Shown here piece after piece: positions 1 through 64,000 of a DNA stretch of 64,000 nucleotides. A program made the translations under genes and the position numbers. Source of the DNA: Haloprofundus salinisoli (GTDB lineage Archaea; Halobacteriota; Halobacteria; Halobacteriales; Haloferacaceae). The notes under the pieces were generated by a model, which did no database searches, had not been told where the DNA came from, and worked only from the letters and a program-made list of their open reading frames with translations. The stretch lies in contig NZ_CP083663.1 in assembly GCF_020097815.1 (NCBI RefSeq), positions 1,364,001-1,428,000 of the forward strand, read 5' to 3'. Every line of letters starts with the position of its first letter. The first letter of the stretch is position 1.

Positions 1-650
1 CGGCTCTCACCGACGTCGCCGTCGCCGTCGCGTTTCTGGGCGTCCTACTGGCGGGCGTCTGGTTCGGCGGGCCGCTGTTCGAGCGGCTGTTCGACGCCGA
101 TTCCAGCGAGCTGTTCGTGCTCCGCGTGCTGGCGGTGGCGGTGTTCGTCGCCGGTATCGCCCTCGCTATCGGCGTGAGCGAAGCCGTCGCGGCGTTCTTC
201 GTCGGCATGGGCTTCTCCAGCACCGACCACGTCGAGCGCATCGAACGTCTGCTGACGCCCGTCCGCGACATCTTCGCGGCCGTCTTCTTCTTCTACATTG
301 GCCTGGGCACCGACCCGCTGCTCGTGGCGACGACGGTGGGGATTCTGGCGATCGCCGTCGTGGCGACGACGCCGACGAAAATCGTCTCCGGGTTCTTCTC
401 GGGGCGCATCTACGGACTCGACGACCGGCGGTCGCTCCGCGTCGGGTTCGGCATGGTGACACGCGGGGAGTTCTCGCTCATCATCGCCACCGTCGCCGCC
501 ACCGGTAACGGGCCGGTGATGACGCAGGTGATTCCGGCGTTCGCCGTCGGCTACGTGCTCGTGATGAGTATCCTCGGGACGGTGCTGATGCAGTACTCGG
601 AGGTGTTCGAGGGCGTACTGCAGCGTCGCCGCTCGGAGACGACGAGCTGA
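1..650 (+). CDS. CPA2-family cation:proton antiporter, C-terminal part (5' end outside window)
   Basis: The reading frame is open from the first bases of the window to a TGA at 648-650, so only about the last 215 residues are visible. They form a run of hydrophobic helices with glycine-rich turns, including FFFYIGLGTDP and GFGMVTRGEFSLIIA. The second matches the conserved MxxRGEFS segment of KefB/NapA-type (CPA2) sodium/proton or potassium/proton exchangers. No TrkA-N domain follows the membrane part; the protein ends in a short charged tail. The expected role is ion/proton exchange at the cytoplasmic membrane, but the transported ion cannot be told from this fragment. Confidence 0.85.
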   Translation, partial: ALTDVAVAVAFLGVLLAGVWFGGPLFERLFDADSSELFVLRVLAVAVFVAGIALAIGVSEAVAAFFVGMGFSSTDHVERIERLLTPVRDIFAAVFFFYIGLGTDPLLVATTVGILAIAVVATTPTKIVSGFFSGRIYGLDDRRSLRVGFGMVTRGEFSLIIATVAATGNGPVMTQVIPAFAVGYVLVMSILGTVLMQYSEVFEGVLQRRRSETTS

Positions 651-653
651 AAA

Positions 654-1562
654 TCAGGAGAGTAGTTCCGCCAGCAGCCCGTTCTGGGCGTGCAGGCGAT
701 TTTCGGCCTGCTGCCAGACGAGCGAGCGCTCGGATTCGAGCACCTCGTCGGTGATCTCCTCGCCGCGGTGGGCGGGCAGACAGTGCATCACCTTCGCGTC
801 GGCGTCGGCGAGCAGATTTTCGTTCAACTGGAAACCGTCGAACGCCGCCAGTTTCTCCTCGCGCTGGTTCTCCTGACCCATGCTCACCCACACGTCGGTG
901 TAGACGGCGTCCGCGTCGGCGACGGCGGCTTCGGGGTCCGTCGTCGTCTCCGGTTCCCCGCCGAGTTCGGCCGCGCGCTCCAGCACCGAGGCGTCGATGC
1001 CGTAGCCGTCGGGCGTCGCCACCGTGAGGTCGATACCCGCGAGCGCACAGCCGAGGACGAACGACTGGGCGACGTTGTTGCCGTCGCCGACCCACGCGAC
1101 GTCGACGTCGAAGTCGCCGAACGTCTCGCGGATGGTGAGAAGGTCCGCGAGCGTCTGACAGGGGTGGGCGTCGTCGGTGAGACCGTTGACGACTGGGACG
1201 GTGGCGTACTCGGCGAGTTCTTCGAGGTCCGCGTGGTCGAACAGGCGCGCCATGATGATGTCGACGTAGCCTGACAGCGCGCGAGCGGTGTCCTTGATGG
1301 GTTCGCCGTGGCCGAGGTGGACGTCGTCGGGACCGAGGAAGATGGCGTGGCCGCCGAGTTTCGTCATTCCCGTCTCGAACGACACTCTCGTTCTGGTGCT
1401 CGGCTTCTCGAACAGCATCGCCAGCGTCGCCCGCGGGAACTGCGCGTCGTCCTCACCCGCCTTCAGCGCCGCCGCCCGGTCGAGGACGGTCTCGACCTCC
1501 GCGGCCGAGAGGTCGTCGATGTCGAGGACGTTCGCCGTCTCCAGTTCGGTCGCGGCGGCCAT
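654..1562 (-). CDS. argF: ornithine carbamoyltransferase
   Basis: The 302-residue protein catalyses ornithine + carbamoyl phosphate -> citrulline. The carbamoyl-phosphate loop STRTR is at about residues 55-59 and the ornithine-side HCLP motif at about 260-263, and the length is normal for OTCases. The ATG at 1562 shares one base with the TGA of lysK (TGATG); a GTG one codon earlier (1565) is also possible. It is the last gene of the minus-strand lysW-lysX-argC-argB-argD-lysK-argF run. That position argues that the run serves arginine synthesis, since argF has no role in lysine synthesis. Confidence 0.95.
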   Translation of the reverse strand: MAAATELETANVLDIDDLSAAEVETVLDRAAALKAGEDDAQFPRATLAMLFEKPSTRTRVSFETGMTKLGGHAIFLGPDDVHLGHGEPIKDTARALSGYVDIIMARLFDHADLEELAEYATVPVVNGLTDDAHPCQTLADLLTIRETFGDFDVDVAWVGDGNNVAQSFVLGCALAGIDLTVATPDGYGIDASVLERAAELGGEPETTTDPEAAVADADAVYTDVWVSMGQENQREEKLAAFDGFQLNENLLADADAKVMHCLPAHRGEEITDEVLESERSLVWQQAENRLHAQNGLLAELLS

Positions 1563-2656
1563 CACGCCCCACCTCCGAGTTTCTCGGCGACGGTCGTGAG
1601 AACCGACACCGACTTCTCGAACTCCGAGAGCGAGAGGTGCTCGTTCGGCGCGTGGTCGAGGTCCGAGTCGCCGGGGCCGTAGGTGACCATCGGACAGTCC
1701 CAGACGCCCGCGTAGAGATTCATGTCGCTCGTCCCGGTCTTGCGGAGCAAGCGGGGGTCGCCGCCCGCCTGCCGGATGGCGACGCGGAACGCCCGCGCCA
1801 CGTCGGTTCGGGGGCTCTCCATTACGGGCGGGATGGGTTCCTGCCAGTGGACGCTCCCGTCGGTGAGTTCACCTTCGGCGACCTCGCGGACGTCCTCGAT
1901 GGTGAGACTGGGCGGGACGCGGAACTGGACGTCGACAGTCGCTTCGACGGCGAAGCCGTCCTCGGTGGGGCCGCCGGCGAAGGTGATGGGTTTGGTCGTC
2001 ACCGTGTCGAAGACGCCCTCCGACGCTTCGGCCTCGAAGAACTCCGCGACCCGGGACCACCAGTTCACCGCCGACTGGATGGCGTTGTTCTCCGGTCGGG
2101 AGGAGTGGCCGAGTTCGCTCGTACCGACGTACGTCCCCGCGAGGAAGCCGCGGTAGCCGAGCGTGATGCCGTCCCACCCGCTGGGTTCGCCGTTGACGAC
2201 GGCACCGGGTTCCTCGCGCGTCTCGGCGAGGTGGCGCGCGCCGCGGGAGTCGGTCTCCTCACCGACGACGCCGACGAAACTCACGCCGGTCTCGACGGCC
2301 GCCGCCGCCATCGCCGCCAGCGGCCCCGTCGCGTCGACGCTGCCACGGCCCCAGAGCTGTGGGCCGTCGTCGCCGTCTTTCACCTCGACCGGTACCTCCC
2401 CGGGAACGGTGTCGATGTGCGACGTGAGGAGCACGGAGTCGTCGGCGAGCGCGCGGACGTTGCCGACCTCGTCGACCCACACCTCGCGGTCGTGGGCCTC
2501 GAAGAAGTCGACGAGCACCGCGGCCGCGTCGGCCTCCTCGCCCGAAACGGAGGGTGTGGAGACGAGGTCGTACAGCAGTTGTTTACCCTCGGTGTCGAGC
2601 GCGTCGTGGTAGTCGGCCGTCTCGTTCGCGGCGTCCGCACCCTCGAGCGCGTTCAT
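1562..2656 (-). CDS. lysK: [LysW]-ornithine/lysine hydrolase (ArgE/LysK, M20 family)
   Basis: This 364-residue M20-type metallopeptidase homologue should release ornithine (or lysine) from the LysW carrier, the last carrier-bound step. Visible metal-site motifs are SHIDTVPG (first His/Asp), WGRGSVDATGPLAAM, and the GVVGEETDSRGARHL glutamate pair. TSDMN and the final HAPNEHL histidine complete the set. The ATG at 2656 overlaps the argD stop by ATGA, which fixes the start; longer in-frame readings upstream lie inside argD. Whether substrate preference is ornithine, lysine or both cannot be read from sequence, but the argF neighbour favours ornithine. Confidence 0.92.
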   Translation of the reverse strand: MNALEGADAANETADYHDALDTEGKQLLYDLVSTPSVSGEEADAAAVLVDFFEAHDREVWVDEVGNVRALADDSVLLTSHIDTVPGEVPVEVKDGDDGPQLWGRGSVDATGPLAAMAAAAVETGVSFVGVVGEETDSRGARHLAETREEPGAVVNGEPSGWDGITLGYRGFLAGTYVGTSELGHSSRPENNAIQSAVNWWSRVAEFFEAEASEGVFDTVTTKPITFAGGPTEDGFAVEATVDVQFRVPPSLTIEDVREVAEGELTDGSVHWQEPIPPVMESPRTDVARAFRVAIRQAGGDPRLLRKTGTSDMNLYAGVWDCPMVTYGPGDSDLDHAPNEHLSLSEFEKSVSVLTTVAEKLGGGA

Positions 2657-3789
2657 CCGAGCACCTCCGCGAACGCCTCGACGAAGCGGTCGGCGTGTTC
2701 CTGCTCGGCGACGAGCGGCGGCAGCAGTCTGACGACCGAGCGCCCGGCCGGAAGCGCGAGAATCTGCTCGGAGAGCGCCAACTCCCTGAGGATACGGTTC
2801 GCGCCGCGCTTGACTTCGACGCCGAGCATCAGCCCCTGCCCGCGCACCTCGCGGACGGGGAGGTCGTGCTCCTCGGTCGCGGCTTCGAGCGACTCGACGA
2901 GATACGCGCCCACGTCGCCGGCGTGCGTCGGGAGGTCCTCCTCGACCACGACGTCCAGCGTCGCGTTCGCGGCGGCGCAGACGACGGGACCGCCCGAGAA
3001 CGTCGACCCGTGGTCGCCGCACTCCTCGGCGATCCAGTCGGCGCAGAGCGTCGCGCCGAGCGGGAGACCCGAGGCGATTCCCTTCGCCGTCGTGAGGATG
3101 TCGGGCGTGACGCCCGCGCCCTCGCAGGCCCACAGCGACCCGGTGCGGCCGACGCCGGTCTGAATCTCGTCGAAGACGAGCGCCGCGCCCGCCTCCTCGG
3201 TCGCCTCGCGGGCTGCCCGTAGGTACTCCGTGTCGGCGGGGTGGACGCCACCCTCGCCCTGGACGGGTTCGAGGAACACCGCTGCCGTCTCGTCGTCGAC
3301 GGCTTCCGCGAGTTCCTCAGCGTCACCGTAGGAGACGAACTCGACGCCCCCCGCAAGGGGCTCGAACGGCTTCTTGTACTGCTGTTTCCACGTCATCGCC
3401 AGCGCGCCGAGGGTGCGGCCGTGGAAGCCGCGCTTGGTGGCGACGATCTTCGACCGTCCGGTGGCGCTACGGGCGAACTTCATCGCCGCCTCGTTGGCCT
3501 CGGTGCCGGAGTTACAGAGCCAGACGTTCGAGATGTCGCCGGGCGCGAGCGTCGCCAGTTTCTCGTACAGTTTGGTGCGCGCGGCGACGGGGTACGAGCC
3601 CTGCACGTAGAGCAGTTCGCCCGCCTGCTTCTGGACCGCTTCGACGACCTTCGGGTGGCAGTGCCCCGTCGCGGCGACGGCGTAGCTCGCGCCGAAGTCC
3701 AAGTATTCAGTCCCGTCCTCGGCGTAGAGGGACATCCCCTCGCCCGACCGAATCTGGATGGGTTTCTCCGAGAAGACGAAGCCGCTCAC
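2653..3789 (-). CDS. argD: [LysW]-glutamate/aminoadipate-semialdehyde aminotransferase (class III)
   Basis: This 378-residue PLP-dependent aminotransferase converts the carrier-bound semialdehyde to the amine (ArgD/LysJ step). Class III signatures include NSGTEANEAAMKFAR near residue 100, the cofactor aspartate in LVFDEIQTGVGRTG, and the Schiff-base lysine in TTAKGIASGLPLG near residue 236. It overlaps lysK by 4 nt (ATGA) and its own ATG overlaps the argB stop by 4 nt, so translation is probably coupled. Confidence 0.94.
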   Translation of the reverse strand: MSGFVFSEKPIQIRSGEGMSLYAEDGTEYLDFGASYAVAATGHCHPKVVEAVQKQAGELLYVQGSYPVAARTKLYEKLATLAPGDISNVWLCNSGTEANEAAMKFARSATGRSKIVATKRGFHGRTLGALAMTWKQQYKKPFEPLAGGVEFVSYGDAEELAEAVDDETAAVFLEPVQGEGGVHPADTEYLRAAREATEEAGAALVFDEIQTGVGRTGSLWACEGAGVTPDILTTAKGIASGLPLGATLCADWIAEECGDHGSTFSGGPVVCAAANATLDVVVEEDLPTHAGDVGAYLVESLEAATEEHDLPVREVRGQGLMLGVEVKRGANRILRELALSEQILALPAGRSVVRLLPPLVAEQEHADRFVEAFAEVLG

Positions 3790-4817
3790 TGCGACTCACC
3801 TCCGGGCACCGCGTCCGCGGTGTCGAGGCCGGGAGCGTCCTCGCCGAGCGCGCCGCGAGTGATGCGCGTCCCCGCGCCGTTGAGCGCCGCGACGATGGGG
3901 TCGTTGACGTTCGCGTCGGAGACGATAACGGCCGACGCGCCGCCGGTTAGCGCTTCCTTGGCCGCCATCACCTTCTTCGTCATGAACCCCTCGGCCGCCG
4001 AATCGACTGCCGCGAGCTCCTCGGGCGTCGCCGCCGAGTCGATGAGCGTCGCCTCGTCGTCGGGGTCCTCGTAGACGCCTGAGACGTCGGTCAGGACGAC
4101 GAGTTCGGCACCGAGCGCACCCGCGACGGCCGCGGCCGCGCGGTCGGCGTCGGCGTTGACGGGCGTGACGGAGCCGTCTTGCTCCTCGCCGAGCATCGGG
4201 ACCGTGACGACGGGCGTGTAGCCGTCCGAGAGCAGCGTTTCGAGGAGTTGGGAGTTGACCGACTCGATCTTTCCGGAGTGGTCGCCGCGCTTGATCTTCT
4301 TCTTGCCGTCCTCGACGACGCGGACGGCCGACTTGCGCTTTCCAGTGAGGAGCCCGCCGTCGACGCCCGAGAGGCCCATGGCGTCGACGCCAGCGTTACG
4401 CAGCGTCGCCGTCAGGTCGGTGTTGAGTTTCCCGGGCATCACCATCGAGAACACCTCCATCGCGCGCTCGTCGGTGAAGCGGCCGACGACGCCCGACGGC
4501 GTCTCGACGTAGGTCGGCTCTTCGCCGAGCGCTTCGAGGGTGTCGTCGACGGCCGTCGACCCGCCGTGGACGACGACGACGTCTCTGCCGTTGGCGACGA
4601 GGTGCGCCACGTCACCCACCGCACCCGCGGGGTCGACGGCTTTCGCGCCGCCGACTTTGACGACGACCGGCGGTTCCCGGCTCCCGCTCCCGTCGTCTCG
4701 CGGCGACGAGGTTCCTCCGTCCGTGTACAGTTGGTCGTCGTCTGTGCCGCAGTCGTTGTCGACGAGCCGCTCGTGGGCCGCGAGCAGGTCGTCGCGCGTG
4801 TAGGTGCTCTGTGTCAT
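3786..4817 (-). CDS. argB: [LysW]-glutamate/aminoadipate kinase with N-terminal extension
   Basis: This is an amino-acid-kinase-fold enzyme (ArgB/LysZ) that phosphorylates the side chain of the carrier-bound substrate. The family core begins only at about residue 51 (VVVKVGGAK), followed by VVVHGGST and, near the C terminus, EGFMTKKVMAAKEA. The protein is 343 residues. The first 50 residues are hydrophilic, rich in D, S, T and G, and contain no internal ATG or GTG before the kinase core, so the extension cannot be removed by choosing a nearer usual start. A 33-nt gap separates it from argC. Confidence 0.9.
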   Translation of the reverse strand: MTQSTYTRDDLLAAHERLVDNDCGTDDDQLYTDGGTSSPRDDGSGSREPPVVVKVGGAKAVDPAGAVGDVAHLVANGRDVVVVHGGSTAVDDTLEALGEEPTYVETPSGVVGRFTDERAMEVFSMVMPGKLNTDLTATLRNAGVDAMGLSGVDGGLLTGKRKSAVRVVEDGKKKIKRGDHSGKIESVNSQLLETLLSDGYTPVVTVPMLGEEQDGSVTPVNADADRAAAAVAGALGAELVVLTDVSGVYEDPDDEATLIDSAATPEELAAVDSAAEGFMTKKVMAAKEALTGGASAVIVSDANVNDPIVAALNGAGTRITRGALGEDAPGLDTADAVPGGESQ

Positions 4818-4850
4818 CGGTGTGTCTCGTAGTTCGGTTCCGTCTCGTTC

Positions 4851-5888
4851 TCAGGGCGAGCCGACCGGGTGCAGGCCGGTGAACTCCAGTCCGGCGGTTT
4901 CGTCGAGTCCGAGCGCGACGTTCGCCGCGTGGACCGCCTGCCCGGCGGAGCCTTTCATCATATTGTCGATGGCCGAGAAGACGACGAGGCGCTTGTTCGA
5001 GGCGTCGACCTCGAAGCCGACCTCGCCGAAGTTCGTCCCGGCGACGGCCTTCGGTTCGGGGTAGCGGTAGACGCCGCCGCCGCCGGCGACCATCCGCATG
5101 AACGGTTCGTCCTCGTAGCTCTCGCGGTACGCCCCCCAGAGGTCGCCCTTCGTGACGGGCGAGTCGGGGAAGACGTGACACGTCGCCGACGCCCCGCGCA
5201 CCATATCCACCGCGTGGACGGTGAACGACACCGAGAGACCGAGGAACTGCTCGATTTCGGCCTCGTGGCGGTGTCCGGTCGGCGCGTACGGGCGGACGAC
5301 GCCCGAGCGCTCGGCGTGCGAGGAGGCTTTGCCGGCCGACGCGCCACCCTCCGACGACCCGACTTTCACGTCGACGACGACCTGCTCGTCGCCGTCGAGT
5401 ACGTCGGCGTCGAACAGCGGCTTCAGGCCGAGAATCGTCGCCGTCGCGTTGCAGCCACCGGCGGCGATGAGATCCGCGCCGGGCAGTTGGTCGCGCGTCA
5501 GCTCGGGCAGCGCGTAGACGGATTTCTCCAGGTACTCGGGCGCGACGTGGCCGTCGTACCACTCGTCGTACTGCTCTTCCGTCTGGAGGCGGAAGTCCGC
5601 CGAGAGGTCGACGACGGTGTCCGCGGCGTCCCGAAAGCTGTCGATGTGTTCCATCGAGACGCCGTGGGGCGTCGCCGCGAACAGTACGTCGACCGATTCG
5701 AGGTCCTCGGGCGAACTGAAGCGCAGGTCCAGTTCCCGCAGGTTGGGATGAACCGAGCCGACGGTCTTGCGGTCGTACTGGCGGCTGGTCGCCTGCGCGA
5801 CCTCGAACTCGGGGTGGCCCGCGAGCAGACGGAGCAGTTCGCCACCCGTGAAGCCGGAGCCGCCGACGACGGCCGCGCTCAGGCTCAC
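4851..5888 (-). CDS. argC: [LysW]-glutamyl/aminoadipyl phosphate reductase
   Basis: This 345-residue NADPH-dependent reductase (ArgC/LysY) makes the carrier-bound semialdehyde. The N-terminal dinucleotide loop is VVGGSGFTGGELLRLL. The catalytic cysteine sits in AAGGCNATATILGL and the conserved histidine in the SSHAERSG/GHRHEAEI stretch. The GTG start at 5888 overlaps the lysX stop (GTGA). A longer upstream frame is open but lies wholly inside lysX and does not look like the family. Confidence 0.94.
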   Translation of the reverse strand: MSLSAAVVGGSGFTGGELLRLLAGHPEFEVAQATSRQYDRKTVGSVHPNLRELDLRFSSPEDLESVDVLFAATPHGVSMEHIDSFRDAADTVVDLSADFRLQTEEQYDEWYDGHVAPEYLEKSVYALPELTRDQLPGADLIAAGGCNATATILGLKPLFDADVLDGDEQVVVDVKVGSSEGGASAGKASSHAERSGVVRPYAPTGHRHEAEIEQFLGLSVSFTVHAVDMVRGASATCHVFPDSPVTKGDLWGAYRESYEDEPFMRMVAGGGGVYRYPEPKAVAGTNFGEVGFEVDASNKRLVVFSAIDNMMKGSAGQAVHAANVALGLDETAGLEFTGLHPVGSP

Positions 5889-6757
5889 GCGACCGCCTCC
5901 GCGGCCGTCTTCTCGGCCGCTTTCGCCTCCAGCCAGTCGACAACGGCGGCCGGAACGTCGACGTCGGACGCCTCGTTCAGCGCCTTGAACTCGACGGTGT
6001 GGTTCACCTCGTGGACGGTGTAGCTCTCGCCCGTCTCCATCAGGTCGACGCCGAGCAGCCCGCCGCCGACGGCGTCGCTGGCTTTCTGAACGAGTTCGAG
6101 CGCTTCGTCGTCCCACTCGAAGTTCTCAGTGACGCCGCCTTTCGCGGCGTTGGTGAGCCAGTGCTCGGAGGTGCGAGTCATCGCGGCGACGGGTTCGCCG
6201 TCGGTCGCCACCACGCGGATGTCGCGGCCGGGCTTCTCGACGAACTCCTGGACGTAGAACACCTTGTGCTCGTAGTGGCCCAAGGTGGCTTTGTGCTCTA
6301 GAATCGCTTCGGCGGCGCTTCTGGAGTCGATCTTCGCCATCAGGCGACCCCACGACCCGACGACGGGTTTGAGGACGCAGGGGTAGCCGAACGCCTCGAT
6401 GGCCTCCATCGCGCTCTCCTTCGTGAACGCGACTTTCGTCTCGGGGGTGGGGACGCCCGCCTCCGCGAGCGCGAGGCTGTTTTTCGCCTTGTCGGCGCAG
6501 ATTTCGGCCGTCTCGGGACTGTTGACGACGGGCACGCCGTAGCTCTCGATGAAGCGTGTCGCGTACAGCGAACGCGAGGTGGCGAGACAGCGGTCGACGA
6601 CGATATCGAGGTCGTCGACGGGCGCGGTCGTGTCGTGGAGTCCGAACTGGTGCTTGCGGACGTCGATCTTGGTGACGTCGTGGCCGCGCTCGCGAAGCTC
6701 CGAGAGGAGGAGCTTCTCGTCCCTGCGGATTCGGGAGTACAGCATTCCTATTTTCAC
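5885..6757 (-). CDS. lysX: glutamate/alpha-aminoadipate-LysW ligase (ATP-grasp)
   Basis: This 290-residue ATP-grasp ligase joins the amino group of glutamate (or aminoadipate) to the C-terminal glutamate of LysW. ATP-grasp features are VLKPVVGSWGRLMAKI, YVQEFVEKPGRDIRV and the metal/ATP end GVDLMETGESYTVHEVNHT. The GTG at 6757 is preceded by a G-rich Shine-Dalgarno-like stretch; a GTG three codons earlier (6766) is possible. It follows lysW by about 60 nt. Confidence 0.93.
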   Translation of the reverse strand: MKIGMLYSRIRRDEKLLLSELRERGHDVTKIDVRKHQFGLHDTTAPVDDLDIVVDRCLATSRSLYATRFIESYGVPVVNSPETAEICADKAKNSLALAEAGVPTPETKVAFTKESAMEAIEAFGYPCVLKPVVGSWGRLMAKIDSRSAAEAILEHKATLGHYEHKVFYVQEFVEKPGRDIRVVATDGEPVAAMTRTSEHWLTNAAKGGVTENFEWDDEALELVQKASDAVGGGLLGVDLMETGESYTVHEVNHTVEFKALNEASDVDVPAAVVDWLEAKAAEKTAAEAVA

Positions 6758-6818
6758 GCGAGCCACCCCCGATGGCGAGTGTGAGCTCGCCGGATCTGTG
6801 ATTCGGCGTTGTTCACGG

Positions 6819-6989
6819 TTACTCCCCCCAGTCCTCTTCGAGCTCGGGGGCTCGTTCGAGGACCGGCGGGTTGACGTCGATGACTTCGAGCTCCGCACCG
6901 CAGGTGCCGCAGTCGATTATCTCTCCGGTTTCGAGGTCGTCGGCGAGGTCCAGCGTGGTCCCGCACTCGGCGCATTCTGCTTCGGTCAT
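6819..6989 (-). CDS. lysW: LysW amino-group carrier protein
   Basis: This 56-residue acidic carrier protein has a zinc-finger pair C6-x2-C9 and C27-x2-C30. It ends in EDWGE (52-56), the C-terminal signature through which LysX attaches the substrate to the final glutamate. Its presence identifies the pathway as the archaeal/Thermus carrier-protein route, not the N-acetyl route. It is the first gene of its transcription unit, with a TATA-like element at 7020-7026 and a perfect inverted repeat at 7006-7018 between that box and the start. Confidence 0.95.
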   Translation of the reverse strand: MTEAECAECGTTLDLADDLETGEIIDCGTCGAELEVIDVNPPVLERAPELEEDWGE

Positions 6990-7303
6990 GGTGTATCCAC
7001 TTCTTGTGGGTTACCCACCTTAAATGCAGCGAAACTGTTTGTGAAAATTAATGACGGAGTCGCCGCTAAGCGAGTCCAGAGCGTTCGTAGCCGCCGTTTT
7101 GGAATTCAGTGTCGAGATTCCGAGTGTTGTTGTCCCCCGAAGGGGACGGCGGCGGGAGCGGAGCGCCCGCGAGCCCTCGGGTTCGGACCGGCTTCGGGAG
7201 CGGTCGCGGTTCCGGTCGCGGTCGTCGCGGGAATCTCGGAAGGCGTGGAAGCCGCGGAGCCGGGGCTCGCGGTCGTCGGAGTCCTCGGAGTCGTCGCAGG
7301 CGT
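6990..7303. other. argH-lysW spacer: promoter, UUCG hairpin and low-complexity GC-rich stretch
   Basis: This 314-nt spacer separates argH from lysW. It contains the lysW promoter and, at 7132-7147, a 6-bp stem that on the minus strand reads GTCCCC-TTCG-GGGGAC, i.e. a C(UUCG)G tetraloop hairpin downstream of argH. Positions 7165-7300 are made of imperfect CGG/TCG/GGA runs that give long Arg/Ser-rich frames on both strands. These look like composition, not genes. Confidence 0.55.
7006..7018. promoter_or_regulatory. perfect 13-bp inverted repeat in lysW promoter, candidate operator
   Basis: GTGGGT-T-ACCCAC is a perfect 6+1+6 palindrome placed between the TATA-like box (7020-7026, minus strand) and the lysW ATG at 6989, just upstream of the expected transcription start. 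A bound regulator there would block initiation of the whole lysWX-argCBD-lysK-argF unit. The identity of the regulator is unknown. Confidence 0.5.
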
Positions 7304-8776
7304 TCAGACATAGCTCGTTACCTCCGCGCGGAGTCTCTCGTCGGCTTCGGCCAGCGCGTCGCGGCACGCGGCGACGGAGTGAGCGTCCGCGTCGAAACGG
7401 GTTTCGGCCTCGTCGAGTTGGGTCTCGACCGCCGACGCCGCGGGTCCGCCGAGCGAGTCGCGAGTGGCGACGCTCTCGGCGGGGTCGAGGGCGGCTTCGA
7501 CGGTCTCGCGGTTCACGCGGGTCCAGAGGGACTCCCCTAACACCGCTTCTGCGGCCGCGTCAAGTTTTGCAGCAGTAGTTGCCGCATCGTCCTCGTCGTC
7601 GATTCCCTCGGCCGCGGCGGCGACGATCTCGTGCGCCGTGCGGAACGGCATCCCCGTCGCCGCCAGCGCGTCGGCGACGCCCGTCGCCGTCGAGAAGCCG
7701 TCGCCCGCGTCCGCCGCCAGTTCGTCCGCGTTCCACGTCGCGGTGGCGATCGCGCCCGCCGCGACGTCCGTCGCGTTGACGACGGCGTCGACGGCGCGGA
7801 ACGCGTGCGGGTGCGCCAACTGCAGGTCGCGGTTGTACGCGCGGGGGAGGCCCTTGAGGTTGGTCAGAAGCCCGGTGAGACCGCCGACGGCGTCGCCCGC
7901 GGTGCCGCGGACGAGTTCGAGCGTGTCGGGGTTCTTCTTCTGGGGCATGATGGAGGAGGTCGAGGAGTAGTCGTCCGAGAGGTCGACGTACCGCTTGTTG
8001 GCGAAGATGATGAGGTCCTCCGCGAGCCCCGAGATGGTCGTCGCGTGCGTCGCGAGCGCGCCGAGCGTCTCCGCGAGGAAGTCCCGCGACGACGAGGCGT
8101 CCATCGAGTTGCCGAGCACGGCGGCGAAGCCGAGCAGGGCGGCGGTGCGCTCGCGGTCGATGTCGAACGGCGTGCCCGCGAACGCCGCGCCGCCCAAGGG
8201 AGAGCGATTGATACGGCCGTACGCGTCGAGCATCCGTGCGGTGTCGCGGGCGACCGCCGCCTCGTACGACAGCAGGTAATGGGCGACGGTGATGGGCTGG
8301 GCGGGTTGCAGGTGCGTGTAACCCGGCATCACCGTCTCGGTGTGCTCGGCCGCGGTTTCGCGGAGCGCCTCGCGGAGCGCGAGCGTCCCTTCGACGGCGT
8401 CGAGGACGTCCTCGCGCAGGCGGTAGCGGATGCAGGTCGCCACCTCGTCGTTGCGACTGCGGGCGGTGTGCATCTTTCCGCCGTCTTCGCCGACGTGCTG
8501 AATGACGGCGGCTTCGATGGCCTCGTGGACGTCTTCGCCGCCGGGGAGGTCGGCGTGACCCGCGTCCTCGACGGCGTCGAGCGCCGCGAGGATGTCGGCG
8601 GCGTCTTCGTCATCGACGATGCCTTGCTCGGCGAGCATTACGACGTGCGCGCGGTCGACAGCGAGGTCGGCGTCGAAGATGCGCTCGTCGGCCGCGAGGC
8701 TGGAGAGGAAGTCGCGGGCGGGGCCGCCGCTGAAGCGGTCGCGGCGGATGACGTCGCCTACGGACTCCTCGCTCAT
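7304..8776 (-). CDS. argH: argininosuccinate lyase
   Basis: This 490-residue fumarase/aspartase-superfamily enzyme splits argininosuccinate to arginine and fumarate. The superfamily signature SSIMPQKKNPD is near residue 275, and TARSRNDEVAT and GYTHLQPAQPIT are other conserved segments. The ATG lies 3 nt after the argG stop, so argG-argH form a tight two-gene unit. Confidence 0.96.
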   Translation of the reverse strand: MSEESVGDVIRRDRFSGGPARDFLSSLAADERIFDADLAVDRAHVVMLAEQGIVDDEDAADILAALDAVEDAGHADLPGGEDVHEAIEAAVIQHVGEDGGKMHTARSRNDEVATCIRYRLREDVLDAVEGTLALREALRETAAEHTETVMPGYTHLQPAQPITVAHYLLSYEAAVARDTARMLDAYGRINRSPLGGAAFAGTPFDIDRERTAALLGFAAVLGNSMDASSSRDFLAETLGALATHATTISGLAEDLIIFANKRYVDLSDDYSSTSSIMPQKKNPDTLELVRGTAGDAVGGLTGLLTNLKGLPRAYNRDLQLAHPHAFRAVDAVVNATDVAAGAIATATWNADELAADAGDGFSTATGVADALAATGMPFRTAHEIVAAAAEGIDDEDDAATTAAKLDAAAEAVLGESLWTRVNRETVEAALDPAESVATRDSLGGPAASAVETQLDEAETRFDADAHSVAACRDALAEADERLRAEVTSYV

Positions 8777-8779
8777 GGA

Positions 8780-10066
8780 TTATTCGTCCTCTTCGCTCTC
8801 GGACCCGCCGTCGCTGTACTGCGCTTGCGACGAGGGTCCGGTCGATTCGCTCCCGGACCCACCGTCGGCGGCGAGTTCGGGTTTCTCGACGTTCTCCGCC
8901 ACTTCGTTGGCGAGGCGCGACTGGAAACCGTGGTACTTGGCGACGCCCGTCGCGTCGCCCTGCTCGATGCCGTCGACCGTCTCGGTGTTGAACGAGGCGG
9001 CCGACTCGGAGTAAACCGCAAATTGGCTCTCGCGGGCGACCGGGCGGGCTTGGCCACCCTGGAGTTTGACCGTCACCGTGCCGGTTACGGTTCCTTGGCT
9101 CTGGTCGATGTAAGCGTTCAGCGACTCCATCAGCGGCGCGTCGACGAGGCCCTCGTAGCCCTTCTGGGCCCACTCGTTGTCGACTGTCGTCTTGAAGTCG
9201 CGCTCCTCCTTGGTGAGGACGAGCTGTTCGAGCGCCTCGTGGGCGGTGAGCAGCACCGTCGCTGCGGGGTGTTCGTAGTTCTCGCGCACCTTCAGACCGA
9301 GCATGCGGTCTTCCATCATGTCGGTGCGACCGACGCCGTACGCGCCCGCGAGGTCGTTGAGATGTTCGATGAGCGCCAGCGGCTCCATCTCCGCGCCGTC
9401 GACGGCGACCGGATAGCCGTTCTCGAACTCGATTTCGACGAGTTCCGTCTCGCTCCCGGGCGCGTCGGTCCACTCGTAGATCTCCTCCGGCGGGACGTAG
9501 CCGGGGTCTTCGAGTTGGCCGCCCTCGATGGAGCGGCTCCAGAGGTTGGTGTCGATGGACCAGACGCCCTCGTTGCCGCCCTCGACGGGCAGTTCCTTCT
9601 CGGCGGCGTACTCCATCTCCCACTCGCGGGTGAGACCGAGTTCGCGCACGGGGGCGATGACTTCGAGGTCGGAGGCGCGCCAGACCGCCTCGAAGCGCAG
9701 TTGGTCGTTTCCTTTGCCGGTGCAGCCGTGGGCGATACCCTCGCAGCCGTGCTCCTTCGCCACGTCGAGGATGGCCTCGGCGATGACCGGGCGCGCGAGC
9801 GCCGTCCCGAGGGGGTAGCCCTGGTACGTCGCATTCGCGCGGACGGAGTCGAGGCACTGTTCGGCGAACTCGGCTCGCGCGTCGACGATGTAGTGTTCGA
9901 GGTCCAACGCCTCGGCCGTCTCCTCGGCCTCCTCGAACTCCTCTTCCGGCTGTCCGACGTCGACCGTGACGCCGATTACATCGTCGTACCCGTACTCCTC
10001 TTCGAGGAGCGGGACGCAGACTGTCGTGTCGAGTCCGCCGCTAAACGCGAGTGCCACGCGTGTCAT
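8780..10066 (-). CDS. argG: argininosuccinate synthase
   Basis: This 428-residue enzyme catalyses citrulline + aspartate + ATP -> argininosuccinate. The PP-loop SGGLDT is at residues 9-14, and GCTGKGNDQLRFE is the citrulline/aspartate segment. The last ~30 residues are an acidic, Ser/Gly-rich tail typical of halophilic extensions. A TATA-like box at 10091-10097 lies about 28 nt before the ATG, consistent with a leaderless transcript starting the argGH unit. Confidence 0.96.
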   Translation of the reverse strand: MTRVALAFSGGLDTTVCVPLLEEEYGYDDVIGVTVDVGQPEEEFEEAEETAEALDLEHYIVDARAEFAEQCLDSVRANATYQGYPLGTALARPVIAEAILDVAKEHGCEGIAHGCTGKGNDQLRFEAVWRASDLEVIAPVRELGLTREWEMEYAAEKELPVEGGNEGVWSIDTNLWSRSIEGGQLEDPGYVPPEEIYEWTDAPGSETELVEIEFENGYPVAVDGAEMEPLALIEHLNDLAGAYGVGRTDMMEDRMLGLKVRENYEHPAATVLLTAHEALEQLVLTKEERDFKTTVDNEWAQKGYEGLVDAPLMESLNAYIDQSQGTVTGTVTVKLQGGQARPVARESQFAVYSESAASFNTETVDGIEQGDATGVAKYHGFQSRLANEVAENVEKPELAADGGSGSESTGPSSQAQYSDGGSESEEDE

Positions 10067-10090
10067 TACACCATCGTCGGAGAGTCACGG

Positions 10091-10097
10091 TATTAAA
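10091..10097 (-). promoter_or_regulatory. TATA-like box of argGH
   Basis: On the minus strand the element reads TTTAATA, centred about 28 nt before the argG ATG at 10066. This is the spacing expected for a leaderless haloarchaeal transcript. A minus-strand T-run at 10119-10125, just upstream, could end any transcript arriving from the mini-ORF. Confidence 0.55.
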
Positions 10098-10559
10098 TTC
10101 TGCGCTTTAGAGTTTGGAATAAAAAGAGATACTGGAAGCTACGCGGCCGAAAATGGAGAATCTGCACTTGGGAGTTGAAGCAAAGTGCGACGACGAGGAG
10201 GTGAAGTAGAGTAGGGCCTAAAGGCCCGGTCGCGGCGCTCGCACGGCTCGGACGGGGGCGACCGGTCCGGCGCGGCGAGTGCGCGTCATTACTGAGACTC
10301 TTGTAGAGGGACGTTATTAAACGCTTTCGGGCCGGCAAGCGTTGCGGTTCGAATCCGGGGTGGCTGAGACAGTGAGAGGAGGGGTAGCGCCGTAAAATTC
10401 GAGAATCGGGCGTGAAGATAACGTCTCCGAGTCGAAGACTGCTGTCGTGGTCGTCTCTCGAACCCCTCCAGCCGCATCAACCCCTCTCGGGCCGGTACCT
10501 GTCATCGACCCGCTACGTAGTCCGAGCCTTTTAACTCGGTGACGCGCAAGCGGGGAGTA
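10098..10559. other. argG-helicase intergenic region
   Basis: About 460 nt between divergent genes. It holds the Arg-rich mini-ORF and hairpin described separately, a near-palindromic TATA core at 10311-10321 that could fire on either strand, and the helicase TATA box (TTTTAA, 10529-10534). Nothing else is recognisable. A T-arm-like stretch near 10345 is not part of a tRNA. Confidence 0.5.
10218..10289 (-). CDS. putative 23-residue Arg-rich leader peptide upstream of argGH
   Basis: An ATG at 10289 opens a 23-codon frame with six arginines (residues 3, 5, 6, 14, 17, 20), ending in TAG. A TATA-like element (minus strand GTTTAATAAC, 10311-10320) lies about 27 nt upstream, so the ORF would be leaderless. 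Its stop codon lies in the loop of a GGGCC-TTTA-GGCCC hairpin (10214-10227), and a minus-strand T-run follows at 10119-10125, before the argG promoter. Arginine-rich frames are common by chance in GC-rich DNA, so translation is inference. Confidence 0.35.
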   Translation of the reverse strand: MTRTRRAGPVAPVRAVRAPRPGL

Positions 10560-12749
10560 GTGGCTGAGACGAACGGACACATGCGGTTCTTCCCGTACGA
10601 GGAGCCCTACCCCAACCAACGAGCGGCGATGGACGGCATCGCCAACGCGTTCGCGCGCGAACAAGACGTTCTCATCGAGGGCGCACCCGGTACGGGAAAG
10701 ACGCTCTCGGCGCTCGTCCCCGCGCTGGAGTTCGCCCGCGAGAACGACAAGACGGTCGTCATCACGACGAACGTCCACCAGCAGATGCGCCAGTTCGTCG
10801 AGGACGCCCGCGCCATCACCCGCACCGAGCCGATTCGGGCGGTAGTGTTCCGCGGGAAGGCGTCGATGTGCCACATCGACGTCGGGTACGAGGAGTGTCA
10901 GAGCCTCCGAGACACCACTCGGTCGGTCGTCGAGAAGGAGGAGGACAAACAGCAGCTCGAACGCCGCCAAGAGCAGTTGCTCGAACAGAGCCGCGGTGGC
11001 GACTCCGGGGCGGCGGAGGCGCGAAGCGCCGTCATGGACGAGCTCGACCAGATCGGCGACGAACTGGAGGACCTCCGCGAGACGAACGTCTGCGAACACT
11101 ACTACAACAACCTCGTGAAGGACACCGGCGAGTTCTTCTCGTGGCTGTTCGACGACGTGCGCACGCCCGACGACGTGTACGAGTACGCCGACGAACACCA
11201 GCTCTGTGGCTACGAACTTCTCAAGGAGGGGATGGAGGGCGTCGATCTCGTCGTCTGCAACTACCACCACCTGCTCGACCCGATGATCCGCGAGCAGTTC
11301 TTCCGGTGGTTGGACCGCGACCCCAGCGACGTCATCACCGTCTTCGACGAGGCGCACAACATCGAGGGCGCGGCGCGCGACCACGCCAGCCGAACGCTCA
11401 CCGAGAACACCATCGAGAGCGCGCTCCACGAGTTAGAAGAGAGCGACGACTCCCGGAGCGACTCCGCCGCGAACGTCTTCGAAGCCTTCCTCGGCGCGCT
11501 CCGCCGAACGTACGACGAGAGCTTCGGCTTCGGCGAGCGCGAGCAAGTGGGCGAGAACTGGTCCGACGTCGGCATCGCCAACCCGGACCGCCGCGACGAC
11601 CTGACGCTCGAATTTCTGCAGAGCTACGAGGGCCGCGGCATCGACGTGGAGGTGGAACTCGCCCTTCAGCTCGGAAAGTCGCTCGACGAACAGTACGAAC
11701 AGGCGTACAAAGACGGCGAGACGACGAGCCGGAAAGAGTGTCAGACCTTACAGGCGGCGGCGTTTCTCTCGTCGTGGATGGAGGACGGAACCAAACTCGG
11801 CCAGCATCCGATGGTGTCGGTCCGCCGCGACGGCGGCACCGACGAGATCTACGGCCGCGCGGAACTGTACACCTGCATTCCCCGGCAGGTGACCGAGTCG
11901 CTGTTCGAGGAGGTCCACGCGAGCGTCCTCATGAGCGCGACGCTCCGCCCCTTCGACGTCACCGAGGACGTCCTCGGTATCGAGAACGCCGTCACGCTCG
12001 CCTACGGGATGGAGTACCCAGACGAGAACCGGCGAACGTTCGCGGTGCAGACGCCCGCGCTGTTCGCAAAGGAGCGAAACGAGGAGTCGACGCAGGAGAC
12101 CATCGCAGGAGTCCTCTCGGACGCGATTCGCTTCACCCCCGGCAACACGCTCGTCTTCTTCCCCTCCTACGCCGAGGCCCAGCGCTACTACGAGATGCTC
12201 GGCGGGAGCGGCCTCGGCGGCGCGTCGCTGGGCTCGCTCATGCTCGACGAGGCGGGCACGCGCACCGAGGACCTCCGCCAGCGGTTCGTGTCGAGCGAGA
12301 ACGCGACGCTGTTCACCTCGCTGTGGGGGACGCTCGCCGAAGGCGTGAGCTTCGACGGCGACGACGCCCGGACCGTGCTCGTCGTCGGCGTCCCCTACCC
12401 GCATCTCTCCGAACGGATGGAGGCGGTGCAGGACGCCTACGACCGCGCGTACGCCGACAGAGGGAGAGACCCCGGCTGGCGCTACGCCGTCGAGATTCCG
12501 ACGATTCGCAAGACGCGACAGGCGCTCGGCCGGGTCATCCGCTCGCCGGAGGATTTCGGCGTGCGCGCGCTCGTCGACAAACGCTACACCTCCGCGAGCG
12601 ACACGATGGGCAAGTACGGCGTCCGCGACACGTTCCCGCCGGAGGAGCGGCGGGAACTCATCGACGTCGGCCCCGAGAAACTGAAGTTCGCGATGCTGAA
12701 CTTCTACGCCGGCCACGACGCCTACGACGGCGAGCCACCGAGCCCCTAA
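10560..12749 (+). CDS. XPD/Rad3-like ATP-dependent DNA helicase (DEAH, Fe-S type)
   Basis: This 729-residue superfamily-2 helicase has Walker A GAPGTGKT at 41-48, DEAH near 263 (VFDEAHNIEGAA), and the C-terminal QALGRVIRSPEDFG motif VI. Cysteines near 104, 113, 178 and 216 lie between motifs I and II, where XPD/DinG helicases bind a 4Fe-4S cluster. The likely role is DNA repair or replication-associated unwinding. The GTG at 10560 was chosen because the TATA-like TTTTAA at 10529-10534 would place transcription start about there. An in-frame GTG at 10539 lies too close to that box, and an ATG at 10581 is the other option. Confidence 0.88.
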   Translation: MAETNGHMRFFPYEEPYPNQRAAMDGIANAFAREQDVLIEGAPGTGKTLSALVPALEFARENDKTVVITTNVHQQMRQFVEDARAITRTEPIRAVVFRGKASMCHIDVGYEECQSLRDTTRSVVEKEEDKQQLERRQEQLLEQSRGGDSGAAEARSAVMDELDQIGDELEDLRETNVCEHYYNNLVKDTGEFFSWLFDDVRTPDDVYEYADEHQLCGYELLKEGMEGVDLVVCNYHHLLDPMIREQFFRWLDRDPSDVITVFDEAHNIEGAARDHASRTLTENTIESALHELEESDDSRSDSAANVFEAFLGALRRTYDESFGFGEREQVGENWSDVGIANPDRRDDLTLEFLQSYEGRGIDVEVELALQLGKSLDEQYEQAYKDGETTSRKECQTLQAAAFLSSWMEDGTKLGQHPMVSVRRDGGTDEIYGRAELYTCIPRQVTESLFEEVHASVLMSATLRPFDVTEDVLGIENAVTLAYGMEYPDENRRTFAVQTPALFAKERNEESTQETIAGVLSDAIRFTPGNTLVFFPSYAEAQRYYEMLGGSGLGGASLGSLMLDEAGTRTEDLRQRFVSSENATLFTSLWGTLAEGVSFDGDDARTVLVVGVPYPHLSERMEAVQDAYDRAYADRGRDPGWRYAVEIPTIRKTRQALGRVIRSPEDFGVRALVDKRYTSASDTMGKYGVRDTFPPEERRELIDVGPEKLKFAMLNFYAGHDAYDGEPPSP

Positions 12750-12828
12750 GCCACCGATTCCGGCCGACAGAGCGCTCCAGAAGCGAATTCGGGCCAACGC
12801 TTATCCGCACTCCATCCGAAGCCGAGAT

Positions 12829-14169
12829 ATGCGAGCGCGACCCCCGGGTCCCCGCGGTGTCCCGCTGTTCGGCAGTAGTCAGCAGTACGCGAGAGACCCC
12901 TTCAGTTTCCTCACCGCCTGCGCCGACGCCTACGGCGACGTGGTCCGCTTCGACCTCGGGCCGCTGGAGACGTACATGCTCACCAACCCCGGGGACATCG
13001 AGACGGTGCTTGTGAGCGAAGCCGAGAGATACCGAAAACCTCGGTTTCAGGACGACGCCATCGGCGACCTGCTCGGCGAGGGCTTACTCCTGAGCGAGGG
13101 CGAGACATGGCGCGAACAGCGCGAGTTGGCCCAACCGGCGTTCAACATGCATCGCATCGCCTCGCTCGACGAGACGATGACCGACTACACCGAGGCGATG
13201 CTCGACGAGTGGCGCGACGGCGAGACGTTCGACGCCCAGATAGAGATGGCGCGGCTGACGGTGAAAATCATCGTCGAGGCGATGTTCGGGTCGACGGCGG
13301 GCGACGAGCGCGTCCAGCGGGTACAGGAACACCTCGAACCGCTCGGCGCGCGTTTCGAACCGGACCCGCGGCGTTTCCTCATCCCCGACTGGGCACCGAC
13401 CCGCGAGAACCGCGAGTACCGCGGGGCCATCGAGGTGCTCGAATCCATCATCGACGACATCGTCGGCGACCGCCGCGGGACCGAGAACGACCCCTCGCGG
13501 ATGGACCTCCTCTCGATTCTCATGCGCGCGCAGGCGCGCGGCAAGCAGACCGACCAGCAGCTGCGCGACGAGATGATGACGATGCTGTTGGCGGGCCACG
13601 ACACCACCGCGCTGACGCTCACGTACACGTGGTATCTGCTCTCGCAGCATCCCGAAGTAGAGGAGAAGGTCCACGCCGAACTCGACGAGCTACTCGGCGG
13701 CGATGCGCCGACCGCGCGGGACGCCCGGAGACTGCGATACACAGAACAGGTACTGCAGGAAACGATGCGCCTCTACCCGCCGGTGTACACGCTGTTCCGC
13801 GAGCCGCTCGTGGACGTGAAGCTCGGCGGCTACAGAGTCCCGGAAGGGTCGGCGGTGATGCTGCCGCAGTGGGCCGTCCACCGCTCGTCGAGATACTACG
13901 ACGACCCGCTGGAGTTCGACCCCGACCGCTGGACGCCCGTCGAGCGCTCGAAGCGCCCGCGGCTCTCGTACTTCCCGTTCGGGGCCGGCCCGCGCCACTG
14001 CATCGGCAAGCAGTTCTCGATGCTCGAAGCCAAACTCATTCTCGGCACCGTCGCCCAGAAGTACTCGCTGGAGTACGTCGGCGAGGACGACCCGCTCACG
14101 CTTCGCGGGTCGCTGACGATGCATCCGCGGAACCCGATGGAGATGCGACTGCACGCGCGAGAGAACTAA
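12829..14169 (+). CDS. cytochrome P450
   Basis: This 446-residue haem monooxygenase has the I-helix oxygen-binding AGHDTT near 254-259, the ExxR pair in ETMR near 311-314, and the haem-ligand loop [10 protein letters not shown] with the cysteine near 391. There is no signal peptide or membrane anchor, so it is probably cytoplasmic. A TTATC box at about 12801 lies 28 nt before the ATG. No ferredoxin or reductase partner is adjacent. The substrate is unknown. Confidence 0.93.
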
Positions 14170-14182
14170 AGCGGGGCCGGAG

Positions 14183-14683
14183 TTACCCCCGAAGCGGAAT
14201 CGTTCCGACGACTTCTCTGTACTCCGCACTCCAGACGTCGAGTTCGGAGACGGTCCACGCCACCGGGTCGAACTCGGCGTCGCGGAGCGCGTCGACGGCG
14301 GACGGAGAACCGCCGCGAGCGAGCGTCACGTGTGGGACGTAGTCGTCGCCTTCGAGTCCCTCGATTTCGCCGAATCTATCGACGAGTCTGTCGTGAAGCG
14401 CCAGGAGGCCGGAACTGTCGACGGCAAGGTAGACGACGGGGCCGTCGCCGCGGGTCGGTCGTTCGAACGTATCGACGCCCGCGATTCGCGCCTCGAACGT
14501 CGGTTCGTTCGCCAGCGGGAGACGAAGCGCCTCGCGGAGGCGGTCGTACGGCTGGTTCTCGAAGCGTTTGACGACGAGCGTGTGGCGGTTCCGTACCGTA
14601 TCGAACGCGGTCAACTGCGGGTAGAGTTCGTCGGCCAAGCGCTCGACGGTCCCCGGGACGGGAACGTTGAGGCTGTAGCTCAC
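14183..14683 (-). CDS. 2'-5' RNA ligase / 2H phosphoesterase family protein
   Basis: The 166 residues carry two HxT motifs, RHTLVV (His 34) and HVTLAR (His 118), at the spacing of LigT/2H phosphoesterases, which act on cyclic phosphodiesters or 2'-5' linkages in RNA. The ATG is 1 nt downstream of the stop of the lipoprotein gene, suggesting co-transcription, although no functional link is evident. Confidence 0.75.
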   Translation of the reverse strand: MSYSLNVPVPGTVERLADELYPQLTAFDTVRNRHTLVVKRFENQPYDRLREALRLPLANEPTFEARIAGVDTFERPTRGDGPVVYLAVDSSGLLALHDRLVDRFGEIEGLEGDDYVPHVTLARGGSPSAVDALRDAEFDPVAWTVSELDVWSAEYREVVGTIPLRG

Positions 14684-14684
14684 G

Positions 14685-15500
14685 TCAGACCCACCCCGCC
14701 GCCGAGAGCGACACGTGCCAGTCGGTAGTGGGGTCGGGGCCGGACACCGACTCGCCGACGACGCAGAGGCCGTTCACCGACTGGACGCCGCCGAACCGAC
14801 CGCGCCAGCCGATTCGGTAGCTGTCGCGTCCGTTTCCGCCGTCCGTGACGTCGGCGACGCGGGGCCGAAGCCGACCGTCGCGGAGCGGGAAGTCGACGCC
14901 GAACACCGCGCCCCCGTCGCTCTCGCCCGCCGTCGCAACCGACACCGCCTGCGGACCGCTCACCCGTGCGGTCGGCGCGGAGTCGAACAGGTCGGCGGCG
15001 GAATCGAGGTCGACTCCCACCTCGAAGCTCGTGAGTGCGATACCGATGGAGCGGCCGACTGCGTCGAGCCACACCGAGTCGGTCAGCGGTCTGGCCGCGC
15101 ACCAGAGCCAGTAGGCGACGTGGCGACGGCCGTCGGTGTCGAAGCGCCGGAGGCCGTAACGGGCGACGGCGGCGTCGGCGACGGCGTACTCGTCGCCGTC
15201 GAGGGCGGCCCGAAGCGAGAGCCGTCGCGCGTTCTCGAAATCCGCCTCGGTCGGGGAGGGAGGCTCGTCGGTGCCCCAAACACCGCTGTCGCCGTATCGA
15301 CGGGCCATCTGGGAGACGTAGCCGGCGAACGCGCGCTCGCCGAGAACTCCCGAGTCGGCCGCGAGCGAGGTCGACTCGCTCGCGGTGGCGACGACGACCG
15401 GCGGCGCACGACCGAGACAGCCGACCGTCGCGACGCCGAGCGCTCCCGCCGCGCCGACGCGGCGGAGAAACGTCCGGCGCGAGCTGGTCGGTGTCGTCAT
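14685..15500 (-). CDS. Tat-exported lipoprotein of unknown function
   Basis: The 271-residue protein starts with a twin-arginine signal (SRRTFLRR) and a short hydrophobic stretch ending in a lipobox-like TVGC, so it is probably exported folded and lipid-anchored outside the membrane. The rest is a globular, moderately acidic domain that I do not recognise. The ATG at 15500 fits a T-rich TATA-like element about 25-30 nt upstream better than the GTG at 15506. Confidence 0.75.
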   Translation of the reverse strand: MTTPTSSRRTFLRRVGAAGALGVATVGCLGRAPPVVVATASESTSLAADSGVLGERAFAGYVSQMARRYGDSGVWGTDEPPSPTEADFENARRLSLRAALDGDEYAVADAAVARYGLRRFDTDGRRHVAYWLWCAARPLTDSVWLDAVGRSIGIALTSFEVGVDLDSAADLFDSAPTARVSGPQAVSVATAGESDGGAVFGVDFPLRDGRLRPRVADVTDGGNGRDSYRIGWRGRFGGVQSVNGLCVVGESVSGPDPTTDWHVSLSAAGWV

Positions 15501-15605
15501 CGGCACCGACTACGTGCGGGAGTACAAAAATCCGTCAGGTGCGCGTGCGGGACGGGTGGGTCGGCGCACGTCGGGGGGTCGGCGTACGTCGAGAGGTCGA
15601 CGACT

Positions 15606-15800
15606 TCAAAGCCGGTCGAAGAACCAGAGCACGATGAGCGTCACGACGATGAGACCCAGCAACGGCTGCAATGGACCGAGCAGACCACCGACGATGCCGA
15701 GTGCGGTCTCGACGATTTCGAGTACTAACCAGACGACGACGAGAACCAAGACGACTTTCAGGAGGTCCTCGACGTCGAGTTTCGCGCGGCTTCGACTCAT
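15606..15800 (-). CDS. small two-helix membrane protein
   Basis: The 64-residue protein has a charged N terminus and two hydrophobic segments (about residues 15-33 and 38-60) separated by a GLLGPLQPLLG turn. The ATG at 15800 is the only reasonable start for this hydrophobic part; longer frames add a basic, non-helical stretch. It is similar in style to short conserved haloarchaeal membrane proteins, but I cannot assign a function. Confidence 0.65.
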   Translation of the reverse strand: MSRSRAKLDVEDLLKVVLVLVVVWLVLEIVETALGIVGGLLGPLQPLLGLIVVTLIVLWFFDRL

Positions 15801-15881
15801 GCGCGGACGTGACTGTCCGGTACGCAAAAATGCACCGGCGACGTCTCGATTCGTCGGAAAACGATAGACGTTTGCCACAAT

Positions 15882-15906
15882 CTGCAGTGGAAGCGAAGGG
15901 GTCGAG
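15882..15906 (+). promoter_or_regulatory. ORB-like sequence outside the origin
   Basis: The stretch reads CTGCAGTGGAAGCGAAGGGG followed by TCGAG. It matches the origin-recognition-box pattern seen near orc1 in this window (TCCAnTnGAAACGAAGGGGT) with about two differences. It lies in the intergenic region about 60-80 nt upstream of the stomatin gene. Function is unknown. Confidence 0.4.
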
Positions 15907-15962
15907 CGCGAGAGGGGTGAATCACGAGTGACACTTATCCCTGGTCGCTCGCTAGAGAGCGT

Positions 15963-17093
15963 ATGGCAAGCCCTTTCCGCGAACTCGGGCGCGCTACGGC
16001 GAGAGGCGTCCCCAAGCAACTGTGGACCGCCCTCTTTCTCGTCGTCGCCGCGTCGGTGGCGCTCACGCTCGTCCCCATCACGCCGGCGACTATCGTCGGC
16101 TTGCTCGTGTGCTCACTGGCCGTCGCAACGCTGGTCAGCGCCGTCGAAATCGTCCTAGCGTACGAGAAACGCGCACTGACGGTGTTCGGCGAGTACCGCA
16201 AACTGCTCGAACCCGGCCTCAACCTCGTGCCGCCGTTCGTCTCGCGGGCGCATCGCTTCGACATGCGGACCCAGACGCTCGACGTTCCCCGACAGGAGGC
16301 CATCACGGAGGACAACTCGCCCGTCACGGCCGACGCCGTCGTCTACATCCGCGTGATGGACGCCAAGAAAGCCTTCTTGGAGGTCGAAGATTACGTCACC
16401 GCCACCTCGAACCTCGCGCAGACGACGCTGCGCGCCGTGCTCGGCGATATGGAACTCGACGAGACGCTGTCGCGGCGTGCCGAGATCAACGCGCGGATCC
16501 GCGAGGAGCTCGACGAGCCAACCGACGAGTGGGGCATCCGCGTCGAATCGGTCGAAGTCCGGGAGGTGAAACCCAGCAGGGACGTCGAGGCCGCGATGGA
16601 GCAACAGACCGCCGCCGAGCGTCGCCGCCGCGCGATGATTCTCGAAGCCCAAGGTGAACGGCGCAGCGCCGTCGAACGGGCGGAAGGCGAGAAGCAGTCG
16701 AACATCATCCGCGCGCAGGGTGAGAAACAGAGCCAGATTCTCGAAGCGCAGGGCGAGGCCGTCTCGACGGTGTTGCGGGCCCGCGCGGCCGAATCGATGG
16801 GCGAACGCGCCATCATCGACAAGGGGATGGAGACGCTGTCGGAGATCGGTGCGGGTCCGTCGACGACGTTCGTGCTCCCGCAGGAGCTCACCTCGCTCGT
16901 CGGCCGCTACGGCAAGCAGTTGTCGGGCAGCGACGTGCGCGAGTCGACCCCGCAGCTCGACTCGCAGTCGTTCGACGCGGAGACGCGCGAGATGCTCGGT
17001 CTCAACGACATCGAGGAGATTCTCGACGACATCGGCAACGGCGACCGCGAGCAGATCGTCGAGGTCGTCCCCGAGGAGACCGAGCGGAACTGA
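15963..17093 (+). CDS. SPFH/stomatin-prohibitin family membrane protein
   Basis: The 376-residue protein has two N-terminal hydrophobic segments (about 20-39 and 40-67), then an SPFH domain (VLAYEKRALTVFGEYRKLLEPGLNLVPPF onward). An Ala/Glu/Arg-rich coiled coil follows, with repeated EAQGE/RAQGEKQS units (about 200-290), and then a Gln/Asp-rich tail. Members form membrane-associated oligomeric cages that organise proteases or other membrane proteins. A CTTATC box at 15934-15939 lies about 26 nt before the ATG. No NfeD-type partner is adjacent. Confidence 0.9.
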   Translation: MASPFRELGRATARGVPKQLWTALFLVVAASVALTLVPITPATIVGLLVCSLAVATLVSAVEIVLAYEKRALTVFGEYRKLLEPGLNLVPPFVSRAHRFDMRTQTLDVPRQEAITEDNSPVTADAVVYIRVMDAKKAFLEVEDYVTATSNLAQTTLRAVLGDMELDETLSRRAEINARIREELDEPTDEWGIRVESVEVREVKPSRDVEAAMEQQTAAERRRRAMILEAQGERRSAVERAEGEKQSNIIRAQGEKQSQILEAQGEAVSTVLRARAAESMGERAIIDKGMETLSEIGAGPSTTFVLPQELTSLVGRYGKQLSGSDVRESTPQLDSQSFDAETREMLGLNDIEEILDDIGNGDREQIVEVVPEETERN

Positions 17094-17117
17094 GCGCGGT
17101 CAGCGCACGCGTCTCGG

Positions 17118-18110
17118 TTACCAGTCGAGCGACCCGCCGGACTGGTACTCGGTCACCTGCGTCTCGAAGAAGTTCTTCTCCTTGTTGAGGTCGACCTGTT
17201 CGGACATCCACGGGAACGGGTTTTCGGTGCCGAACTCGGCGTCCATCCGGAGTTGGCCGAGGCGGCGGTCGGCGACGTACTCGACGTACTCGGCGAACTG
17301 CTCGGCGCTCATCCCGAACAGATCGGGGGGACACGCCTCCTCCGCGTATATCTGCTCCAGTTCGACCGCTTCCACGACGAGCTCTCGAATCTCGGCATCG
17401 AAGGCGTCGGTCCAGACGCCGGGGTTCTCGTCGCGGACCGTGTTGATGAGGTCGACGCCGAAGTTGAGGTGCAAGGATTCGTCGCGCATGATGTACTCGA
17501 ACTGCTCGCCGACGCCGACCATCTTTCCCTGCCGTTTGAGCGCGAGCATCATCGCAAAGCCCGCGTAGAAGAAGATGCCCTCCATGATGACGTAGAAGCC
17601 GACGAGGTCGCGGAGGAACGCCCGGAGGTCGTCGTCCGTCTCGATGGTGAACCCGGGGTCGTCGACGGCGCGCGTCAGGTCGACGACAAACTCGTCTTTC
17701 TCCTCGATGCTCGGGACGCGGTCGTACATTCCGTAGAGGTACTCGGGGTCGAAGCCGAGGCTGTCGCAGCAGTAGATGAACGTGTCCGTGTGGATGGCCT
17801 CCTCGTACGCCTGCCGCAGGAGGTACTGGCGGCACTCGGGCGCGGTGACGTAGTCGTAGACGGCGAGGACTATGTTGTTCGCCGTCAGCGACTCGGCCGT
17901 CGAGAAGAAGCCGAGGTTCCACTCGACCAGTCGTCGTTCCGCGTCGGTGAGTTCGTCGCCGGTCCACTGGGAGACGTCGTCCTGCATAGGAACCTCCTCG
18001 GGCACCCAGTTGTTGGCGACGCCCGCCTTGTAGTACTCGCGGGCCCAGTCGTACTCGATGGGCAGTATCTTGTTCGGGTCGTGCTGGCTGTCGTCGTTGA
18101 GTATCGGCAT
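17118..18110 (-). CDS. nrdB: class I ribonucleotide reductase, beta subunit
   Basis: The 330-residue ferritin-like subunit houses the metal/radical centre that activates the alpha subunit. Carboxylate/His ligand segments are visible in WNLGFFSTAES, EEAIHTDTF, VIMEGIFFYAGF and DESLHLNFG. The C-terminal tail, which normally docks into the alpha subunit, ends in EYQSGGSLDW. It follows nrdA by 34 nt on the same strand, so the two are probably one operon. Confidence 0.93.
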   Translation of the reverse strand: MPILNDDSQHDPNKILPIEYDWAREYYKAGVANNWVPEEVPMQDDVSQWTGDELTDAERRLVEWNLGFFSTAESLTANNIVLAVYDYVTAPECRQYLLRQAYEEAIHTDTFIYCCDSLGFDPEYLYGMYDRVPSIEEKDEFVVDLTRAVDDPGFTIETDDDLRAFLRDLVGFYVIMEGIFFYAGFAMMLALKRQGKMVGVGEQFEYIMRDESLHLNFGVDLINTVRDENPGVWTDAFDAEIRELVVEAVELEQIYAEEACPPDLFGMSAEQFAEYVEYVADRRLGQLRMDAEFGTENPFPWMSEQVDLNKEKNFFETQVTEYQSGGSLDW

Positions 18111-18144
18111 CGGTGGTTGTGTGCTGGAGAGCGATTAGCGGGCG

Positions 18145-20601
18145 TTACTGGCAGGCGTCGCAGGTCGGGTCCTCGACGCTCGGGAGGTCGCAGGCGTCGC
18201 CGGACTCCCACTCGTCGTCGGAGTGGCCGGCGTCGTCGCCGTCTGCGGTGGCGTCGCTACCCTCGGAACCGCCGCGCAACTGCGTGTCGTCGTACTCGGC
18301 CATGTCGAGCGTCGATTTCTCTATCTGGCTCGCGCCGAGCGTCCGCAGGTAGTAGGTCGTCTTCAGGCCGAGTTTCCAGGCGGTCCGGTAGACGTCGTCG
18401 AGCAGCGTCCCGTCCGTCGAGGGGAAGAAGACGTTGTGCGACTGGCTCTGGTCGACCCAGACGGCGCGCTGCGCCGACAGCCGAAGTTGGTGCCGCGGGT
18501 CGATTTCGAAGGCGCTGCGATGGAGCTCGCGCAGCGACTCGGGGATGGCGTCTATCTCCTGAATCGAGCCGTCGTGGTACTTGATGCGGTCGAGTAGTTC
18601 GGGACCCCACAGGTCGCGCTCCTTCAGCTGCTCGACGAGCGTCTCGTTGACGACGGTGAACTCGCCGGACATGTTCGACTTCACGTAGAGGTTCGAGTAG
18701 CGCGGTTCGATGGAGGGCGTCGTCCCGGCGATGGTCGAGATGGTCGCCGTCGGCGCGACGGCCATCGTGTTCGAGTTGCGCATCCCGTGGTCGGCGACGT
18801 GCCCGCGGACGGCCTCCCAGTCGAGCGTCTCGGAGACGTCGACGGGTATCTCGCGGCCGCGCTCCTCCTCCAGGAGTTCGACCGTGTCCTGCGGGAACAG
18901 CCCGCGGTCCCACTTCGACCCCTCGTAGCTGTCGTACGTGCCGCGCTCGCGGGCGAGCCGGGAGGAGCCGAGAATTGCGTGGTAGGCGACGAACTCCATC
19001 GCCTCGTCGGCGAAGGAGACGGCCTCCTCGGCGGCCATCGGGACGCCGCAGTCGACGAGCGCCTCGTGGAAGCCCATCACGCCGAGGCCGACCGGACGGT
19101 GACGGAGGTTCGAGCGCTCCGCCGCGTCGGTCGGGTAGAAGTTCAGGTCGACGACGTTGTCGAGCATCCGTATCGCCGTGTCGACGGTGTCGGCGAGACG
19201 CTCGCGGTTCAGTCTCTCGCCGTCGACGTGCCGCGCGAGATTCACGGAGCCGAGGTTGCAGACGGCCGTCTCGTCGTCGGAGGTGTTGAGCGTGATCTCG
19301 GTGCAGAGGTTCGAGGAGTTGACGACGCCCGCGTGGTCTTGCGGCGACCGGACGTTGCAGGGGTCTTTGAACGTCAGCCACGGGTGACCCGTCTCGAACA
19401 GGCGGGTGAGCATCGTCCGCCAGAGGTCGGCGGCGTCGACGCGCTCGTACTGTCGGAGTTCGCCCGCGTCGGCTTTCTTCTCGTACTCGCGGTACAGCTC
19501 CTCGAACTCCCGACCGTACGTGCCGTGGAGTTCGGGCACCTCGTCGGGCGAGAAGAGCGTCCACCGCTCGTCGGCTTCGACGCGCTTCACGAACAGGTCC
19601 GGAATCCACGCCGCCGTGTTCATGTCGTGGGTGCGGCGGCGCTCATCGCCGGTGTTGCGTCGGAGGTCGACGAACGCCGGGAAATCCATGTGCCAGCACT
19701 CGAGGTAGGCGCAGGCCGCGCCGCGGCGCTTCCCCGAGCGGTTGATGGCCGCGGTGACGTCGTTCGAAATCTTCAGGAACGGGACGACGCCCGTCGACTC
19801 GACGCCCGTCGACTCGATGAGCGCGCCGGTCGCGCGGACGTCGGTCCAGTCGTTGCCGAGGCCGCCGGACCACTTCGAGAGCTTCGCGTGCTCGCCGTAG
19901 GCGTCGAAGATGTCGTCTAAGTCGTCGTCGACGGTGGTGAGATAACAGGAGGAGAGCTGCGGATGGGTCGTCCCGGCGTGAAACAGCGTCGGCGTCGAGT
20001 GGACGAACCGCAGCGTCGACAGCAGTTCGTAGAACTCCTTGGCGCGCTCGGTGCGCTCCTCGGGGAGTTCGCGGAGCGCGACGCCCATGGCGACGCGCAT
20101 CCAGAACGACTGCGGCAGTTCGAGGCGCTCGCCCTCGTTCGTCCGCAGGAAGTAGCGTTTTTCGAGCGTCTCCATCGCCATGTAGCCGAACGCCTCGTCG
20201 CGGTCGGGGACGAGCGTGTCGGCGAGTTCGTCGAGGTCGTAGGCGAGCATGCGCTCGTCGAGCAGGTCTTCGGCGACGCCGCGTTCGATTCCTTCGCGGA
20301 ACGACTCGCGGTAGGCGGCGTCAAGGTCGTCGCCCTGCAGGTCGTCGCCGAGCAGTCGGCGGTGGTAGCGGCGGCGGAACACGTCGGCCGCCGCGGCGTC
20401 GAACGCCGGGTCGCGCTCGGTGCGGGCGGTCAACACGTCGATGATGGCTTCGTACAGTTCGTCGACGGATGCACCGTCGTACAGTTTTCGCTCGGTGGCG
20501 TCGGCGAGACCGTCGACGTCACCGATGGCGTCGCGGCCGCGGCAGGCGTCCACGAGCACTGAGCGAGCGGTCTCTGCGTGTGTGTCGGTGGTCTGGCTCA
20601 T
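18145..20601 (-). CDS. nrdA: class I ribonucleotide reductase, alpha subunit
   Basis: This 818-residue catalytic subunit reduces ribonucleoside diphosphates. Active-site segments are the LSSCYL cysteine, NSSNLCTEI (Asn-Cys-Glu), AVCNLGSVNLA with the second redox cysteine, and a C-terminal C-x2-C tail (CDACQ) for reduction by thioredoxin-like partners. The N terminus has an ATP-cone-like helical region. The ATG at 20601 gives a family-like N terminus. A TATA-like box at 20743-20749 implies either a leader of about 115 nt or use of the GTG at 20694, which would add a basic, unconserved 31 residues. Confidence 0.93.
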   Translation of the reverse strand: MSQTTDTHAETARSVLVDACRGRDAIGDVDGLADATERKLYDGASVDELYEAIIDVLTARTERDPAFDAAAADVFRRRYHRRLLGDDLQGDDLDAAYRESFREGIERGVAEDLLDERMLAYDLDELADTLVPDRDEAFGYMAMETLEKRYFLRTNEGERLELPQSFWMRVAMGVALRELPEERTERAKEFYELLSTLRFVHSTPTLFHAGTTHPQLSSCYLTTVDDDLDDIFDAYGEHAKLSKWSGGLGNDWTDVRATGALIESTGVESTGVVPFLKISNDVTAAINRSGKRRGAACAYLECWHMDFPAFVDLRRNTGDERRRTHDMNTAAWIPDLFVKRVEADERWTLFSPDEVPELHGTYGREFEELYREYEKKADAGELRQYERVDAADLWRTMLTRLFETGHPWLTFKDPCNVRSPQDHAGVVNSSNLCTEITLNTSDDETAVCNLGSVNLARHVDGERLNRERLADTVDTAIRMLDNVVDLNFYPTDAAERSNLRHRPVGLGVMGFHEALVDCGVPMAAEEAVSFADEAMEFVAYHAILGSSRLARERGTYDSYEGSKWDRGLFPQDTVELLEEERGREIPVDVSETLDWEAVRGHVADHGMRNSNTMAVAPTATISTIAGTTPSIEPRYSNLYVKSNMSGEFTVVNETLVEQLKERDLWGPELLDRIKYHDGSIQEIDAIPESLRELHRSAFEIDPRHQLRLSAQRAVWVDQSQSHNVFFPSTDGTLLDDVYRTAWKLGLKTTYYLRTLGASQIEKSTLDMAEYDDTQLRGGSEGSDATADGDDAGHSDDEWESGDACDLPSVEDPTCDACQ

Positions 20602-20860
20602 GTCTGAGATGGTGTGAGTTCGACCCCGGCGGTCGCGTCGCTGGACGGCGTCGCGACTCGTCGGGGAAACGGCCGAGAGCGCCCGTGTCGGCACCGTCGG
20701 CGCGGTCGAACCGTGTACCGCGTGATGACCGACGGGAGCGGCATAAGTGTTTCCAACAGAGCTTTCAGTAGTACAAATTCGGTTGTTTTTCGGTGAGTTA
20801 CCGAGGTCGTGTCAGCGGCCCCGAATAACGGATTTCCGCGTTGGCGTGCTACTGTGACAC

Positions 20861-21355
20861 ATGGGAGTGAGACCAGCGATACCCGACGATATCCCGGCGA
20901 TACAGCGCGTCGCCCGACAGTCGTGGGAGGCGACGTACCGCGACATCCTCGGGACGGAGACGGTCGAAGAAACGGTCTCGGAGTGGTACTCCGACGAGAC
21001 GCTTTCCGATGCGCTCGACAAGCCGGGCACGGCGTTTCTGGTCGCCGAGGAAGATGGTGAGATAGTCGGCTTCTGTCACGGCGTTGTCGAAGCCGAACAG
21101 GGCGACATCGTCCGTCTCTACGTCGACCCCGACCACTGGCGCGACGGCATCGGGTCGGCGCTGTACGAGCGCCTCCGCTCGGACCTCGAAGATTTCAACA
21201 TGCACCGACTGGAGGCCATCGTCCTCGCGGACAACGAGATGGGCAACGAGTTCTACCGCCACCTCGGCTTCGAACAGACGGGAGAAGGAGAGGTCACGAT
21301 GGGCGGCGAGAGCTACCGGGAGAACGTCTATCGGAAGGAGCTCTCGGCGGCGTAG
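20861..21355 (+). CDS. GNAT family N-acetyltransferase
   Basis: The 164-residue GNAT-fold protein has the acetyl-CoA pyrophosphate-binding segment LYVDPDHWRDGIGSALYERL (motif A) and a C-terminal NEMGNEFYRHLGFEQTGEGEV motif B, as in RimI-like acetyltransferases. The substrate is not predictable. It is convergent with uvrB, 30 nt away. Confidence 0.88.
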   Translation: MGVRPAIPDDIPAIQRVARQSWEATYRDILGTETVEETVSEWYSDETLSDALDKPGTAFLVAEEDGEIVGFCHGVVEAEQGDIVRLYVDPDHWRDGIGSALYERLRSDLEDFNMHRLEAIVLADNEMGNEFYRHLGFEQTGEGEVTMGGESYRENVYRKELSAA

Positions 21356-21385
21356 TCGCCGCCGGAACTCGAAACCGAGGGTGGC

Positions 21386-23446
21386 TCAGAACTCGGGGTC
21401 GACTTCGGGGGCGATACCGTCGTCCGGACGGTCGAGGTCGAACGTCCGGCGGAGCTCCTGAATCCGGTCGCGGATGTCCGCGGCGAGTTCGAATTCGAGG
21501 TTGCTCGCGGCCTCGTCCATCCGGTCTTCGAGCAGTTCGACCTTCCGAGCGGCGTCGTCGGCGTCCTCGACGTCGTCGACGGAGGTGCCGGAGGTGTCGG
21601 TGTCGCTTCCCGGGAGGTTGGTCTCGCCGACCTCCTTCTGGATGGTCTCGGGCGTGTAGCCGTGCTCCTCGTTGAACTCGGTCTGAATCTCGCGGCGGCG
21701 CTGGGTCTCTCCGATGGCGGCTTCCATCGAGTTCGTCATCTTGTCGGCGTAGAGCACGACCTCGCCGTTGACGTTGCGGGCGGCGCGACCCATCGTCTGG
21801 ACGAGCGTCGTCTCCGAGCGCAAGAAGCCCTCCTGGTCGGCGTCGAGGATGGCGACGAGCGACACTTCGGGGATGTCGAGGCCCTCCCGCAGGAGGTTGA
21901 TGCCGACGAGCACGTCGATGTTCCCGAGTCGTAGGTCGCGGATGAGCTCGTGACGTTCGAGCGTGTCGGTCTCGTCGTGCATGTAGGCGACGTCGACGCC
22001 CGCCTCTTCGAGATACTCGGTGAGGTCCTCGGCCATCCGCTTCGTGAGCGTCGTCACGAGCACGCGTTCTTCCCGCTCGATGCGGTCGTCGATGCGGTCC
22101 ATCAGGTCGTCGACCTGTCCCGTCGCCTCGGTCACCTCGACCTTCGGGTCGACGAGGTGCGTGGGGCGAACGATCTGTTCGACGATCTGCTCGGACTGTT
22201 CGCGCTCGTAGTCGCTCGGCGTCGCCGAGACGAACAGGAGCTTCGAGGTCTTCTCTTCGAACTCCTCGAACGTCAGCGGGCGGTTGTCGTAGGCGGTCGG
22301 CAGGCGGAAGCCGTTGCCGACGAGCGAGTCCTTTCTGGATTTGTCGCCCGCGAACTGGCCCTTGATCTGCGGGAGCGTGACGTGGGACTCGTCGACGACG
22401 CAGAGGAAGTCGTCGGGGAAGTAGTCCAAGAGCGTGTACGGCGCTTCGCCCGACTCGCGGTCGGACATATGTACCGAGTAGTTCTCGATGCCCGAGCAGT
22501 AGCCGGTCTCCCGTAACATTTCGAGGTCGAACGTGGTTCGCTCCTCGATGCGCTGGGCGGCGACCAGATCGCCGTTTCGCTCGAAGTAGCGGACCCGTTG
22601 CCCCATCAGCTCCTCTATCTCTCGAGTAGCGCGTTCGAGGCGGCCCTCCGGGATGGAGTAGTGCTCCGCCGGGTGAAAGAGGACCGCGGGTTCCTGGGAG
22701 ACGACCTCGCCCTGCAAGGTGTCGATTTTCATCATCCGGTCGACCTCGTCGCCCCAGAACTCCACGCGGACGGCGTAGCGGCCGTACATCGGAAACACCT
22801 CGACGGTGTCGCCGCGCACGCGGAAGGTGCCCTGCGAGAAGTCGACGTCGTTTCGCTCGTAGTTGAGGTCGACGAGGCGCTTCAGCAGTTCGTCGCGGTC
22901 GATCTCCTGGCCGACCTCCAGCTCTAAGGCCATCTCCTTGTAGTTTCGCGGGTCACCCAGGCCGTAGATGGCCGAGACGGAGGCGACGACGATGACGTCG
23001 TCGCGGGTGAGAAGCGACCGGGTCGCCGAGTGGCGGAGGCGGTCTATCTCCTCGTTGATGGACATGTCCTTGTCAATGTACGTGTCGGTCTGTTCGAGGT
23101 ACGCCTCCGGTTGGTAGTAGTCGTAGTAGGAGACGAAGTACTCGACGGCGTTGTCCGGGAAGAGATTCCGGAACTCCTCGTACAACTGGGCGGCGAGCGT
23201 CTTGTTGTGCGCGAGGACGAGCGTCGGCTGCTGGACCTCCTCGATGGTCCACGAGACGGTGTTGGTCTTCCCGCTGCCCGTCACGCCGAGCAGCGTCTGT
23301 TTCTGCATCCCCTCGGCGTAGCCGGCGGCTAACTGCTCGATGGCCTCCGGTTGGTCGCCTGCGGGGTCGAACGGCGCGTCGACGCGGAACCGACGGTCGG
23401 CCTCCGGCCGGTCGGGCGACAGCGGTCCGGAGTCGGTGTCACTCAT
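21386..23446 (-). CDS. uvrB: excinuclease ABC subunit B
   Basis: This 686-residue nucleotide-excision-repair helicase-like subunit has Walker A GVTGSGKT at 54-61, the beta-hairpin [30 protein letters not shown] motif II and [14 protein letters not shown] motif VI. A C-terminal UVR domain (about 630-665) contacts UvrC. Presence of bacterial-type UvrB beside archaeal helicases is normal for haloarchaea. A TATA-like element lies about 27 nt upstream of the ATG. uvrA and uvrC are not in the window. Confidence 0.96.
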
Positions 23447-23513
23447 CGAGCGACGTACGTGGCGGAGCTACTTTACGGACACGTCCGAGCGCGAGACGAA
23501 CGGCGTCGGACGG

Positions 23514-24851
23514 TTACGAGAAGCGGTCGGCGAGCGTCGGACGCCAGACGGTGCCGTCGGTGAGTATCTCGCCACCGCAGCGCCAGGAGTCGGCGTTGCT
23601 GACGTCGCCGTCACAGTACGGCCGGGTGACGAGCGTCGTCGGCGTGGTCCGAAGCGACAGCGGGTAGTCGTCGTCTCGGACGAACCCGACTGCTCGCATC
23701 GCACGTTCGGGGAACGCCGAGCCGAACGCCGCGAGGCAGTCGGCGTCTGCGTACTGTTCGGTGACGGCGACGAGCAGCGTTCGAATCGCGGCGTCGTCCC
23801 GCGCGTCTGCCGTCTCGTCGGCGGGGTTTTCGGCGTCGTCGGCGAGGCTCGCACTCGGGAGAGCGTCCACGAGTTCGACCCGGGAGCCGTCTCGGTCGGC
23901 GACGACGACGGCGGCGACCGTCTCACCGTCGCGCGAGGCGAAGTACGTCCGGTAGGCCGTCTCGCCGTCGGCGAACCGCCGCCGGTAGAACGCCGCGTCG
24001 CGGACGGCGTGGATACCGCCGACGTCGGTGCGGTCGGCGAGCGACGCCAGACGGTCGGCCGCGACGCCGTCGACGCGCGAGACCGTCACCGTTCGGTCGA
24101 CGGCGACACGGCGACGTTTGGCGGCGGTGTACCCGCGGGCGGCGACGGCGGCGAGTCGCCCGAGCGCCCGGGTCACAACGCCGTCACCGCCGGCGAACGC
24201 GCCCGAACTCTGCATCCGATAGTACGTCGGGAGCTCGTCGGCGACGCGGTAGTCGAGTTCCGAGACGTCGTCGAGCGCGTCGTCGTCGAGAAACGCGAAC
24301 CCGAACGTCGCCTCCGAGTCGTCGTATCGGTCCGTCGCCGCCGAGGCGAGTCGAGCTGCGAGGTCGGTCTCCCGGTAGTCGGGTCGGACGACGGTGTCGT
24401 ACGCACAGAGACCCGTCACCACGTCGGTGCCGACGCGCATGCGGACCGGGACCGACAGGTGCGCGCCGACGAGCTCGCCGTCACGTTCGGCGACGTGTAT
24501 CGGCGTTTCGTCGAGAGCGAACGGCGCGTCGAGAAACAGCCCGTCGAACCGCGTCGAGTCCATCGGTTCACCCGTCACCGTCTCGCACAGCGAGAGCAGT
24601 GCGTCGCGGTCGGTCGAATCGAACGGACGTAGGTGGGGAAGCGAATCGTCAACGGCGTCGGCTACCGTTACGGCGGAACTACCGGTCGGGTCGGGGGCGT
24701 CTCCGCCGTCGGAAGCAGGCTTTTCGGGCGACGTTGCGGCGTCAATCGGCCCGTTCTCGTCGACGCGAGAGTCGGCCGCCGACGCGGAGCCGGACCCGTC
24801 GTGGTCGGCACCAGCGTCCCCGTCGTGACGCTCGTCGGTCGATACGGTCAT
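23514..24851 (-). CDS. GNAT-fold N-acetyltransferase with long acidic N terminus
   Basis: The first about 70 of 445 residues are acidic, Ser/Asp/Gly-rich and probably disordered. The GNAT-like core follows (LRPFDSTDRDALLSLCETVTG ... LVGAHLSVPVRMRVG ... CAYDTVVRPDYRETDLAARLASA), then a second alpha/beta region that may be another degenerate GNAT repeat. The arrangement resembles haloarchaeal acetyltransferases with two GNAT lobes. Substrate unknown. Confidence 0.7.
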   Translation of the reverse strand: MTVSTDERHDGDAGADHDGSGSASAADSRVDENGPIDAATSPEKPASDGGDAPDPTGSSAVTVADAVDDSLPHLRPFDSTDRDALLSLCETVTGEPMDSTRFDGLFLDAPFALDETPIHVAERDGELVGAHLSVPVRMRVGTDVVTGLCAYDTVVRPDYRETDLAARLASAATDRYDDSEATFGFAFLDDDALDDVSELDYRVADELPTYYRMQSSGAFAGGDGVVTRALGRLAAVAARGYTAAKRRRVAVDRTVTVSRVDGVAADRLASLADRTDVGGIHAVRDAAFYRRRFADGETAYRTYFASRDGETVAAVVVADRDGSRVELVDALPSASLADDAENPADETADARDDAAIRTLLVAVTEQYADADCLAAFGSAFPERAMRAVGFVRDDDYPLSLRTTPTTLVTRPYCDGDVSNADSWRCGGEILTDGTVWRPTLADRFS

Positions 24852-25040
24852 CGGTGGGATTTACGGGAGGGACGGCATTGTTACTCACTCCATACTCGGT
24901 CGTAAGTCCGACCAAACGGGGGCTAGGGGCTTCCCAATCGTTTAGCCCAGACGGACAGTAAGAGCCCACAGAGACCGCGGACCCCTTCGGTTCGCGTGGA
25001 GATTCGAGAGTGTCAGTCGGTGAATCAATCTATTCGGCGG

Positions 25041-25661
25041 TCAGCAGACGTTCTTCGGCTTGACGCCCATCGATTCGAGCGCCTCGACGTAGTGGTCGTA
25101 CGCGGCGTCGACGACGGCGGCGGCGGCGGCACGGGCGCGTTCCCAGTCGGCGTCGTCCTCGCAGACGGCGTCGAGCGTTTCGGCGGCACGGTCCAGTTGG
25201 TCGTCGTAGTCGTCGCGGATGCTACGGAAGGCGTCCGCCGAGGACGTGTCGGCGCTGCCGACGAAGAAACCGACCATCTGCCCGGCGAGGCGGCTGCCGA
25301 CGATCGAGCGCGCGAGCAGGCCGCCGACCCGCTCTTCGGTCGTCCCGAAGCCGTCGAGCGTCTCGTACGTCGGGCGATCCGTGTCCGGGTTCCCCTCGTC
25401 GCTCCCGATAGCCTCTCGGTGGTCGGCCTCCGCGTCGGCGACGGCCGAGAACAACTCTGCGGCGTCTTCGTGGTCCTCCGTCTCGGCCCACTCCTCGAAG
25501 AGACGGGCGGCCGTCTCGGCTTCGTCGTGCGCGGCCGCGCGAACCGCCGGTGCGTCCATCTCGCCGCCGGTGAGCGCGTACAACGCCTTCGAGGAGCCGA
25601 GTCGGGAGAGTGCCGTCTCGTGGTCGTCGCGCAGCGTCTCGATGAGTTCGTAGCCGTTCAT
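25041..25661 (-). CDS. rubrerythrin/ferritin-like helical protein
   Basis: The 206 residues are almost wholly helical, with His/Glu-rich motifs (RDDHE, AHDEAETAARLFEEWAE, DAEADHREAIG, AAYDHYVEALES) at four-helix-bundle spacing. This suits a rubrerythrin-family di-metal protein in oxidative stress defence. No rubredoxin-like C-x2-C pair is present; a single cysteine ends the protein. The 189-nt gap downstream before the acetyltransferase shows no other gene. Confidence 0.65.
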   Translation of the reverse strand: MNGYELIETLRDDHETALSRLGSSKALYALTGGEMDAPAVRAAAHDEAETAARLFEEWAETEDHEDAAELFSAVADAEADHREAIGSDEGNPDTDRPTYETLDGFGTTEERVGGLLARSIVGSRLAGQMVGFFVGSADTSSADAFRSIRDDYDDQLDRAAETLDAVCEDDADWERARAAAAAVVDAAYDHYVEALESMGVKPKNVC

Positions 25662-25792
25662 ACGACGACGTAGGGAGGTCAGGTGTTTGTAACCTACGTC
25701 GCCGTCAATCCCTTCGACGACACGGCAGCGTCGGCGGGCGTCGAATAGTCACCGGGAGATACAGTTACGGGGATGGGTGTCAACTGTCGGAC

Positions 25793-27298
25793 GTGCGCAT
25801 CTCCACAGCCCTCCGTTCGGGATTCCGCCTCCCGGATCGTTACCCCATTGCTGTCCTGCCGTTTTACCTGCTAGCGACGAGCGTCGGCGTCGTCGCCCGC
25901 GTACCGCTGTTCGTCGGCGTCGCCATCGTCGTCGCCGTGCTCTCGTCGAGCGGCCGTCTCGGCACCTTCGCCGAGCGCATCCAACAGGTCGACTTCACCG
26001 CGTTCAGCTCCGCCGAGCCGACGGTTCCGACCGGCCTCCCCGAGGCGCTGGCGGTCGTCGTGACGCCGCTGACGGTCACCGTCTTCGGACTCGCCGCTTT
26101 GGCGTCGCTCGTGGTCGGCCTCCTCGTCGCGGGTGGCGTTCGCGCCGGCACGCTCTCAGCGGTGCTCGCCGCGATCGACGGGCGGGACCCGGCGCTCGAC
26201 GGCGTCCGCGGTGCGAGTCGACTCTGGCTGCCGTTCGTCGCCTTCTCCCTCCTCAGGGGGGTGCTGTTCGGTGGCCTCCTCGTCGTGACCGCCGTCCTCG
26301 CCACCGCGCTGCTCGCGTTCGGCCCGATGGGCGCGCTGGCGGCCGTCCTCGTCGCGCTCGCCGCCGCGTCGCTCGCCCTCGTCGTCGGTCTGTTGTTGGC
26401 GTTCACCGAACAGTCGCTCGTCGTCGACGGCGACGGACTGACCAGCGCTCTCGGCGCGAGCGTTCGGTTCCCGATTCGGCGGCCGGTCGACTTCCTGTTC
26501 TACGTGCTCGTCGCGGCGGCGGCGTTCGTCGGCAACAGCATCGTCGTCGGAACGGCCGGCCTCTTCGGTGTGACGCAGGCGGGCGCGGTGCTGTCGATAC
26601 TGCTCGTCTCGCCGATTCTCGACGGGTTCAAAACCTCGCTGTACGCCGAACGCGGTCTCGGCGAACGCGACGACGAGTACGGCACCGACAGGCCCACGCG
26701 ACGACGCCGCATCGTCGCACGTACGCGAGATGGTGTCGGCGCGCTCGGGCGGTTCGTCCTCGACCATCCGGGGTGGAATCTCGTCTCGACGCTCGTGCTG
26801 GCCGGGAGCATTCTCGCGGGCTACGCCGCGACGTCGGGGTACGGCATCCAAATCGGCGCACCGGGCGATGTCGCCGGCGTGTTCGGCGTCTTCCCGGTGG
26901 ATACGTTCGTCAACATCGCCGCGAACAACTGGCTCGTCGCCGCCGGCAGCGCGTACGGCGGCCTCGCCCTCGGCGTCCCGGCGGCGGCCAGTCTCGCGTT
27001 CAACGGACTGCTCGTCGGTTCGCTCGCCGGCATCTTCGAGTTAGTGCCGTTTCTGGCGCTCGTCGTCCCGCACGGCATCGTCGAACTGCCCGGACTGGTC
27101 GTCGCCGGTGCGCTCGGACTGCATCTCGGCCGCGTCGGGTGGCGCGCGTACCGCGGTCGGGACGACGCGGCGTCGGTGGCCGAAGCGCTCCAGCGCGCGT
27201 TCCGCGTGCTCGTCGGACTCGCCGTCGTCTTCGTCCTCGCGTCGTTCATCGAGGCGTTTCTGACGCCTCAAATCGCCGCGTTCGTCCTCGGCGGATAG
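25793..27298 (+). CDS. SpoIIM-family multi-pass membrane protein
   Basis: The 501-residue protein has many hydrophobic helices. The first part (about 1-290) is a haloarchaeal multi-helix region. From about residue 320 the sequence matches the SpoIIM/DUF95 pattern, with AANNWLVAAGSAYGGLALG, FNGLLVGSLAG and the hallmark PHGIVELPGLVVAGALGLHLG. The GTG at 25793 gives a short charged N terminus before the first helix. Membrane function is unknown; in bacteria the family takes part in envelope remodelling. Confidence 0.75.
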   Translation: MRISTALRSGFRLPDRYPIAVLPFYLLATSVGVVARVPLFVGVAIVVAVLSSSGRLGTFAERIQQVDFTAFSSAEPTVPTGLPEALAVVVTPLTVTVFGLAALASLVVGLLVAGGVRAGTLSAVLAAIDGRDPALDGVRGASRLWLPFVAFSLLRGVLFGGLLVVTAVLATALLAFGPMGALAAVLVALAAASLALVVGLLLAFTEQSLVVDGDGLTSALGASVRFPIRRPVDFLFYVLVAAAAFVGNSIVVGTAGLFGVTQAGAVLSILLVSPILDGFKTSLYAERGLGERDDEYGTDRPTRRRRIVARTRDGVGALGRFVLDHPGWNLVSTLVLAGSILAGYAATSGYGIQIGAPGDVAGVFGVFPVDTFVNIAANNWLVAAGSAYGGLALGVPAAASLAFNGLLVGSLAGIFELVPFLALVVPHGIVELPGLVVAGALGLHLGRVGWRAYRGRDDAASVAEALQRAFRVLVGLAVVFVLASFIEAFLTPQIAAFVLGG

Positions 27299-27399
27299 CG
27301 TTTCGGGCGCGACGCCTCCCGGCCGGACTGCTATCGTCGAGACACCGGTCGACTGCTATTTCGTTCGTCCATTTGTGAGCTTCTTCCTGCAACGCGGGG

Positions 27400-27593
27400 A
27401 CCTAATTTGTTAGGTGGAAGGGTTTAGTGGACGGGGCTACTCTTCAGATATGCGTAACGCGGTCGCACCAGACCACTCACAGTTCGCGTGCCAACGAACT
27501 AGCCAAGCCATGCAGTCCCGGTGCGCTGCGTTCGATGGGGCATTTGCCTCGAATTCTCTTCGGACACGCATCTCCGAGCGACGCGTCTCGTCG
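27400..27593 (+). repeat. repeat cassette copy 1
   Basis: It starts with the inverted repeat ACCTAA-TTTG-TTAGGT (27400-27415). A TTTAG TATA-like element follows (27423-27427) and then an ATG at 27450, 25 nt after it. The core CACTCACAGTTCGCGTGCCA onward is identical to copy 3 for over 50 nt. A hairpin TTCGA...TCGAA with inner GGCA/TGCC pairing spans 27531-27553. The tail has lost about 7 nt relative to copies 2 and 3. Confidence 0.8.
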
Positions 27594-27644
27594 GGACCAG
27601 TGTCCGCTCCCCTTAGGACCAGCGTCCGCTCTCGTCTGGATTAG
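27450..27644 (+). pseudogene. possible broken small ORF in repeat copy 1
   Basis: A frame opening MRNAVAPDHSQFACQRTSQA corresponds codon-for-codon to the copy 3 ORF for about 34 residues. It then diverges because of a 7-nt loss that removes the homologous stop and lets the frame run on to 64 residues through the 22-bp repeats. The TATA-like element lies 25 nt upstream. It is either a decayed paralogue or a chance frame. Confidence 0.3.
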
Positions 27645-27659
27645 CGTCCGCTCTCATCT
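27594..27659 (+). repeat. 22-bp tandem repeat, three copies
   Basis: Three head-to-tail units of 22 bp begin GGACCAG, GGACCAG and GGATTAG (at 27594, 27616 and 27638), each containing a GTCCGCTC core. They immediately follow repeat cassette copy 1. No spacers separate them, so this is not a CRISPR array. Confidence 0.75.
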
Positions 27660-27714
27660 TCGGCGGCGTCGACTACAACGGCGTTTCCGCGCCGCCGCGA
27701 CGGATCGAGACGGA

Positions 27715-27914
27715 ACCTCATTTGTATGGTACAGTCGTTTAGTAGATGGCGTCACTACGGTAATACGCGAACACGGACGCCTCGGACCCATCACAGTTCG
27801 CGTGCCAACGAACTTGCCAAAGCCATGCACTCCGGACGTGCCGTGTTTGACGAGGCACCCACCTCGTTCTCCCCCCATCCTCACAGACATCGACCGACGA
27901 GCAGTGCGTCTCGT
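27715..27914 (+). repeat. repeat cassette copy 2
   Basis: It has the same order of elements: ACC-TCATTTGTAT-GGT (27715-27730), TTTAG at 27738-27742, the core with GTTCG-CGTGCCAA-CGAAC (27796-27813), and a hairpin ACGAGG-N6-CCTCGT (27850-27867). At the position of the ATG the sequence reads ATA, and an extra A in the core (GCCAAAGCC) shifts the frame, so any ORF is broken. Confidence 0.8.
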
Positions 27915-27996
27915 AGGTCGCCGGCAGACCTAACTTGAGTTTCGCGGGGCGCCAGACCGGTCAAATTAGGAGGATTTCGTCCACAGTGATTGTAGG

Positions 27997-28193
27997 ACCT
28001 AACATGTTTGGCAGTGTCGTTTAGTGAGTAGAAGAACAAGTCGTGAATGCGAAACGCGGGCGCACCAGACCACTCACAGTTCGCGTGCCAACGAACTAGC
28101 CAAGCCATGCAGTCACGGTGCGTCGCGTTCGACGAGGCACCCGCCTCGTATCCCCCCATCCTCACAGACATCGACTGACGAGCGACGCGCTCG
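27997..28193 (+). repeat. repeat cassette copy 3
   Basis: It starts with ACCTAACATGTTTGG (27997-28011), a near-palindrome with arms CC-AACATGTT-GG. TTTAG at 28020-28024, an ATG at 28047 and the long core follow. A perfect hairpin CGAGGC-ACCC-GCCTCG lies at 28133-28148. The 3' part (CCCCCCATCCTCACAGACAT) matches copy 2. It is the only copy with a complete small ORF on the plus strand. Confidence 0.8.
28047..28178 (+). CDS. putative 43-residue protein of repeat copy 3
   Basis: The ATG lies 25 nt after the TTTA box, giving a leaderless mRNA. The frame begins MRNAGAPDHSQFACQRTSQA, has two cysteines, and ends ILTDID before TGA. Copy 1 shares the frame over about 34 codons, and several of the differences between them are synonymous (CGT/CGA, TCC/TCA, GAT/GAC). 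No known domain is recognised. The same DNA also has an open minus-strand frame, so coding is uncertain and a structured RNA is an alternative. Confidence 0.35.
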   Translation: MRNAGAPDHSQFACQRTSQAMQSRCVAFDEAPASYPPILTDID

Positions 28194-28256
28194 CCGGTCG
28201 AAGAAAGAAGAACTCGTGAGCGGTAGCCACCGAGTCGGTGTCGAGTCGGCAGGCGC

Positions 28257-29120
28257 TCAGTCGTCGTTGCTGCCGGTCTCGACGGGTGCGCCGACGAGGT
28301 TGCCCCACTCGGTCCACGAGCCGTCGTAGTTGGTGACGCTGTCGTAGCCGAGCAGTTCGTGGAGTGCGAACCACGCGATGGAGGAGCGCTCGCCGATGCG
28401 GCAGTACGCGATGACGTCCTGATTGTCGTCGACGCCCTCGGCCCCGTAGAGCTCGCGGAGTTCGTCGGCGGACTTGAACGTGCCGTCGTCGTTCACGGTG
28501 GCCGCCCACGAGATGTTGCGAGCGCCGGGGACGTGGCCGCCGCGCTGGGCGGTCTCCTGCAGTCCCGGCGGGGCGAGGATCTCGCCGGAGAACTCCTCGG
28601 GCGAGCGAACGTCGACGAGCGGCAGACCGCGGCCGATGGCCTTCTCGACGTCGTCACGGTAGGCGCGGATGGATTCGAACGGACCGCGGGCGGAGTACTC
28701 CTGCTCGGGGAACTCCGGCACCTCGTCGGTGAGCGGGTAGTCGTTGTCGACCCAGTAGTCGCGGCCGCCGTTCATCAGGCGGACGTCCTCGTGACCGTAG
28801 TACTTGAGCTGCCAGTAGGTGTAGGCGGCGAACCAGTTCGAGTTGTCGCCGTAGAGGACGACCGTGGCGTCCTCGCTGATGCCGTGGCTGCCGAGCAGTT
28901 CTTCGAAGTCGTCCTTGTCGAGGATGTCGCGGGTCGTCTGGTCCTGCAGTTGCGTCTCCCAGTTGAACCCGATCGCGCCGGGGGCGTGGCCCTCGTCGTA
29001 CGCCTCGGTGTCGACGTCGACCTCCACGAGTCGATACTCGGAGTCGTCGCTCTGGAATTCGTCGAGATGGTCTTCGACCCAGTCCGCCGAGACGAGTACG
29101 TCTTTTGCGTAATTTGCCAT
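28257..29120 (-). CDS. tssA: sulfurtransferase (two-domain rhodanese, thiosulfate type)
   Basis: The 287-residue tandem rhodanese has an inactive N-terminal domain, where the active-site loop reads YGDNSNWFAAY without cysteine. The C-terminal domain has the CRIGERSS loop with its cysteine near 240. It transfers sulfane sulfur from thiosulfate or similar donors. The ATG at 29120 fits a TTATGC box at 29147-29152 about 29 nt upstream; a longer upstream reading is unnecessary. It is divergent from the second rhodanese gene. Confidence 0.9.
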   Translation of the reverse strand: MANYAKDVLVSADWVEDHLDEFQSDDSEYRLVEVDVDTEAYDEGHAPGAIGFNWETQLQDQTTRDILDKDDFEELLGSHGISEDATVVLYGDNSNWFAAYTYWQLKYYGHEDVRLMNGGRDYWVDNDYPLTDEVPEFPEQEYSARGPFESIRAYRDDVEKAIGRGLPLVDVRSPEEFSGEILAPPGLQETAQRGGHVPGARNISWAATVNDDGTFKSADELRELYGAEGVDDNQDVIAYCRIGERSSIAWFALHELLGYDSVTNYDGSWTEWGNLVGAPVETGSNDD

Positions 29121-29351
29121 CGCGTGGATGTCTACGAACTCCGGAAGCATAACCCTCACACCCCCGGCATGTACGGCCGTTCGAGCGAAGTACCGGAGAA
29201 TTTTGCGACAATCAGCCCGACAAGTGATTTATTCCAATGTTGCGCGGCTGACGAATCGACAACTGTCGGGGGTTTTTGCTGGTAAAGGAGACGGAAGTCA
29301 CTCGTGGCCGCGACGACGGGAGCTAAATCCCGTCCGTTCGTAGCCCGTCAC

Positions 29352-30164
29352 ATGTACGAAAACGCCGTCGTCGCACCGTCGTGGCTCGCCGACCGACTGG
29401 ACGAGGTCCGCGTCGTCGACGTGCGCGACGCGTGGGAGTTCGACGGTATCGGCCACCTTCCGGGTGCGGTGAGTATTCCGTTCGAGGCGTTTCGCAGTTC
29501 TGCAGGCGATGAAGGGATGTTACCGGGCGCGGAGACGTGGGAGACGTTGATGAGTGAGGCAGGAATCACGAACGACGACCACCTCGTCGCCTACGACGAC
29601 ACCCACGGCGTCTTCGCCGCCCGCTTTCTCGTGACCGCCGAACTGTACGGCCACGACACCGACCGCCTCCACCTGCTCGACGGCGACTACAGCGCGTGGA
29701 GCCGCGAGTACGAGACGACGACGGAGACGCCGAAGCCGGAAGCGACGACGTACGAGGTTCGACGCCCCGACTCGTCGCCGCTGGTCGACTACGAGACGGT
29801 GCTCGGCAGCCTCGACGACGACGGCGTGGTCGTCGTCGACACGCGCGAACCGTGGGAGTACGAGGAGGGCCACGTCCCCGGAGCGGTGCAACTCGACTGG
29901 CGCGAGTTCGTCGACGACGAGACGCGAGGGTTGAAATCGACCGGCGAACTGGCGTCGATTCTCGCCGACCACGGCGTCTCCGACGACCGGCGCGTGCTTC
30001 TGTACTGCAACACCGCCCGCCGCATCAGCCACACCTACCTCGTGCTTCGGCGGCTCGGCTACGAGGACATTGCGTTCTACGAGGGGAGTCTCACCGAGTG
30101 GAAAGCGCGCGGCGGCCCGCTCGAAGGCGAGGGAGAGAGAGGCGAGCCACCGACGGAAAACTGA
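29352..30164 (+). CDS. tssB: sulfurtransferase (two-domain rhodanese)
   Basis: The 270-residue tandem rhodanese has an N-terminal loop reading YDDTHGVFAARF (no cysteine) and a catalytic C-terminal loop YCNTARRISH with the cysteine near 219. The CTAAAT box at 29323-29328 lies 26 nt before this ATG, supporting it over the in-frame start at 29304. The divergent pair with tssA suggests shared regulation of sulfur metabolism. The tssB name is by analogy with annotated haloarchaeal pairs. Confidence 0.85.
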   Translation: MYENAVVAPSWLADRLDEVRVVDVRDAWEFDGIGHLPGAVSIPFEAFRSSAGDEGMLPGAETWETLMSEAGITNDDHLVAYDDTHGVFAARFLVTAELYGHDTDRLHLLDGDYSAWSREYETTTETPKPEATTYEVRRPDSSPLVDYETVLGSLDDDGVVVVDTREPWEYEEGHVPGAVQLDWREFVDDETRGLKSTGELASILADHGVSDDRRVLLYCNTARRISHTYLVLRRLGYEDIAFYEGSLTEWKARGGPLEGEGERGEPPTEN

Positions 30165-30185
30165 GAAGGCGAGCGGAGCGTGCGG

Positions 30186-30479
30186 TCAGTGTGACTGGAC
30201 GAGCACTCGACCGTCGTCGAAGACGGAGATGTGGACGCCCGCGTAGTGAAACTCGACGACGCGACTGCCGGAGCGCCGGTGCCCGCCGAGCGCATCGCAG
30301 AAGAGGTCGTCCAGCGCGTCGGGGTTGATGGCGTCGAAAAGCGGTGGCAGCGAGAGCGGATCCGTCTTCGCGGCGTCGGCGACAGCTCTGACGACGGTGT
30401 CGCTCGGTCGTTCGCCGTCGCTGCGTCGGTAGACCTTCGCGTGTGGCCCGGGAGTAATGAGCGGTGAAGTGACAGTCAC
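30186..30479 (-). CDS. HalOD1 output-domain protein
   Basis: The 97-residue protein is a single haloarchaeal output domain 1: helix (VVRAVADAAKTDPLSLPPLFDAINPDALDDLF), then beta-rich VVEFHYAGVHISVFDDGRVLV. Such proteins are thought to act as small partners of sensory/response-regulator networks. It stands alone with no adjacent kinase. It is convergent with the rhodanese gene. Confidence 0.8.
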   Translation of the reverse strand: MTVTSPLITPGPHAKVYRRSDGERPSDTVVRAVADAAKTDPLSLPPLFDAINPDALDDLFCDALGGHRRSGSRVVEFHYAGVHISVFDDGRVLVQSH

Positions 30480-30552
30480 AACCGGGTGTGGTCGTATACC
30501 CTAGAGAGTGTGTCCCGTGACTATGCAACGTCCTTTATTACCGCGTCCGGAC

Positions 30553-31194
30553 TCACTGTTCGACGAGCGTCCGTCTGACGAGGTTGCGATAACCGCGGCG
30601 CAGACGGTCGGCGACCGCCTGTCGACTGATGTCGAACTCGTCGGCCAGCGAGTCGAGCGACGTGCGCCGCGGGACGTCGAAGTACCCCCGATGGAACGCG
30701 AGCAGCAGCGTCTCCCGCTGAGTTTCTGTCAGTCCTTCCGACTGCCGTGCAGCGCCGTCGAGTCGCTGGAGTTGACGGAGGCTCAGCGGGACGTCGTGGT
30801 CCCTGCAGTACTCCTGAAACGCCGAGAGTCCCTCGCGCGTCGGCGCTCGACATTTAAACGTCCACCCTTCCGGCGTGCCGGTCGCACTGAGGAGCGCCAC
30901 GTCGAGGCGAGCGAACCCCGCGAGGAGCTCGTCACCCGCCGCGGTCCAGTGGCTCCGAAAGAGCGTCCCGTCGCCGTCGGGACCGAGAACGTCGACGCTC
31001 TCGAAGGCGTCGTGTGTAGAGAGGATGTCGACGACGGCGTCTTCGTCGGCGCCGGAGACACGAAAGTACGGGAACACGTCGGGCCTCGTCGGGATGACGC
31101 GAACGAGTTCGATTCGCACGTCGGGCGTCGCTGCGAGAATCGAACTGAAGGGGAGAACGTCGGGCGGGAGAGCGAACTCGGCGTAGAGAGTCAT
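30553..31194 (-). CDS. Bat-type HTH-10 transcription regulator
   Basis: The 213-residue protein has a unique N-terminal beta-rich domain (about 1-150). The C-terminal HTH-10 motif reads GLTETQRETLLLAFHRGYFDVPRRTSLDSLADEFDISRQAVADRLRRG and ends in RRTLVEQ, as in bacterio-opsin-activator-like regulators. There is no PAS or GAF sensor. The 7-bp direct repeat AATTAAC (minus strand, 31252-31271) lies upstream of its TATA-like region and could be its own operator. Confidence 0.88.
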   Translation of the reverse strand: MTLYAEFALPPDVLPFSSILAATPDVRIELVRVIPTRPDVFPYFRVSGADEDAVVDILSTHDAFESVDVLGPDGDGTLFRSHWTAAGDELLAGFARLDVALLSATGTPEGWTFKCRAPTREGLSAFQEYCRDHDVPLSLRQLQRLDGAARQSEGLTETQRETLLLAFHRGYFDVPRRTSLDSLADEFDISRQAVADRLRRGYRNLVRRTLVEQ

Positions 31195-31251
31195 GCGGTG
31201 AACACGGGTCCAACTATCGCTCGATTACACAAAAGACCGGCGGCGCATCAA

Positions 31252-31271
31252 GTTAATTCATTTGGTTAATT
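31252..31271. promoter_or_regulatory. direct repeat GTTAATT x2, candidate operator
   Basis: GTTAATT occurs at 31252-31258 and again at 31265-31271 (period 13 bp), just upstream of the HTH-10 promoter and touching the stop codon of the permease gene. It is an AT-rich island in GC-rich surroundings. Confidence 0.35.
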
Positions 31272-32252
31272 CTCTTTGAGTTCCGACGAGAACAACGCCG
31301 CGCTCTCCAGGACGAGTGCGACGGCGAGCGGCCCGACGATGACGCCGAGAGCGCCGAGACTCAACAGCCCGCCGACGAAGCCGACAAAGTAGATGCTCCC
31401 GGGAAGATTCGCCGTGCGCCGGGCGAGTCGCGGTCGGATGAGGACGTCTGGCAGAAACGCGACGAAGAACCCGCCGATGAGGAAGACGAGGATCGCAGCG
31501 ACGGTCTGTCCGAGCGTGAGGTGGTACACCGCCAAGAGCAACAGGAGCAGACTCGGCCCGAGAACGGGCACGAACTGCAGCACCGCCGCGACGGTCGCAA
31601 GCGCGACCGGAAAGTCGTAGCCGAGAAGCGCGAAGACGACGACGCTGACGAAGAACGTCCCGACGGCCGTCGCCGCCTGCAGCACGTAGATCGCAAACAG
31701 CGTGTCGCGTGCGCGCTTGTCGAGTGCCGACGCCACGTCCCGGTACGCGGAAGGCACGAGCGCCAACACGGCCTCGCGCGTCGTCCCCGCCCGAAACAGC
31801 AACGCGAAGACGACGAGCGCGAACACCGAGAGTTTGATGAGCAGTACCGGCGCGGCGACGACGATTTCCTGTGCGAGCGACCGTAGAAGCGACAGCGCCA
31901 CCGCCGTCGCCTGGTCGAGCGTCACCGTGTAGGCGTAGCCGGCGAGTTCGAGCGTCACCGCGTCGGGGACGATGGCGAGCAACCCGCGGAGTGCGTCGAA
32001 CCGAAGCACGAGCACGCCGACCAGCGGTGCCGCGACGACGACGACGCCGAGAAACGCGGCCGCGGTGGCGACGGCGCTCGACGTCCACGCCGACAGCCCG
32101 CGCCGGGTCAGTTCTCGACGCAACGGCGAGAGGAGATACGCCACCGTCAGGGCGAAAAACACCGTCCCCAACACGTCGGCGAGTATCAGTGCCGCCAACG
32201 CCGCCGAGATAACGAACACCGCCCCGAGAACGTACCGTCGGTCGAAAGTCAC
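31266..32252 (-). CDS. AI-2E/PerM-family membrane permease
   Basis: The 328-residue protein has about seven to eight hydrophobic helices. It ends in the family-typical GSIYFVGFVGGLLSLGALGVIVGPLAVALVLES segment. Members export small molecules or act as ion/proton antiporters; the substrate is unknown here. The GTG at 32252 was chosen because a TATTAC box sits about 25 nt upstream. A longer frame to 32357 would begin inside the promoter of the divergent thiB gene. Confidence 0.85.
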   Translation of the reverse strand: MTFDRRYVLGAVFVISAALAALILADVLGTVFFALTVAYLLSPLRRELTRRGLSAWTSSAVATAAAFLGVVVVAAPLVGVLVLRFDALRGLLAIVPDAVTLELAGYAYTVTLDQATAVALSLLRSLAQEIVVAAPVLLIKLSVFALVVFALLFRAGTTREAVLALVPSAYRDVASALDKRARDTLFAIYVLQAATAVGTFFVSVVVFALLGYDFPVALATVAAVLQFVPVLGPSLLLLLLAVYHLTLGQTVAAILVFLIGGFFVAFLPDVLIRPRLARRTANLPGSIYFVGFVGGLLSLGALGVIVGPLAVALVLESAALFSSELKEN

Positions 32253-32346
32253 GCCGGAGGTTCCGAAGAGACCGTAATAGCCGTTCGGTTCTCGCCTTCG
32301 GAGTCGAGCGTCGACGGGGTTCTCCGGCGCGGACAGACCACGACCG

Positions 32347-32354
32347 TTAAATAA
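32347..32354 (+). promoter_or_regulatory. TATA box of the thiamine-type ABC transporter operon
   Basis: TTAAATAA is centred 26 nt before the ATG at 32377, giving a leaderless operon mRNA. A short GGTG-TAAT-CACC dyad lies between it and the start and might bind a repressor. No THI-box (TPP riboswitch) elements are visible. Confidence 0.55.
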
Positions 32355-32376
32355 CACTCGGTGTAATCACCTCGTA

Positions 32377-33510
32377 ATGAGACGACGAAACTTCCTCAAA
32401 GCGGCGGGCGCTGCGGGCGTGTCAGCGTTCGTCGCCGGCTGTAGCGCCGAGCCCGTCGACGACGGAGCCGACGGCTCCGGGTCGAACGAGACCGGAAACG
32501 GAGACGCGACGGGCACGACCACCGGAACGCCCGAGGGACCGGCGACGCTCCGCATTGCAACGTACTCCGCGTTCGTCGACGCGCCGAGTTCGAGCCCGGG
32601 AGCGTGGCTCAAAGAACAGTTCGAGTCCGAGTTCGACGCCACGCTGGAGTGGCAGACTCCCGACAACGAGATCAACTACTACATCGAGCGGGCGACGCAG
32701 GGCGTCGACATCGACGCCGACGCCTACGTCGGCCTCGACACGAACATGCTCATCCGCGTCGACGAGAACGTCGATGGCGAGCTGTTCACTCCCGTCGATG
32801 CCGGCGATATCGAGGGCCGCGACGCCGTCCAGTCGGGACTGGAGTTCGACCCGCAGGGCCGCGCGATTCCGTACGACACCGGCTACATCAGCCTCGTCTA
32901 CAACGAGAACGAGGCGACGGCCCCCGAGACGTTCGACGGCCTGCTGGACCCCGAGTTCGAGGGCGACCTCCTCGCACAGGACCCGCAGTCGAGTGCGACC
33001 GGACAGGCGTTCTTGCTCCACACCATCCACGCGAAGGGCGAGGACGGCTACCTCGACTACTGGGAGCAGTTGCAGCAGAACGGCGTCCGCGTGCTCGGCA
33101 CGTGGGAGGACTCCTACGCAGCCTACTCGAACGGCGAAGCGCCGATGGTCGTCTCCTACTCGACTGACCAGGTGTACGCCAACGAGGAGGGCGAGGACCT
33201 CAGCGAGCACCAGATCCGCTTCCTGAACGGCGAGGCGTACGCCAATCCCGAGGGGATGGCCCGCTTCGCCGACTCCGCGAACGCGGACCTCGCAAACCGG
33301 TTCCTCTCGTTCATGCTCCGCCCGGAGGTGCAGGCCGAAATCGCAGTCAGAAACGTCTCGTTCCCGGCGATTTCCGACGCGCCGCTGCCGGAGGAGTTCG
33401 CCCAGTACGCCAAGGAACCCGAGACACCGGTCACGTTCTCCTACGAGGAGCTCCAAGGCAACCTCAGTGAGTGGACCGACGCGTGGGCCCAGCAGTTCGC
33501 CAGCAACTGA
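32377..33510 (+). CDS. thiB: ABC transporter substrate-binding lipoprotein, thiamine type
   Basis: The 377-residue exported protein starts with a Tat signal (MRRRNFLKAAGAAG) and a lipobox FVAGC, then an acidic Ser/Thr/Gly linker. The binding domain begins ATLRIATYSAFVD. Segments such as AIPYDTGYISLVYNENEA and LLAQDPQSSATGQAFLLHT resemble the TbpA/ThiB group, which binds thiamine or its phosphates outside the cell. It is first in a thiB-thiP-thiQ operon. Iron-type ligands are a less likely alternative. Confidence 0.82.
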   Translation: MRRRNFLKAAGAAGVSAFVAGCSAEPVDDGADGSGSNETGNGDATGTTTGTPEGPATLRIATYSAFVDAPSSSPGAWLKEQFESEFDATLEWQTPDNEINYYIERATQGVDIDADAYVGLDTNMLIRVDENVDGELFTPVDAGDIEGRDAVQSGLEFDPQGRAIPYDTGYISLVYNENEATAPETFDGLLDPEFEGDLLAQDPQSSATGQAFLLHTIHAKGEDGYLDYWEQLQQNGVRVLGTWEDSYAAYSNGEAPMVVSYSTDQVYANEEGEDLSEHQIRFLNGEAYANPEGMARFADSANADLANRFLSFMLRPEVQAEIAVRNVSFPAISDAPLPEEFAQYAKEPETPVTFSYEELQGNLSEWTDAWAQQFASN

Positions 33511-33511
33511 C

Positions 33512-35305
33512 GTGAGCGACGCGACGAGAGCCGGCGAGGCGGGCGCGGACGCGGGCGGCGACGGGTCGACCGGACGGGTCGGCCGACAACGCAGCACCGT
33601 CTCGGGGTGGCTCGAAGCCCGCGCGCTGGCCGTCGTCGCAGTCGTCACTGGCGTCGTCCTCCTCGTTCTCTTCTACTACCCCGTCGCGACGGTGTTCGTC
33701 GAAGCCGTCGTCGACGACGGCGAGTTGACGTTCGCACCGCTTTTGGGCGTGCTCACGTCGCGCTTCTACCTCGTCGAGATCATCGGCTTCACCGCGTATC
33801 AGGCCGTGCTATCGACCGTCGCCAGCGTCGCGCTCGGGCTGCCGGGCGCGTGGGTGCTGTCGCGTTTCGAGTTCCGCGGCCGCGAGACGCTCCGCTCGCT
33901 AACGATTCTCCCGTTCGTGCTTCCCTCCATCATGGTCGCCATCGGCTTCGTCGCCACCTTCGGCGCGAACGGTACGCTCAACCGCCTGCTCTCCTCGCTC
34001 GGACTCGGTCCGGTGAACCTGCTGTACACGCTTCCCGCTATCATCGTCGCCCACGCGTTCTACAACGCGCCGCTCGTGACCCGGATGACGACGGCGGCGT
34101 GGGAGAGCCTCGACGCGCGGACGGTGGAGACGGCGCGGAGTCTCGGCGCGTCGCCGACGCGGGCGTTTCTCGACGTGGTCGTTCCGCAACTTCTCCCCGC
34201 GATTCTCGTCTCCGCGACGCTGACGTTCGTCTTCACGTTCGCGTCGTTTCCCATCGTGCTGGCGCTCGGCGGCCTCCAGTACGCGACTATCGAGGTGTTC
34301 ATCTTCTATCGTGTTCAGCAGCTGGCGTACGCCGACGCCGCCGCGCTCGCGGTGGTCGAGACGGCTGTCTCGCTCGGCCTCACTTACGCGTACCTCCGAT
34401 ACGAGGCCCGCCAACAGACCGCCGCCTTCGGCGCGGGAGCGCGTCCGGCACCTCGAAAAAGGCTGGTTCCGGGGTCGCTCGACGGACTCTCGGTCCGTGA
34501 GACGCTCTCACGCGTCGCCGTCTTCGGCTACGGCGTCGTCGTCCTGGTCGTCTTCGTCGCACCCATCGCCAGCATGCTGCTTTCGAGCATCACCGCACCC
34601 GACGGGTCGCTGACGACGCGTTACTACGAGTTCCTCGTTCAGCGACAGGCGACGGCGACCGAGTTTCAGGTGAAGCCGCTGCCCGCGGTGCTCAACTCGC
34701 TTTTGTTCGGCGTCGGCACGCTGCTTTTGGCGCTGCCGATGGGCGTCGTGATGGCAGTGCTGACGACGCGGCGCTACCGCGGCCGGAAGGTGGTCGACGC
34801 GCTGTCGATGGCCCCGCTGGCGGTGAGCGGCATCGTCGTCGGCCTCGGCCTCCTTCGAGGGCTCGTGTTCGGCTTCGAGGCGTTCGGCTACCGCTTCACC
34901 GTCGCGGGCGCGATCGCCATCGTCGCAGCGCACGCCGTGAGCGCGTATCCGTTCGTCACGCGCAACGTCGCGCCGCTGCTCGGGAATCTGGACCCGCGAC
35001 TGGTCGAGTCCGCGCGGAGCCTCGGCGCGTCGCGGACGCGGGCGCTGTGGGACGTAGAACTGCCGCTCGTCGCCGCGGGCGTCGTCGCCGGGGCGGCGTT
35101 CGCCTTCGCCATCAGCGTCGGCGAGTTCGACGCGACGGTGATTTTGGCCACCGGGTCGAACAGCTACACGATGCCGGTCGCCGTCGAACGCTATCTCGGT
35201 CGCCGCCTCGGACCAGCGACGGCGATGGGCTGTCTCCTCCTCGTCGTCACGAGCCTCAGTTTCGTCGTCATCGAACGCTTCGGCAGGGGGTCCCGCGGTG
35301 TCTGA
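33512..35305 (+). CDS. thiP: ABC transporter permease, duplicated (two BPD domains)
   Basis: The 597-residue protein has an acidic N-terminal stretch of about 40 residues and two homologous permease halves of about six helices each. The EAA loops are visible in both: ETARSLGASPTRAFLDVVVPQ and ESARSLGASRTRALWDVELPL. A fused permease is typical of ThiP/SfuB-like importers. The GTG at 33512 comes 1 nt after the thiB stop; the 3' end overlaps thiQ by 8 nt. Confidence 0.88.
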   Translation: MSDATRAGEAGADAGGDGSTGRVGRQRSTVSGWLEARALAVVAVVTGVVLLVLFYYPVATVFVEAVVDDGELTFAPLLGVLTSRFYLVEIIGFTAYQAVLSTVASVALGLPGAWVLSRFEFRGRETLRSLTILPFVLPSIMVAIGFVATFGANGTLNRLLSSLGLGPVNLLYTLPAIIVAHAFYNAPLVTRMTTAAWESLDARTVETARSLGASPTRAFLDVVVPQLLPAILVSATLTFVFTFASFPIVLALGGLQYATIEVFIFYRVQQLAYADAAALAVVETAVSLGLTYAYLRYEARQQTAAFGAGARPAPRKRLVPGSLDGLSVRETLSRVAVFGYGVVVLVVFVAPIASMLLSSITAPDGSLTTRYYEFLVQRQATATEFQVKPLPAVLNSLLFGVGTLLLALPMGVVMAVLTTRRYRGRKVVDALSMAPLAVSGIVVGLGLLRGLVFGFEAFGYRFTVAGAIAIVAAHAVSAYPFVTRNVAPLLGNLDPRLVESARSLGASRTRALWDVELPLVAAGVVAGAAFAFAISVGEFDATVILATGSNSYTMPVAVERYLGRRLGPATAMGCLLLVVTSLSFVVIERFGRGSRGV

Positions 35306-36437
35306 GATCGCCATGGAGGACGTCCGGAAGGTGTACGCCGGGACGACGGCGCTCGACGACGTGAGCCTCCGCGTCCGTGACGGCGAGTTCTTCACGCTCG
35401 TCGGCCCCTCCGGCTGTGGCAAGACGACGACGCTGCGGCTCATCGCGGGGTTCGAACCGCCGACCGAGGGCTCGATTCAGTTCGACGGCGAGAGCGTCGC
35501 GGGCGTGCCGCCGGAGAGCCGAAACGTCGGCGTCGTCTTCCAGAACTACGCGCTGTTTCCGCACATGAGCGTCGCCGAGAACGTCGGCTACGGGCTTCGG
35601 TTCGCCGACAGAGAGCGACGCCGCGGACGCGAGGAACGCATCTCGGAGCTCCTGGAACTCGTCGACCTCGCGGGTATGGAAGCGCGCGACCCGACCGAAC
35701 TCTCGGGCGGCCAACAGCAGCGCGTCGCGCTCGCTCGCGCGCTCGCACCGGGACCGCGTCTTCTCTTACTGGACGAACCGATGAGCGCCCTCGACGCGCG
35801 TCTGCGCGAGCGCCTCCGCCTGCAGGTGAAGGAGATTCAGTCGGAGTTGGGGATCACAACGGTGTACGTCACCCACGATCAGGAGGAGGCGCTGGCCGTC
35901 TCCGACCGCGTCGCGGTGATGAACGCCGGCCGCGTCGAACAGATCGGCTCGCCGCGCGAGGTGTACCAACGGCCGGCGACGCGGTTCGTCGCCTCGTTCG
36001 TCGGCGACAACAATCTGTTCGAGGGCAAACTGGTCGACGAGCACGACAAGTCGGAAGTTGCATATGAAACGGAGGGGTTGCGACGGCTTCACGTGCGCGT
36101 CGGCGAGACCGTGTTCGAAGTCGACGCGGCCGCGGACGATTCAGCGAGCGAGAGGGAGTCGGCGCAGGTCGGGTCAGGCTCGTCTCCCTCACAATCGCCG
36201 CGGTTCGACGGCGGGAGCGTCGGGTTCTGCGTCCGCCCCGAGCGACTGGAGGTCGGCGGACGCGAGAATCGGTTCGAGGCGACGGTTCGGGAGGCAGAGT
36301 TTCTCGGCGAGACGACGCGCGTCCACCTCGACTGGAACGGACGCGCGGTGACCGTCCGCGCACCGGAGTCACCGCCGACAGGCGAGACGGTCGAGCTGGG
36401 ATTCGACCCCGCGGACGCGCACGTATTCGAATGGTAA
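35298..36437 (+). CDS. thiQ: ABC transporter ATP-binding protein (ThiQ/PotA type)
   Basis: The 379-residue ATPase has Walker A GPSGCGKT at 36-43, Q-loop VFQNYALFPHMSVAENV, signature LSGGQQQR near 135-142, Walker B LLLLDEPMSALDAR and switch His in VTHDQEEA. A C-terminal TOBE-like domain (about 235-379) contains an acidic Ser-rich insertion. The GTG at 35298 overlaps the permease stop; an ATG five codons on is possible. Confidence 0.9.
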   Translation: MSEIAMEDVRKVYAGTTALDDVSLRVRDGEFFTLVGPSGCGKTTTLRLIAGFEPPTEGSIQFDGESVAGVPPESRNVGVVFQNYALFPHMSVAENVGYGLRFADRERRRGREERISELLELVDLAGMEARDPTELSGGQQQRVALARALAPGPRLLLLDEPMSALDARLRERLRLQVKEIQSELGITTVYVTHDQEEALAVSDRVAVMNAGRVEQIGSPREVYQRPATRFVASFVGDNNLFEGKLVDEHDKSEVAYETEGLRRLHVRVGETVFEVDAAADDSASERESAQVGSGSSPSQSPRFDGGSVGFCVRPERLEVGGRENRFEATVREAEFLGETTRVHLDWNGRAVTVRAPESPPTGETVELGFDPADAHVFEW

Positions 36438-36566
36438 ACACTCCGATCGCGGTGACAGTGGGTCCTAGATTTATTCGGCGCGGCGTGGTTCCTTCGCAGG
36501 ACCGGTTGGTGACGGTTTCCACGCCCGCGCGGCGCTCGGCCGCACCTCGGACGACGGAGTTCTCCG

Positions 36567-38138
36567 ATGAAGGACAACGACCACAACGACACTGACGCCA
36601 CAGCATCGAGAACCGACCAGTTTCCGGCGGGTGAGCGGACGTCCGTCTGGCTCGGCACCTCGCCGACGACGGAGTACGCGCCGCTCGACGGCGGCATCGA
36701 CGTCGACACCGCCGTCGTCGGCGGCGGCATCGTCGGGGTGACGACCGCACTCCAGTTAGCTGAGGCGGGACAGGACGTCGCACTCGTCGAGCGCGACCAC
36801 ATCCTCACCGGCGTCACGGGCAAGACGACGGCGAAACTCACCTCGCAGCACGGGATCGTCTACGACACGCTGGCGTCGACCGTCGGTGAGCAAAAGACTC
36901 GACAGTACGCCGAGGCGAACGAGGCCGCCATCGACCACGTCGAATCGCGCGTCGAGTCACTCGGTATCGACTGCGCGTTCCGTCGACTGCCGTCGTACGC
37001 CTACGTCCGGTCGTCGGAGCGTCGCTCGGAGGTGCGACAGGAAGTGAACGCGACCCGTCGATTCGGTCTCCCCTCGGAGTACGAGGAGTCGATCGCCGTC
37101 GACGACGAAGCGGTCGCCGCCGTACGATTCGACGACCAGGCGATGTTCCACCCCCGGAACTACCTGCTGGCGCTGGCCGAAGCGTTTCTCGGCGAAGGCG
37201 GACGCATCTACGAGGAGACGCGGGCGCTCGACGTCGAGGGCGGCGCGCGGCCGGTCGTCGACACCGACCGCGGTGAGATTCTCGCTGACGACGTCGTCCT
37301 CGCGACGCACTTTCCGATCCACGACACGGGCGCGTACTTCGCGCGGATGCACCCGAAGCGGTCGTACGTCGTCGCGGCTCGCGTCGCCGACCCGCCGACG
37401 GAGGCGATGTACTACTACACCGGCGATCAGTACTTTTCGGTTCGGACGCACGACACCGGCGACGAGGTGTTGACGCTCGTCGGCGGCCAGAACCACAAGA
37501 CGGGACAAGGTGGCGACACGAGCGAGCGCTACCGGAAGGTCGAGGAGGCCGCCCGGCGGCACTTCGACGTAGAGTCCGTCGAGTACCGCTGGTCGACGCA
37601 GGACTACGCCTCGGTGGACAAAGTGCCGTACGTGGGCGCGGTGCCGTTCTCGGAGCACGTGTACATGGCCAGCGGCTTCGGTGGGTGGGGGATGACCAAC
37701 GGTACGGCGTCGGGGCTGTTGCTCGCGGACCTCGTTCGCGGCGAGGAGAACTCCTGGGCCGACGTGTACGACCCGAGCCGAGTGACCGTCGACCGAACGT
37801 CGGCGACGGAGTTCGCCACGCAGAACGCGAACGTCGCAAAAGAGTTCGTACGCGACTGGTTGTCGCAACCGCACCGCGACGACCTCGCGCGGCTACGACC
37901 GGGCGAGTCGACAGTGCTCCGCGAGCGGACGAAACCGATAGCGGCGTACCGCGACGACGACGGAGAACTGCACACGCACTCGGCCGTCTGTCCGCACATG
38001 GACTGCATCGTCCACTGGAACGACGCCGAGCGGTCGTGGGACTGTCCGTGTCACGGGTCGCGCTTCGAGTACGACGGTCACGTCGTCGACGGACCGGCCG
38101 TCTCCGATTTGCCGACGCGAAATCTGGACGTGAACTGA
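36567..38138 (+). CDS. FAD-dependent oxidoreductase fused to a C-terminal Rieske domain
   Basis: The 523-residue protein has a DadA/GlpD-like FAD domain with the dinucleotide loop AVVGGGIVGVTTALQLAEAG near 49-68. The end of that domain is marked by YMASGFGGWGMTNGTASGLLLADL. A Rieske 2Fe-2S domain follows, with ligands C475-x-H477 and C493-x2-H496. The fusion suggests electron transfer between flavin and cluster in amine or amino-acid-type oxidation, with the substrate unknown. No signal peptide. A TTTATT box lies about 95 nt upstream, so the mRNA may have a leader. Confidence 0.88.
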   Translation: MKDNDHNDTDATASRTDQFPAGERTSVWLGTSPTTEYAPLDGGIDVDTAVVGGGIVGVTTALQLAEAGQDVALVERDHILTGVTGKTTAKLTSQHGIVYDTLASTVGEQKTRQYAEANEAAIDHVESRVESLGIDCAFRRLPSYAYVRSSERRSEVRQEVNATRRFGLPSEYEESIAVDDEAVAAVRFDDQAMFHPRNYLLALAEAFLGEGGRIYEETRALDVEGGARPVVDTDRGEILADDVVLATHFPIHDTGAYFARMHPKRSYVVAARVADPPTEAMYYYTGDQYFSVRTHDTGDEVLTLVGGQNHKTGQGGDTSERYRKVEEAARRHFDVESVEYRWSTQDYASVDKVPYVGAVPFSEHVYMASGFGGWGMTNGTASGLLLADLVRGEENSWADVYDPSRVTVDRTSATEFATQNANVAKEFVRDWLSQPHRDDLARLRPGESTVLRERTKPIAAYRDDDGELHTHSAVCPHMDCIVHWNDAERSWDCPCHGSRFEYDGHVVDGPAVSDLPTRNLDVN

Positions 38139-38267
38139 GAGAACGCGAGAGAGAAGGAGCGAACAGGCGACCGGCGGAGTTCAAGAGAGTCGCACGGCGG
38201 CTGGTCGCGCAACCGCGAACCGCCGCGCGCCGAGAGTCAGATCACGGGGCGAGGTGGTCCTGTCTTC

Positions 38268-38279
38268 GTTTATAAACGT
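38268..38279. promoter_or_regulatory. palindromic TATA element
   Basis: CGTTTATAAACG is a perfect 12-bp palindrome in the gap between two convergent genes, where no protein-gene promoter is needed. It could drive transcription in either direction, on the plus strand into the 36-bp repeats and antisense to the methyltransferase 3' end. Confidence 0.4.
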
Positions 38280-38318
38280 TTGCGGGAGTGGCGTCTCAAG
38301 TCGACCGTGCCGGACTCG

Positions 38319-38400
38319 CGGGACGATGTCTCAAGTCGACGGTAATCGAAGTCACGGGGCGACGTCTCAGGTCGGCGGTAATCGAAGTCACGGGACGACG
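38319..38400 (+). repeat. 36-bp tandem repeat overlapping methyltransferase 3' end
   Basis: Units start at 38319, 38355 and 38391 with CGGGACGA(T/C)G or CGGGGCGACG. Each of the first two continues GTCTCA(A/G)GTCG(A/G)CGGTAAT and ends CGAAGTCA. The third unit is cut off because it runs into the coding end of the methyltransferase gene (stop at 38388-38390). A weaker half copy (GGCGTCTCAAGTCGACCG) precedes at about 38290. Confidence 0.75.
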
Positions 38401-39068
38401 CCGACCGTCAGCAGCGTTCCGAGCGTGCGGTAGCGTTCGACCATCGCCTCGCGGGTCTCCCAGTTATCGGTCGGGAACTTCTCGGCCGAGGGGATTTCTA
38501 TGTCGAGGTCCGGCACGTTGTCCTGTTCGGCGACGTGAAAGCCGGCGGTTCGGAACGCCTCGCGGTACTCGCTTCGGTTCCAGCGAGTCATCTCGACGCT
38601 GATGTTCTCCTGCCACTCGTGGCTGTGGACGTTCTCCTCGTAGTAGTTGACCGCGCAGTAGAACGTCCCGCCGGAGCGGAGGACCCGGGCGAGTTCTTCG
38701 AGCGTGTGTTCGGGGTCGGCCGCGTAGTAGAACGCCTCCATCGAGAACGCGTGGTCGACGGCGTCGTCGGCGAACGGCAGCTCGTCGAAGTCGGCGACGA
38801 CGAAGCCGACGCCGGAGTCGTCGGTGTAACCGCGGGCGTTTTGGGCCATCTCGGGTGAACCGTCGAGCCCGTAGGCGCGACCTGCGTTCTTCGTCTCGCG
38901 GAGCGCTCGGAGCGCGTAACCGCTTCCAGTTCCCAGATCGAGCACCGTGTCACCCACCTCGACGGGCATCCGCGCGAGCACGTGTTTTGCGGTGTGCCAG
39001 TGGCGTTCTTCCATCCCCTTATCGCGGCCGTCGGCCGCCCACGCGTCGAACTCCTCGCGGACACTCAT
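38388..39068 (-). CDS. SAM-dependent methyltransferase (class I)
   Basis: The 226-residue Rossmann-fold methyltransferase has motif I VLDLGTGSGYALRAL near 42-56, acidic DGSPEMAQNARG after it, VADFDELPFADDAVDHAFSMEAFYY (motifs II/III) and ARVLRSGGTFYCAVNYY. Substrate unknown; the pattern is that of UbiE-like small-molecule enzymes. The last codons coincide with a unit of the 36-bp tandem repeat. Confidence 0.85.
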   Translation of the reverse strand: MSVREEFDAWAADGRDKGMEERHWHTAKHVLARMPVEVGDTVLDLGTGSGYALRALRETKNAGRAYGLDGSPEMAQNARGYTDDSGVGFVVADFDELPFADDAVDHAFSMEAFYYAADPEHTLEELARVLRSGGTFYCAVNYYEENVHSHEWQENISVEMTRWNRSEYREAFRTAGFHVAEQDNVPDLDIEIPSAEKFPTDNWETREAMVERYRTLGTLLTVGVVP

Positions 39069-39166
39069 GGCGGTACGTCGGCGGGGATGAGTAAAGTCGG
39101 TTCGGAGTCAGAGCGGCGTTCAGACGAACGCGTGACGTTTACGTTCAGTCGTCGCAACGTGTCGCT

Positions 39167-39616
39167 ATGGTTCGGGTCGGACATCATCGTCGGTTCAAGC
39201 TCGCGGACAGTGCACAGCAGGTCGTCGGCGGCTTTCTCCTCGCGGGGCCGTTCGTCGTCACCGACGAGGTGTGGGCGCTCGCCGTCGGGATGGAGTGGTA
39301 CCAGACGGTGTTGACCGTCGGTATCGTCCTCGGAATCGGCTACGGCGCGCTGTACAAAGCCGACGACGACCGCGACCCTGACCGCGAGGCGGAACTCGCG
39401 GGGATTCCGCTGCGGTTCGTCTCGCTCATCCTCGTCGCCTACTTCTCGGTGTTCATCCTCGCGCTGGCGTTCGACGCGCCGGCGACGCTCATCCCGAACC
39501 ACGTCGAGGCCGCCGAGGTGACGTTTTGGACGCAGGTGGTGATCACGCTGAAGGCGACGAGCATCGGCGCGGTGTTCAGCGTCACCGGCGCAGCGACCGC
39601 CGACAGCGTGTTCTGA
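39167..39616 (+). CDS. DUF2391-type integral membrane protein
   Basis: The 149 residues form four hydrophobic helices. The opening QQVVGGFLLAGPFVVTDEVW and the closing QVVITLKATSIGAVFSVTGAA match the DUF2391/TIGR02587 type of small membrane protein. Function unknown. Short DRDPDREAEL loops face the cytoplasm. Confidence 0.7.
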   Translation: MVRVGHHRRFKLADSAQQVVGGFLLAGPFVVTDEVWALAVGMEWYQTVLTVGIVLGIGYGALYKADDDRDPDREAELAGIPLRFVSLILVAYFSVFILALAFDAPATLIPNHVEAAEVTFWTQVVITLKATSIGAVFSVTGAATADSVF

Positions 39617-39708
39617 GACCCGTTCGACGGCGGTCGGGCCTCGCCGACCGAATCGAGCGCCGGAGTGCTGGCCCGCATCGTTAAGTCAGTTCGGTTGGAT
39701 TCTCCGAT

Positions 39709-40290
39709 ATGGATTACAGCCTCGCCATCGAAAACGCTCCAGACACCATCCCTGCGGGGACTGGTCTGCTTCTTCTGCATCCGAGCATCGGCGAGACCGA
39801 CCGCATCGACACCGACTTTCTGAAGACCGACACCGACTACTTCCTCGTCATCTCGACGCGGACGACCGCCCGCGAGGTCGAACAGAAGCTCGAACACTAC
39901 GACGTCGACGAGGCCCGCGCGGTCATCCTCGACACGCTCTCGGTCGAACGCGGCTACTCGCGGCGCAAGTCCGACCACGTCCACTACGTCTCCTCGCCGG
40001 ACGACCTCGACGGCATCGTCGCGCAGACCCGTGAGTTCTTCGAGAACCACCCCGGAAAACTGCGGGTGAGCGTCGATTCGCTCACCGAGATGGCGTACTA
40101 CGCGGACGAAGAGGGCGTCTACGAGGCGACGAAGCGCCTGCTCAAACTCTTAGAGGAGAACGACGCCGTCGGCATCTTCCACCTCTCGAAGGAAGTCCAC
40201 GACGAGGACGTCCTCGAACGCTTTAGGGAACTGTTCACCGGCATCGTGGACCTCGCCGAAGACGGCAGCGTCAGCTACGAACAGCGGTAG
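39709..40290 (+). CDS. RecA/Rad55-like fold protein without Walker A (haloarchaeal)
   Basis: The 193 residues follow the order of strands and helices of a RecA-like (Rad55/KaiC-type) ATPase: an initial GTGLLLLHPSIGETDRI where a P-loop would be expected, then LVISTRTTAREVEQKLEHYDVDEARAVILDT. LRVSVDSLTEMAYYADEEGVYEATKRLLKLL follows. No GxxxxGKT is present, so it should not hydrolyse ATP in the usual way. A TTAAG box lies 27 nt before the ATG. Function unknown; the fold call is inference. Confidence 0.55.
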   Translation: MDYSLAIENAPDTIPAGTGLLLLHPSIGETDRIDTDFLKTDTDYFLVISTRTTAREVEQKLEHYDVDEARAVILDTLSVERGYSRRKSDHVHYVSSPDDLDGIVAQTREFFENHPGKLRVSVDSLTEMAYYADEEGVYEATKRLLKLLEENDAVGIFHLSKEVHDEDVLERFRELFTGIVDLAEDGSVSYEQR

Positions 40291-40318
40291 TCGAAGCCGG
40301 CAGTCCTCGAAATTCCGG

Positions 40319-41101
40319 TTAGTCACGCAACTTCTCGAACGTCTTCTCGGCCCAGCGAACCGCGTAGGCCGCCCCGTGGTCGCGGTACGCCGTCGTGTCC
40401 AGCGCCGCGAACGGGGCCGGAAGCTCGATAGCGTGTTTCAGCCCCGAGCACGCCAGTTCCGTGGCGTCGACGAACGACGTCTCGCCGCGGGCGACTTCGC
40501 CGGAGAGTCCCTCGATGCGCCCTTCGAGGTGGGTGCCGGCGTCGAGCCACGCATCGTACAGGTCGGGGTAGTCGTCACCCCACTCGGCGAACACCTCGCA
40601 CGTCTGGACGCCGACCCAGCCGTCGAACAGCGCGGCCGCGATCTGGTAGAGTTCGGCGGGTGACAACGACACCGCCGCGTCGAGGTCGCGGTAGCTCTCG
40701 CCGAAGAACGGGAGGAAATGTTCGGGGACGCCGAGGTGAATCTGGACGAACGCCTCCGCGAAGAGGAACTCCAGAAACGCCTCGGGGGTTCCCTCGGCGC
40801 GCTTCTTGGCGATGACGGTCGGCGGGTTCGTCTGCCGGGTCCAGACGACGGTGCCGTCGCCGGGCATCCCGATAGTGAACGTTCCGCCCGCGTAGCGCCG
40901 GAGCAGTACTGGGGAGTCCTCTGGGAGCCACGCGGCGGGATACGCCGCCGGGTCGAGCGACTCGGCGAGCAGACCGAGGTCCTCCGCGGCCGCGGGTGGA
41001 ATCGTCTCGAAGTCCGCGTCGGCGTCGACGACGAGTGTCTCGGGTGCGTACTCGTCTCTGACCGCTCGAAGCTCACCGCTGAGCTGCCGTTTCTGGAACA
41101 T
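40319..41101 (-). CDS. conserved haloarchaeal hypothetical protein
   Basis: The 260-residue soluble protein has an alpha/beta N-terminal half (VVDADADFETIPPAAAEDLGLL ... LRRYAGGTFTIGMPGDGTVVWTRQ) and a helical second half (FLEFLFAEAFVQIHLGVPEHFLPFF ... LYQIAAALFDGWVGVQT). No catalytic motif is recognised. Acidic composition and codon use match neighbours, so it is a real gene. Confidence 0.6.
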   Translation of the reverse strand: MFQKRQLSGELRAVRDEYAPETLVVDADADFETIPPAAAEDLGLLAESLDPAAYPAAWLPEDSPVLLRRYAGGTFTIGMPGDGTVVWTRQTNPPTVIAKKRAEGTPEAFLEFLFAEAFVQIHLGVPEHFLPFFGESYRDLDAAVSLSPAELYQIAAALFDGWVGVQTCEVFAEWGDDYPDLYDAWLDAGTHLEGRIEGLSGEVARGETSFVDATELACSGLKHAIELPAPFAALDTTAYRDHGAAYAVRWAEKTFEKLRD

Positions 41102-41116
41102 CGTCTGGATTCTCTG

Positions 41117-41206
41117 TCAGCCGAAGACGGTGACTGCGAGGATACTCACGCCGAGGATGACCGAGATGCCAACGGTACCGAGGACGATTTTCGTCGCCGT
41201 ACTCAT
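41117..41206 (-). CDS. 29-residue single-helix membrane peptide
   Basis: This short frame begins MSTATKIVLG and continues as one hydrophobic helix to LAVTVFG before TGA. It is supported by a clear TATA-like GTTTTAAG (minus strand, 41231-41239) 28 nt upstream of the ATG, so a leaderless mRNA is expected. Similar peptides of about 30 residues occur in haloarchaea, but no role is known to me. It lies just upstream of, and may be co-transcribed with, the 260-residue gene. Confidence 0.6.
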   Translation of the reverse strand: MSTATKIVLGTVGISVILGVSILAVTVFG

Positions 41207-41739
41207 GGCGATAGCGTGTCACCGCGGGCGCTTAAAACGTGCTGAAAAGGCACGGGTTGTCGAGATCGGCCGACGCAGCGGTCCGACGCGGTAGATGTAA
41301 AAGCTCTACCGACTCAATCCGCCGACGCTCGACCGACGCGCCGACCCGCCTGACCGCTGACGCCGCCTGACCACCGACACCCGACCGACGCACCGACACC
41401 CAACCGACGTGCTACGTCCTTCCACGTACCGCTCCAGTACCGGAAGCCGCTGACCGCCGCGCGGGGGTAGAAGTCGGTGACGATGGCCGTGAACGCTGCC
41501 GTGAGGCCGAGACCATCACCCGAATCGCCAGGTCGAACGCTTCGGCCCCTCATTTCCGGTCGACGAGACCCAGCCGCGCGAGCGCGCGGAGTAGCTCCAA
41601 GAGGCGTCGAGTGGACCGAAAGGTGCGCCAGGAGGCGTCGAGTAGACTGGAAGGTGTGTGTGCGGTGGCGCGCGGAGGAGGAAGAGAAAGAGTCCTACGC
41701 GGGCGAGAAGAGGCGGCAGGAGAGATTACAGAGACGAAC
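41207..41739. other. 533-bp intergenic region with simple repeats
   Basis: It contains the promoter of the 29-residue gene, a perfect 6-bp-stem hairpin GGTAGA-N9-TCTACC (41290-41310), and a C-rich CGACC/CCGAC-type irregular repeat at about 41318-41412. A 31-bp direct repeat (GAGGCGTCGAGT at 41601 and 41632) follows. No convincing gene is seen on either strand. Confidence 0.6.
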
Positions 41740-42588
41740 TCAGTCGTTGTCTCGGTTCCACGTCTCGGGAACCTCGATGACGTAGTGGCCGTCTTCCTGC
41801 AGCGAGATGATGTAGGAGTCGCGGTCGTACAGCTCCATCAGGTTCAGTTCGTACTGCCCGAGGCTGACGATTTTGATACTCTCGAACTGCTCGTTGAGTT
41901 CCTCGCGGAGCGTCGAGAGGTCCGGTTTATCGTCGACTTCGGCGGTGTCGTCGGTGTCGCCGGCCGACTGCGGCGTCTCGGCGGGTGCGGCGCGCGAGAT
42001 CTCGTCCGGACTCACGGTGCCGCTTCGAGCGTCGGCTTGCGCGCGGTCCTCCCGCGTTTCGGCTGCAGGTCCGCCGTCACTCGACGACACGTCCGATGGT
42101 TGGGAACGACCGCGTCGAGTCGACGTGCTCGCGGGGCGCTGCGGATCGACCGTCACGTCCGATTCGGCGGCCGCGGTCGACTGTCGTCGGTTGGCCGGCT
42201 CGCGCGCCGTCGACGGCCACGGCTTCGGCGAACTCGACTCGGTGTCCCTGGACGTCTCCTGTCCGGGCCACGCCCGCCGCGAACCCGCGCTCGCGCTCTC
42301 AGTCGTCGCTGGCGACCGCCCGCGGTTGGTGGGGTCGCCGGTGGCGCCGGGAGCGCCGTCGCCACTGGTCTCCGTGGACGCCGTCGAGTCCGCGGACGTC
42401 GTCGACTTCGCGGATGTCGTCGGTTCTGTGGACGTCGTCGGCTTCGCGGATGTCGTCGACTCCGGGGACTCCGACGAGGACGAGGGGCGGAACTGGAACT
42501 TGTTACCCCCACAACTCGGACAGCCCGAGAGCATCTCCTTGGAACCGTCTGCGAACGTCTCGCTGCAGTTCGTACACTCGTGCGGCAT
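41740..42588 (-). CDS. oapC: OapC-like zinc-ribbon protein next to the origin
   Basis: The 282-residue protein has an N-terminal zinc ribbon (C5-x2-C8 ... C23-x2-C26). A low-complexity Ser/Thr/Ala/Asp linker of about 150 residues with TTSAKSTTS-type repeats follows, then a C-terminal folded domain (about 215-282; IKIVSLGQYELNLMELYDRDSYIISLQEDGHYVIEVP). Position after oapA and oapB beside orc1 matches the origin-associated protein set of haloarchaea. Biochemical role unknown. Confidence 0.75.
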   Translation of the reverse strand: MPHECTNCSETFADGSKEMLSGCPSCGGNKFQFRPSSSSESPESTTSAKPTTSTEPTTSAKSTTSADSTASTETSGDGAPGATGDPTNRGRSPATTESASAGSRRAWPGQETSRDTESSSPKPWPSTAREPANRRQSTAAAESDVTVDPQRPASTSTRRGRSQPSDVSSSDGGPAAETREDRAQADARSGTVSPDEISRAAPAETPQSAGDTDDTAEVDDKPDLSTLREELNEQFESIKIVSLGQYELNLMELYDRDSYIISLQEDGHYVIEVPETWNRDND

Positions 42589-42593
42589 ACGAA

Positions 42594-42977
42594 CTACTTC
42601 CGGGAGATGAGCGCGCTGATGAGCGTTTCGTCCTTGTGGAGCGTCTCGATCTGGTTGGCCGGACCGATGACCGTGAGCTTCTTCGTCGATTCGCGGCCCA
42701 TGAGTTTACCGAGGAACCCGCCGTCGCTGCTCTTGTGCGGGTACGTCTCGATCTCGATGCCGCTGAAGTTGTCGGGGCTGATCTCGGTCATCGTCACCTC
42801 GATGAGCTTCGACTCCTCGTCGGGCGTCAGGCCGTCTTCGAGGATAACGATTTTCCCGTCGCGGACGCTGTCGAGGATGAGGCGGATCTTCTCCATGCTC
42901 CGCATGTTCTCCATCCGAGCGCCGCTGATGAGGTCGATCTGGATGCCGTCGTGGTCGCCGCGTTTTACTTCGGGCAT
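42594..42977 (-). CDS. oapB: OapB, DUF2073-type origin-associated protein
   Basis: The 127 residues begin MPEVKRGDHDGIQIDLISGA and have a basic/acidic alpha-beta core (LIEVTMTEISPDNFSGIEIETYP; KKLTVIGPANQIETLHKDE). The gene is preserved between the OapA GTPase and OapC and separated from oapA by 4 nt. Co-translation with the GTPase suggests partnership; function unknown. Confidence 0.78.
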   Translation of the reverse strand: MPEVKRGDHDGIQIDLISGARMENMRSMEKIRLILDSVRDGKIVILEDGLTPDEESKLIEVTMTEISPDNFSGIEIETYPHKSSDGGFLGKLMGRESTKKLTVIGPANQIETLHKDETLISALISRK

Positions 42978-42981
42978 GGTA

Positions 42982-43623
42982 TCACCCGAAGTACTCCGCG
43001 ATTTTGTCGTACACTTCGTCCATGTTCTCGCCTTCGAGCGCCGACAGCGGTACCGTCTCGTGCTGCGGGAAGGCGTTGGCGATCTGCTTGACGTTCGAGC
43101 CCTCGAGGTCGGTCTTGTTCGCGAAGATGAGCACCGGCAGTTCGCGGCTCTCGATGATGCCGATGAGCATCGTGTTGACCTGCGTGAACGGGTCCTCGGC
43201 GCTATCGAGCACGTAGATGACGCCGTCGACGTCCTCGCGAAGCCAGTGCATGGCTTCGGCGACACCCTCCGTCGCCTCGCGGGAGCGACGGACTGCGTCG
43301 TCTTTGTCGATGTCGTGGTCGAGGAACTCCTTGTAGTCGACTTTCGTCGTCACGCCGGGCGTGTCGACGATGTCGATGGTGACGGCGCGGCCGTTGCGCT
43401 CGATCTCGACGTTCTCTTTTCGGCGGGCGCGACGCGTCTCGTGCGGAATGTGGCTCTCGGGGCCGATGGCGTCGCCGGTCCAATCGCGGGCGATACGGTT
43501 TGCGAGGGTCGTCTTTCCGGCGTTCGGCGGTCCGTAGATGCCGATTCGCTTCGGCTCGGAGGCCGAAAACAGCCGGTCGGTGACCCGTGATATGCTATCT
43601 CTGAGTTCTGTGAGCAGTCCCAT
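42982..43623 (-). CDS. oapA: OapA, Era-like GTP-binding protein
   Basis: The 213-residue small GTPase has G1 GPPNAGKT (31-38), G3 DTPG near 83-86, G4 NKTD near 166-169 and G5-like PLSALEG. An N-terminal helix precedes the G domain. The ATG at 43623 (MGLLTELRDS) gives a family-like start; a longer frame upstream is probably leader. A TACTTAAG box lies at about 43692-43699. It is transcribed away from the origin, divergent to orc1. Confidence 0.85.
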   Translation of the reverse strand: MGLLTELRDSISRVTDRLFSASEPKRIGIYGPPNAGKTTLANRIARDWTGDAIGPESHIPHETRRARRKENVEIERNGRAVTIDIVDTPGVTTKVDYKEFLDHDIDKDDAVRRSREATEGVAEAMHWLREDVDGVIYVLDSAEDPFTQVNTMLIGIIESRELPVLIFANKTDLEGSNVKQIANAFPQHETVPLSALEGENMDEVYDKIAEYFG

Positions 43624-44074
43624 CCTAGACTCCTGCTCCTCCGAACACCGCTCGTGGAGGGGCGTATGCGGGTAGAACATCCCCGGGGTAACTTAAGTAC
43701 TGCGTCAGACAACGGTCACTTTAGCCGACAGATCTTTGCAAGCTACGAAGAGGAAAGTGTGGTTCGTCCTCGCGCAGGCGTGCGAAACACTAGATATAAG
43801 AGGTGTAAAACTACTACAAAGAGAGAGAAAGTAGGGGGAGAAAACTGTTGAAGAGGGGAAAGAGAGTCGAGTCACAGAATCGAGACAAAAGACGAGCAGC
43901 TCAACGATCCGAGTCGGTAGTCCCTGCAACATTACCACATACAATATCACCGCATACAACAGCACATCGTGAGATACTGTGTGACATTGTCATACCTGAC
44001 GCTACCGTGGGCCGCGATTAATACTGCCTTGGATGGGTGTTCTCGGTCACCGAAAAATCCTCTCCTCGCTTTGT

Positions 44075-44107
44075 CCCCACCCCCACCCCTTCGTTTCGAG
44101 TGGAGAT
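44075..44107 (-). promoter_or_regulatory. ORB element 1 (left, inverted)
   Basis: Read on the minus strand it is CTCCACTCGAAACGAAGGGG followed by TGGGGGTGGGG, i.e. ORB core plus G-string. It faces ORB 2 across the AT-rich stretch. Confidence 0.8.
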
Positions 44108-44304
44108 ACCCCACGAGAGACTCGCCGATGGAATCGGGCGTGGCGTGAAGACGAATCGGTGTTGTGTTCTCCAGAAATTTTAATAAATAAACACAAAAAA
44201 CACAACAACAAATTATTTGCTGAGCCTACGGACTAGTATGAGCTAATACGTGATAAATCCTGCCTATTCAGGTTGCCCTGAGAGCCGTCCCCTCCTTGTG
44301 GACC

Positions 44305-44333
44305 GTTCCACCGGAAACGAAGGGGTGGGGGGG
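44305..44333 (+). promoter_or_regulatory. ORB element 2 (right)
   Basis: GTTCCACCGGAAACGAAGGG followed by GTGGGGGGG: ORB core plus G-string on the plus strand, opposite in direction to ORB 1. Confidence 0.8.
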
Positions 44334-44435
44334 AGCCTGGCTTCCCGACTCCTCTCTCCTGTCGCCCCACTTACGTTCTCACGGGCCGAAACGCAACGTG
44401 TCACCGCTTCCCTCCGACTCTTTACGGTCCGCCCG

Positions 44436-44460
44436 GTTTCCACTCGAAATAGAGGGGTTG
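44436..44460 (+). promoter_or_regulatory. ORB element 3
   Basis: GTTTCCACTCGAAATAGAGG followed by GGTTG, without a long G-string. It lies 45-65 nt upstream of a TATA-like box at 44503-44510. Confidence 0.7.
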
Positions 44461-44502
44461 CTCAACGGGCCATTACTCTCACCACTCTTACTGAAAGACA
44501 GG

Positions 44503-44510
44503 ATATATAA
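44503..44510 (+). promoter_or_regulatory. TATA box, candidate orc1 or origin-RNA promoter
   Basis: ATATATAA within GGATATATAATCGG is the strongest TATA-like element in the region. Initiation about 27 nt downstream would leave a leader of more than 300 nt before the orc1 ATG at 44869. Confidence 0.45.
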
Positions 44511-44840
44511 TCGGTCAGAAGCCGAACGCGATACAGTCGAGAACTCTCCGCATCGATTCCGGACTCACCTGCCGACAACGATTGGTTGCGCTGACTTCCA
44601 TCGACGCGGCCGAATTCGGCGTTTAACAGAGGAATACACGGGTTCTGGTTGAGGTGACCGAACCGGCTGAGCCGGACAGTTCGAGCGCTCCATCCGTGGA
44701 ACTCGTCACGAAGCGATAACTTTTTTGTCCCTCCTCTTCATTCGTTTCTTCTGCATCACCTGGACGCGCCTCGGCGGCCGACGAGTTGGATATCGGCTCC
44801 TCGTCGGTTCTACACCCGAATTTCCACCGCCGCCGGCGCA

Positions 44841-44866
44841 GTTCCAATCGAAACAAAGGGGATCAA
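44841..44866 (+). promoter_or_regulatory. ORB element 4 at the orc1 start
   Basis: GTTCCAATCGAAACAAAGGG followed by GATCAA ends 2 nt before the orc1 ATG, so Orc1 bound here could repress its own gene. Confidence 0.65.
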
Positions 44867-44868
44867 CG

Positions 44869-46542
44869 ATGACCGAAGACGACTCACACTCCGACGACGG
44901 TGAACCCGCGGACACGGCGTCGGAGCAACGAAGACGCGCTGGCGACGAGGAGACGAGCAACACACGGTCCGACACCCCATCGGACCGAACTCCACCCGAC
45001 CAGACCAGCGAGGGGAGGTCGGCCGACCCCGCGGCTGACGGTTCCACCGAAACAGGGGACGCCGCCGACGAATCCGAGCTCTCGACCGCTCGACGGTCCG
45101 GCGCGCCGAACCCCTCGCGTGCACTGAGCGACGTCGCACTCGACGACGACGGCGACGATAGTCGCGGCCTGTTCGACGACTTGCTCTCGGGAGAGCCGAT
45201 CTTCGAGAACAAGGAGGTCCTTCGACCGTCGTACACGCCCCACGAGCTCCCCCACCGGACCGACCAGATCAACCAGATGGCGACGATTCTCGTCTCCGCG
45301 CTCCGCGGCGAGACGCCGTCGAACATCCTCATCTACGGGAAGACGGGGACCGGCAAGACCGCAAGCGCGAAGTTCGTCAGCCAGGAACTGGAACGGACCT
45401 CACAGAAGTACGACGTCCCCTGCGAGGTCGAGTACATCAACTGCGAGGTGACCGACACCCAGTATCGCGTTCTCGCACAGCTCGCAAACAAGTTCATCGA
45501 GAAGAACCACGCGGTCATCGACGATCGCCTCCGTTCGCTCGAAACGCTGGCCGGACGGGCGCGCGAAGACGAGAACGCCCTCGCCGACACCGGGTTCGAC
45601 GCCGTCGGCGATGTCGACGCCCGCATCTCGGAACTCGAACGCGACCGCGAGGAGATGGAGTCGGTTCCGATGACGGGGTGGCCGACCGACCGCGTCTACT
45701 CGACTTTTTTCGACGCCGTCGACTACAACGAACGCGTCGTCGTTATCATGCTCGACGAGATCGACAAACTCGTCGAGAAATCCGGCGACGACACGCTGTA
45801 CAACCTCTCGCGGATGAACTCCGAGTTGGACAACTCGCGCATCTCCATCATGGGCATCTCCAACGACCTGAAGTTCACCGACTTCCTCGACCCGCGCGTC
45901 AAATCCTCGCTCGGCGAGGAGGAGATCGTCTTCCCGCCGTACGACGCCAACCAGCTGCGCGACATCCTCCAACACCGCGCGGACGTCGCGTTCAAGAGCC
46001 ACGTGCTCTCCGAGCACGTCATCCCGCTGTGTGCGGCGTTCGCCGCGCAGGAACACGGCGACGCTCGTCGCGCACTCGACCTCCTCCGGACCGCAGGCGA
46101 ACTCGCCGAGCGGAGTCAGGCCGATGGCGTCGCGGAGACGCACGTCCGGCAGGCACAGGACAAGATCGAACTCGATCGGGTCGTCGAAGTGGTCCGCACG
46201 CTCCCGACGCAGAGCAAAATCGTGCTCTTTTCTATCATCCTCCTCGAGAAGAACGGCGTCCACAACATCAACACCGGCGAGGTGTTCAACATCTACAAAC
46301 GCCTCTGCGAGGAGCTCGACGCCGACATCCTCACGCAGCGCCGTGTCACCGATCTCATCAGCGAACTCGACATGCTCGGCATCGTCAACGCCGTCGTCGT
46401 CTCCAAAGGTCGCTACGGTCGGACGAAGGAGATCAGCCTCTCGGTTCCCATCGACGAGACTGAAGCCGTCCTCCTCTCCGATTCGCGTCTCGGCGACATC
46501 GAGAACGCCCAGCCGTTTGTACAGGCGCGATTCGACAACTGA
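44869..46542 (+). CDS. orc1: Orc1/Cdc6 replication initiator
   Basis: The 557-residue AAA+ initiator has an acidic, disordered N terminus of about 110 residues, then ENKEVLRPSYTPHELPHR leading into Walker A GKTGTGKT (about 157-164). Walker B is VVIMLDEIDK near 290-298, with sensor-1 GISNDLKF and a C-terminal winged helix (about 460-557) for ORB recognition. It binds ORB DNA and recruits MCM. The ATG at 44869 was chosen because the conserved protein needs nothing upstream; a longer frame runs through ORB 4. Confidence 0.93.
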   Translation: MTEDDSHSDDGEPADTASEQRRRAGDEETSNTRSDTPSDRTPPDQTSEGRSADPAADGSTETGDAADESELSTARRSGAPNPSRALSDVALDDDGDDSRGLFDDLLSGEPIFENKEVLRPSYTPHELPHRTDQINQMATILVSALRGETPSNILIYGKTGTGKTASAKFVSQELERTSQKYDVPCEVEYINCEVTDTQYRVLAQLANKFIEKNHAVIDDRLRSLETLAGRAREDENALADTGFDAVGDVDARISELERDREEMESVPMTGWPTDRVYSTFFDAVDYNERVVVIMLDEIDKLVEKSGDDTLYNLSRMNSELDNSRISIMGISNDLKFTDFLDPRVKSSLGEEEIVFPPYDANQLRDILQHRADVAFKSHVLSEHVIPLCAAFAAQEHGDARRALDLLRTAGELAERSQADGVAETHVRQAQDKIELDRVVEVVRTLPTQSKIVLFSIILLEKNGVHNINTGEVFNIYKRLCEELDADILTQRRVTDLISELDMLGIVNAVVVSKGRYGRTKEISLSVPIDETEAVLLSDSRLGDIENAQPFVQARFDN

Positions 46543-46548
46543 TTTTCA

Positions 46549-46572
46549 CACCCCTCTGTTTCGACTCTAAAC
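46549..46572 (-). promoter_or_regulatory. ORB-like element 5, just after orc1
   Basis: On the minus strand the site reads TTTAGAGTCGAAACAGAGGG followed by GTGTG, 6 nt beyond the orc1 stop codon, in the gap between convergent orc1 and sec11. Confidence 0.6.
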
Positions 46573-46649
46573 CCGGATTTCAGACGCGAAACATGAGCTT
46601 AAGAGAGCTAACGGTCTGCACTCGAAATAGTGGTATACTCCCGGTCCGC

Positions 46650-47489
46650 TTACGCCGAGATAGACGCCGTCGTTGGAGGCGACCCGACGGATGCGCTCGG
46701 TTCCGAGAGACGTTCGGTGGTCGACGACTCCTCCGTTGGCGAGAAAACGACGACTGACGGTCCAGCGTCGGTCGTCGCAGGTGCCGTGCTCGCAAAGGCG
46801 AGGCGAACCCATCCGAGATACGGAATACGAACCCGCGCGACGCCGGTTACCCACTCCTCTTTGACGGGTGCACTGATGGTGCTCGTCTGGTCGTACGTCG
46901 GGTTGTTGTCGCCCTTCGTAATGTAGGCGTCGTACGGCGCGGGACAGAACTCCAGTTCCTCGCAGTTGTCTGCGGTGATGTAGTCCGGGTTCGCCTTCTC
47001 GTACCAGTTCTCGCCCGATTCGACCCGAAACATGGCCCGGTGGATAATCGGCGGGCCGGCGCTGTTAGGGTTGTCGTAGACGATAACGGAGCCGTAGGAC
47101 CCGAGTGACCGGTAGTCCGCTTCCTGACCTTCGGCGAACGTGACGACGCTCGACCCGCCGCCTGCGTCCGGTGCGAACCGACCGGGTTCGGTGATGAAGA
47201 TGAGGTCGCCTCGCTCCATGTGCGGTTCCATGCTCCCGCTCTCGACGGCGACCATCGGAGGCCAGACGCCGGCGACGGCGAACAGGAGGGCTCCGATAGC
47301 GAGAACGATGGCAGCACTGCTGAGCAGTTCCCGGAGAAACATGAACGGACCGTCTTGGTCGTGAAGAAACCTGTCGACGGGACCGCCGGACGAGCCATCG
47401 GTGTCGGTACGATCGGAAGAAGCGGAGGTCCCGCCCCCTCCGGATGATTCAGAACTATCGGAGGGCGGGCGGCTATCTCCAGCACTCAT
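46650..47489 (-). CDS. sec11: signal peptidase I, archaeal (Sec11) type
   Basis: The 279-residue membrane protease has an acidic N terminus of about 45 residues and one clear transmembrane helix (about 58-78). Catalytic segments are SGSMEP (Ser 86), IIHRA (His 150) and TKGDNN (Asp 194). Histidine in place of the bacterial lysine marks the archaeal/ER type. It removes signal peptides of Sec-exported proteins. It is divergent from polD1. Confidence 0.92.
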   Translation of the reverse strand: MSAGDSRPPSDSSESSGGGGTSASSDRTDTDGSSGGPVDRFLHDQDGPFMFLRELLSSAAIVLAIGALLFAVAGVWPPMVAVESGSMEPHMERGDLIFITEPGRFAPDAGGGSSVVTFAEGQEADYRSLGSYGSVIVYDNPNSAGPPIIHRAMFRVESGENWYEKANPDYITADNCEELEFCPAPYDAYITKGDNNPTYDQTSTISAPVKEEWVTGVARVRIPYLGWVRLAFASTAPATTDAGPSVVVFSPTEESSTTERLSEPSASVGSPPTTASISA

Positions 47490-47599
47490 TGCGCCCCGAT
47501 TCGGCCCGTCCGCGTTTCAACTTTCTGGAGCCCTCGCCGCCGACGTCGGTCCCCGGTCGTCTCCGGCACGCTTTTCTTTCGACCTGTGTATCTCTGCCT

Positions 47600-49354
47600 G
47601 TGCCGCTGGAGACGCCCTCACGCATCGTGAAAGCGCTCGCCAGCCGCGGCTACAACGCCGAACGCGAGGCCGTGACCCTGCTCGCCAGCGCAGCGAACCC
47701 CCCCGAGGCGTTGGAGCGTGCCATCGAAGCCGCCCCCGACGACGCACTTCGACTCACCGTCGACCAGGTCAGAGCGGTCCTCGACGGCGGAGCCAACGCG
47801 GCGGACGCGCCGACGAAGCCGACCCCGGCCTCGCCTGCCTCGTCCCCGTCGTCCGACCCGGCCGATTCGACCGACCCGGCCAACTCGACCGACTCGACCG
47901 ACCCAGTTGACTCGGTCAACTCGGACGGTACGATGGACTCCAGCGCGACCACGACGGCAGCCCCCTCCGAGTCGTCGACGGTCAACCCGTCCGTTTCCAC
48001 TGCACCCTCGACGGAGAATCCGCCGACTCAGACGAGTTCTCCAGTGGAAACGGAGGGGTCGAGCTCCCGATCCGCGGAGACGGTCACCGCGCCGACGACC
48101 CGTTCGCCGGACGCGAACTCCGACTCCGCGCACGTCCGCGACCCCGCGAAACGCTCGCTCGACATCGCCAACGACATGACCGGCGCGAGTACCGGCACCG
48201 GCGAGTACAAGCAGTTCGTCACGACGTTTCGGGACCGCTACGACCGCCTGTCGAAACTCCTTCGCGGACGTGTCAACCACCGACCGGCGAAGTCCATCGG
48301 CGACATGGTCGGGGGCAGTGAAGTCGACCTCATCGGCCTCGTCAACGACGTTCGCTCGACGGCGAGCGGTCACTGGCTCGTCGAACTGGAGGACACCACG
48401 GGGACGTTCCCCTGTCTGGTGATGAAGGACAAGGGCATCGCCGACAACGTCGACGAACTCCTGATGGACGAGTGCATCGCCATCCAGGGGACGCTCTCGG
48501 ACGACTCGGGTATCGTCTTCGTCGATACGCTGCACTTTCCGGACGTGCCGCGGACGTTCCGGCCGAAGACGGCCGACAGACACGTCCAGGCGGCGCTCAT
48601 CTCCGACGTCCACGTCGGCAGCCAGGAGTTCATGGCCGACGCGTGGCACTCCTTTACCGACTGGCTCCACACCCCCGAAGCCGACCCGGTCGAGTATCTG
48701 CTCATCGCCGGCGACATGGTCGAGGGCGTCGGCGTCTACCCGAATCAGGACGAGGAGCTCGACACCGTCGACATCTACGACCAGTACGAGGAGTTCTCCG
48801 AGTATCTGAAGGAGGTGCCCGGCGACACGGAGATCGTCATGATACCGGGCAACCACGACGCGGTCCGCCTCGCAGAACCGCAACCGGGCTTCGACGAGGA
48901 ACTTCGAGACATCATGACCGCCCACGACGCCCACATTACCTCGAATCCCTCGACGGTGACCATCGAGAACGTCTCGGTGCTGATGTATCACGGCGTCTCT
49001 CTCGACGAGGTCATCGCCGAACTCCCCGCCGAGAAGGCGAGTTACGACGAACCGCACAAGGCGATGTACCAACTTCTCAAAAAGCGCCACGTCGCCCCGC
49101 AGTACGGCGGTCACATGCGCCTCGCGCCCGAAGAGCGCGACTACCTCGTCATCGACGACGTCCCCGAGGTGTTCCACACCGGCCACGTCCACAAACTCGG
49201 CTGGGGGAAGTACCACAACGTCCTCGCGGTCAACTCGGGCTGCTGGCAGGAGCAGACCGACTTCCAGAAGAGCGTCAACATCAATCCTGATTCCGGTTAT
49301 GCGCCGATTCTCGACCTCGACACGCTGGATATGACGGTTCGGAAGTTCGCATAG
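47600..49354 (+). CDS. polD1: DNA polymerase D small subunit (DP1)
   Basis: The 584-residue exonuclease/regulatory subunit of the archaeal replicative polymerase D has a short N-terminal helical domain (about 1-55). A low-complexity Asp/Ser/Thr/Pro linker (about 60-190) follows, then an OB fold (IGLVNDVRSTASGHWLVELED) and a calcineurin-like phosphoesterase domain. Its metal motifs are DVHVGS (about 336), GDMVEG (about 371), GNHD (about 417), YHGVS and GHVHK (about 529). The GTG at 47600 is preceded by a T-rich box about 26 nt upstream. The linker contains an ORB-like sequence. Confidence 0.93.
   Translation: MPLETPSRIVKALASRGYNAEREAVTLLASAANPPEALERAIEAAPDDALRLTVDQVRAVLDGGANAADAPTKPTPASPASSPSSDPADSTDPANSTDSTDPVDSVNSDGTMDSSATTTAAPSESSTVNPSVSTAPSTENPPTQTSSPVETEGSSSRSAETVTAPTTRSPDANSDSAHVRDPAKRSLDIANDMTGASTGTGEYKQFVTTFRDRYDRLSKLLRGRVNHRPAKSIGDMVGGSEVDLIGLVNDVRSTASGHWLVELEDTTGTFPCLVMKDKGIADNVDELLMDECIAIQGTLSDDSGIVFVDTLHFPDVPRTFRPKTADRHVQAALISDVHVGSQEFMADAWHSFTDWLHTPEADPVEYLLIAGDMVEGVGVYPNQDEELDTVDIYDQYEEFSEYLKEVPGDTEIVMIPGNHDAVRLAEPQPGFDEELRDIMTAHDAHITSNPSTVTIENVSVLMYHGVSLDEVIAELPAEKASYDEPHKAMYQLLKKRHVAPQYGGHMRLAPEERDYLVIDDVPEVFHTGHVHKLGWGKYHNVLAVNSGCWQEQTDFQKSVNINPDSGYAPILDLDTLDMTVRKFA
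48036..48062 (+). promoter_or_regulatory. ORB-like sequence inside polD1
   Basis: GTTCTCCAGTGGAAACGGAG followed by GGGTCGAG lies in the part of polD1 encoding the unstructured linker. It matches the ORB core as well as those in oriC do, but lacks the long G-string. Confidence 0.55.
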
Positions 49355-49359
49355 CGACG

Positions 49360-49393
49360 TTTTACGCTGGTTCGCTCCGCTCGCCCCGTAAAA
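49360..49393 (+). terminator. inverted repeat after polD1, possible terminator
   Basis: TTTTACG (49360-49366) and CGTAAAA (49387-49393) form a 7-bp stem with a C/G-rich 20-nt loop, starting 6 nt after the polD1 stop. The rest of the gap to 49625 holds a TTTTA box before the flavoenzyme gene and a poor ORB-like stretch near 49488. Confidence 0.4.
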
Positions 49394-49625
49394 GCTCGGA
49401 CAAAAGTACTGCCTCCGACCGACGACTCAGATACCGTACGCCGTCCCGACGATGGTCATGACGATTCCGCTCGCCCACCTTCTCGTCTCCAAGCGAAGCG
49501 AGGGGGGTTCGCGCTCCGAATCGACTACCTGAGTGCGACTGCTCGGGGTTCGATACCACACATCGCGTGCACTCCGCGTGCACCACCGCCGTCTCCCTTT
49601 TACCGGGGCGTCCTTCGACCTGAAT

Positions 49626-50750
49626 ATGTCCGAATTCGACGCGCTGTTCGAGACGTTCGAGTTCGAGGGAGTGTCGCTCGACAACAGAGTCGGCCTCGCG
49701 CCGATGACCCGGACGAGTGCGACAGACGACGGTCGCGCCACAGACCGGATGACGCGGTACTACGCCAAGTTCGCCCGCGGCGGCTTCGGCTTTCTCGTCT
49801 CCGAGGGCGTCTACCCCGACACCGAGTACAGCCAGGGCTACCTGAACCAACCCGGTCTCGCCACCGAGGAGCAGACCAAATCGTGGACGGAAGTCACCGA
49901 CGCGGTCCACGAGGAAGGCAAACCAATCTTCGCCCAGCTGATGCACGCCGGCGCGATCTCGCAGGGGAACCCCCACGCCGACGAGACGGTCGCCCCCTCG
50001 GCTGTCCAGCCGGAAGGTGAGAAAGCGGAGCTGTACGGCGGTAGCGGTGCGTTCGAGACGCCGCGTGAACTGACCATCGAAGAACTCGGCGACATCGAGG
50101 CGTCGTTCGTCGAAGCCGCAGAGAACGCCCGCGAAGCCGGCTTCGACGGCGTCGAACTCCACGCCGCCAACGGCTACCTGCTCAACGAGTTCCTCGCGCC
50201 CGACGCCAACCAGCGCGACGACCGCTACGGCGGCGACGCCGAGAACCGCGCGCGCTTCCCCGCCGAAGTCGTCGAGGCCGTCTCCGAGGCGCTGCCCGAC
50301 GAGTTCGTCGTCGGCATCCGCGTCTCGCAGACGAAGGTGAACGATGAGACGCACGAGTGGCCCGGCGAGGAGTACGCGGCGACGGTGTTCGATGTGCTCT
50401 CGGAGGCGGGCGCGGACTACGTTCACACCACCGAGGGCGACGGTCTCGCCCCGGCGTTCGGCGACGACGGCCCGACGCTCGCCGAAGTCGCCGTCGAACA
50501 CGCCGACGCGCCCGTCGTCGCCAACGGCGGACTCGGCGACCCCGAGGCGGCCCGCGCCGCGCTCGACGACGGGGCGGACCTCCTGACGCTCGGGACGAGC
50601 GCGCTCGCCAACGCCGACTGGCCCGAGCGCGTCCGAAACGACGAGGACCTCGACGAGTTCGACCCCGGCGCGATTCTCGTCCCCGAGGCGACTATCGGCG
50701 ACAACGAGCTCCCGGACACCGACGCTGCCGCCGAGACGGCCGACGACTGA
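49626..50750 (+). CDS. NADH:flavin oxidoreductase (Old Yellow Enzyme family)
   Basis: The 374-residue TIM-barrel FMN enzyme has NRVGLAPMTRTSATDDGRATDRMTRYY at the N-terminal FMN site and GKPIFAQLMHAGAISQ. The catalytic FDGVELHAANGYLLNEFLAPDANQRDDRYGG segment follows, then ADYVHTTEGDG and PVVANGGLGD phosphate-binding turns. Such enzymes reduce activated C=C bonds; the substrate is unknown. The ATG at 49626 lies about 27 nt after a TTTTA box. A longer upstream frame is not family-like. Confidence 0.9.
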   Translation: MSEFDALFETFEFEGVSLDNRVGLAPMTRTSATDDGRATDRMTRYYAKFARGGFGFLVSEGVYPDTEYSQGYLNQPGLATEEQTKSWTEVTDAVHEEGKPIFAQLMHAGAISQGNPHADETVAPSAVQPEGEKAELYGGSGAFETPRELTIEELGDIEASFVEAAENAREAGFDGVELHAANGYLLNEFLAPDANQRDDRYGGDAENRARFPAEVVEAVSEALPDEFVVGIRVSQTKVNDETHEWPGEEYAATVFDVLSEAGADYVHTTEGDGLAPAFGDDGPTLAEVAVEHADAPVVANGGLGDPEAARAALDDGADLLTLGTSALANADWPERVRNDEDLDEFDPGAILVPEATIGDNELPDTDAAAETADD

Positions 50751-50772
50751 GGAGCGGAGCTCGACTCTCGCG

Positions 50773-51234
50773 TTACGGCTGGAGCCGATATCGCACGGTT
50801 CGCTGGCCGTCGAACCTCGGCCCCGACCCCTGTTGCTGGAAGCCGACCCGCTCTGCGGCCCCGCGGAGGTCGTCGGCGTCTGCCCCGACGAGCAGTTCGG
50901 CGTCCATCCGCTCGGCGCGCGCAAAGCGGAGCGGCTCTTCGAGGAGTCGCTCGACCGCGTCGGCGGCGCCGCCGAACTGCGTGACGTGGACCGTCCGGTC
51001 TCTGGCGTCGTAGCTGACGAAGCCGACGATGGGCTCTTCGGTCGTCGCGTCCGGTCGGTCGATGTCGTCCGTCTCCGCCCCATCGGCGTCCTCGTTCGGT
51101 CCGGTGACGGTGTTCGCTTCGGTGGCGACGTGGACGGTTCTGTCGTGGACGAGGTTCCGCATCACGTCGGTCGGTGCGTCGGCGATACCGGCGAGGGTCG
51201 CGGCGTCGGCTTCGACCGCATCGCGTATCTCCAT
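50773..51234 (-). CDS. GNAT-like protein
   Basis: The 153 residues begin MEIRDAVEADAATLAGIADAP and end RAAERVGFQQQGSGPRFDGQRTVRYRLQP, the opening and closing patterns of GNAT folds. The acetyl-CoA motif A is not clear (FARAERMDAELLVGADADD), and an acidic insertion of about 25 residues lies in the middle. Activity is uncertain. Confidence 0.55.
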   Translation of the reverse strand: MEIRDAVEADAATLAGIADAPTDVMRNLVHDRTVHVATEANTVTGPNEDADGAETDDIDRPDATTEEPIVGFVSYDARDRTVHVTQFGGAADAVERLLEEPLRFARAERMDAELLVGADADDLRGAAERVGFQQQGSGPRFDGQRTVRYRLQP

Positions 51235-51379
51235 ACCGCAGGTTTCGCACCGGCGCGCTTAAGCCCGTGGGTATCAGTCGCACACTACGTCGGCGACCGC
51301 GCTCCCGCCTGCGCCTTCGGGACCGGCAACCGTTGGGAGAGTGAACACAGTTATGCGTTCTCCACCGCTATCGCACGCC

Positions 51380-51436
51380 ATGTCTGAGCACCCCGGTACC
51401 GACCGACCGCGAGAGGTGACGCTCGCATGCGAGTAG
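51380..51436 (+). CDS. 18-residue upstream ORF overlapping lysC
   Basis: An ATG 26-27 nt after a TTATGC box (51351-51356) would be translated leaderless as MSEHPGTDRPREVTLACE. Its stop (51434-51436) lies 8 nt inside lysC in another frame. The lysC Shine-Dalgarno sequence GAGGTGA (51413-51419) lies within it, so translation of the two is probably linked. Confidence 0.45.
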   Translation: MSEHPGTDRPREVTLACE

Positions 51437-52605
51437 TCGCGAAGTTCGGCGGGACGAGTCTCGGCAGCGGCGACCGAATCAACCGCGCCGCCGACTCCGT
51501 CGCCGCCGCCGTCGAACAGGGGCACGAAATCGCCGTCGTCGCCAGCGCGATGGGCAGCACGACCGACGACCTACTGGACGAAATTCAGTTCGAGGCCGAC
51601 GACCGCGACCGCGCCGAAATCGTCAGCATGGGCGAGCGAACGAGCGTCCGGATGCTGAAGGCCGCGCTCTCGGCGCGCGGCGTCGACGCGCTGTTCGTCG
51701 AACCCGGCAGCGAGGAGTGGCCCATCATCACGAACGACCTCGGCGAAGTCGACGTCGAGGAGACCCAGCGCCGCGCGGCGGACCTCGCGCGGCGACTCGA
51801 CGGCGTCGTCCCGGTCATCACCGGCTTCCTCGCACAGAACCTCGACGACGAGATAACGACGCTCGGCCGCGGCGGCAGCGACACCAGCGCCGTCATGCTC
51901 GGCAGGTATATGGACGCCGACGAGGTCGTCATCGTCACCGACGTCGAAGGCGTCATGACCGGCGACCCACGCGTCGTCGAGGGCGCGCGAAACGTCGGGC
52001 GCATCACCGTCGACGAACTCCGGAACCTCTCGTTCCGCGGCGCTGAAGTCGTCGCCCCGAGCGCGCTGAGCTACAAGGACGACCACCTCGCGGTTCGCGT
52101 CGTCCATTACCAACACGGCGACCTGCTGACCGGCGGCACCCAGATAGAGGGCCAGTTCCGCAACCTCATCGACCTCCAGGAGACGCAGTTGGCCTGCCTC
52201 ACCGTCGCCGGCCGCGCGATTCGCAACCGCCCGGGCATCCTCGCGGATCTCTCGGAGTCGCTTCGAGGCTCCAACATCAACATCGAAGCCGTCGCCAGCG
52301 GGATGGACTCGGTCACGATCTACGTCGCCACCGAGGAAGCCGAAGAGGCCGAGAGCCTGCTGCACGACGCCGTCGTCGCCGACCAGTCGCTCTCCAGCGT
52401 CACTGTCGACGAGCCCGTCGCCGTCATCCGCATCACCGGCGGCGAACTCCCCAACCAACCCGGAATCATCCGCGGCATCGTCTCGCCGCTGGCCGAAGCG
52501 AGCATCAACATCCACGACCTCATCACGAGCGCCACTTCCGTCGCCGTCTTCGTCGACTGGGACGACCGCGAGCAGACCCTCGAAATCGTCCAAGAGAGGA
52601 TGTAG
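51427..52605 (+). CDS. lysC: aspartate kinase
   Basis: This 392-residue enzyme makes aspartyl phosphate, the entry to threonine, methionine and lysine synthesis. The amino-acid-kinase domain starts KFGGTSLGSG (6-15) and includes ERTSVRML, GRGGSDTSAVMLG and EGVMTGDPR. Two ACT domains at about 260-392 (AGRAIRNRPGILADLSESL; GGELPNQPGIIRGIVSPL) give feedback control by amino acids. A strong Shine-Dalgarno GAGGTGA 7 nt before the ATG fixes the start and is unusual next to the many leaderless genes here. Confidence 0.95.
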   Translation: MRVVAKFGGTSLGSGDRINRAADSVAAAVEQGHEIAVVASAMGSTTDDLLDEIQFEADDRDRAEIVSMGERTSVRMLKAALSARGVDALFVEPGSEEWPIITNDLGEVDVEETQRRAADLARRLDGVVPVITGFLAQNLDDEITTLGRGGSDTSAVMLGRYMDADEVVIVTDVEGVMTGDPRVVEGARNVGRITVDELRNLSFRGAEVVAPSALSYKDDHLAVRVVHYQHGDLLTGGTQIEGQFRNLIDLQETQLACLTVAGRAIRNRPGILADLSESLRGSNINIEAVASGMDSVTIYVATEEAEEAESLLHDAVVADQSLSSVTVDEPVAVIRITGGELPNQPGIIRGIVSPLAEASINIHDLITSATSVAVFVDWDDREQTLEIVQERM

Positions 52606-52697
52606 TCGCCGCGCTCTCCAGTCTCGATTCTCTACTTCCACCGGAGGCGTTTCGTATCGACGACAAGATTTATTCTCGGGCACTCCGCAGGCGGACT

Positions 52698-53183
52698 ATG
52701 GGCACTCGCCGCGTTCTCGGTCCGCTCCGCATCTCTCTTGCGGCCGTCGGCATCTGTCTCGTCGCCCTCGGCGTCGCCGACTTTGCAGCCGCGACGACCG
52801 GGCGGTACGCGGACACATTCGGCGCGAGCTTCGGGAGGATGTTCGGGGTCGCCGCCGTTGCCGCCGGGTCGACGCTTGTCGGCGGCGGCTTGGCGATACC
52901 TGCCTCTCCCGACACTTTTAGCGGGTCGTGGCTTCGGTACTCGGTCCCTCAACGACGACTCGCCGCGTTCGGCGTTCTTGTGACGTTTGTCCCGCCGCTC
53001 CTGCTAGCGACTGTCGCACCCGGCGGTGCGATACTCGACCGTCTGTTCGTCGCGTTTCTGCCGTTCGCCTTCTTTCACGTCGCCCAGTTCGGTGCGCTCA
53101 CAGCCCTCACGGCGCTGGCGTGGCGCATCGTCGATGGTCTCTTGAATCACCGACGCAGCGTCTCTAGCCTCGACCGTTCGTAG
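52698..53183 (+). CDS. four-helix membrane protein of unknown function
   Basis: The 161 residues have hydrophobic segments at about 11-32, 45-66, 90-112 and 118-145 with short charged loops, and no recognised motif. A basic C terminus (HRRSVSSLDRS) suggests a cytoplasmic end. Codon use is like neighbours. Confidence 0.55.
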   Translation: MGTRRVLGPLRISLAAVGICLVALGVADFAAATTGRYADTFGASFGRMFGVAAVAAGSTLVGGGLAIPASPDTFSGSWLRYSVPQRRLAAFGVLVTFVPPLLLATVAPGGAILDRLFVAFLPFAFFHVAQFGALTALTALAWRIVDGLLNHRRSVSSLDRS

Positions 53184-53322
53184 CGCGGGGCAGTTTACGC
53201 CAATACCGATGTCCACTACTCCGGTTTCCTCCCCACAGTCGCACACTCGCTGCCAGTTCTGCGCGGTAACGTACAGACGTCGGTAGGGTGGTATTAAGCC
53301 ACGATGCGACGACGCGCCGACC

Positions 53323-54669
53323 ATGCGCTCCTACAAGGCGAAGATGGTCGAGCCCATCTCGCTTCCCTCCCGCGAGAAACGAGAGGCGATTCTGGACGAG
53401 GCCGGCTACAACGCGTTCAACATCCCCGCCGAGCACGTCTACATCGACCTGTTGACCGACAGCGGCACCGGGACGATGAGCGACGAGCAGTGGGCCGCGC
53501 TGTTCCGCGGCGACGAGTCCTACGCCGGCAGTACGAGTTTTGCGAAACTCCGCGACGCCGTCGACGACGTGATGGGCTTTCCGCACGTCGTTCCGACCCA
53601 TCAGGGCCGCGGCGCGGAGAACGTCCTCTACGGCTGTCTCGTCGACGAGGGCGACGTCGTGCTCAACAACGCCCACTTCGACACGACCCGCGCCCACGTC
53701 GCCAATCAGGGTGCGGACCCGGTCGACTGCCCCATCGAGGGCGCGAAGGACCCGAGCGTCGACGGCCCGTTCAAGGGGAACTTCTCGGTCGAACGCGCCC
53801 GCGACGTCGTCGCCGACGTGGGCGCAGACGCGATTCCGGTCGTGGTGCTCACCATCACGAACAACTCCACCGCGGGTCAGCCCGTCAGCGTCGCCAACAC
53901 GCGAGAAGTAGCCGACTTCGCCGCCGAAATCGACGCGACGTTCGTCGTCGACGCCTGTCGCTTCGCCGAGAACGCCTACTTCGTCCAGCAGCGCGAGAGC
54001 GAGTTCGAGGACAGTGAGATCGCCGACATCGCCCGCGAGCAACTGTCGTACGCCGATGCGGTGACGATGAGCGGGAAGAAGGAGGCGCTCGTCAACATCG
54101 GCGGCTTCACCGCGATGCGCGACCCCGACGTGTTCGAGGCGGCGAAACAGCGCGCCATCCTCTACGAGGGCTTCCCCACCTACGGCGGGATGGCCGGCCG
54201 CGACATCGAAGCGATGGCCGTCGGCCTCCGCGAGGCCGTCGAACCGCCGTACGTCGAAGAGCGCGTCCAGCAGGTACAGGAACTCGGCGAGATGCTCGAA
54301 GCCGAGGGCGTTCCCGTCTACAAACCCGTGGGTGGACACGCGGTGTATCTCGACGCTGGGGAGCTGTTCTCGCATCTGCCGAGCGACCAGTTCCCCGGTC
54401 AGGCGCTCGTCTGCGAACTCTACCGCGAAGGCGGCGTCCGCGCCGTCGAACTCGGCAGTTTCGCATTCCCCGGCGCGAACCGACTCGAACTCGTCCGCCT
54501 CGCGGTTCCTCGCCGGACGTATTCGCGCGAACACCTCGAACACGTCGCGGAGACGGCGGGTGCGGTCGCCGCACACCGCGAGGACGTGGGCGGCCTCGAA
54601 ATCACCGGTGAACCGCCGGTACCGGAACTCCGACACTTCTCTGCGACGCTCCGTCCGGTCTCGGAGTAA
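53323..54669 (+). CDS. tnaA: tryptophanase / beta-eliminating lyase
   Basis: The 448-residue PLP enzyme splits tryptophan to indole, pyruvate and ammonia. Family segments are the N-terminal MVEPISLPSREKREAILDEAGYN, HVVPTHQGRGAENVLYG, and the active-site Lys-Lys pair in TMSGKKEALVNIGGF (about 252-253). VYKPVGGHAVYLDAG and GSFAFPGAN are further conserved stretches. Tyrosine phenol-lyase is the main alternative and cannot be excluded by eye. A TATTAAG box at 53292-53298 lies about 28 nt before this ATG, which favours it over the out-of-frame ATG at 53304. Confidence 0.88.
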   Translation: MRSYKAKMVEPISLPSREKREAILDEAGYNAFNIPAEHVYIDLLTDSGTGTMSDEQWAALFRGDESYAGSTSFAKLRDAVDDVMGFPHVVPTHQGRGAENVLYGCLVDEGDVVLNNAHFDTTRAHVANQGADPVDCPIEGAKDPSVDGPFKGNFSVERARDVVADVGADAIPVVVLTITNNSTAGQPVSVANTREVADFAAEIDATFVVDACRFAENAYFVQQRESEFEDSEIADIAREQLSYADAVTMSGKKEALVNIGGFTAMRDPDVFEAAKQRAILYEGFPTYGGMAGRDIEAMAVGLREAVEPPYVEERVQQVQELGEMLEAEGVPVYKPVGGHAVYLDAGELFSHLPSDQFPGQALVCELYREGGVRAVELGSFAFPGANRLELVRLAVPRRTYSREHLEHVAETAGAVAAHREDVGGLEITGEPPVPELRHFSATLRPVSE

Positions 54670-54674
54670 CTCTC

Positions 54675-55334
54675 CTACGTTCCTTCGTACAGTCGCGTCC
54701 CGATGCGCTCGGGGAGGCACTCGGCCTCGACGGCGCGAACGACTTCGTCGATGTCGTACGTGACGCGGCGCTCCTCGACGGTCATCGCGTCCAAATCGAC
54801 GATGGCGTACGCCGCCCGCGAGTCGCCGTCGCGCGGCTGGCCGACGCTACCGGGGTTCATCACGATACCCTCGTCGTACGCTTCGTGCGCCTGGACGTGG
54901 GTGTGGCCCATCACGAGCACGTCCTCGCCGTCGAGCAACTCGGGCATGAACTCGTCGGGGTAGGTGTAGTGGTCCGGATTGTCCGGGTGGCCGTGGACCA
55001 GGCGGACGCTGCGGTCGGCCGTGAGACGTTTCTCGGGGAGATTCGCCAGCCAGTCGAGTTGCTCGCCGTCGAGTCGTTCGCGGGCGAACTCCACACCCGC
55101 GCGGGCCATTTCGTTGAACCGAAACGCCGTCCCCTCGGCGACGGCGCGGTCGTGATTGCCCTGGACGGTCGGGACCCCACGCTCGCGGAGCCGTTCGATG
55201 CACTCGGCGGGCCACGGGTTGTAACCGACCACGTCACCAGCGCAGACGATACCGTCGACCGGCGACATATCCGACAGAACCGCGTCCAGTGCGACCAAAT
55301 TGCCGTGTATATCGGAGAGAACACCCAACCGCAT
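54675..55334 (-). CDS. metallophosphoesterase (YfcE/ApaH-like)
   Basis: The 219-residue calcineurin-like phosphoesterase has D-x-H in LSDIHGN (Asp 8, His 10), CAGDVVGY, VQGNHDRA (GNHD), LVHGHPDN and MGHTHVQAHE. It is of the small bacterial/archaeal type acting on phosphodiesters or dinucleotides. It is convergent with tnaA, 5 nt apart. Confidence 0.88.
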   Translation of the reverse strand: MRLGVLSDIHGNLVALDAVLSDMSPVDGIVCAGDVVGYNPWPAECIERLRERGVPTVQGNHDRAVAEGTAFRFNEMARAGVEFARERLDGEQLDWLANLPEKRLTADRSVRLVHGHPDNPDHYTYPDEFMPELLDGEDVLVMGHTHVQAHEAYDEGIVMNPGSVGQPRDGDSRAAYAIVDLDAMTVEERRVTYDIDEVVRAVEAECLPERIGTRLYEGT

Positions 55335-55430
55335 ACTCTCGGTTACAACGCGAGGACTTTAGTGTTCGACGGCCACGTTCACTGTCTCTGACCGGTCGAC
55401 ACCGGCGTTCGCTTCGACAGCCTGCGGCGC

Positions 55431-56006
55431 TCAGTCGTTGACGACGGCCGTCTCGACGCCGTCGTCGGAGACGGCGACGCCCGCCGCGCAGACGGCGTGT
55501 TCGAAGTCGAGGTCGTACGCCTCGCGGGCGGCCTCTTTCGCCGTCGTCGCCGAGAACTCGAACGCGCGTGGACGGTCTTCCTCGTAGGTGGCGACGAGCG
55601 TCGCTTCCTCGACGGCCTTCACGAGTACGGCGTCTTTCCGGACGATGCCGATAGTCGCCTCGTCGCTGCCGACGACGCCCGCGATTCGAGGCGTGTCGTA
55701 GTCGTCTTTCTCGTAGTCGAGCGCGAGTAGACTCTCGACGAGCGCGTCGCGGGCGGGGTAGCCGAGGTCCAGTTTTTCGGTGATGGGGTCGACCTGCGAC
55801 CCGTTGCCGACGACGACCTCTCCCGCTTCGGTTTCGCGCACGCAGTTGTAGGAGATGTAAGGGTTGTCCGTCTCCGGCGCGTCCGAGGTGGGAGCGACGG
55901 TGAGCGCGTCTTCGCGTTCGACGATCCGCCTGTTCGGGAACGACCGCGACGAGACGCGGTAGGCGGTGATGCCCGGTCCGACGACGATGAAGCGTCCGAC
56001 GTACAT
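55431..56006 (-). CDS. purO: IMP cyclohydrolase, archaeal type
   Basis: This 191-residue enzyme closes the purine ring (FAICAR -> IMP). The N terminus [28 protein letters not shown] and the YISYNCVRE segment are characteristic of PurO. It is not the bacterial PurH. The start codon lies in one arm of a perfect inverted repeat (56005-56020). Confidence 0.88.
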
Positions 56007-56020
56007 GCACTATCGTGCAT
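56005..56020. promoter_or_regulatory. inverted repeat across the purO start, candidate operator
   Basis: ATGCAC-TATC-GTGCAT is a perfect 6-bp-arm dyad covering the purO start and the expected transcription start (a TATA-like CTATTT lies at about 56031-56038). Confidence 0.4.
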
Positions 56021-56132
56021 AGTTTAGACGGAAATAGATGGCGATTTGTACAGCATCGTTCCTGTGTCTGCCCGTCGCAGAGCGTCTCCAACGCGCAACG
56101 TTTACATATTCAGGGGGGCTACGAAGCGATGC

Positions 56133-56205
56133 AGTCCCATGGGGTAGTGGCCAATCCTGTTGCCTTCTGGGGGCAACGACCGCGGTTCGAATCCGTGTGG
56201 GACTA
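56133..56205 (+). tRNA. tRNA-Gln (anticodon CUG)
   Basis: The acceptor stem AGTCCCA/TGGGACT pairs perfectly (56133-56139 with 56198-56204) and the discriminator is A. The anticodon stem TTGCC/GGCAA encloses TTCTGGG, with anticodon CTG at 56167-56169. The T arm is CGCGG-TTCGAAT-CCGTG (one G-T pair). There is no intron and no encoded CCA. A TTTACATATT promoter box lies about 25-30 nt upstream and a pyrimidine/T-rich stretch follows. Confidence 0.95.
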
Positions 56206-56287
56206 CTTTCTTTCCGTTCTCGACCCGTGAGCGGCCGTCTCATCTCTCGAATCCGAGACACGATGACGGACGCTCGACCAAAGACGC

Positions 56288-56485
56288 TCAGTTGCCGTCC
56301 CACGCGACCAGCAATCGCCCGACTAACTGTATCAGGAGGTACGCGGGGATCGCGTACAGCAGGACGACAGCCGGAATTGCGATGACCGTATTGAATGCGT
56401 GGTTCGCAGGTGCAGAGTCAGTTCGGAGAACCAGTACGACCACATAAAATAGCGTGAGGGCGCTGAAGAGTTCAGTTCGGTCCAC
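56288..56485 (-). CDS. small two-helix membrane protein
   Basis: The 65 residues have hydrophobic segments at about 5-22 and 33-58 (TVIAIPAVVLLYAIPAYLLIQLVG) joined by a TDSAPANHAF loop. No motif is recognised. It may be co-transcribed with the upstream MFS gene, 75 nt away. Confidence 0.55.
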   Translation of the reverse strand: MDRTELFSALTLFYVVVLVLRTDSAPANHAFNTVIAIPAVVLLYAIPAYLLIQLVGRLLVAWDGN

Positions 56486-56560
56486 TGTTCGCTCATCTAT
56501 TTCCGAAACGTTACAATTTTCGAATAGAACTTCGACCGCTTTCGACCCACCGGATCTCCC

Positions 56561-57766
56561 TCACTCAGTCTGCGGATTCACGCTCCCGGTCTTCGCGTAC
56601 ACCCCACCTAGAAGCACGAACCCCGCGAGCAACGGAATTACTGCGCAGGCCGCATACACCGGCTCGAAGCCGACCGTCTCGACGAGCGGCAACGACACCA
56701 TCGGCCCGATACCGCCGCCCAAATCTCCCAGAACGTTGTTGGTCCCCGTCGCGCGGCCCATCCGATCGGAGGGCGTGAGGTCGGCCAACAGCGCCATCAG
56801 CGGGCCGCTGGTGCCACCCTGTCCCGCGCCGATGCAGATACAGGAGATGACGAGCGTCGGCAGCGAGGAGGCCCGCGATAGGAGGAGAAATCCGACGAAG
56901 GAGACGACGAGAAAGACGAGCAGTATCGGCACCCGAGCGCCGTAGTCGTCGCTCACTTTCCCACCGGCGAGCATGAATACCGACGCGGAGACGACGGTCA
57001 CCGCCATCAGTGCGCCCGAGATGCCTTGTGGACCGTAGCCGAGGAGTTCGATTTCGTTCACCTGGATGAACAGCACGAGCGTCGCAAACAGCGCGCCGAG
57101 GTACGCGAAGAAGAGTCCGAAGTTGACGAAGCCGACGGTGAGCGCGGGGGTGCTCGTGTCGATCTCCCACGGCGCACTCGTCGACGACTCGGCCGTGACG
57201 TGCGTCTCCGGAACCTGCCAGTAGGCGATGACGCCCGCGAAGAGCGCGAACGCGGCAGCGACGACGAACGCCGCCTCGACGCCGTACGCCTCGCTGACGA
57301 TGCCACCGAGGATCAGTCCAGCGGGAAAGCCGAGCGTGATGCCGCCGCGGACCACACCCATGTTCGTCCCGCGGGAACTGCCGTCGCTGACGTCGGCGGC
57401 GATAGTGTACGCGGTAGCGAAGACGGCGGCACTGCCGAATCCCCAGAGGACGCGCGCGAGGAGGAACCAGAGCTCCGGCAGCGACGACTGGACGGCGACG
57501 ACGTAGCCCAGCGTGGCGAACCCTTCGACGAAGAGGCCGGCGACGAACGGCTTTCGGGTACCGATACGGTCGACGAGCGCCCCTGCCGGAGCGTTGGCGA
57601 CGATGCGGGCGAAGCGGTTGGCGCTCAGGATCAGGCCGACCAGAAACGGCGAGATGCCGAGAACAGTACCCAAGTTCGGGAGGATGGGGAAGATGACGCC
57701 GCCGCCGAAGCCGACGAAGAAGGTGCTTGCGATGACCGCGAGGACGACTGTCTGCGGACGTTTCAC
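56561..57766 (-). CDS. MFS transporter
   Basis: The 401-residue protein has 12 predicted hydrophobic helices. The loop 2-3 signature is present as GALVDRIGTRKPFVAG, with a weaker repeat GKVSDDYGARVPILL in the second half. The pattern is that of drug/small-molecule efflux carriers. Substrate unknown. Confidence 0.88.
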   Translation of the reverse strand: MKRPQTVVLAVIASTFFVGFGGGVIFPILPNLGTVLGISPFLVGLILSANRFARIVANAPAGALVDRIGTRKPFVAGLFVEGFATLGYVVAVQSSLPELWFLLARVLWGFGSAAVFATAYTIAADVSDGSSRGTNMGVVRGGITLGFPAGLILGGIVSEAYGVEAAFVVAAAFALFAGVIAYWQVPETHVTAESSTSAPWEIDTSTPALTVGFVNFGLFFAYLGALFATLVLFIQVNEIELLGYGPQGISGALMAVTVVSASVFMLAGGKVSDDYGARVPILLVFLVVSFVGFLLLSRASSLPTLVISCICIGAGQGGTSGPLMALLADLTPSDRMGRATGTNNVLGDLGGGIGPMVSLPLVETVGFEPVYAACAVIPLLAGFVLLGGVYAKTGSVNPQTE

Positions 57767-57974
57767 CGCGGACGTCGACCTCCGAGCGAAGACGGATTCG
57801 TCGAGTGCATAACTGACTGTCCGGTCAGTAGTTCGGCGACGGAAATACGACTGTCGCTTCTCGCGTCGGTTTCCGGTAGTTCGCCGGCGAGACGACCTAA
57901 AGCGGATTTCTGCGCAGACGGGACCTGGCTACTCGTCCCTCTTCGACGCAACCGAACCCGACGCAGTCTCTCGG

Positions 57975-57998
57975 TCTCCAGTCGAAACGGAGGGGTTG
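57975..57998 (+). promoter_or_regulatory. ORB-like sequence between MFS gene and cgi121
   Basis: GTCTCCAGTCGAAACGGAGG followed by GGTT lies about 210 nt upstream of the MFS start and 24 nt past the cgi121 stop. It matches the ORB core of oriC. Confidence 0.5.
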
Positions 57999-58021
57999 TT
58001 CGAAACCGAAATTCTTTACAA

Positions 58022-58516
58022 TCACTTCTCGACATCGAGCAACGCGACGCGCTCGTGGACGGTGTCCGAGAGCGTCCCTTCGGTCGCCGCCAACTCCAGT
58101 TCCGTGACGTCGAAGAACTCGAAGAGGCGGTCTCTATCGTACTCGCCGAGCGTCGGCGTCTCGTCGAGATTCAGTTCGTCGGCGACCGCGTCGACGGCCA
58201 CGGCTTCCGCACCGCCGTCGACTAAGACGACAAGCGACACGAGACCTTCCCGAAGCCCCATCTCGAACGCCTGGTCGATTTGGCGTCGTCCGGCGGCGTA
58301 GAGCAGAACCTCGACGGCGCGGTCGCGGGCGACGTTCTCGCCACGGGAGATGGCGCGGTCGGCGAGTTCGACCGCTCGTTCGAGATGCAGACGGTCGACG
58401 ACGTAGCGGGCATCAAATGCTTGGACCGTTGTCTCGTGCTCGTCGGCGATGTCGCCGAGCGCGGCGACGACGGCGTCGATATCCTCGATTCTCGCGTCGC
58501 CTTCGACGAGTCTCAT
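58022..58516 (-). CDS. cgi121: KEOPS complex subunit Cgi121
   Basis: The 164-residue protein resembles the tRNA-binding Cgi121 subunit of KEOPS, which makes t6A37 in ANN-decoding tRNAs. Visible features are [59 protein letters not shown], including the family's helical AGRRQI segment. Its ATG overlaps the hel308 stop by 4 nt, a pairing common in archaea. Confidence 0.85.
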
Positions 58517-60909
58517 CCGAAATCACCCAGGCTCGACTGGTCGTCGTCGCCACCGCCCCTGCCGCCTCCGCCGCTCGACGCCGAACGACTAGCGCTCGCG
58601 GGTGTGAACTCGGCGGGTGCGGCTGATTCGTCGGCCTTCACGTCGTCCATCGCGGGGTCGCGCCGGCCGACGTTCTCCAGCACTGTTTCGGCGGTCTTTC
58701 GACGGCCGCGGAGCGCCGCGAGGATGACGGATTTGTCGGCCTCGCGGAGGTCGGCGCGACTCTCGACGCCGGCCTCGAACAGCCGTCTGGCGCGCTTTCG
58801 ACCGATACCGCGGACGCCCGCGAGGTTGAGCAGTTCCTCGCGGACGCCGTACTCGATGCGCTTTTTGGCCTCGCGGACGGCGACGTTCGAGCCCAGGTTC
58901 AGTTCGCCCGCGAGCTGTTCGGCCGCGCCCAACAGCCACTCGGCGGTGTCGACTTTCCCCCGTATGTCGCCGGGACCGACGCCGTAGCGCTCGGTGATGC
59001 GGTCCTCGTCGACCTCCATCGACCAGTCTTCGAGCAGCTTCGCCGTCTTCAGCGCGGCCAGCCAGTCCTCGAAGGCGACGTCGTCGTACTCGGAGGGGAC
59101 GTGGCCGAGGAACTCGCCCTCACGCTCGTAGCAGAGTTCGGTGTACGTCGAGCGGTCGCCGGATTTGAGGTAGAGCTGGTACATATCCGGCGTGCGCGAG
59201 ACGAGGTGGTAGAGGCCGAGCGCCGTCGGCTTGGGCGCGTCGCCCGCCGACTCCGACGCTTCGTCGCTTCGCAGGTCGCTCGCGGAGACGAAACCGGAGT
59301 CGCTGGCCTCGGTCGAACTCGCTTCTCCCTTCTTGCCGCCTTTCCGCTCCCACTCGCGCAGGCCGTCGATGATCCCGGCGGCGCTCATCGGGTCGAGGTA
59401 GAGCCGCGAGACGGTGTGGCCGATGCCGGTCGCGCGCAGCGTACCGTCGTCGCGTTCGACGAAGTCGTTGACCTCCAGATACCGGAGCACCGAATCGGTT
59501 ACCTGTTTCAACCGACCTTCGTCGTCGGTCTGGGTCGCGTACAGCGTTCGGTCGAGAAACTCAAGGAGGCTCTCTCGGCTGTTGGCGAATCCGGAGGCGA
59601 CGGTAGCGAGCACGTGAGTCCGCAGCGCGGGTTCGGCAGCGAGCTTCGAGCGCACCGGTTCGGGGTCGGCCCACAGGTAGCGCTCGAACAGTTCGTCCAT
59701 CTCGTCGGCGTTCTTCGCCAAGAGGACTGCCTCGCCGTAGGGGTCGCGGCCGGGTCGGCCCGCGCGGCCCATCATCTGGTGGACTTCGAGGACGTTCAGC
59801 GGTTTCATGCCGCCGAACTCGCCGTCGTAGCGCCGCCAGTCGCGCACGACGACGCGCCGACTCGGCGTGTTTACCCCGGCGGCGAGCGTCGGCGTCGCGC
59901 TCACGACTTTGATGAGGCGGTCGCGGAACGCCGACTCGACGATGCTTCGGTGGTCGGGCGCGAGCCCGGCGTGGTGAAACGCCGCGCCCTTGGCGACGGC
60001 TCGCGCCAAATCTTTGCTCGTCTCGGTGTCGGAGACGTCTCGAATCTCGGCGGCCAGCTCGGAAAGTTCGTCGCGTTCCGCCGGTGTGAGCGCCGCGTCA
60101 GAGACGTCCGCGAGGCGCTTGGCGGCGGCTTCGGCGTTGCGCCGCGAGTTGACGAACACGAGCGACGAGCCGCCTTCCTCCAGGGTGTCGGCGACGAGCG
60201 CGGCGGTCTGTTTCTCGCCGCGTTCGACGCCCACCTCGCGCTGGCTTCCGTCGTCGAAGTTGATGGCGTTGCCGTAGTGGACGCCCGTCTTCAGGTCGAT
60301 GGGTCGCCAGTCCGAGCGGACGAGGCTCGCGTCGAGCCAGTCGGCGACCTCCTCGGCGTTGCCGACGGTCGCAGAGAGCGCGACGACCTGCAGACCGGGG
60401 TTGATCTTCTGCAGCTTGGCGAGCGTGACTTCGAGCGTCGGCCCGCGGTGGCGGTCGTCGACGAGGTGGACTTCGTCGGCGACGACGCAGGTCAGGTCGG
60501 AGATCCACGAGGCGTTGTTGCGGACGAGCGAGTCGACTTTCTCGCTCGTGGCGACGATGATATCCCGAGTCGCGAGCCACTCGCTCGTCGAGTCGTAGTT
60601 ACCCGTGGAGACGCCGACGTCGACGCCGAACTGCTCGAAGCGCTCGAACTCGGCTTTCTTCTCGGAGGCGAGCGCCCGAAGCGGGACGATGTAGAGGGCT
60701 TTGCCGCCGCGCCGGACGCTCGACAGCATCGCCAGCTCGGCGATGAACGTCTTTCCCGAGGCGGTGGGGATGGAGGCGACGAGGCTCTCGCCGTCGGTGA
60801 CGCCCGCCTCGACGGCTTCGGCCTGCGGCGGGTAGAGTTCCTCGATGCCGCCCTCGTGGAAGAACTCCGGAACGCCCGCCGGCAGACCCGTGAGGTCCGC
60901 TGTCTTCAT
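58513..60909 (-). CDS. hel308: Hel308 DNA helicase
   Basis: The 798-residue SF2 (Ski2-like) 3'-5' helicase acts at stalled replication forks. It has motif I PTASGKT (48-54), DEVH near 143-146, motif [22 protein letters not shown], a winged helix/ratchet domain, and a C-terminal helix-hairpin-helix ([23 protein letters not shown]). A TTTAAACC box (60934-60941, minus strand) lies 28 nt before the ATG, supporting this start over a longer frame. Confidence 0.94.
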
Positions 60910-60985
60910 TAGACGGAGTTGGCGTCTCCTCCGGTTTAAACTGTCGGGAGCGGGGTGGAAGTGGTGGCGACGAACGGGGAGACTT

Positions 60986-61591
60986 CTACCCCGTCGCCGC
61001 CTCGTACTCCTCACGCGTAATCGTGTACCGATGCTGGTCGGTTACCTCGCCGGTCGGCCGTGATTTGAAGTTACGAAGCAGTCCCTCGTACGTCCCACCG
61101 AACGACTCGATGTAGCGAGAAATCATCCGTCGTGAGCGGTCGTTTCCCGCAGCGGCGGTCGTGTAGTAGCAGTCGAGGTCGAAACGCTCGAAGGTGAGTT
61201 CGACCATCTTCTCGGCGCGCTCGGTACCGTAGCCGCGACCCCAGAACGGTTCGGCGAGGATGACGCTGGAACTTCCGCTCTGTAATTTCCACTGCGGGCG
61301 AAACGTTGTCAGTCCGGCGAGGTCACCCGCGTCGGCTTCGCCTTCCTTCGGGTAAACCGCGTACCGGGCGAACGTTCGTTCCTTCCGCTGGCGTTCGGCG
61401 TCGTCGACGAACTGCGCCACCTGGTCTAACTGCTCGAATCGGAACCACGGCATGTGTTCTGTCACCTGCGACTGCCACGTCTCGGACTGCGCGAGGTCGT
61501 ACAACGCGAAGAGGTCCGTATCGTCGTGCGAGACGCGCTCGAACGCGAGGCGGTCGGTCTCGAAGCGCTCGGGAAACAGGGGAGTCGGCAT
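60986..61591 (-). CDS. GNAT N-acetyltransferase, RimJ/RimL-like
   Basis: The 201-residue protein begins [21 protein letters not shown], the ribosomal-protein acetyltransferase opening. It has acetyl-CoA motif [59 protein letters not shown]. The ATG at 61591 starts the family-like sequence; the longer frame is not conserved in style. Confidence 0.85.
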
Positions 61592-61725
61592 ACCGTCTCG
61601 ACGGTTTCCAGGGACTTTGCTTCCGGGTCGAGTCGCACAGGCGACCCGACCGTGACTCTCACCGTCCTTTCGTGCGCCGCCTCCCACGTCGTCACGGCTT
61701 TGTAACCGACCGACGAACTCCCGAT

Positions 61726-61971
61726 ATGCGAATCGAGTTCGACCGCGACACCTGCATCGGAATGTACCAGTGCGTCGACGAGTGGGAGGCGTTCGAGAAG
61801 AACATGGACGAGGGGAAAGCCGACCTCGAAGGCGCAGAGGAGACCGACGACCAACTGTTCGTCCGCGAAGTGCCCGAAGACGCCGAGTTCGACGCTGAGT
61901 TCGCCGCCCGCGTCTGCCCCGTCGACGCCATCAGGGTATACGACGACGATGGCGAACAAGTGGTCCCGTAG
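61726..61971 (+). CDS. small ferredoxin, three-cysteine type
   Basis: The 81-residue acidic protein has C10-x5-C16 (CIGMYQC) and a later CP in RVCPVDAI. The middle cysteine of the usual C-x2-C-x2-C is Met, the pattern of [3Fe-4S] or labile-site [4Fe-4S] ferredoxins that often serve P450s. A TTGTAACC box lies about 25 nt before the ATG. It could be a partner for the P450 at 12829, though the genes are not linked. Confidence 0.85.
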   Translation: MRIEFDRDTCIGMYQCVDEWEAFEKNMDEGKADLEGAEETDDQLFVREVPEDAEFDAEFAARVCPVDAIRVYDDDGEQVVP

Positions 61972-62043
61972 ACCGTTTCAACTCCTCATTCTACTTTCAC
62001 CGCGGTTCACGAACGCTTATCCGAGAGAACGACGAAGCCGACT

Positions 62044-64000
62044 CGATGGCCGCCACCGACGAGGTCGCCTACGTCGAACACCCGCTTCTCGCCCCCAGTT
62101 TCATCGAACGCCGTCTCTACCAGATCCAACTCGCCGGAACCGCACGCGACGGCCACACGCTCGTCTGTCTCCCCACGGGTCTGGGCAAGACGACGGTCAG
62201 CCTCCTCGTCACGGCCGAACGCCTCTCGGAGGTCGGCGGGAAATCTCTCCTTCTCGCGCCGACGAAACCGCTCGTCCAACAGCACGCCGACTTCTACCGC
62301 GAAGCGCTGTCGATACCAGACGACGACATCGTCGTCTTCACCGGCGACGTCCGCCCCGACGACCGGGCGGCGCTGTGGGAGGACGCACAGATCGTCATCG
62401 CCACGCCTCAAGTCGTCGAAAACGACCTCGTCGGCGGCAGAGTGAGCCTCGAAGGCGTCACCCACCTCACCTTCGACGAGTGTCACCGCGGCACCGGCGA
62501 CTACGCCTACGTCTACATCGCCGAACGTTACCACCAGGACGCGGAAAACGCCCTCGTCACCGGGATGAGCGCGTCGCCCGGCGGCGACAAGGAGGACATC
62601 CTCACCGTCTGTGAGAACCTCGGACTCGTCGACGTGACGGTGATGACCGAGGACGACGCCGACGTCGCCGAGTACACCTACGACACCGAAGTCGAGTGGG
62701 AGCGGATCAGTCTCCCCGAGGAGATTCTGACTATCCGCGACGCGCTCAACGAGGTCATCACGGACCGCCTGAGCAAACTGAAGTCGCTCGGCGTGACGCG
62801 GGCGACGAGTCCCGACATCTCCCAGAAGCAGCTGAACGGCATCCGCGCCGAGTTGCAGAAGATGATAAACGCCGACAACGGCGACGGCTACAAAGGGATG
62901 TCCGTCCACGCGGAGGTGATGAAGCTCCGGCGGGCGGTCGAACTCGTCGAGACGCAGAGCGTCGAATCCGTCCGAAGATACTTCGAGCGCCAGCGCAACG
63001 CCGCTCGCTCGTCGGGGGCGTCGAAAGCCAGTCAGCGTCTCGTCGCCGAGCCCAAAGTCCGCGAAGCGATGCGACTGGCCGAGTCGTACGACGAACTGCA
63101 CCCGAAGTTCTCGAAGACGCGCATCCTCCTCGCCGAAACGCTGGGCCTCGGCGGCGGCGAGCGCGTCATCGTCTTCACCGAGTCGCGCGACACGGCCGAG
63201 GCCCTGACGGAGTTCCTCTCGCAGAGCTTCGACGCCCAGCGGTTCGTCGGCCAAGGCGACAAGGAGGGCTCCGACGGGATGACCCAGAAGGAACAGCAGG
63301 AGACGCTCGACGCCTTCCGCGGTGGGGAGTTCGAGGTGCTCGTCTCCACCTCCGTCGCCGAGGAGGGGCTCGACGTGCCGGAGGTCGACCTCGTGCTCTT
63401 CTACGAACCCGTGCCGACGGCGATTCGCTCTATCCAGCGGAAAGGTCGGACGGGCCGACAGACCGAGGGCCGCGTCGTCGTTCTCATGGCCGAAGACACC
63501 CGCGACGAGGCGTACTTCTGGATTTCGCGGCGCAAAGAGAGCCAGATGGAGGACGAGTTGAAGAAACTGAAAGGCGTCGCCGAGGAGGTCGAAGACGAGC
63601 TCGACGACTCCCAGCAGCGTCTCGACGCCTTCGAGGGGAGCACAGAGAGCGGCCCGACCGCCCGCGAAAAACGGATGCAACCCGGACTGACGGAGTTCTC
63701 CGTGTCGGACGGAGACGACGCGACGGCTGACAGCGCAACCGACGACGCGGACGACGATGAAGCGACCGCCGCCGAGGACGACACCGATGGTTCGGACGGC
63801 ATCGTCGCCACCGCCGACAGCGGCGACGACGAGGAGGTCGTCGAAATCGTCGCCGACCAGCGCGAGCTCGACTCGACCATCGCCCGCGATCTCTCGACGC
63901 GCGAGGGTGTCCGGACCCGACTGGAGACGCTCGCCGTCGGTGACTACGTGCTCTCGGACCGCGTCGCCGTCGAACGGAAATCCGTCTCCGACTTCCTCGA
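62044..64000 (+). CDS. hef: Hef/XPF-family helicase-nuclease, 5' part (runs off window)
   Basis: At least 652 codons are visible. The SF2 helicase half has motif I PTGLGKTT near 45-52, DECH at 145-148, and motif VI SIQRKGRTGRQTEGRVVVLMAED. An acidic linker rich in Asp/Glu/Ala follows, then the start of the XPF nuclease domain with VADQREL and the catalytic ERK in VAVERKSVSDFL at the very edge. Hef processes forked and flap DNA. The C-terminal nuclease remainder and any HhH domain lie outside. Confidence 0.92.

Follow-up and report, generated by a model that had tools for sequence, protein, structure and literature searches.

Three tandem genes for a putative structured non-coding RNA in Haloprofundus and RNAs with the same hairpin tip in other haloarchaeal families

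An intergenic region of Haloprofundus salinisoli probably holds three genes in tandem, each with its own promoter, that encode the same folded non-coding RNA acting in trans; the hairpin tip of this RNA would be the recognition element (we give this reading a probability of about 0.62). The region lies in a window of 64,000 nucleotides, the whole stretch of DNA that was analysed. At the sequence level, the comparisons reported below establish the gene structure, the promoter geometry, the fold, the non-coding nature and the existence, in other families, of relatives that share the tip. It amounts to a genuine sRNA family that had no annotation before, novel as a family and of a known general kind. 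Haloarchaeal sRNAs are numerous and poorly conserved, and a hairpin tip common to several families is unusual; in Haloferax volcanii, 22 of the 27 sRNAs tested were confined to that species (PMC3956466).

Locus, promoters and conservation within the genus

Three co-oriented cassettes lie in 960 bp of intergenic DNA, flanked on the left by a membrane-protein gene and on the right by a sulfurtransferase gene that converges on them. They span positions 27400–27592 (copy 1), 27715–27914 (copy 2) and 27997–28193 (copy 3), with start-to-start distances of 315 and 282 bp and a unit of about 150–195 bp, and copies 1 and 3 are 90% identical across 105 nt. Within each cassette, a palindrome of 14–16 bp and a TTTAGT box precede the start region; a conserved core containing two hairpins comes next, together with a stretch rich in C or U. 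The initial annotation had described three direct copies with a common order of elements in positions 27400–28193, and the re-examined sequence bears it out. Their resemblance is also beyond chance, as a covariance model recovers every copy in five genomes with E values from 1e-12 to 1e-19. The features of the locus are as follows.

25793–27298, plus strand: left flanking gene, membrane protein; conserved neighbour, outside the cassette system
27400–27415, plus: copy 1, palindromic operator-like element ACCTAATTTGTTAGGT (consensus of 15 copies, CCTAAYATRTTNGG)
27423–27428, plus: copy 1, TATA-like box TTTAGT, at a fixed distance from the RNA start
27450–27552, plus: copy 1, structured RNA from the predicted start through 3' hairpin 1 (model R1, 113.8 bits)
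27481–27500, plus: copy 1, apical hairpin AGTTCG-CGTGCCAA-CGAACT, core invariant
27535–27552: copy 1, 3' hairpin
27575–27590, plus: copy 1, possible second 3' hairpin CGAGCGACGCGTCTCG, weakly supported
27715–27730, plus: copy 2, palindrome ACCTCATTTGTATGGT
27738–27743, plus: copy 2, TATA-like box TTTAGT
27765–27868, plus: copy 2, structured RNA (model R1, 118.5 bits), with a closing stem, CGAACACGG/CCGTGTTTG, whose exchange against copies 1 and 3 is compensatory
27795–27814, plus: copy 2, apical hairpin, same sequence as in copy 1
27849–27868: copy 2, 3' hairpin
27997–28012, plus: copy 3, palindrome ACCTAACATGTTTGGC
28020–28025, plus: copy 3, TATA-like box TTTAGT
28047–28149, plus: copy 3, structured RNA (model R1, 122.9 bits; MFE z −2.9)
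28078–28097, plus: copy 3, apical hairpin, same sequence as in copy 1
28132–28149: copy 3, 3' hairpin
28151–28161, plus: C-rich single-stranded stretch TCCCCCCATCC after the 3' hairpin of copy 3, likewise present in copy 2; kept in most copies 2 and 3
28179–28193, no strand assigned: 3' hairpin after copy 3, with a T-rich tract following on the minus strand (28179–28210)
28257–29159, minus: right flanking gene, rhodanese-type sulfurtransferase, convergent; conserved neighbour

As in structured haloarchaeal sRNAs, each copy has its own archaeal promoter at a fixed distance. Across the 15 copies of five genomes, the gap between palindrome and TATA-like box is always exactly 8 nt, and the distance from the start of the box to the predicted RNA start is always exactly 27 nt. 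The start triplets are ATG at 27450 (copy 1), ACG at 27765 (copy 2) and ATG at 28047 (copy 3), so that the ATG previously read in copies 1 and 3 holds, while the ATA given for copy 2 does not.

The three copies keep one order and the same two flanking genes in every one of the five genomes of the genus, which include Haloprofundus marisrubri SB9. A covariance model built from the 15 copies (R1; five genomes by three copies) gave exactly three strong matches per Haloprofundus genome, with no fourth copy elsewhere in the source genome. The same model gave no strong match in 165 other genomes of Haloferacaceae, and a smaller, more sensitive search of 36 genera found no copies outside Haloprofundus. 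In several other genera (L097, L104, L105, L109) the flanking genes adjoin with a short gap and without the cassettes, thus the cluster probably arose in the Haloprofundus lineage. The triplication is older than the genus, since copy 2 forms a clade of its own, and the sequence comparison shows vertical inheritance of the three copies. Mean identity between species is 79–82% in the RNA parts and 77% in the neighbouring coding sequence, against 28–30% in the spacers, which is near the level of unrelated sequence. There is no decay, since none of the five species has lost any of the three copies.

Fold of the RNA

A common fold plan was obtained in 14 of the 15 single-sequence predictions, copy 2 of one genome (G080) being different and the details of the inner part being variable. 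It consists of a closing stem of about 9 pairs, a second stem, the apical hairpin AGUUCG-CGUGCCAA-CGAACU and a separate 3' hairpin. All 15 copies have a fold energy under the dinucleotide-shuffle mean, with MFE z values from −1.1 to −4.3. The 18-nt apical core, GTTCG-CGTGCCAA-CGAAC, does not vary among the 15 copies, the last T of the hairpin being G in two copies of G080; since this core never varies, the apical hairpin alone is uninformative on pairing.

The clearest change is in the closing stem, which reads CGCGG/CCGCG in copies 1 and 3 versus CACGG/CCGUG in the copies 2 of all five genomes, a compensatory replacement of G-C by A-U. In the hand-made alignment 93% of the cells are paired versus 90% in shuffles, and one of 2,000 shuffles reaches 93%. 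On an automatic alignment, RNAalifold found only two pairs with changes on both sides. In general, the secondary structure is conserved, as in structured sRNAs, but covariation within the genus is modest, the closing stem contributing a single pair that is clearly compensatory and the 3' hairpin few.

The C-rich stretch after the 3' hairpin could possibly be the 3' end of the RNA or a seed, and the hairpin after copy 3 may double as the terminator of the convergent sulfurtransferase gene.

By inspection, some variants (CTAGCC, CTAAGCC, CTTAGCC) of the linker that follows the apical hairpin (27501–27515, 27816–27830, 28098–28112 and orthologues) track the species and not the copy. Linker variants common to the copies within a species suggest gene conversion.

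Relatives outside the genus

Rfam 15 gave no match at E up to 5 in positions 27000–28600 and none in the whole window, and for the relatives described here it gave only sub-threshold matches, located away from the RNA. A search for the hairpin with two mismatches allowed found eleven genomes outside the genus with CAGTTCGCGTGCCAGCAAAC, and the reversed control pattern gave 2 matches in 391 genomes. In one family (f6) the matches belong to an RNA located between genes and preceded by a TATA box; its closing stem is GCGUUCGCGCC/GGUGCGAACGC, and it carries two hairpins with the same loop, UAGCU-CGCGUGCCAGC-AGCUA and GCAGUU-CGCGUGCCAGC-AAACUGC; this two-hairpin RNA is almost invariant across nine genomes (L071–L079, alignment A6). 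A relative with a single hairpin is found in a genus of Haloferacaceae (g7, L081).

A search for a shared 13-mer led to a stand-alone RNA in a further family (f4), identified as Natrialbaceae because the RNA sits on plasmids of Haloterrigena, Natronorubrum and Halostagnicola. It has a closing stem GGCUCCCG/CGGGAGCC, an inner hairpin GGAACAG/CUGUUCC with the tip UCGCGUGCCAGCA, and often a T-rich end. A covariance model of this RNA itself (R2) gave one strong match in 90 of the 101 Natrialbaceae genomes. The RNA is unannotated (L271, that is NC_013747.1 147056–147130; L272; L191–L198), and its location varies with the species between the chromosome and a secondary replicon.

The Natrialbaceae RNA (for example, that of pHTUR04 of Haloterrigena turkmenica) resembles the Haloprofundus RNA in the tip, in the combination of closing stem and apical hairpin, in being stand-alone, and in the TATA-like box about 25–30 nt upstream. 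It differs in its length of about 68 nt, its single copy, its stems and a conserved 5' internal loop ACGACCGUCAUCC, which is absent from Haloprofundus. In both RNAs the tip GCGUGCCARC is at the apex of a hairpin inside the closing stem, and between lineages the arms of this hairpin differ while the tip is constant. No single whole-RNA model covers both: R2 misses the Haloprofundus copies, and R1 misses G173, the sole Natrialbaceae genome in its sample. Common descent of the Haloprofundus, Natrialbaceae and other RNAs is likely, judging from a tip of about 13 nt in an equivalent structural position; the tip may also be shared through convergence.

The neighbours of the Natrialbaceae RNA are TFB, an HTH regulator and genes of glycosyltransferase or surface-polysaccharide type, while those recognised by eye from sequence elsewhere are a tatC-like and an ATP-pyrophosphatase-like gene in f6 and a glmS-like gene in g7. 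As the neighbouring genes differ between lineages, a shared role in cis is unlikely. Coherently, we discarded a cis-regulatory leader or riboswitch: in Haloprofundus, moreover, the downstream gene is convergent.

Two other occurrences were set apart. Judged by eye, the string TCGCGTGCCAGCA, which recurs across several other families and many Haloferacaceae, seems to fall within coding sequence. In one genus (g88; L169, L170) a different element with TCGCGTGCCAGCACCACGG is found just upstream of a conserved gene (MSRSALVGNVTAMLEDAGFVV...) and is probably unrelated.

Alternative readings and possible mode of action

The initial annotation had offered two interpretations, a duplicated and decaying small-protein gene or a structured RNA family with its own operator. 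The former, in the shape of a leaderless ORF translated from the ATG and partly decayed in copy 2, now seems barely credible. It had in its favour the ATG at the predicted start of copies 1 and 3 and the full frame of 43 codons in copy 3; this frame is there, but it is not peculiar to copy 3, since copy 1 has 64 codons and copy 2 has 57 sense codons from its ACG. Over the 15 copies the start is ATG in ten and ACG or CTG in five, the open frames range from 9 to 107 codons, and indels of 1–2 nt inside the RNA shift the frame between orthologues, so that the translated peptide switches frame. There is thus no conserved reading frame, as in other sRNAs, and what is conserved is the fold and the promoter. 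The same cassettes could be inert repeat or mobile-element debris, as might be suggested by finding three near-identical copies together in a single intergenic region and none at this site in related genera. We regard this as extremely improbable: there are no further genomic copies, the order is the same in five species, the RNA is conserved against unalignable spacers, and phage and plasmid collections gave no match. An array of protein-binding sites or cruciforms acting at the DNA level would fit the apical inverted repeat GTTCG-N8-CGAAC, invariant in the genus; it is nonetheless quite improbable, because the copies all point the same way, each at a set distance from its promoter, and because other families change the arms and keep the spacer, that is, the loop. 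Changing arms around a constant tip are the pattern of an RNA hairpin that works through its loop; a DNA site bound as a dyad would show the opposite. The other interpretation of the initial annotation is instead upheld by the promoter geometry in 15 of 15 copies, the conserved fold, the conservation of the RNA against random spacers and the relatives that carry the same loop on other stems.

A possible, although not probable, alternative is a family of base-pairing sRNAs, in which the single-stranded UAGCCAAGCCAUGCAGUC and the C-rich UCCCCCCAUCC, in place of a protein at the loop, would act by pairing with mRNAs, a mechanism that has been proposed for the Haloferax volcanii sRNA132. Most copies keep these stretches, and copy 3 (28100–28128) is complementary to the coding strand of a tyrosine recombinase gene of its own genome (L004), with 21 nt and one mismatch, or 29 nt at 90% (E 5e-4). 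Similar matches are present in G080 and G083, but at E 1e-3 neither G081 nor G082 gave one, and copy 2 diverges in the complementary stretch. Furthermore, the match covers the conserved codons THRDCMAW, which are alike in genera without the RNA (L026–L040), and the element that is invariant across families is the loop and not the single-stranded stretches. A minus-strand ORF with the tyrosine-recombinase-like peptide ATHRDCMAW was rejected: its frame is lost in copy 2, and it served only as a lead to this complementarity. sRNA132 is similar in that it has two stems joined by a pyrimidine-rich linker, but, compared by description only, it differs from the Haloprofundus RNA in being single copy and in having a sequence reported only in Haloferax, the one genus to which it is confined (PMC6560208).

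For the three tandem RNA genes, we infer transcription, action in trans and contact of the tip with a partner. In each gene, the upstream palindromic regulator site and the TATA box would drive an RNA of about 105–140 nt, ending in or after the 3' hairpin; its long closing stem would present the apical hairpin, with the tip GCGUGCCARC as recognition element. The tip would be bound by an RNA-binding protein, or by an RNP titrated by the copies, more likely than by one long antisense target. We discarded the loop as a long antisense, since, outside the RNAs, the genus shares no conserved site for its 11-nt complement GTTGGCACGCG. The absence of a conserved complement, together with a loop doubled in one lineage and a gene tripled in another, leans toward a protein or RNP partner, possibly titrated; protein binding at the loop is thus a slightly better reading than antisense pairing. 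Pairing of the tip with 23S rRNA was discarded too: in L269, which spans 23S and some flanking sequence, the rRNA strand holds no complement of the tip of at least 8 nt, only the 7-nt TGGCACG. The likeness of the tip, in the sense direction, to the 530 loop of 16S rRNA (GUGCCAGC) is probably a coincidence.

The sRNAs of the CsrB/RsmY/RsmZ type of Gammaproteobacteria titrate a protein through a loop motif repeated over several hairpins or RNA genes. The present RNAs could work in an analogous way, as one loop motif is likewise repeated in several hairpins or genes; the CsrB type has a GGA motif, whereas here the loop is GCGUGCCARC, each RNA has one or two motif hairpins, and the protein partner is only presumed. 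It is conceivable, if rather unlikely, that these RNAs form an ancient haloarchaeal regulon, in which the tip would bind and titrate an archaeal RNA-binding protein and the dosage would be set by hairpin doubling or, in Haloprofundus, by gene tripling under a dedicated regulator. Such a regulon would, to our knowledge, be the first case in archaea of a sponge of the CsrB/RsmZ design. PrrF1/PrrF2 and OmrA/OmrB are tandem duplicated sRNAs, and they too are adjacent near-identical genes with a promoter each; the Haloprofundus RNA differs from them in its three copies, its archaeal promoter and its unrelated sequence and fold. The Natrialbaceae RNA, given its presence in 90 of 101 genomes, and the triplicated Haloprofundus form offer a handle for finding the partner of a conserved archaeal sRNA.

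The palindrome, whose possible likeness to the bop UAS (Bat/bop) we do not put forward as a claim, has, as CCTAANNTRTTNGG, just one site outside the cluster that is kept in all five Haloprofundus genomes (controls gave 0–1 sites per genome). This site (L268, G000:C1:2531870-2531883; also L254, L256, L257 and L260) precedes by about 40 nt the ATG of a short ORF (MDSRNPKRR...AWLSMSASACVAVDAWR), itself conserved, that adjoins rtcB. Judging from the shared palindrome, the RNA cluster and the ORF near rtcB are a candidate two-locus regulon.
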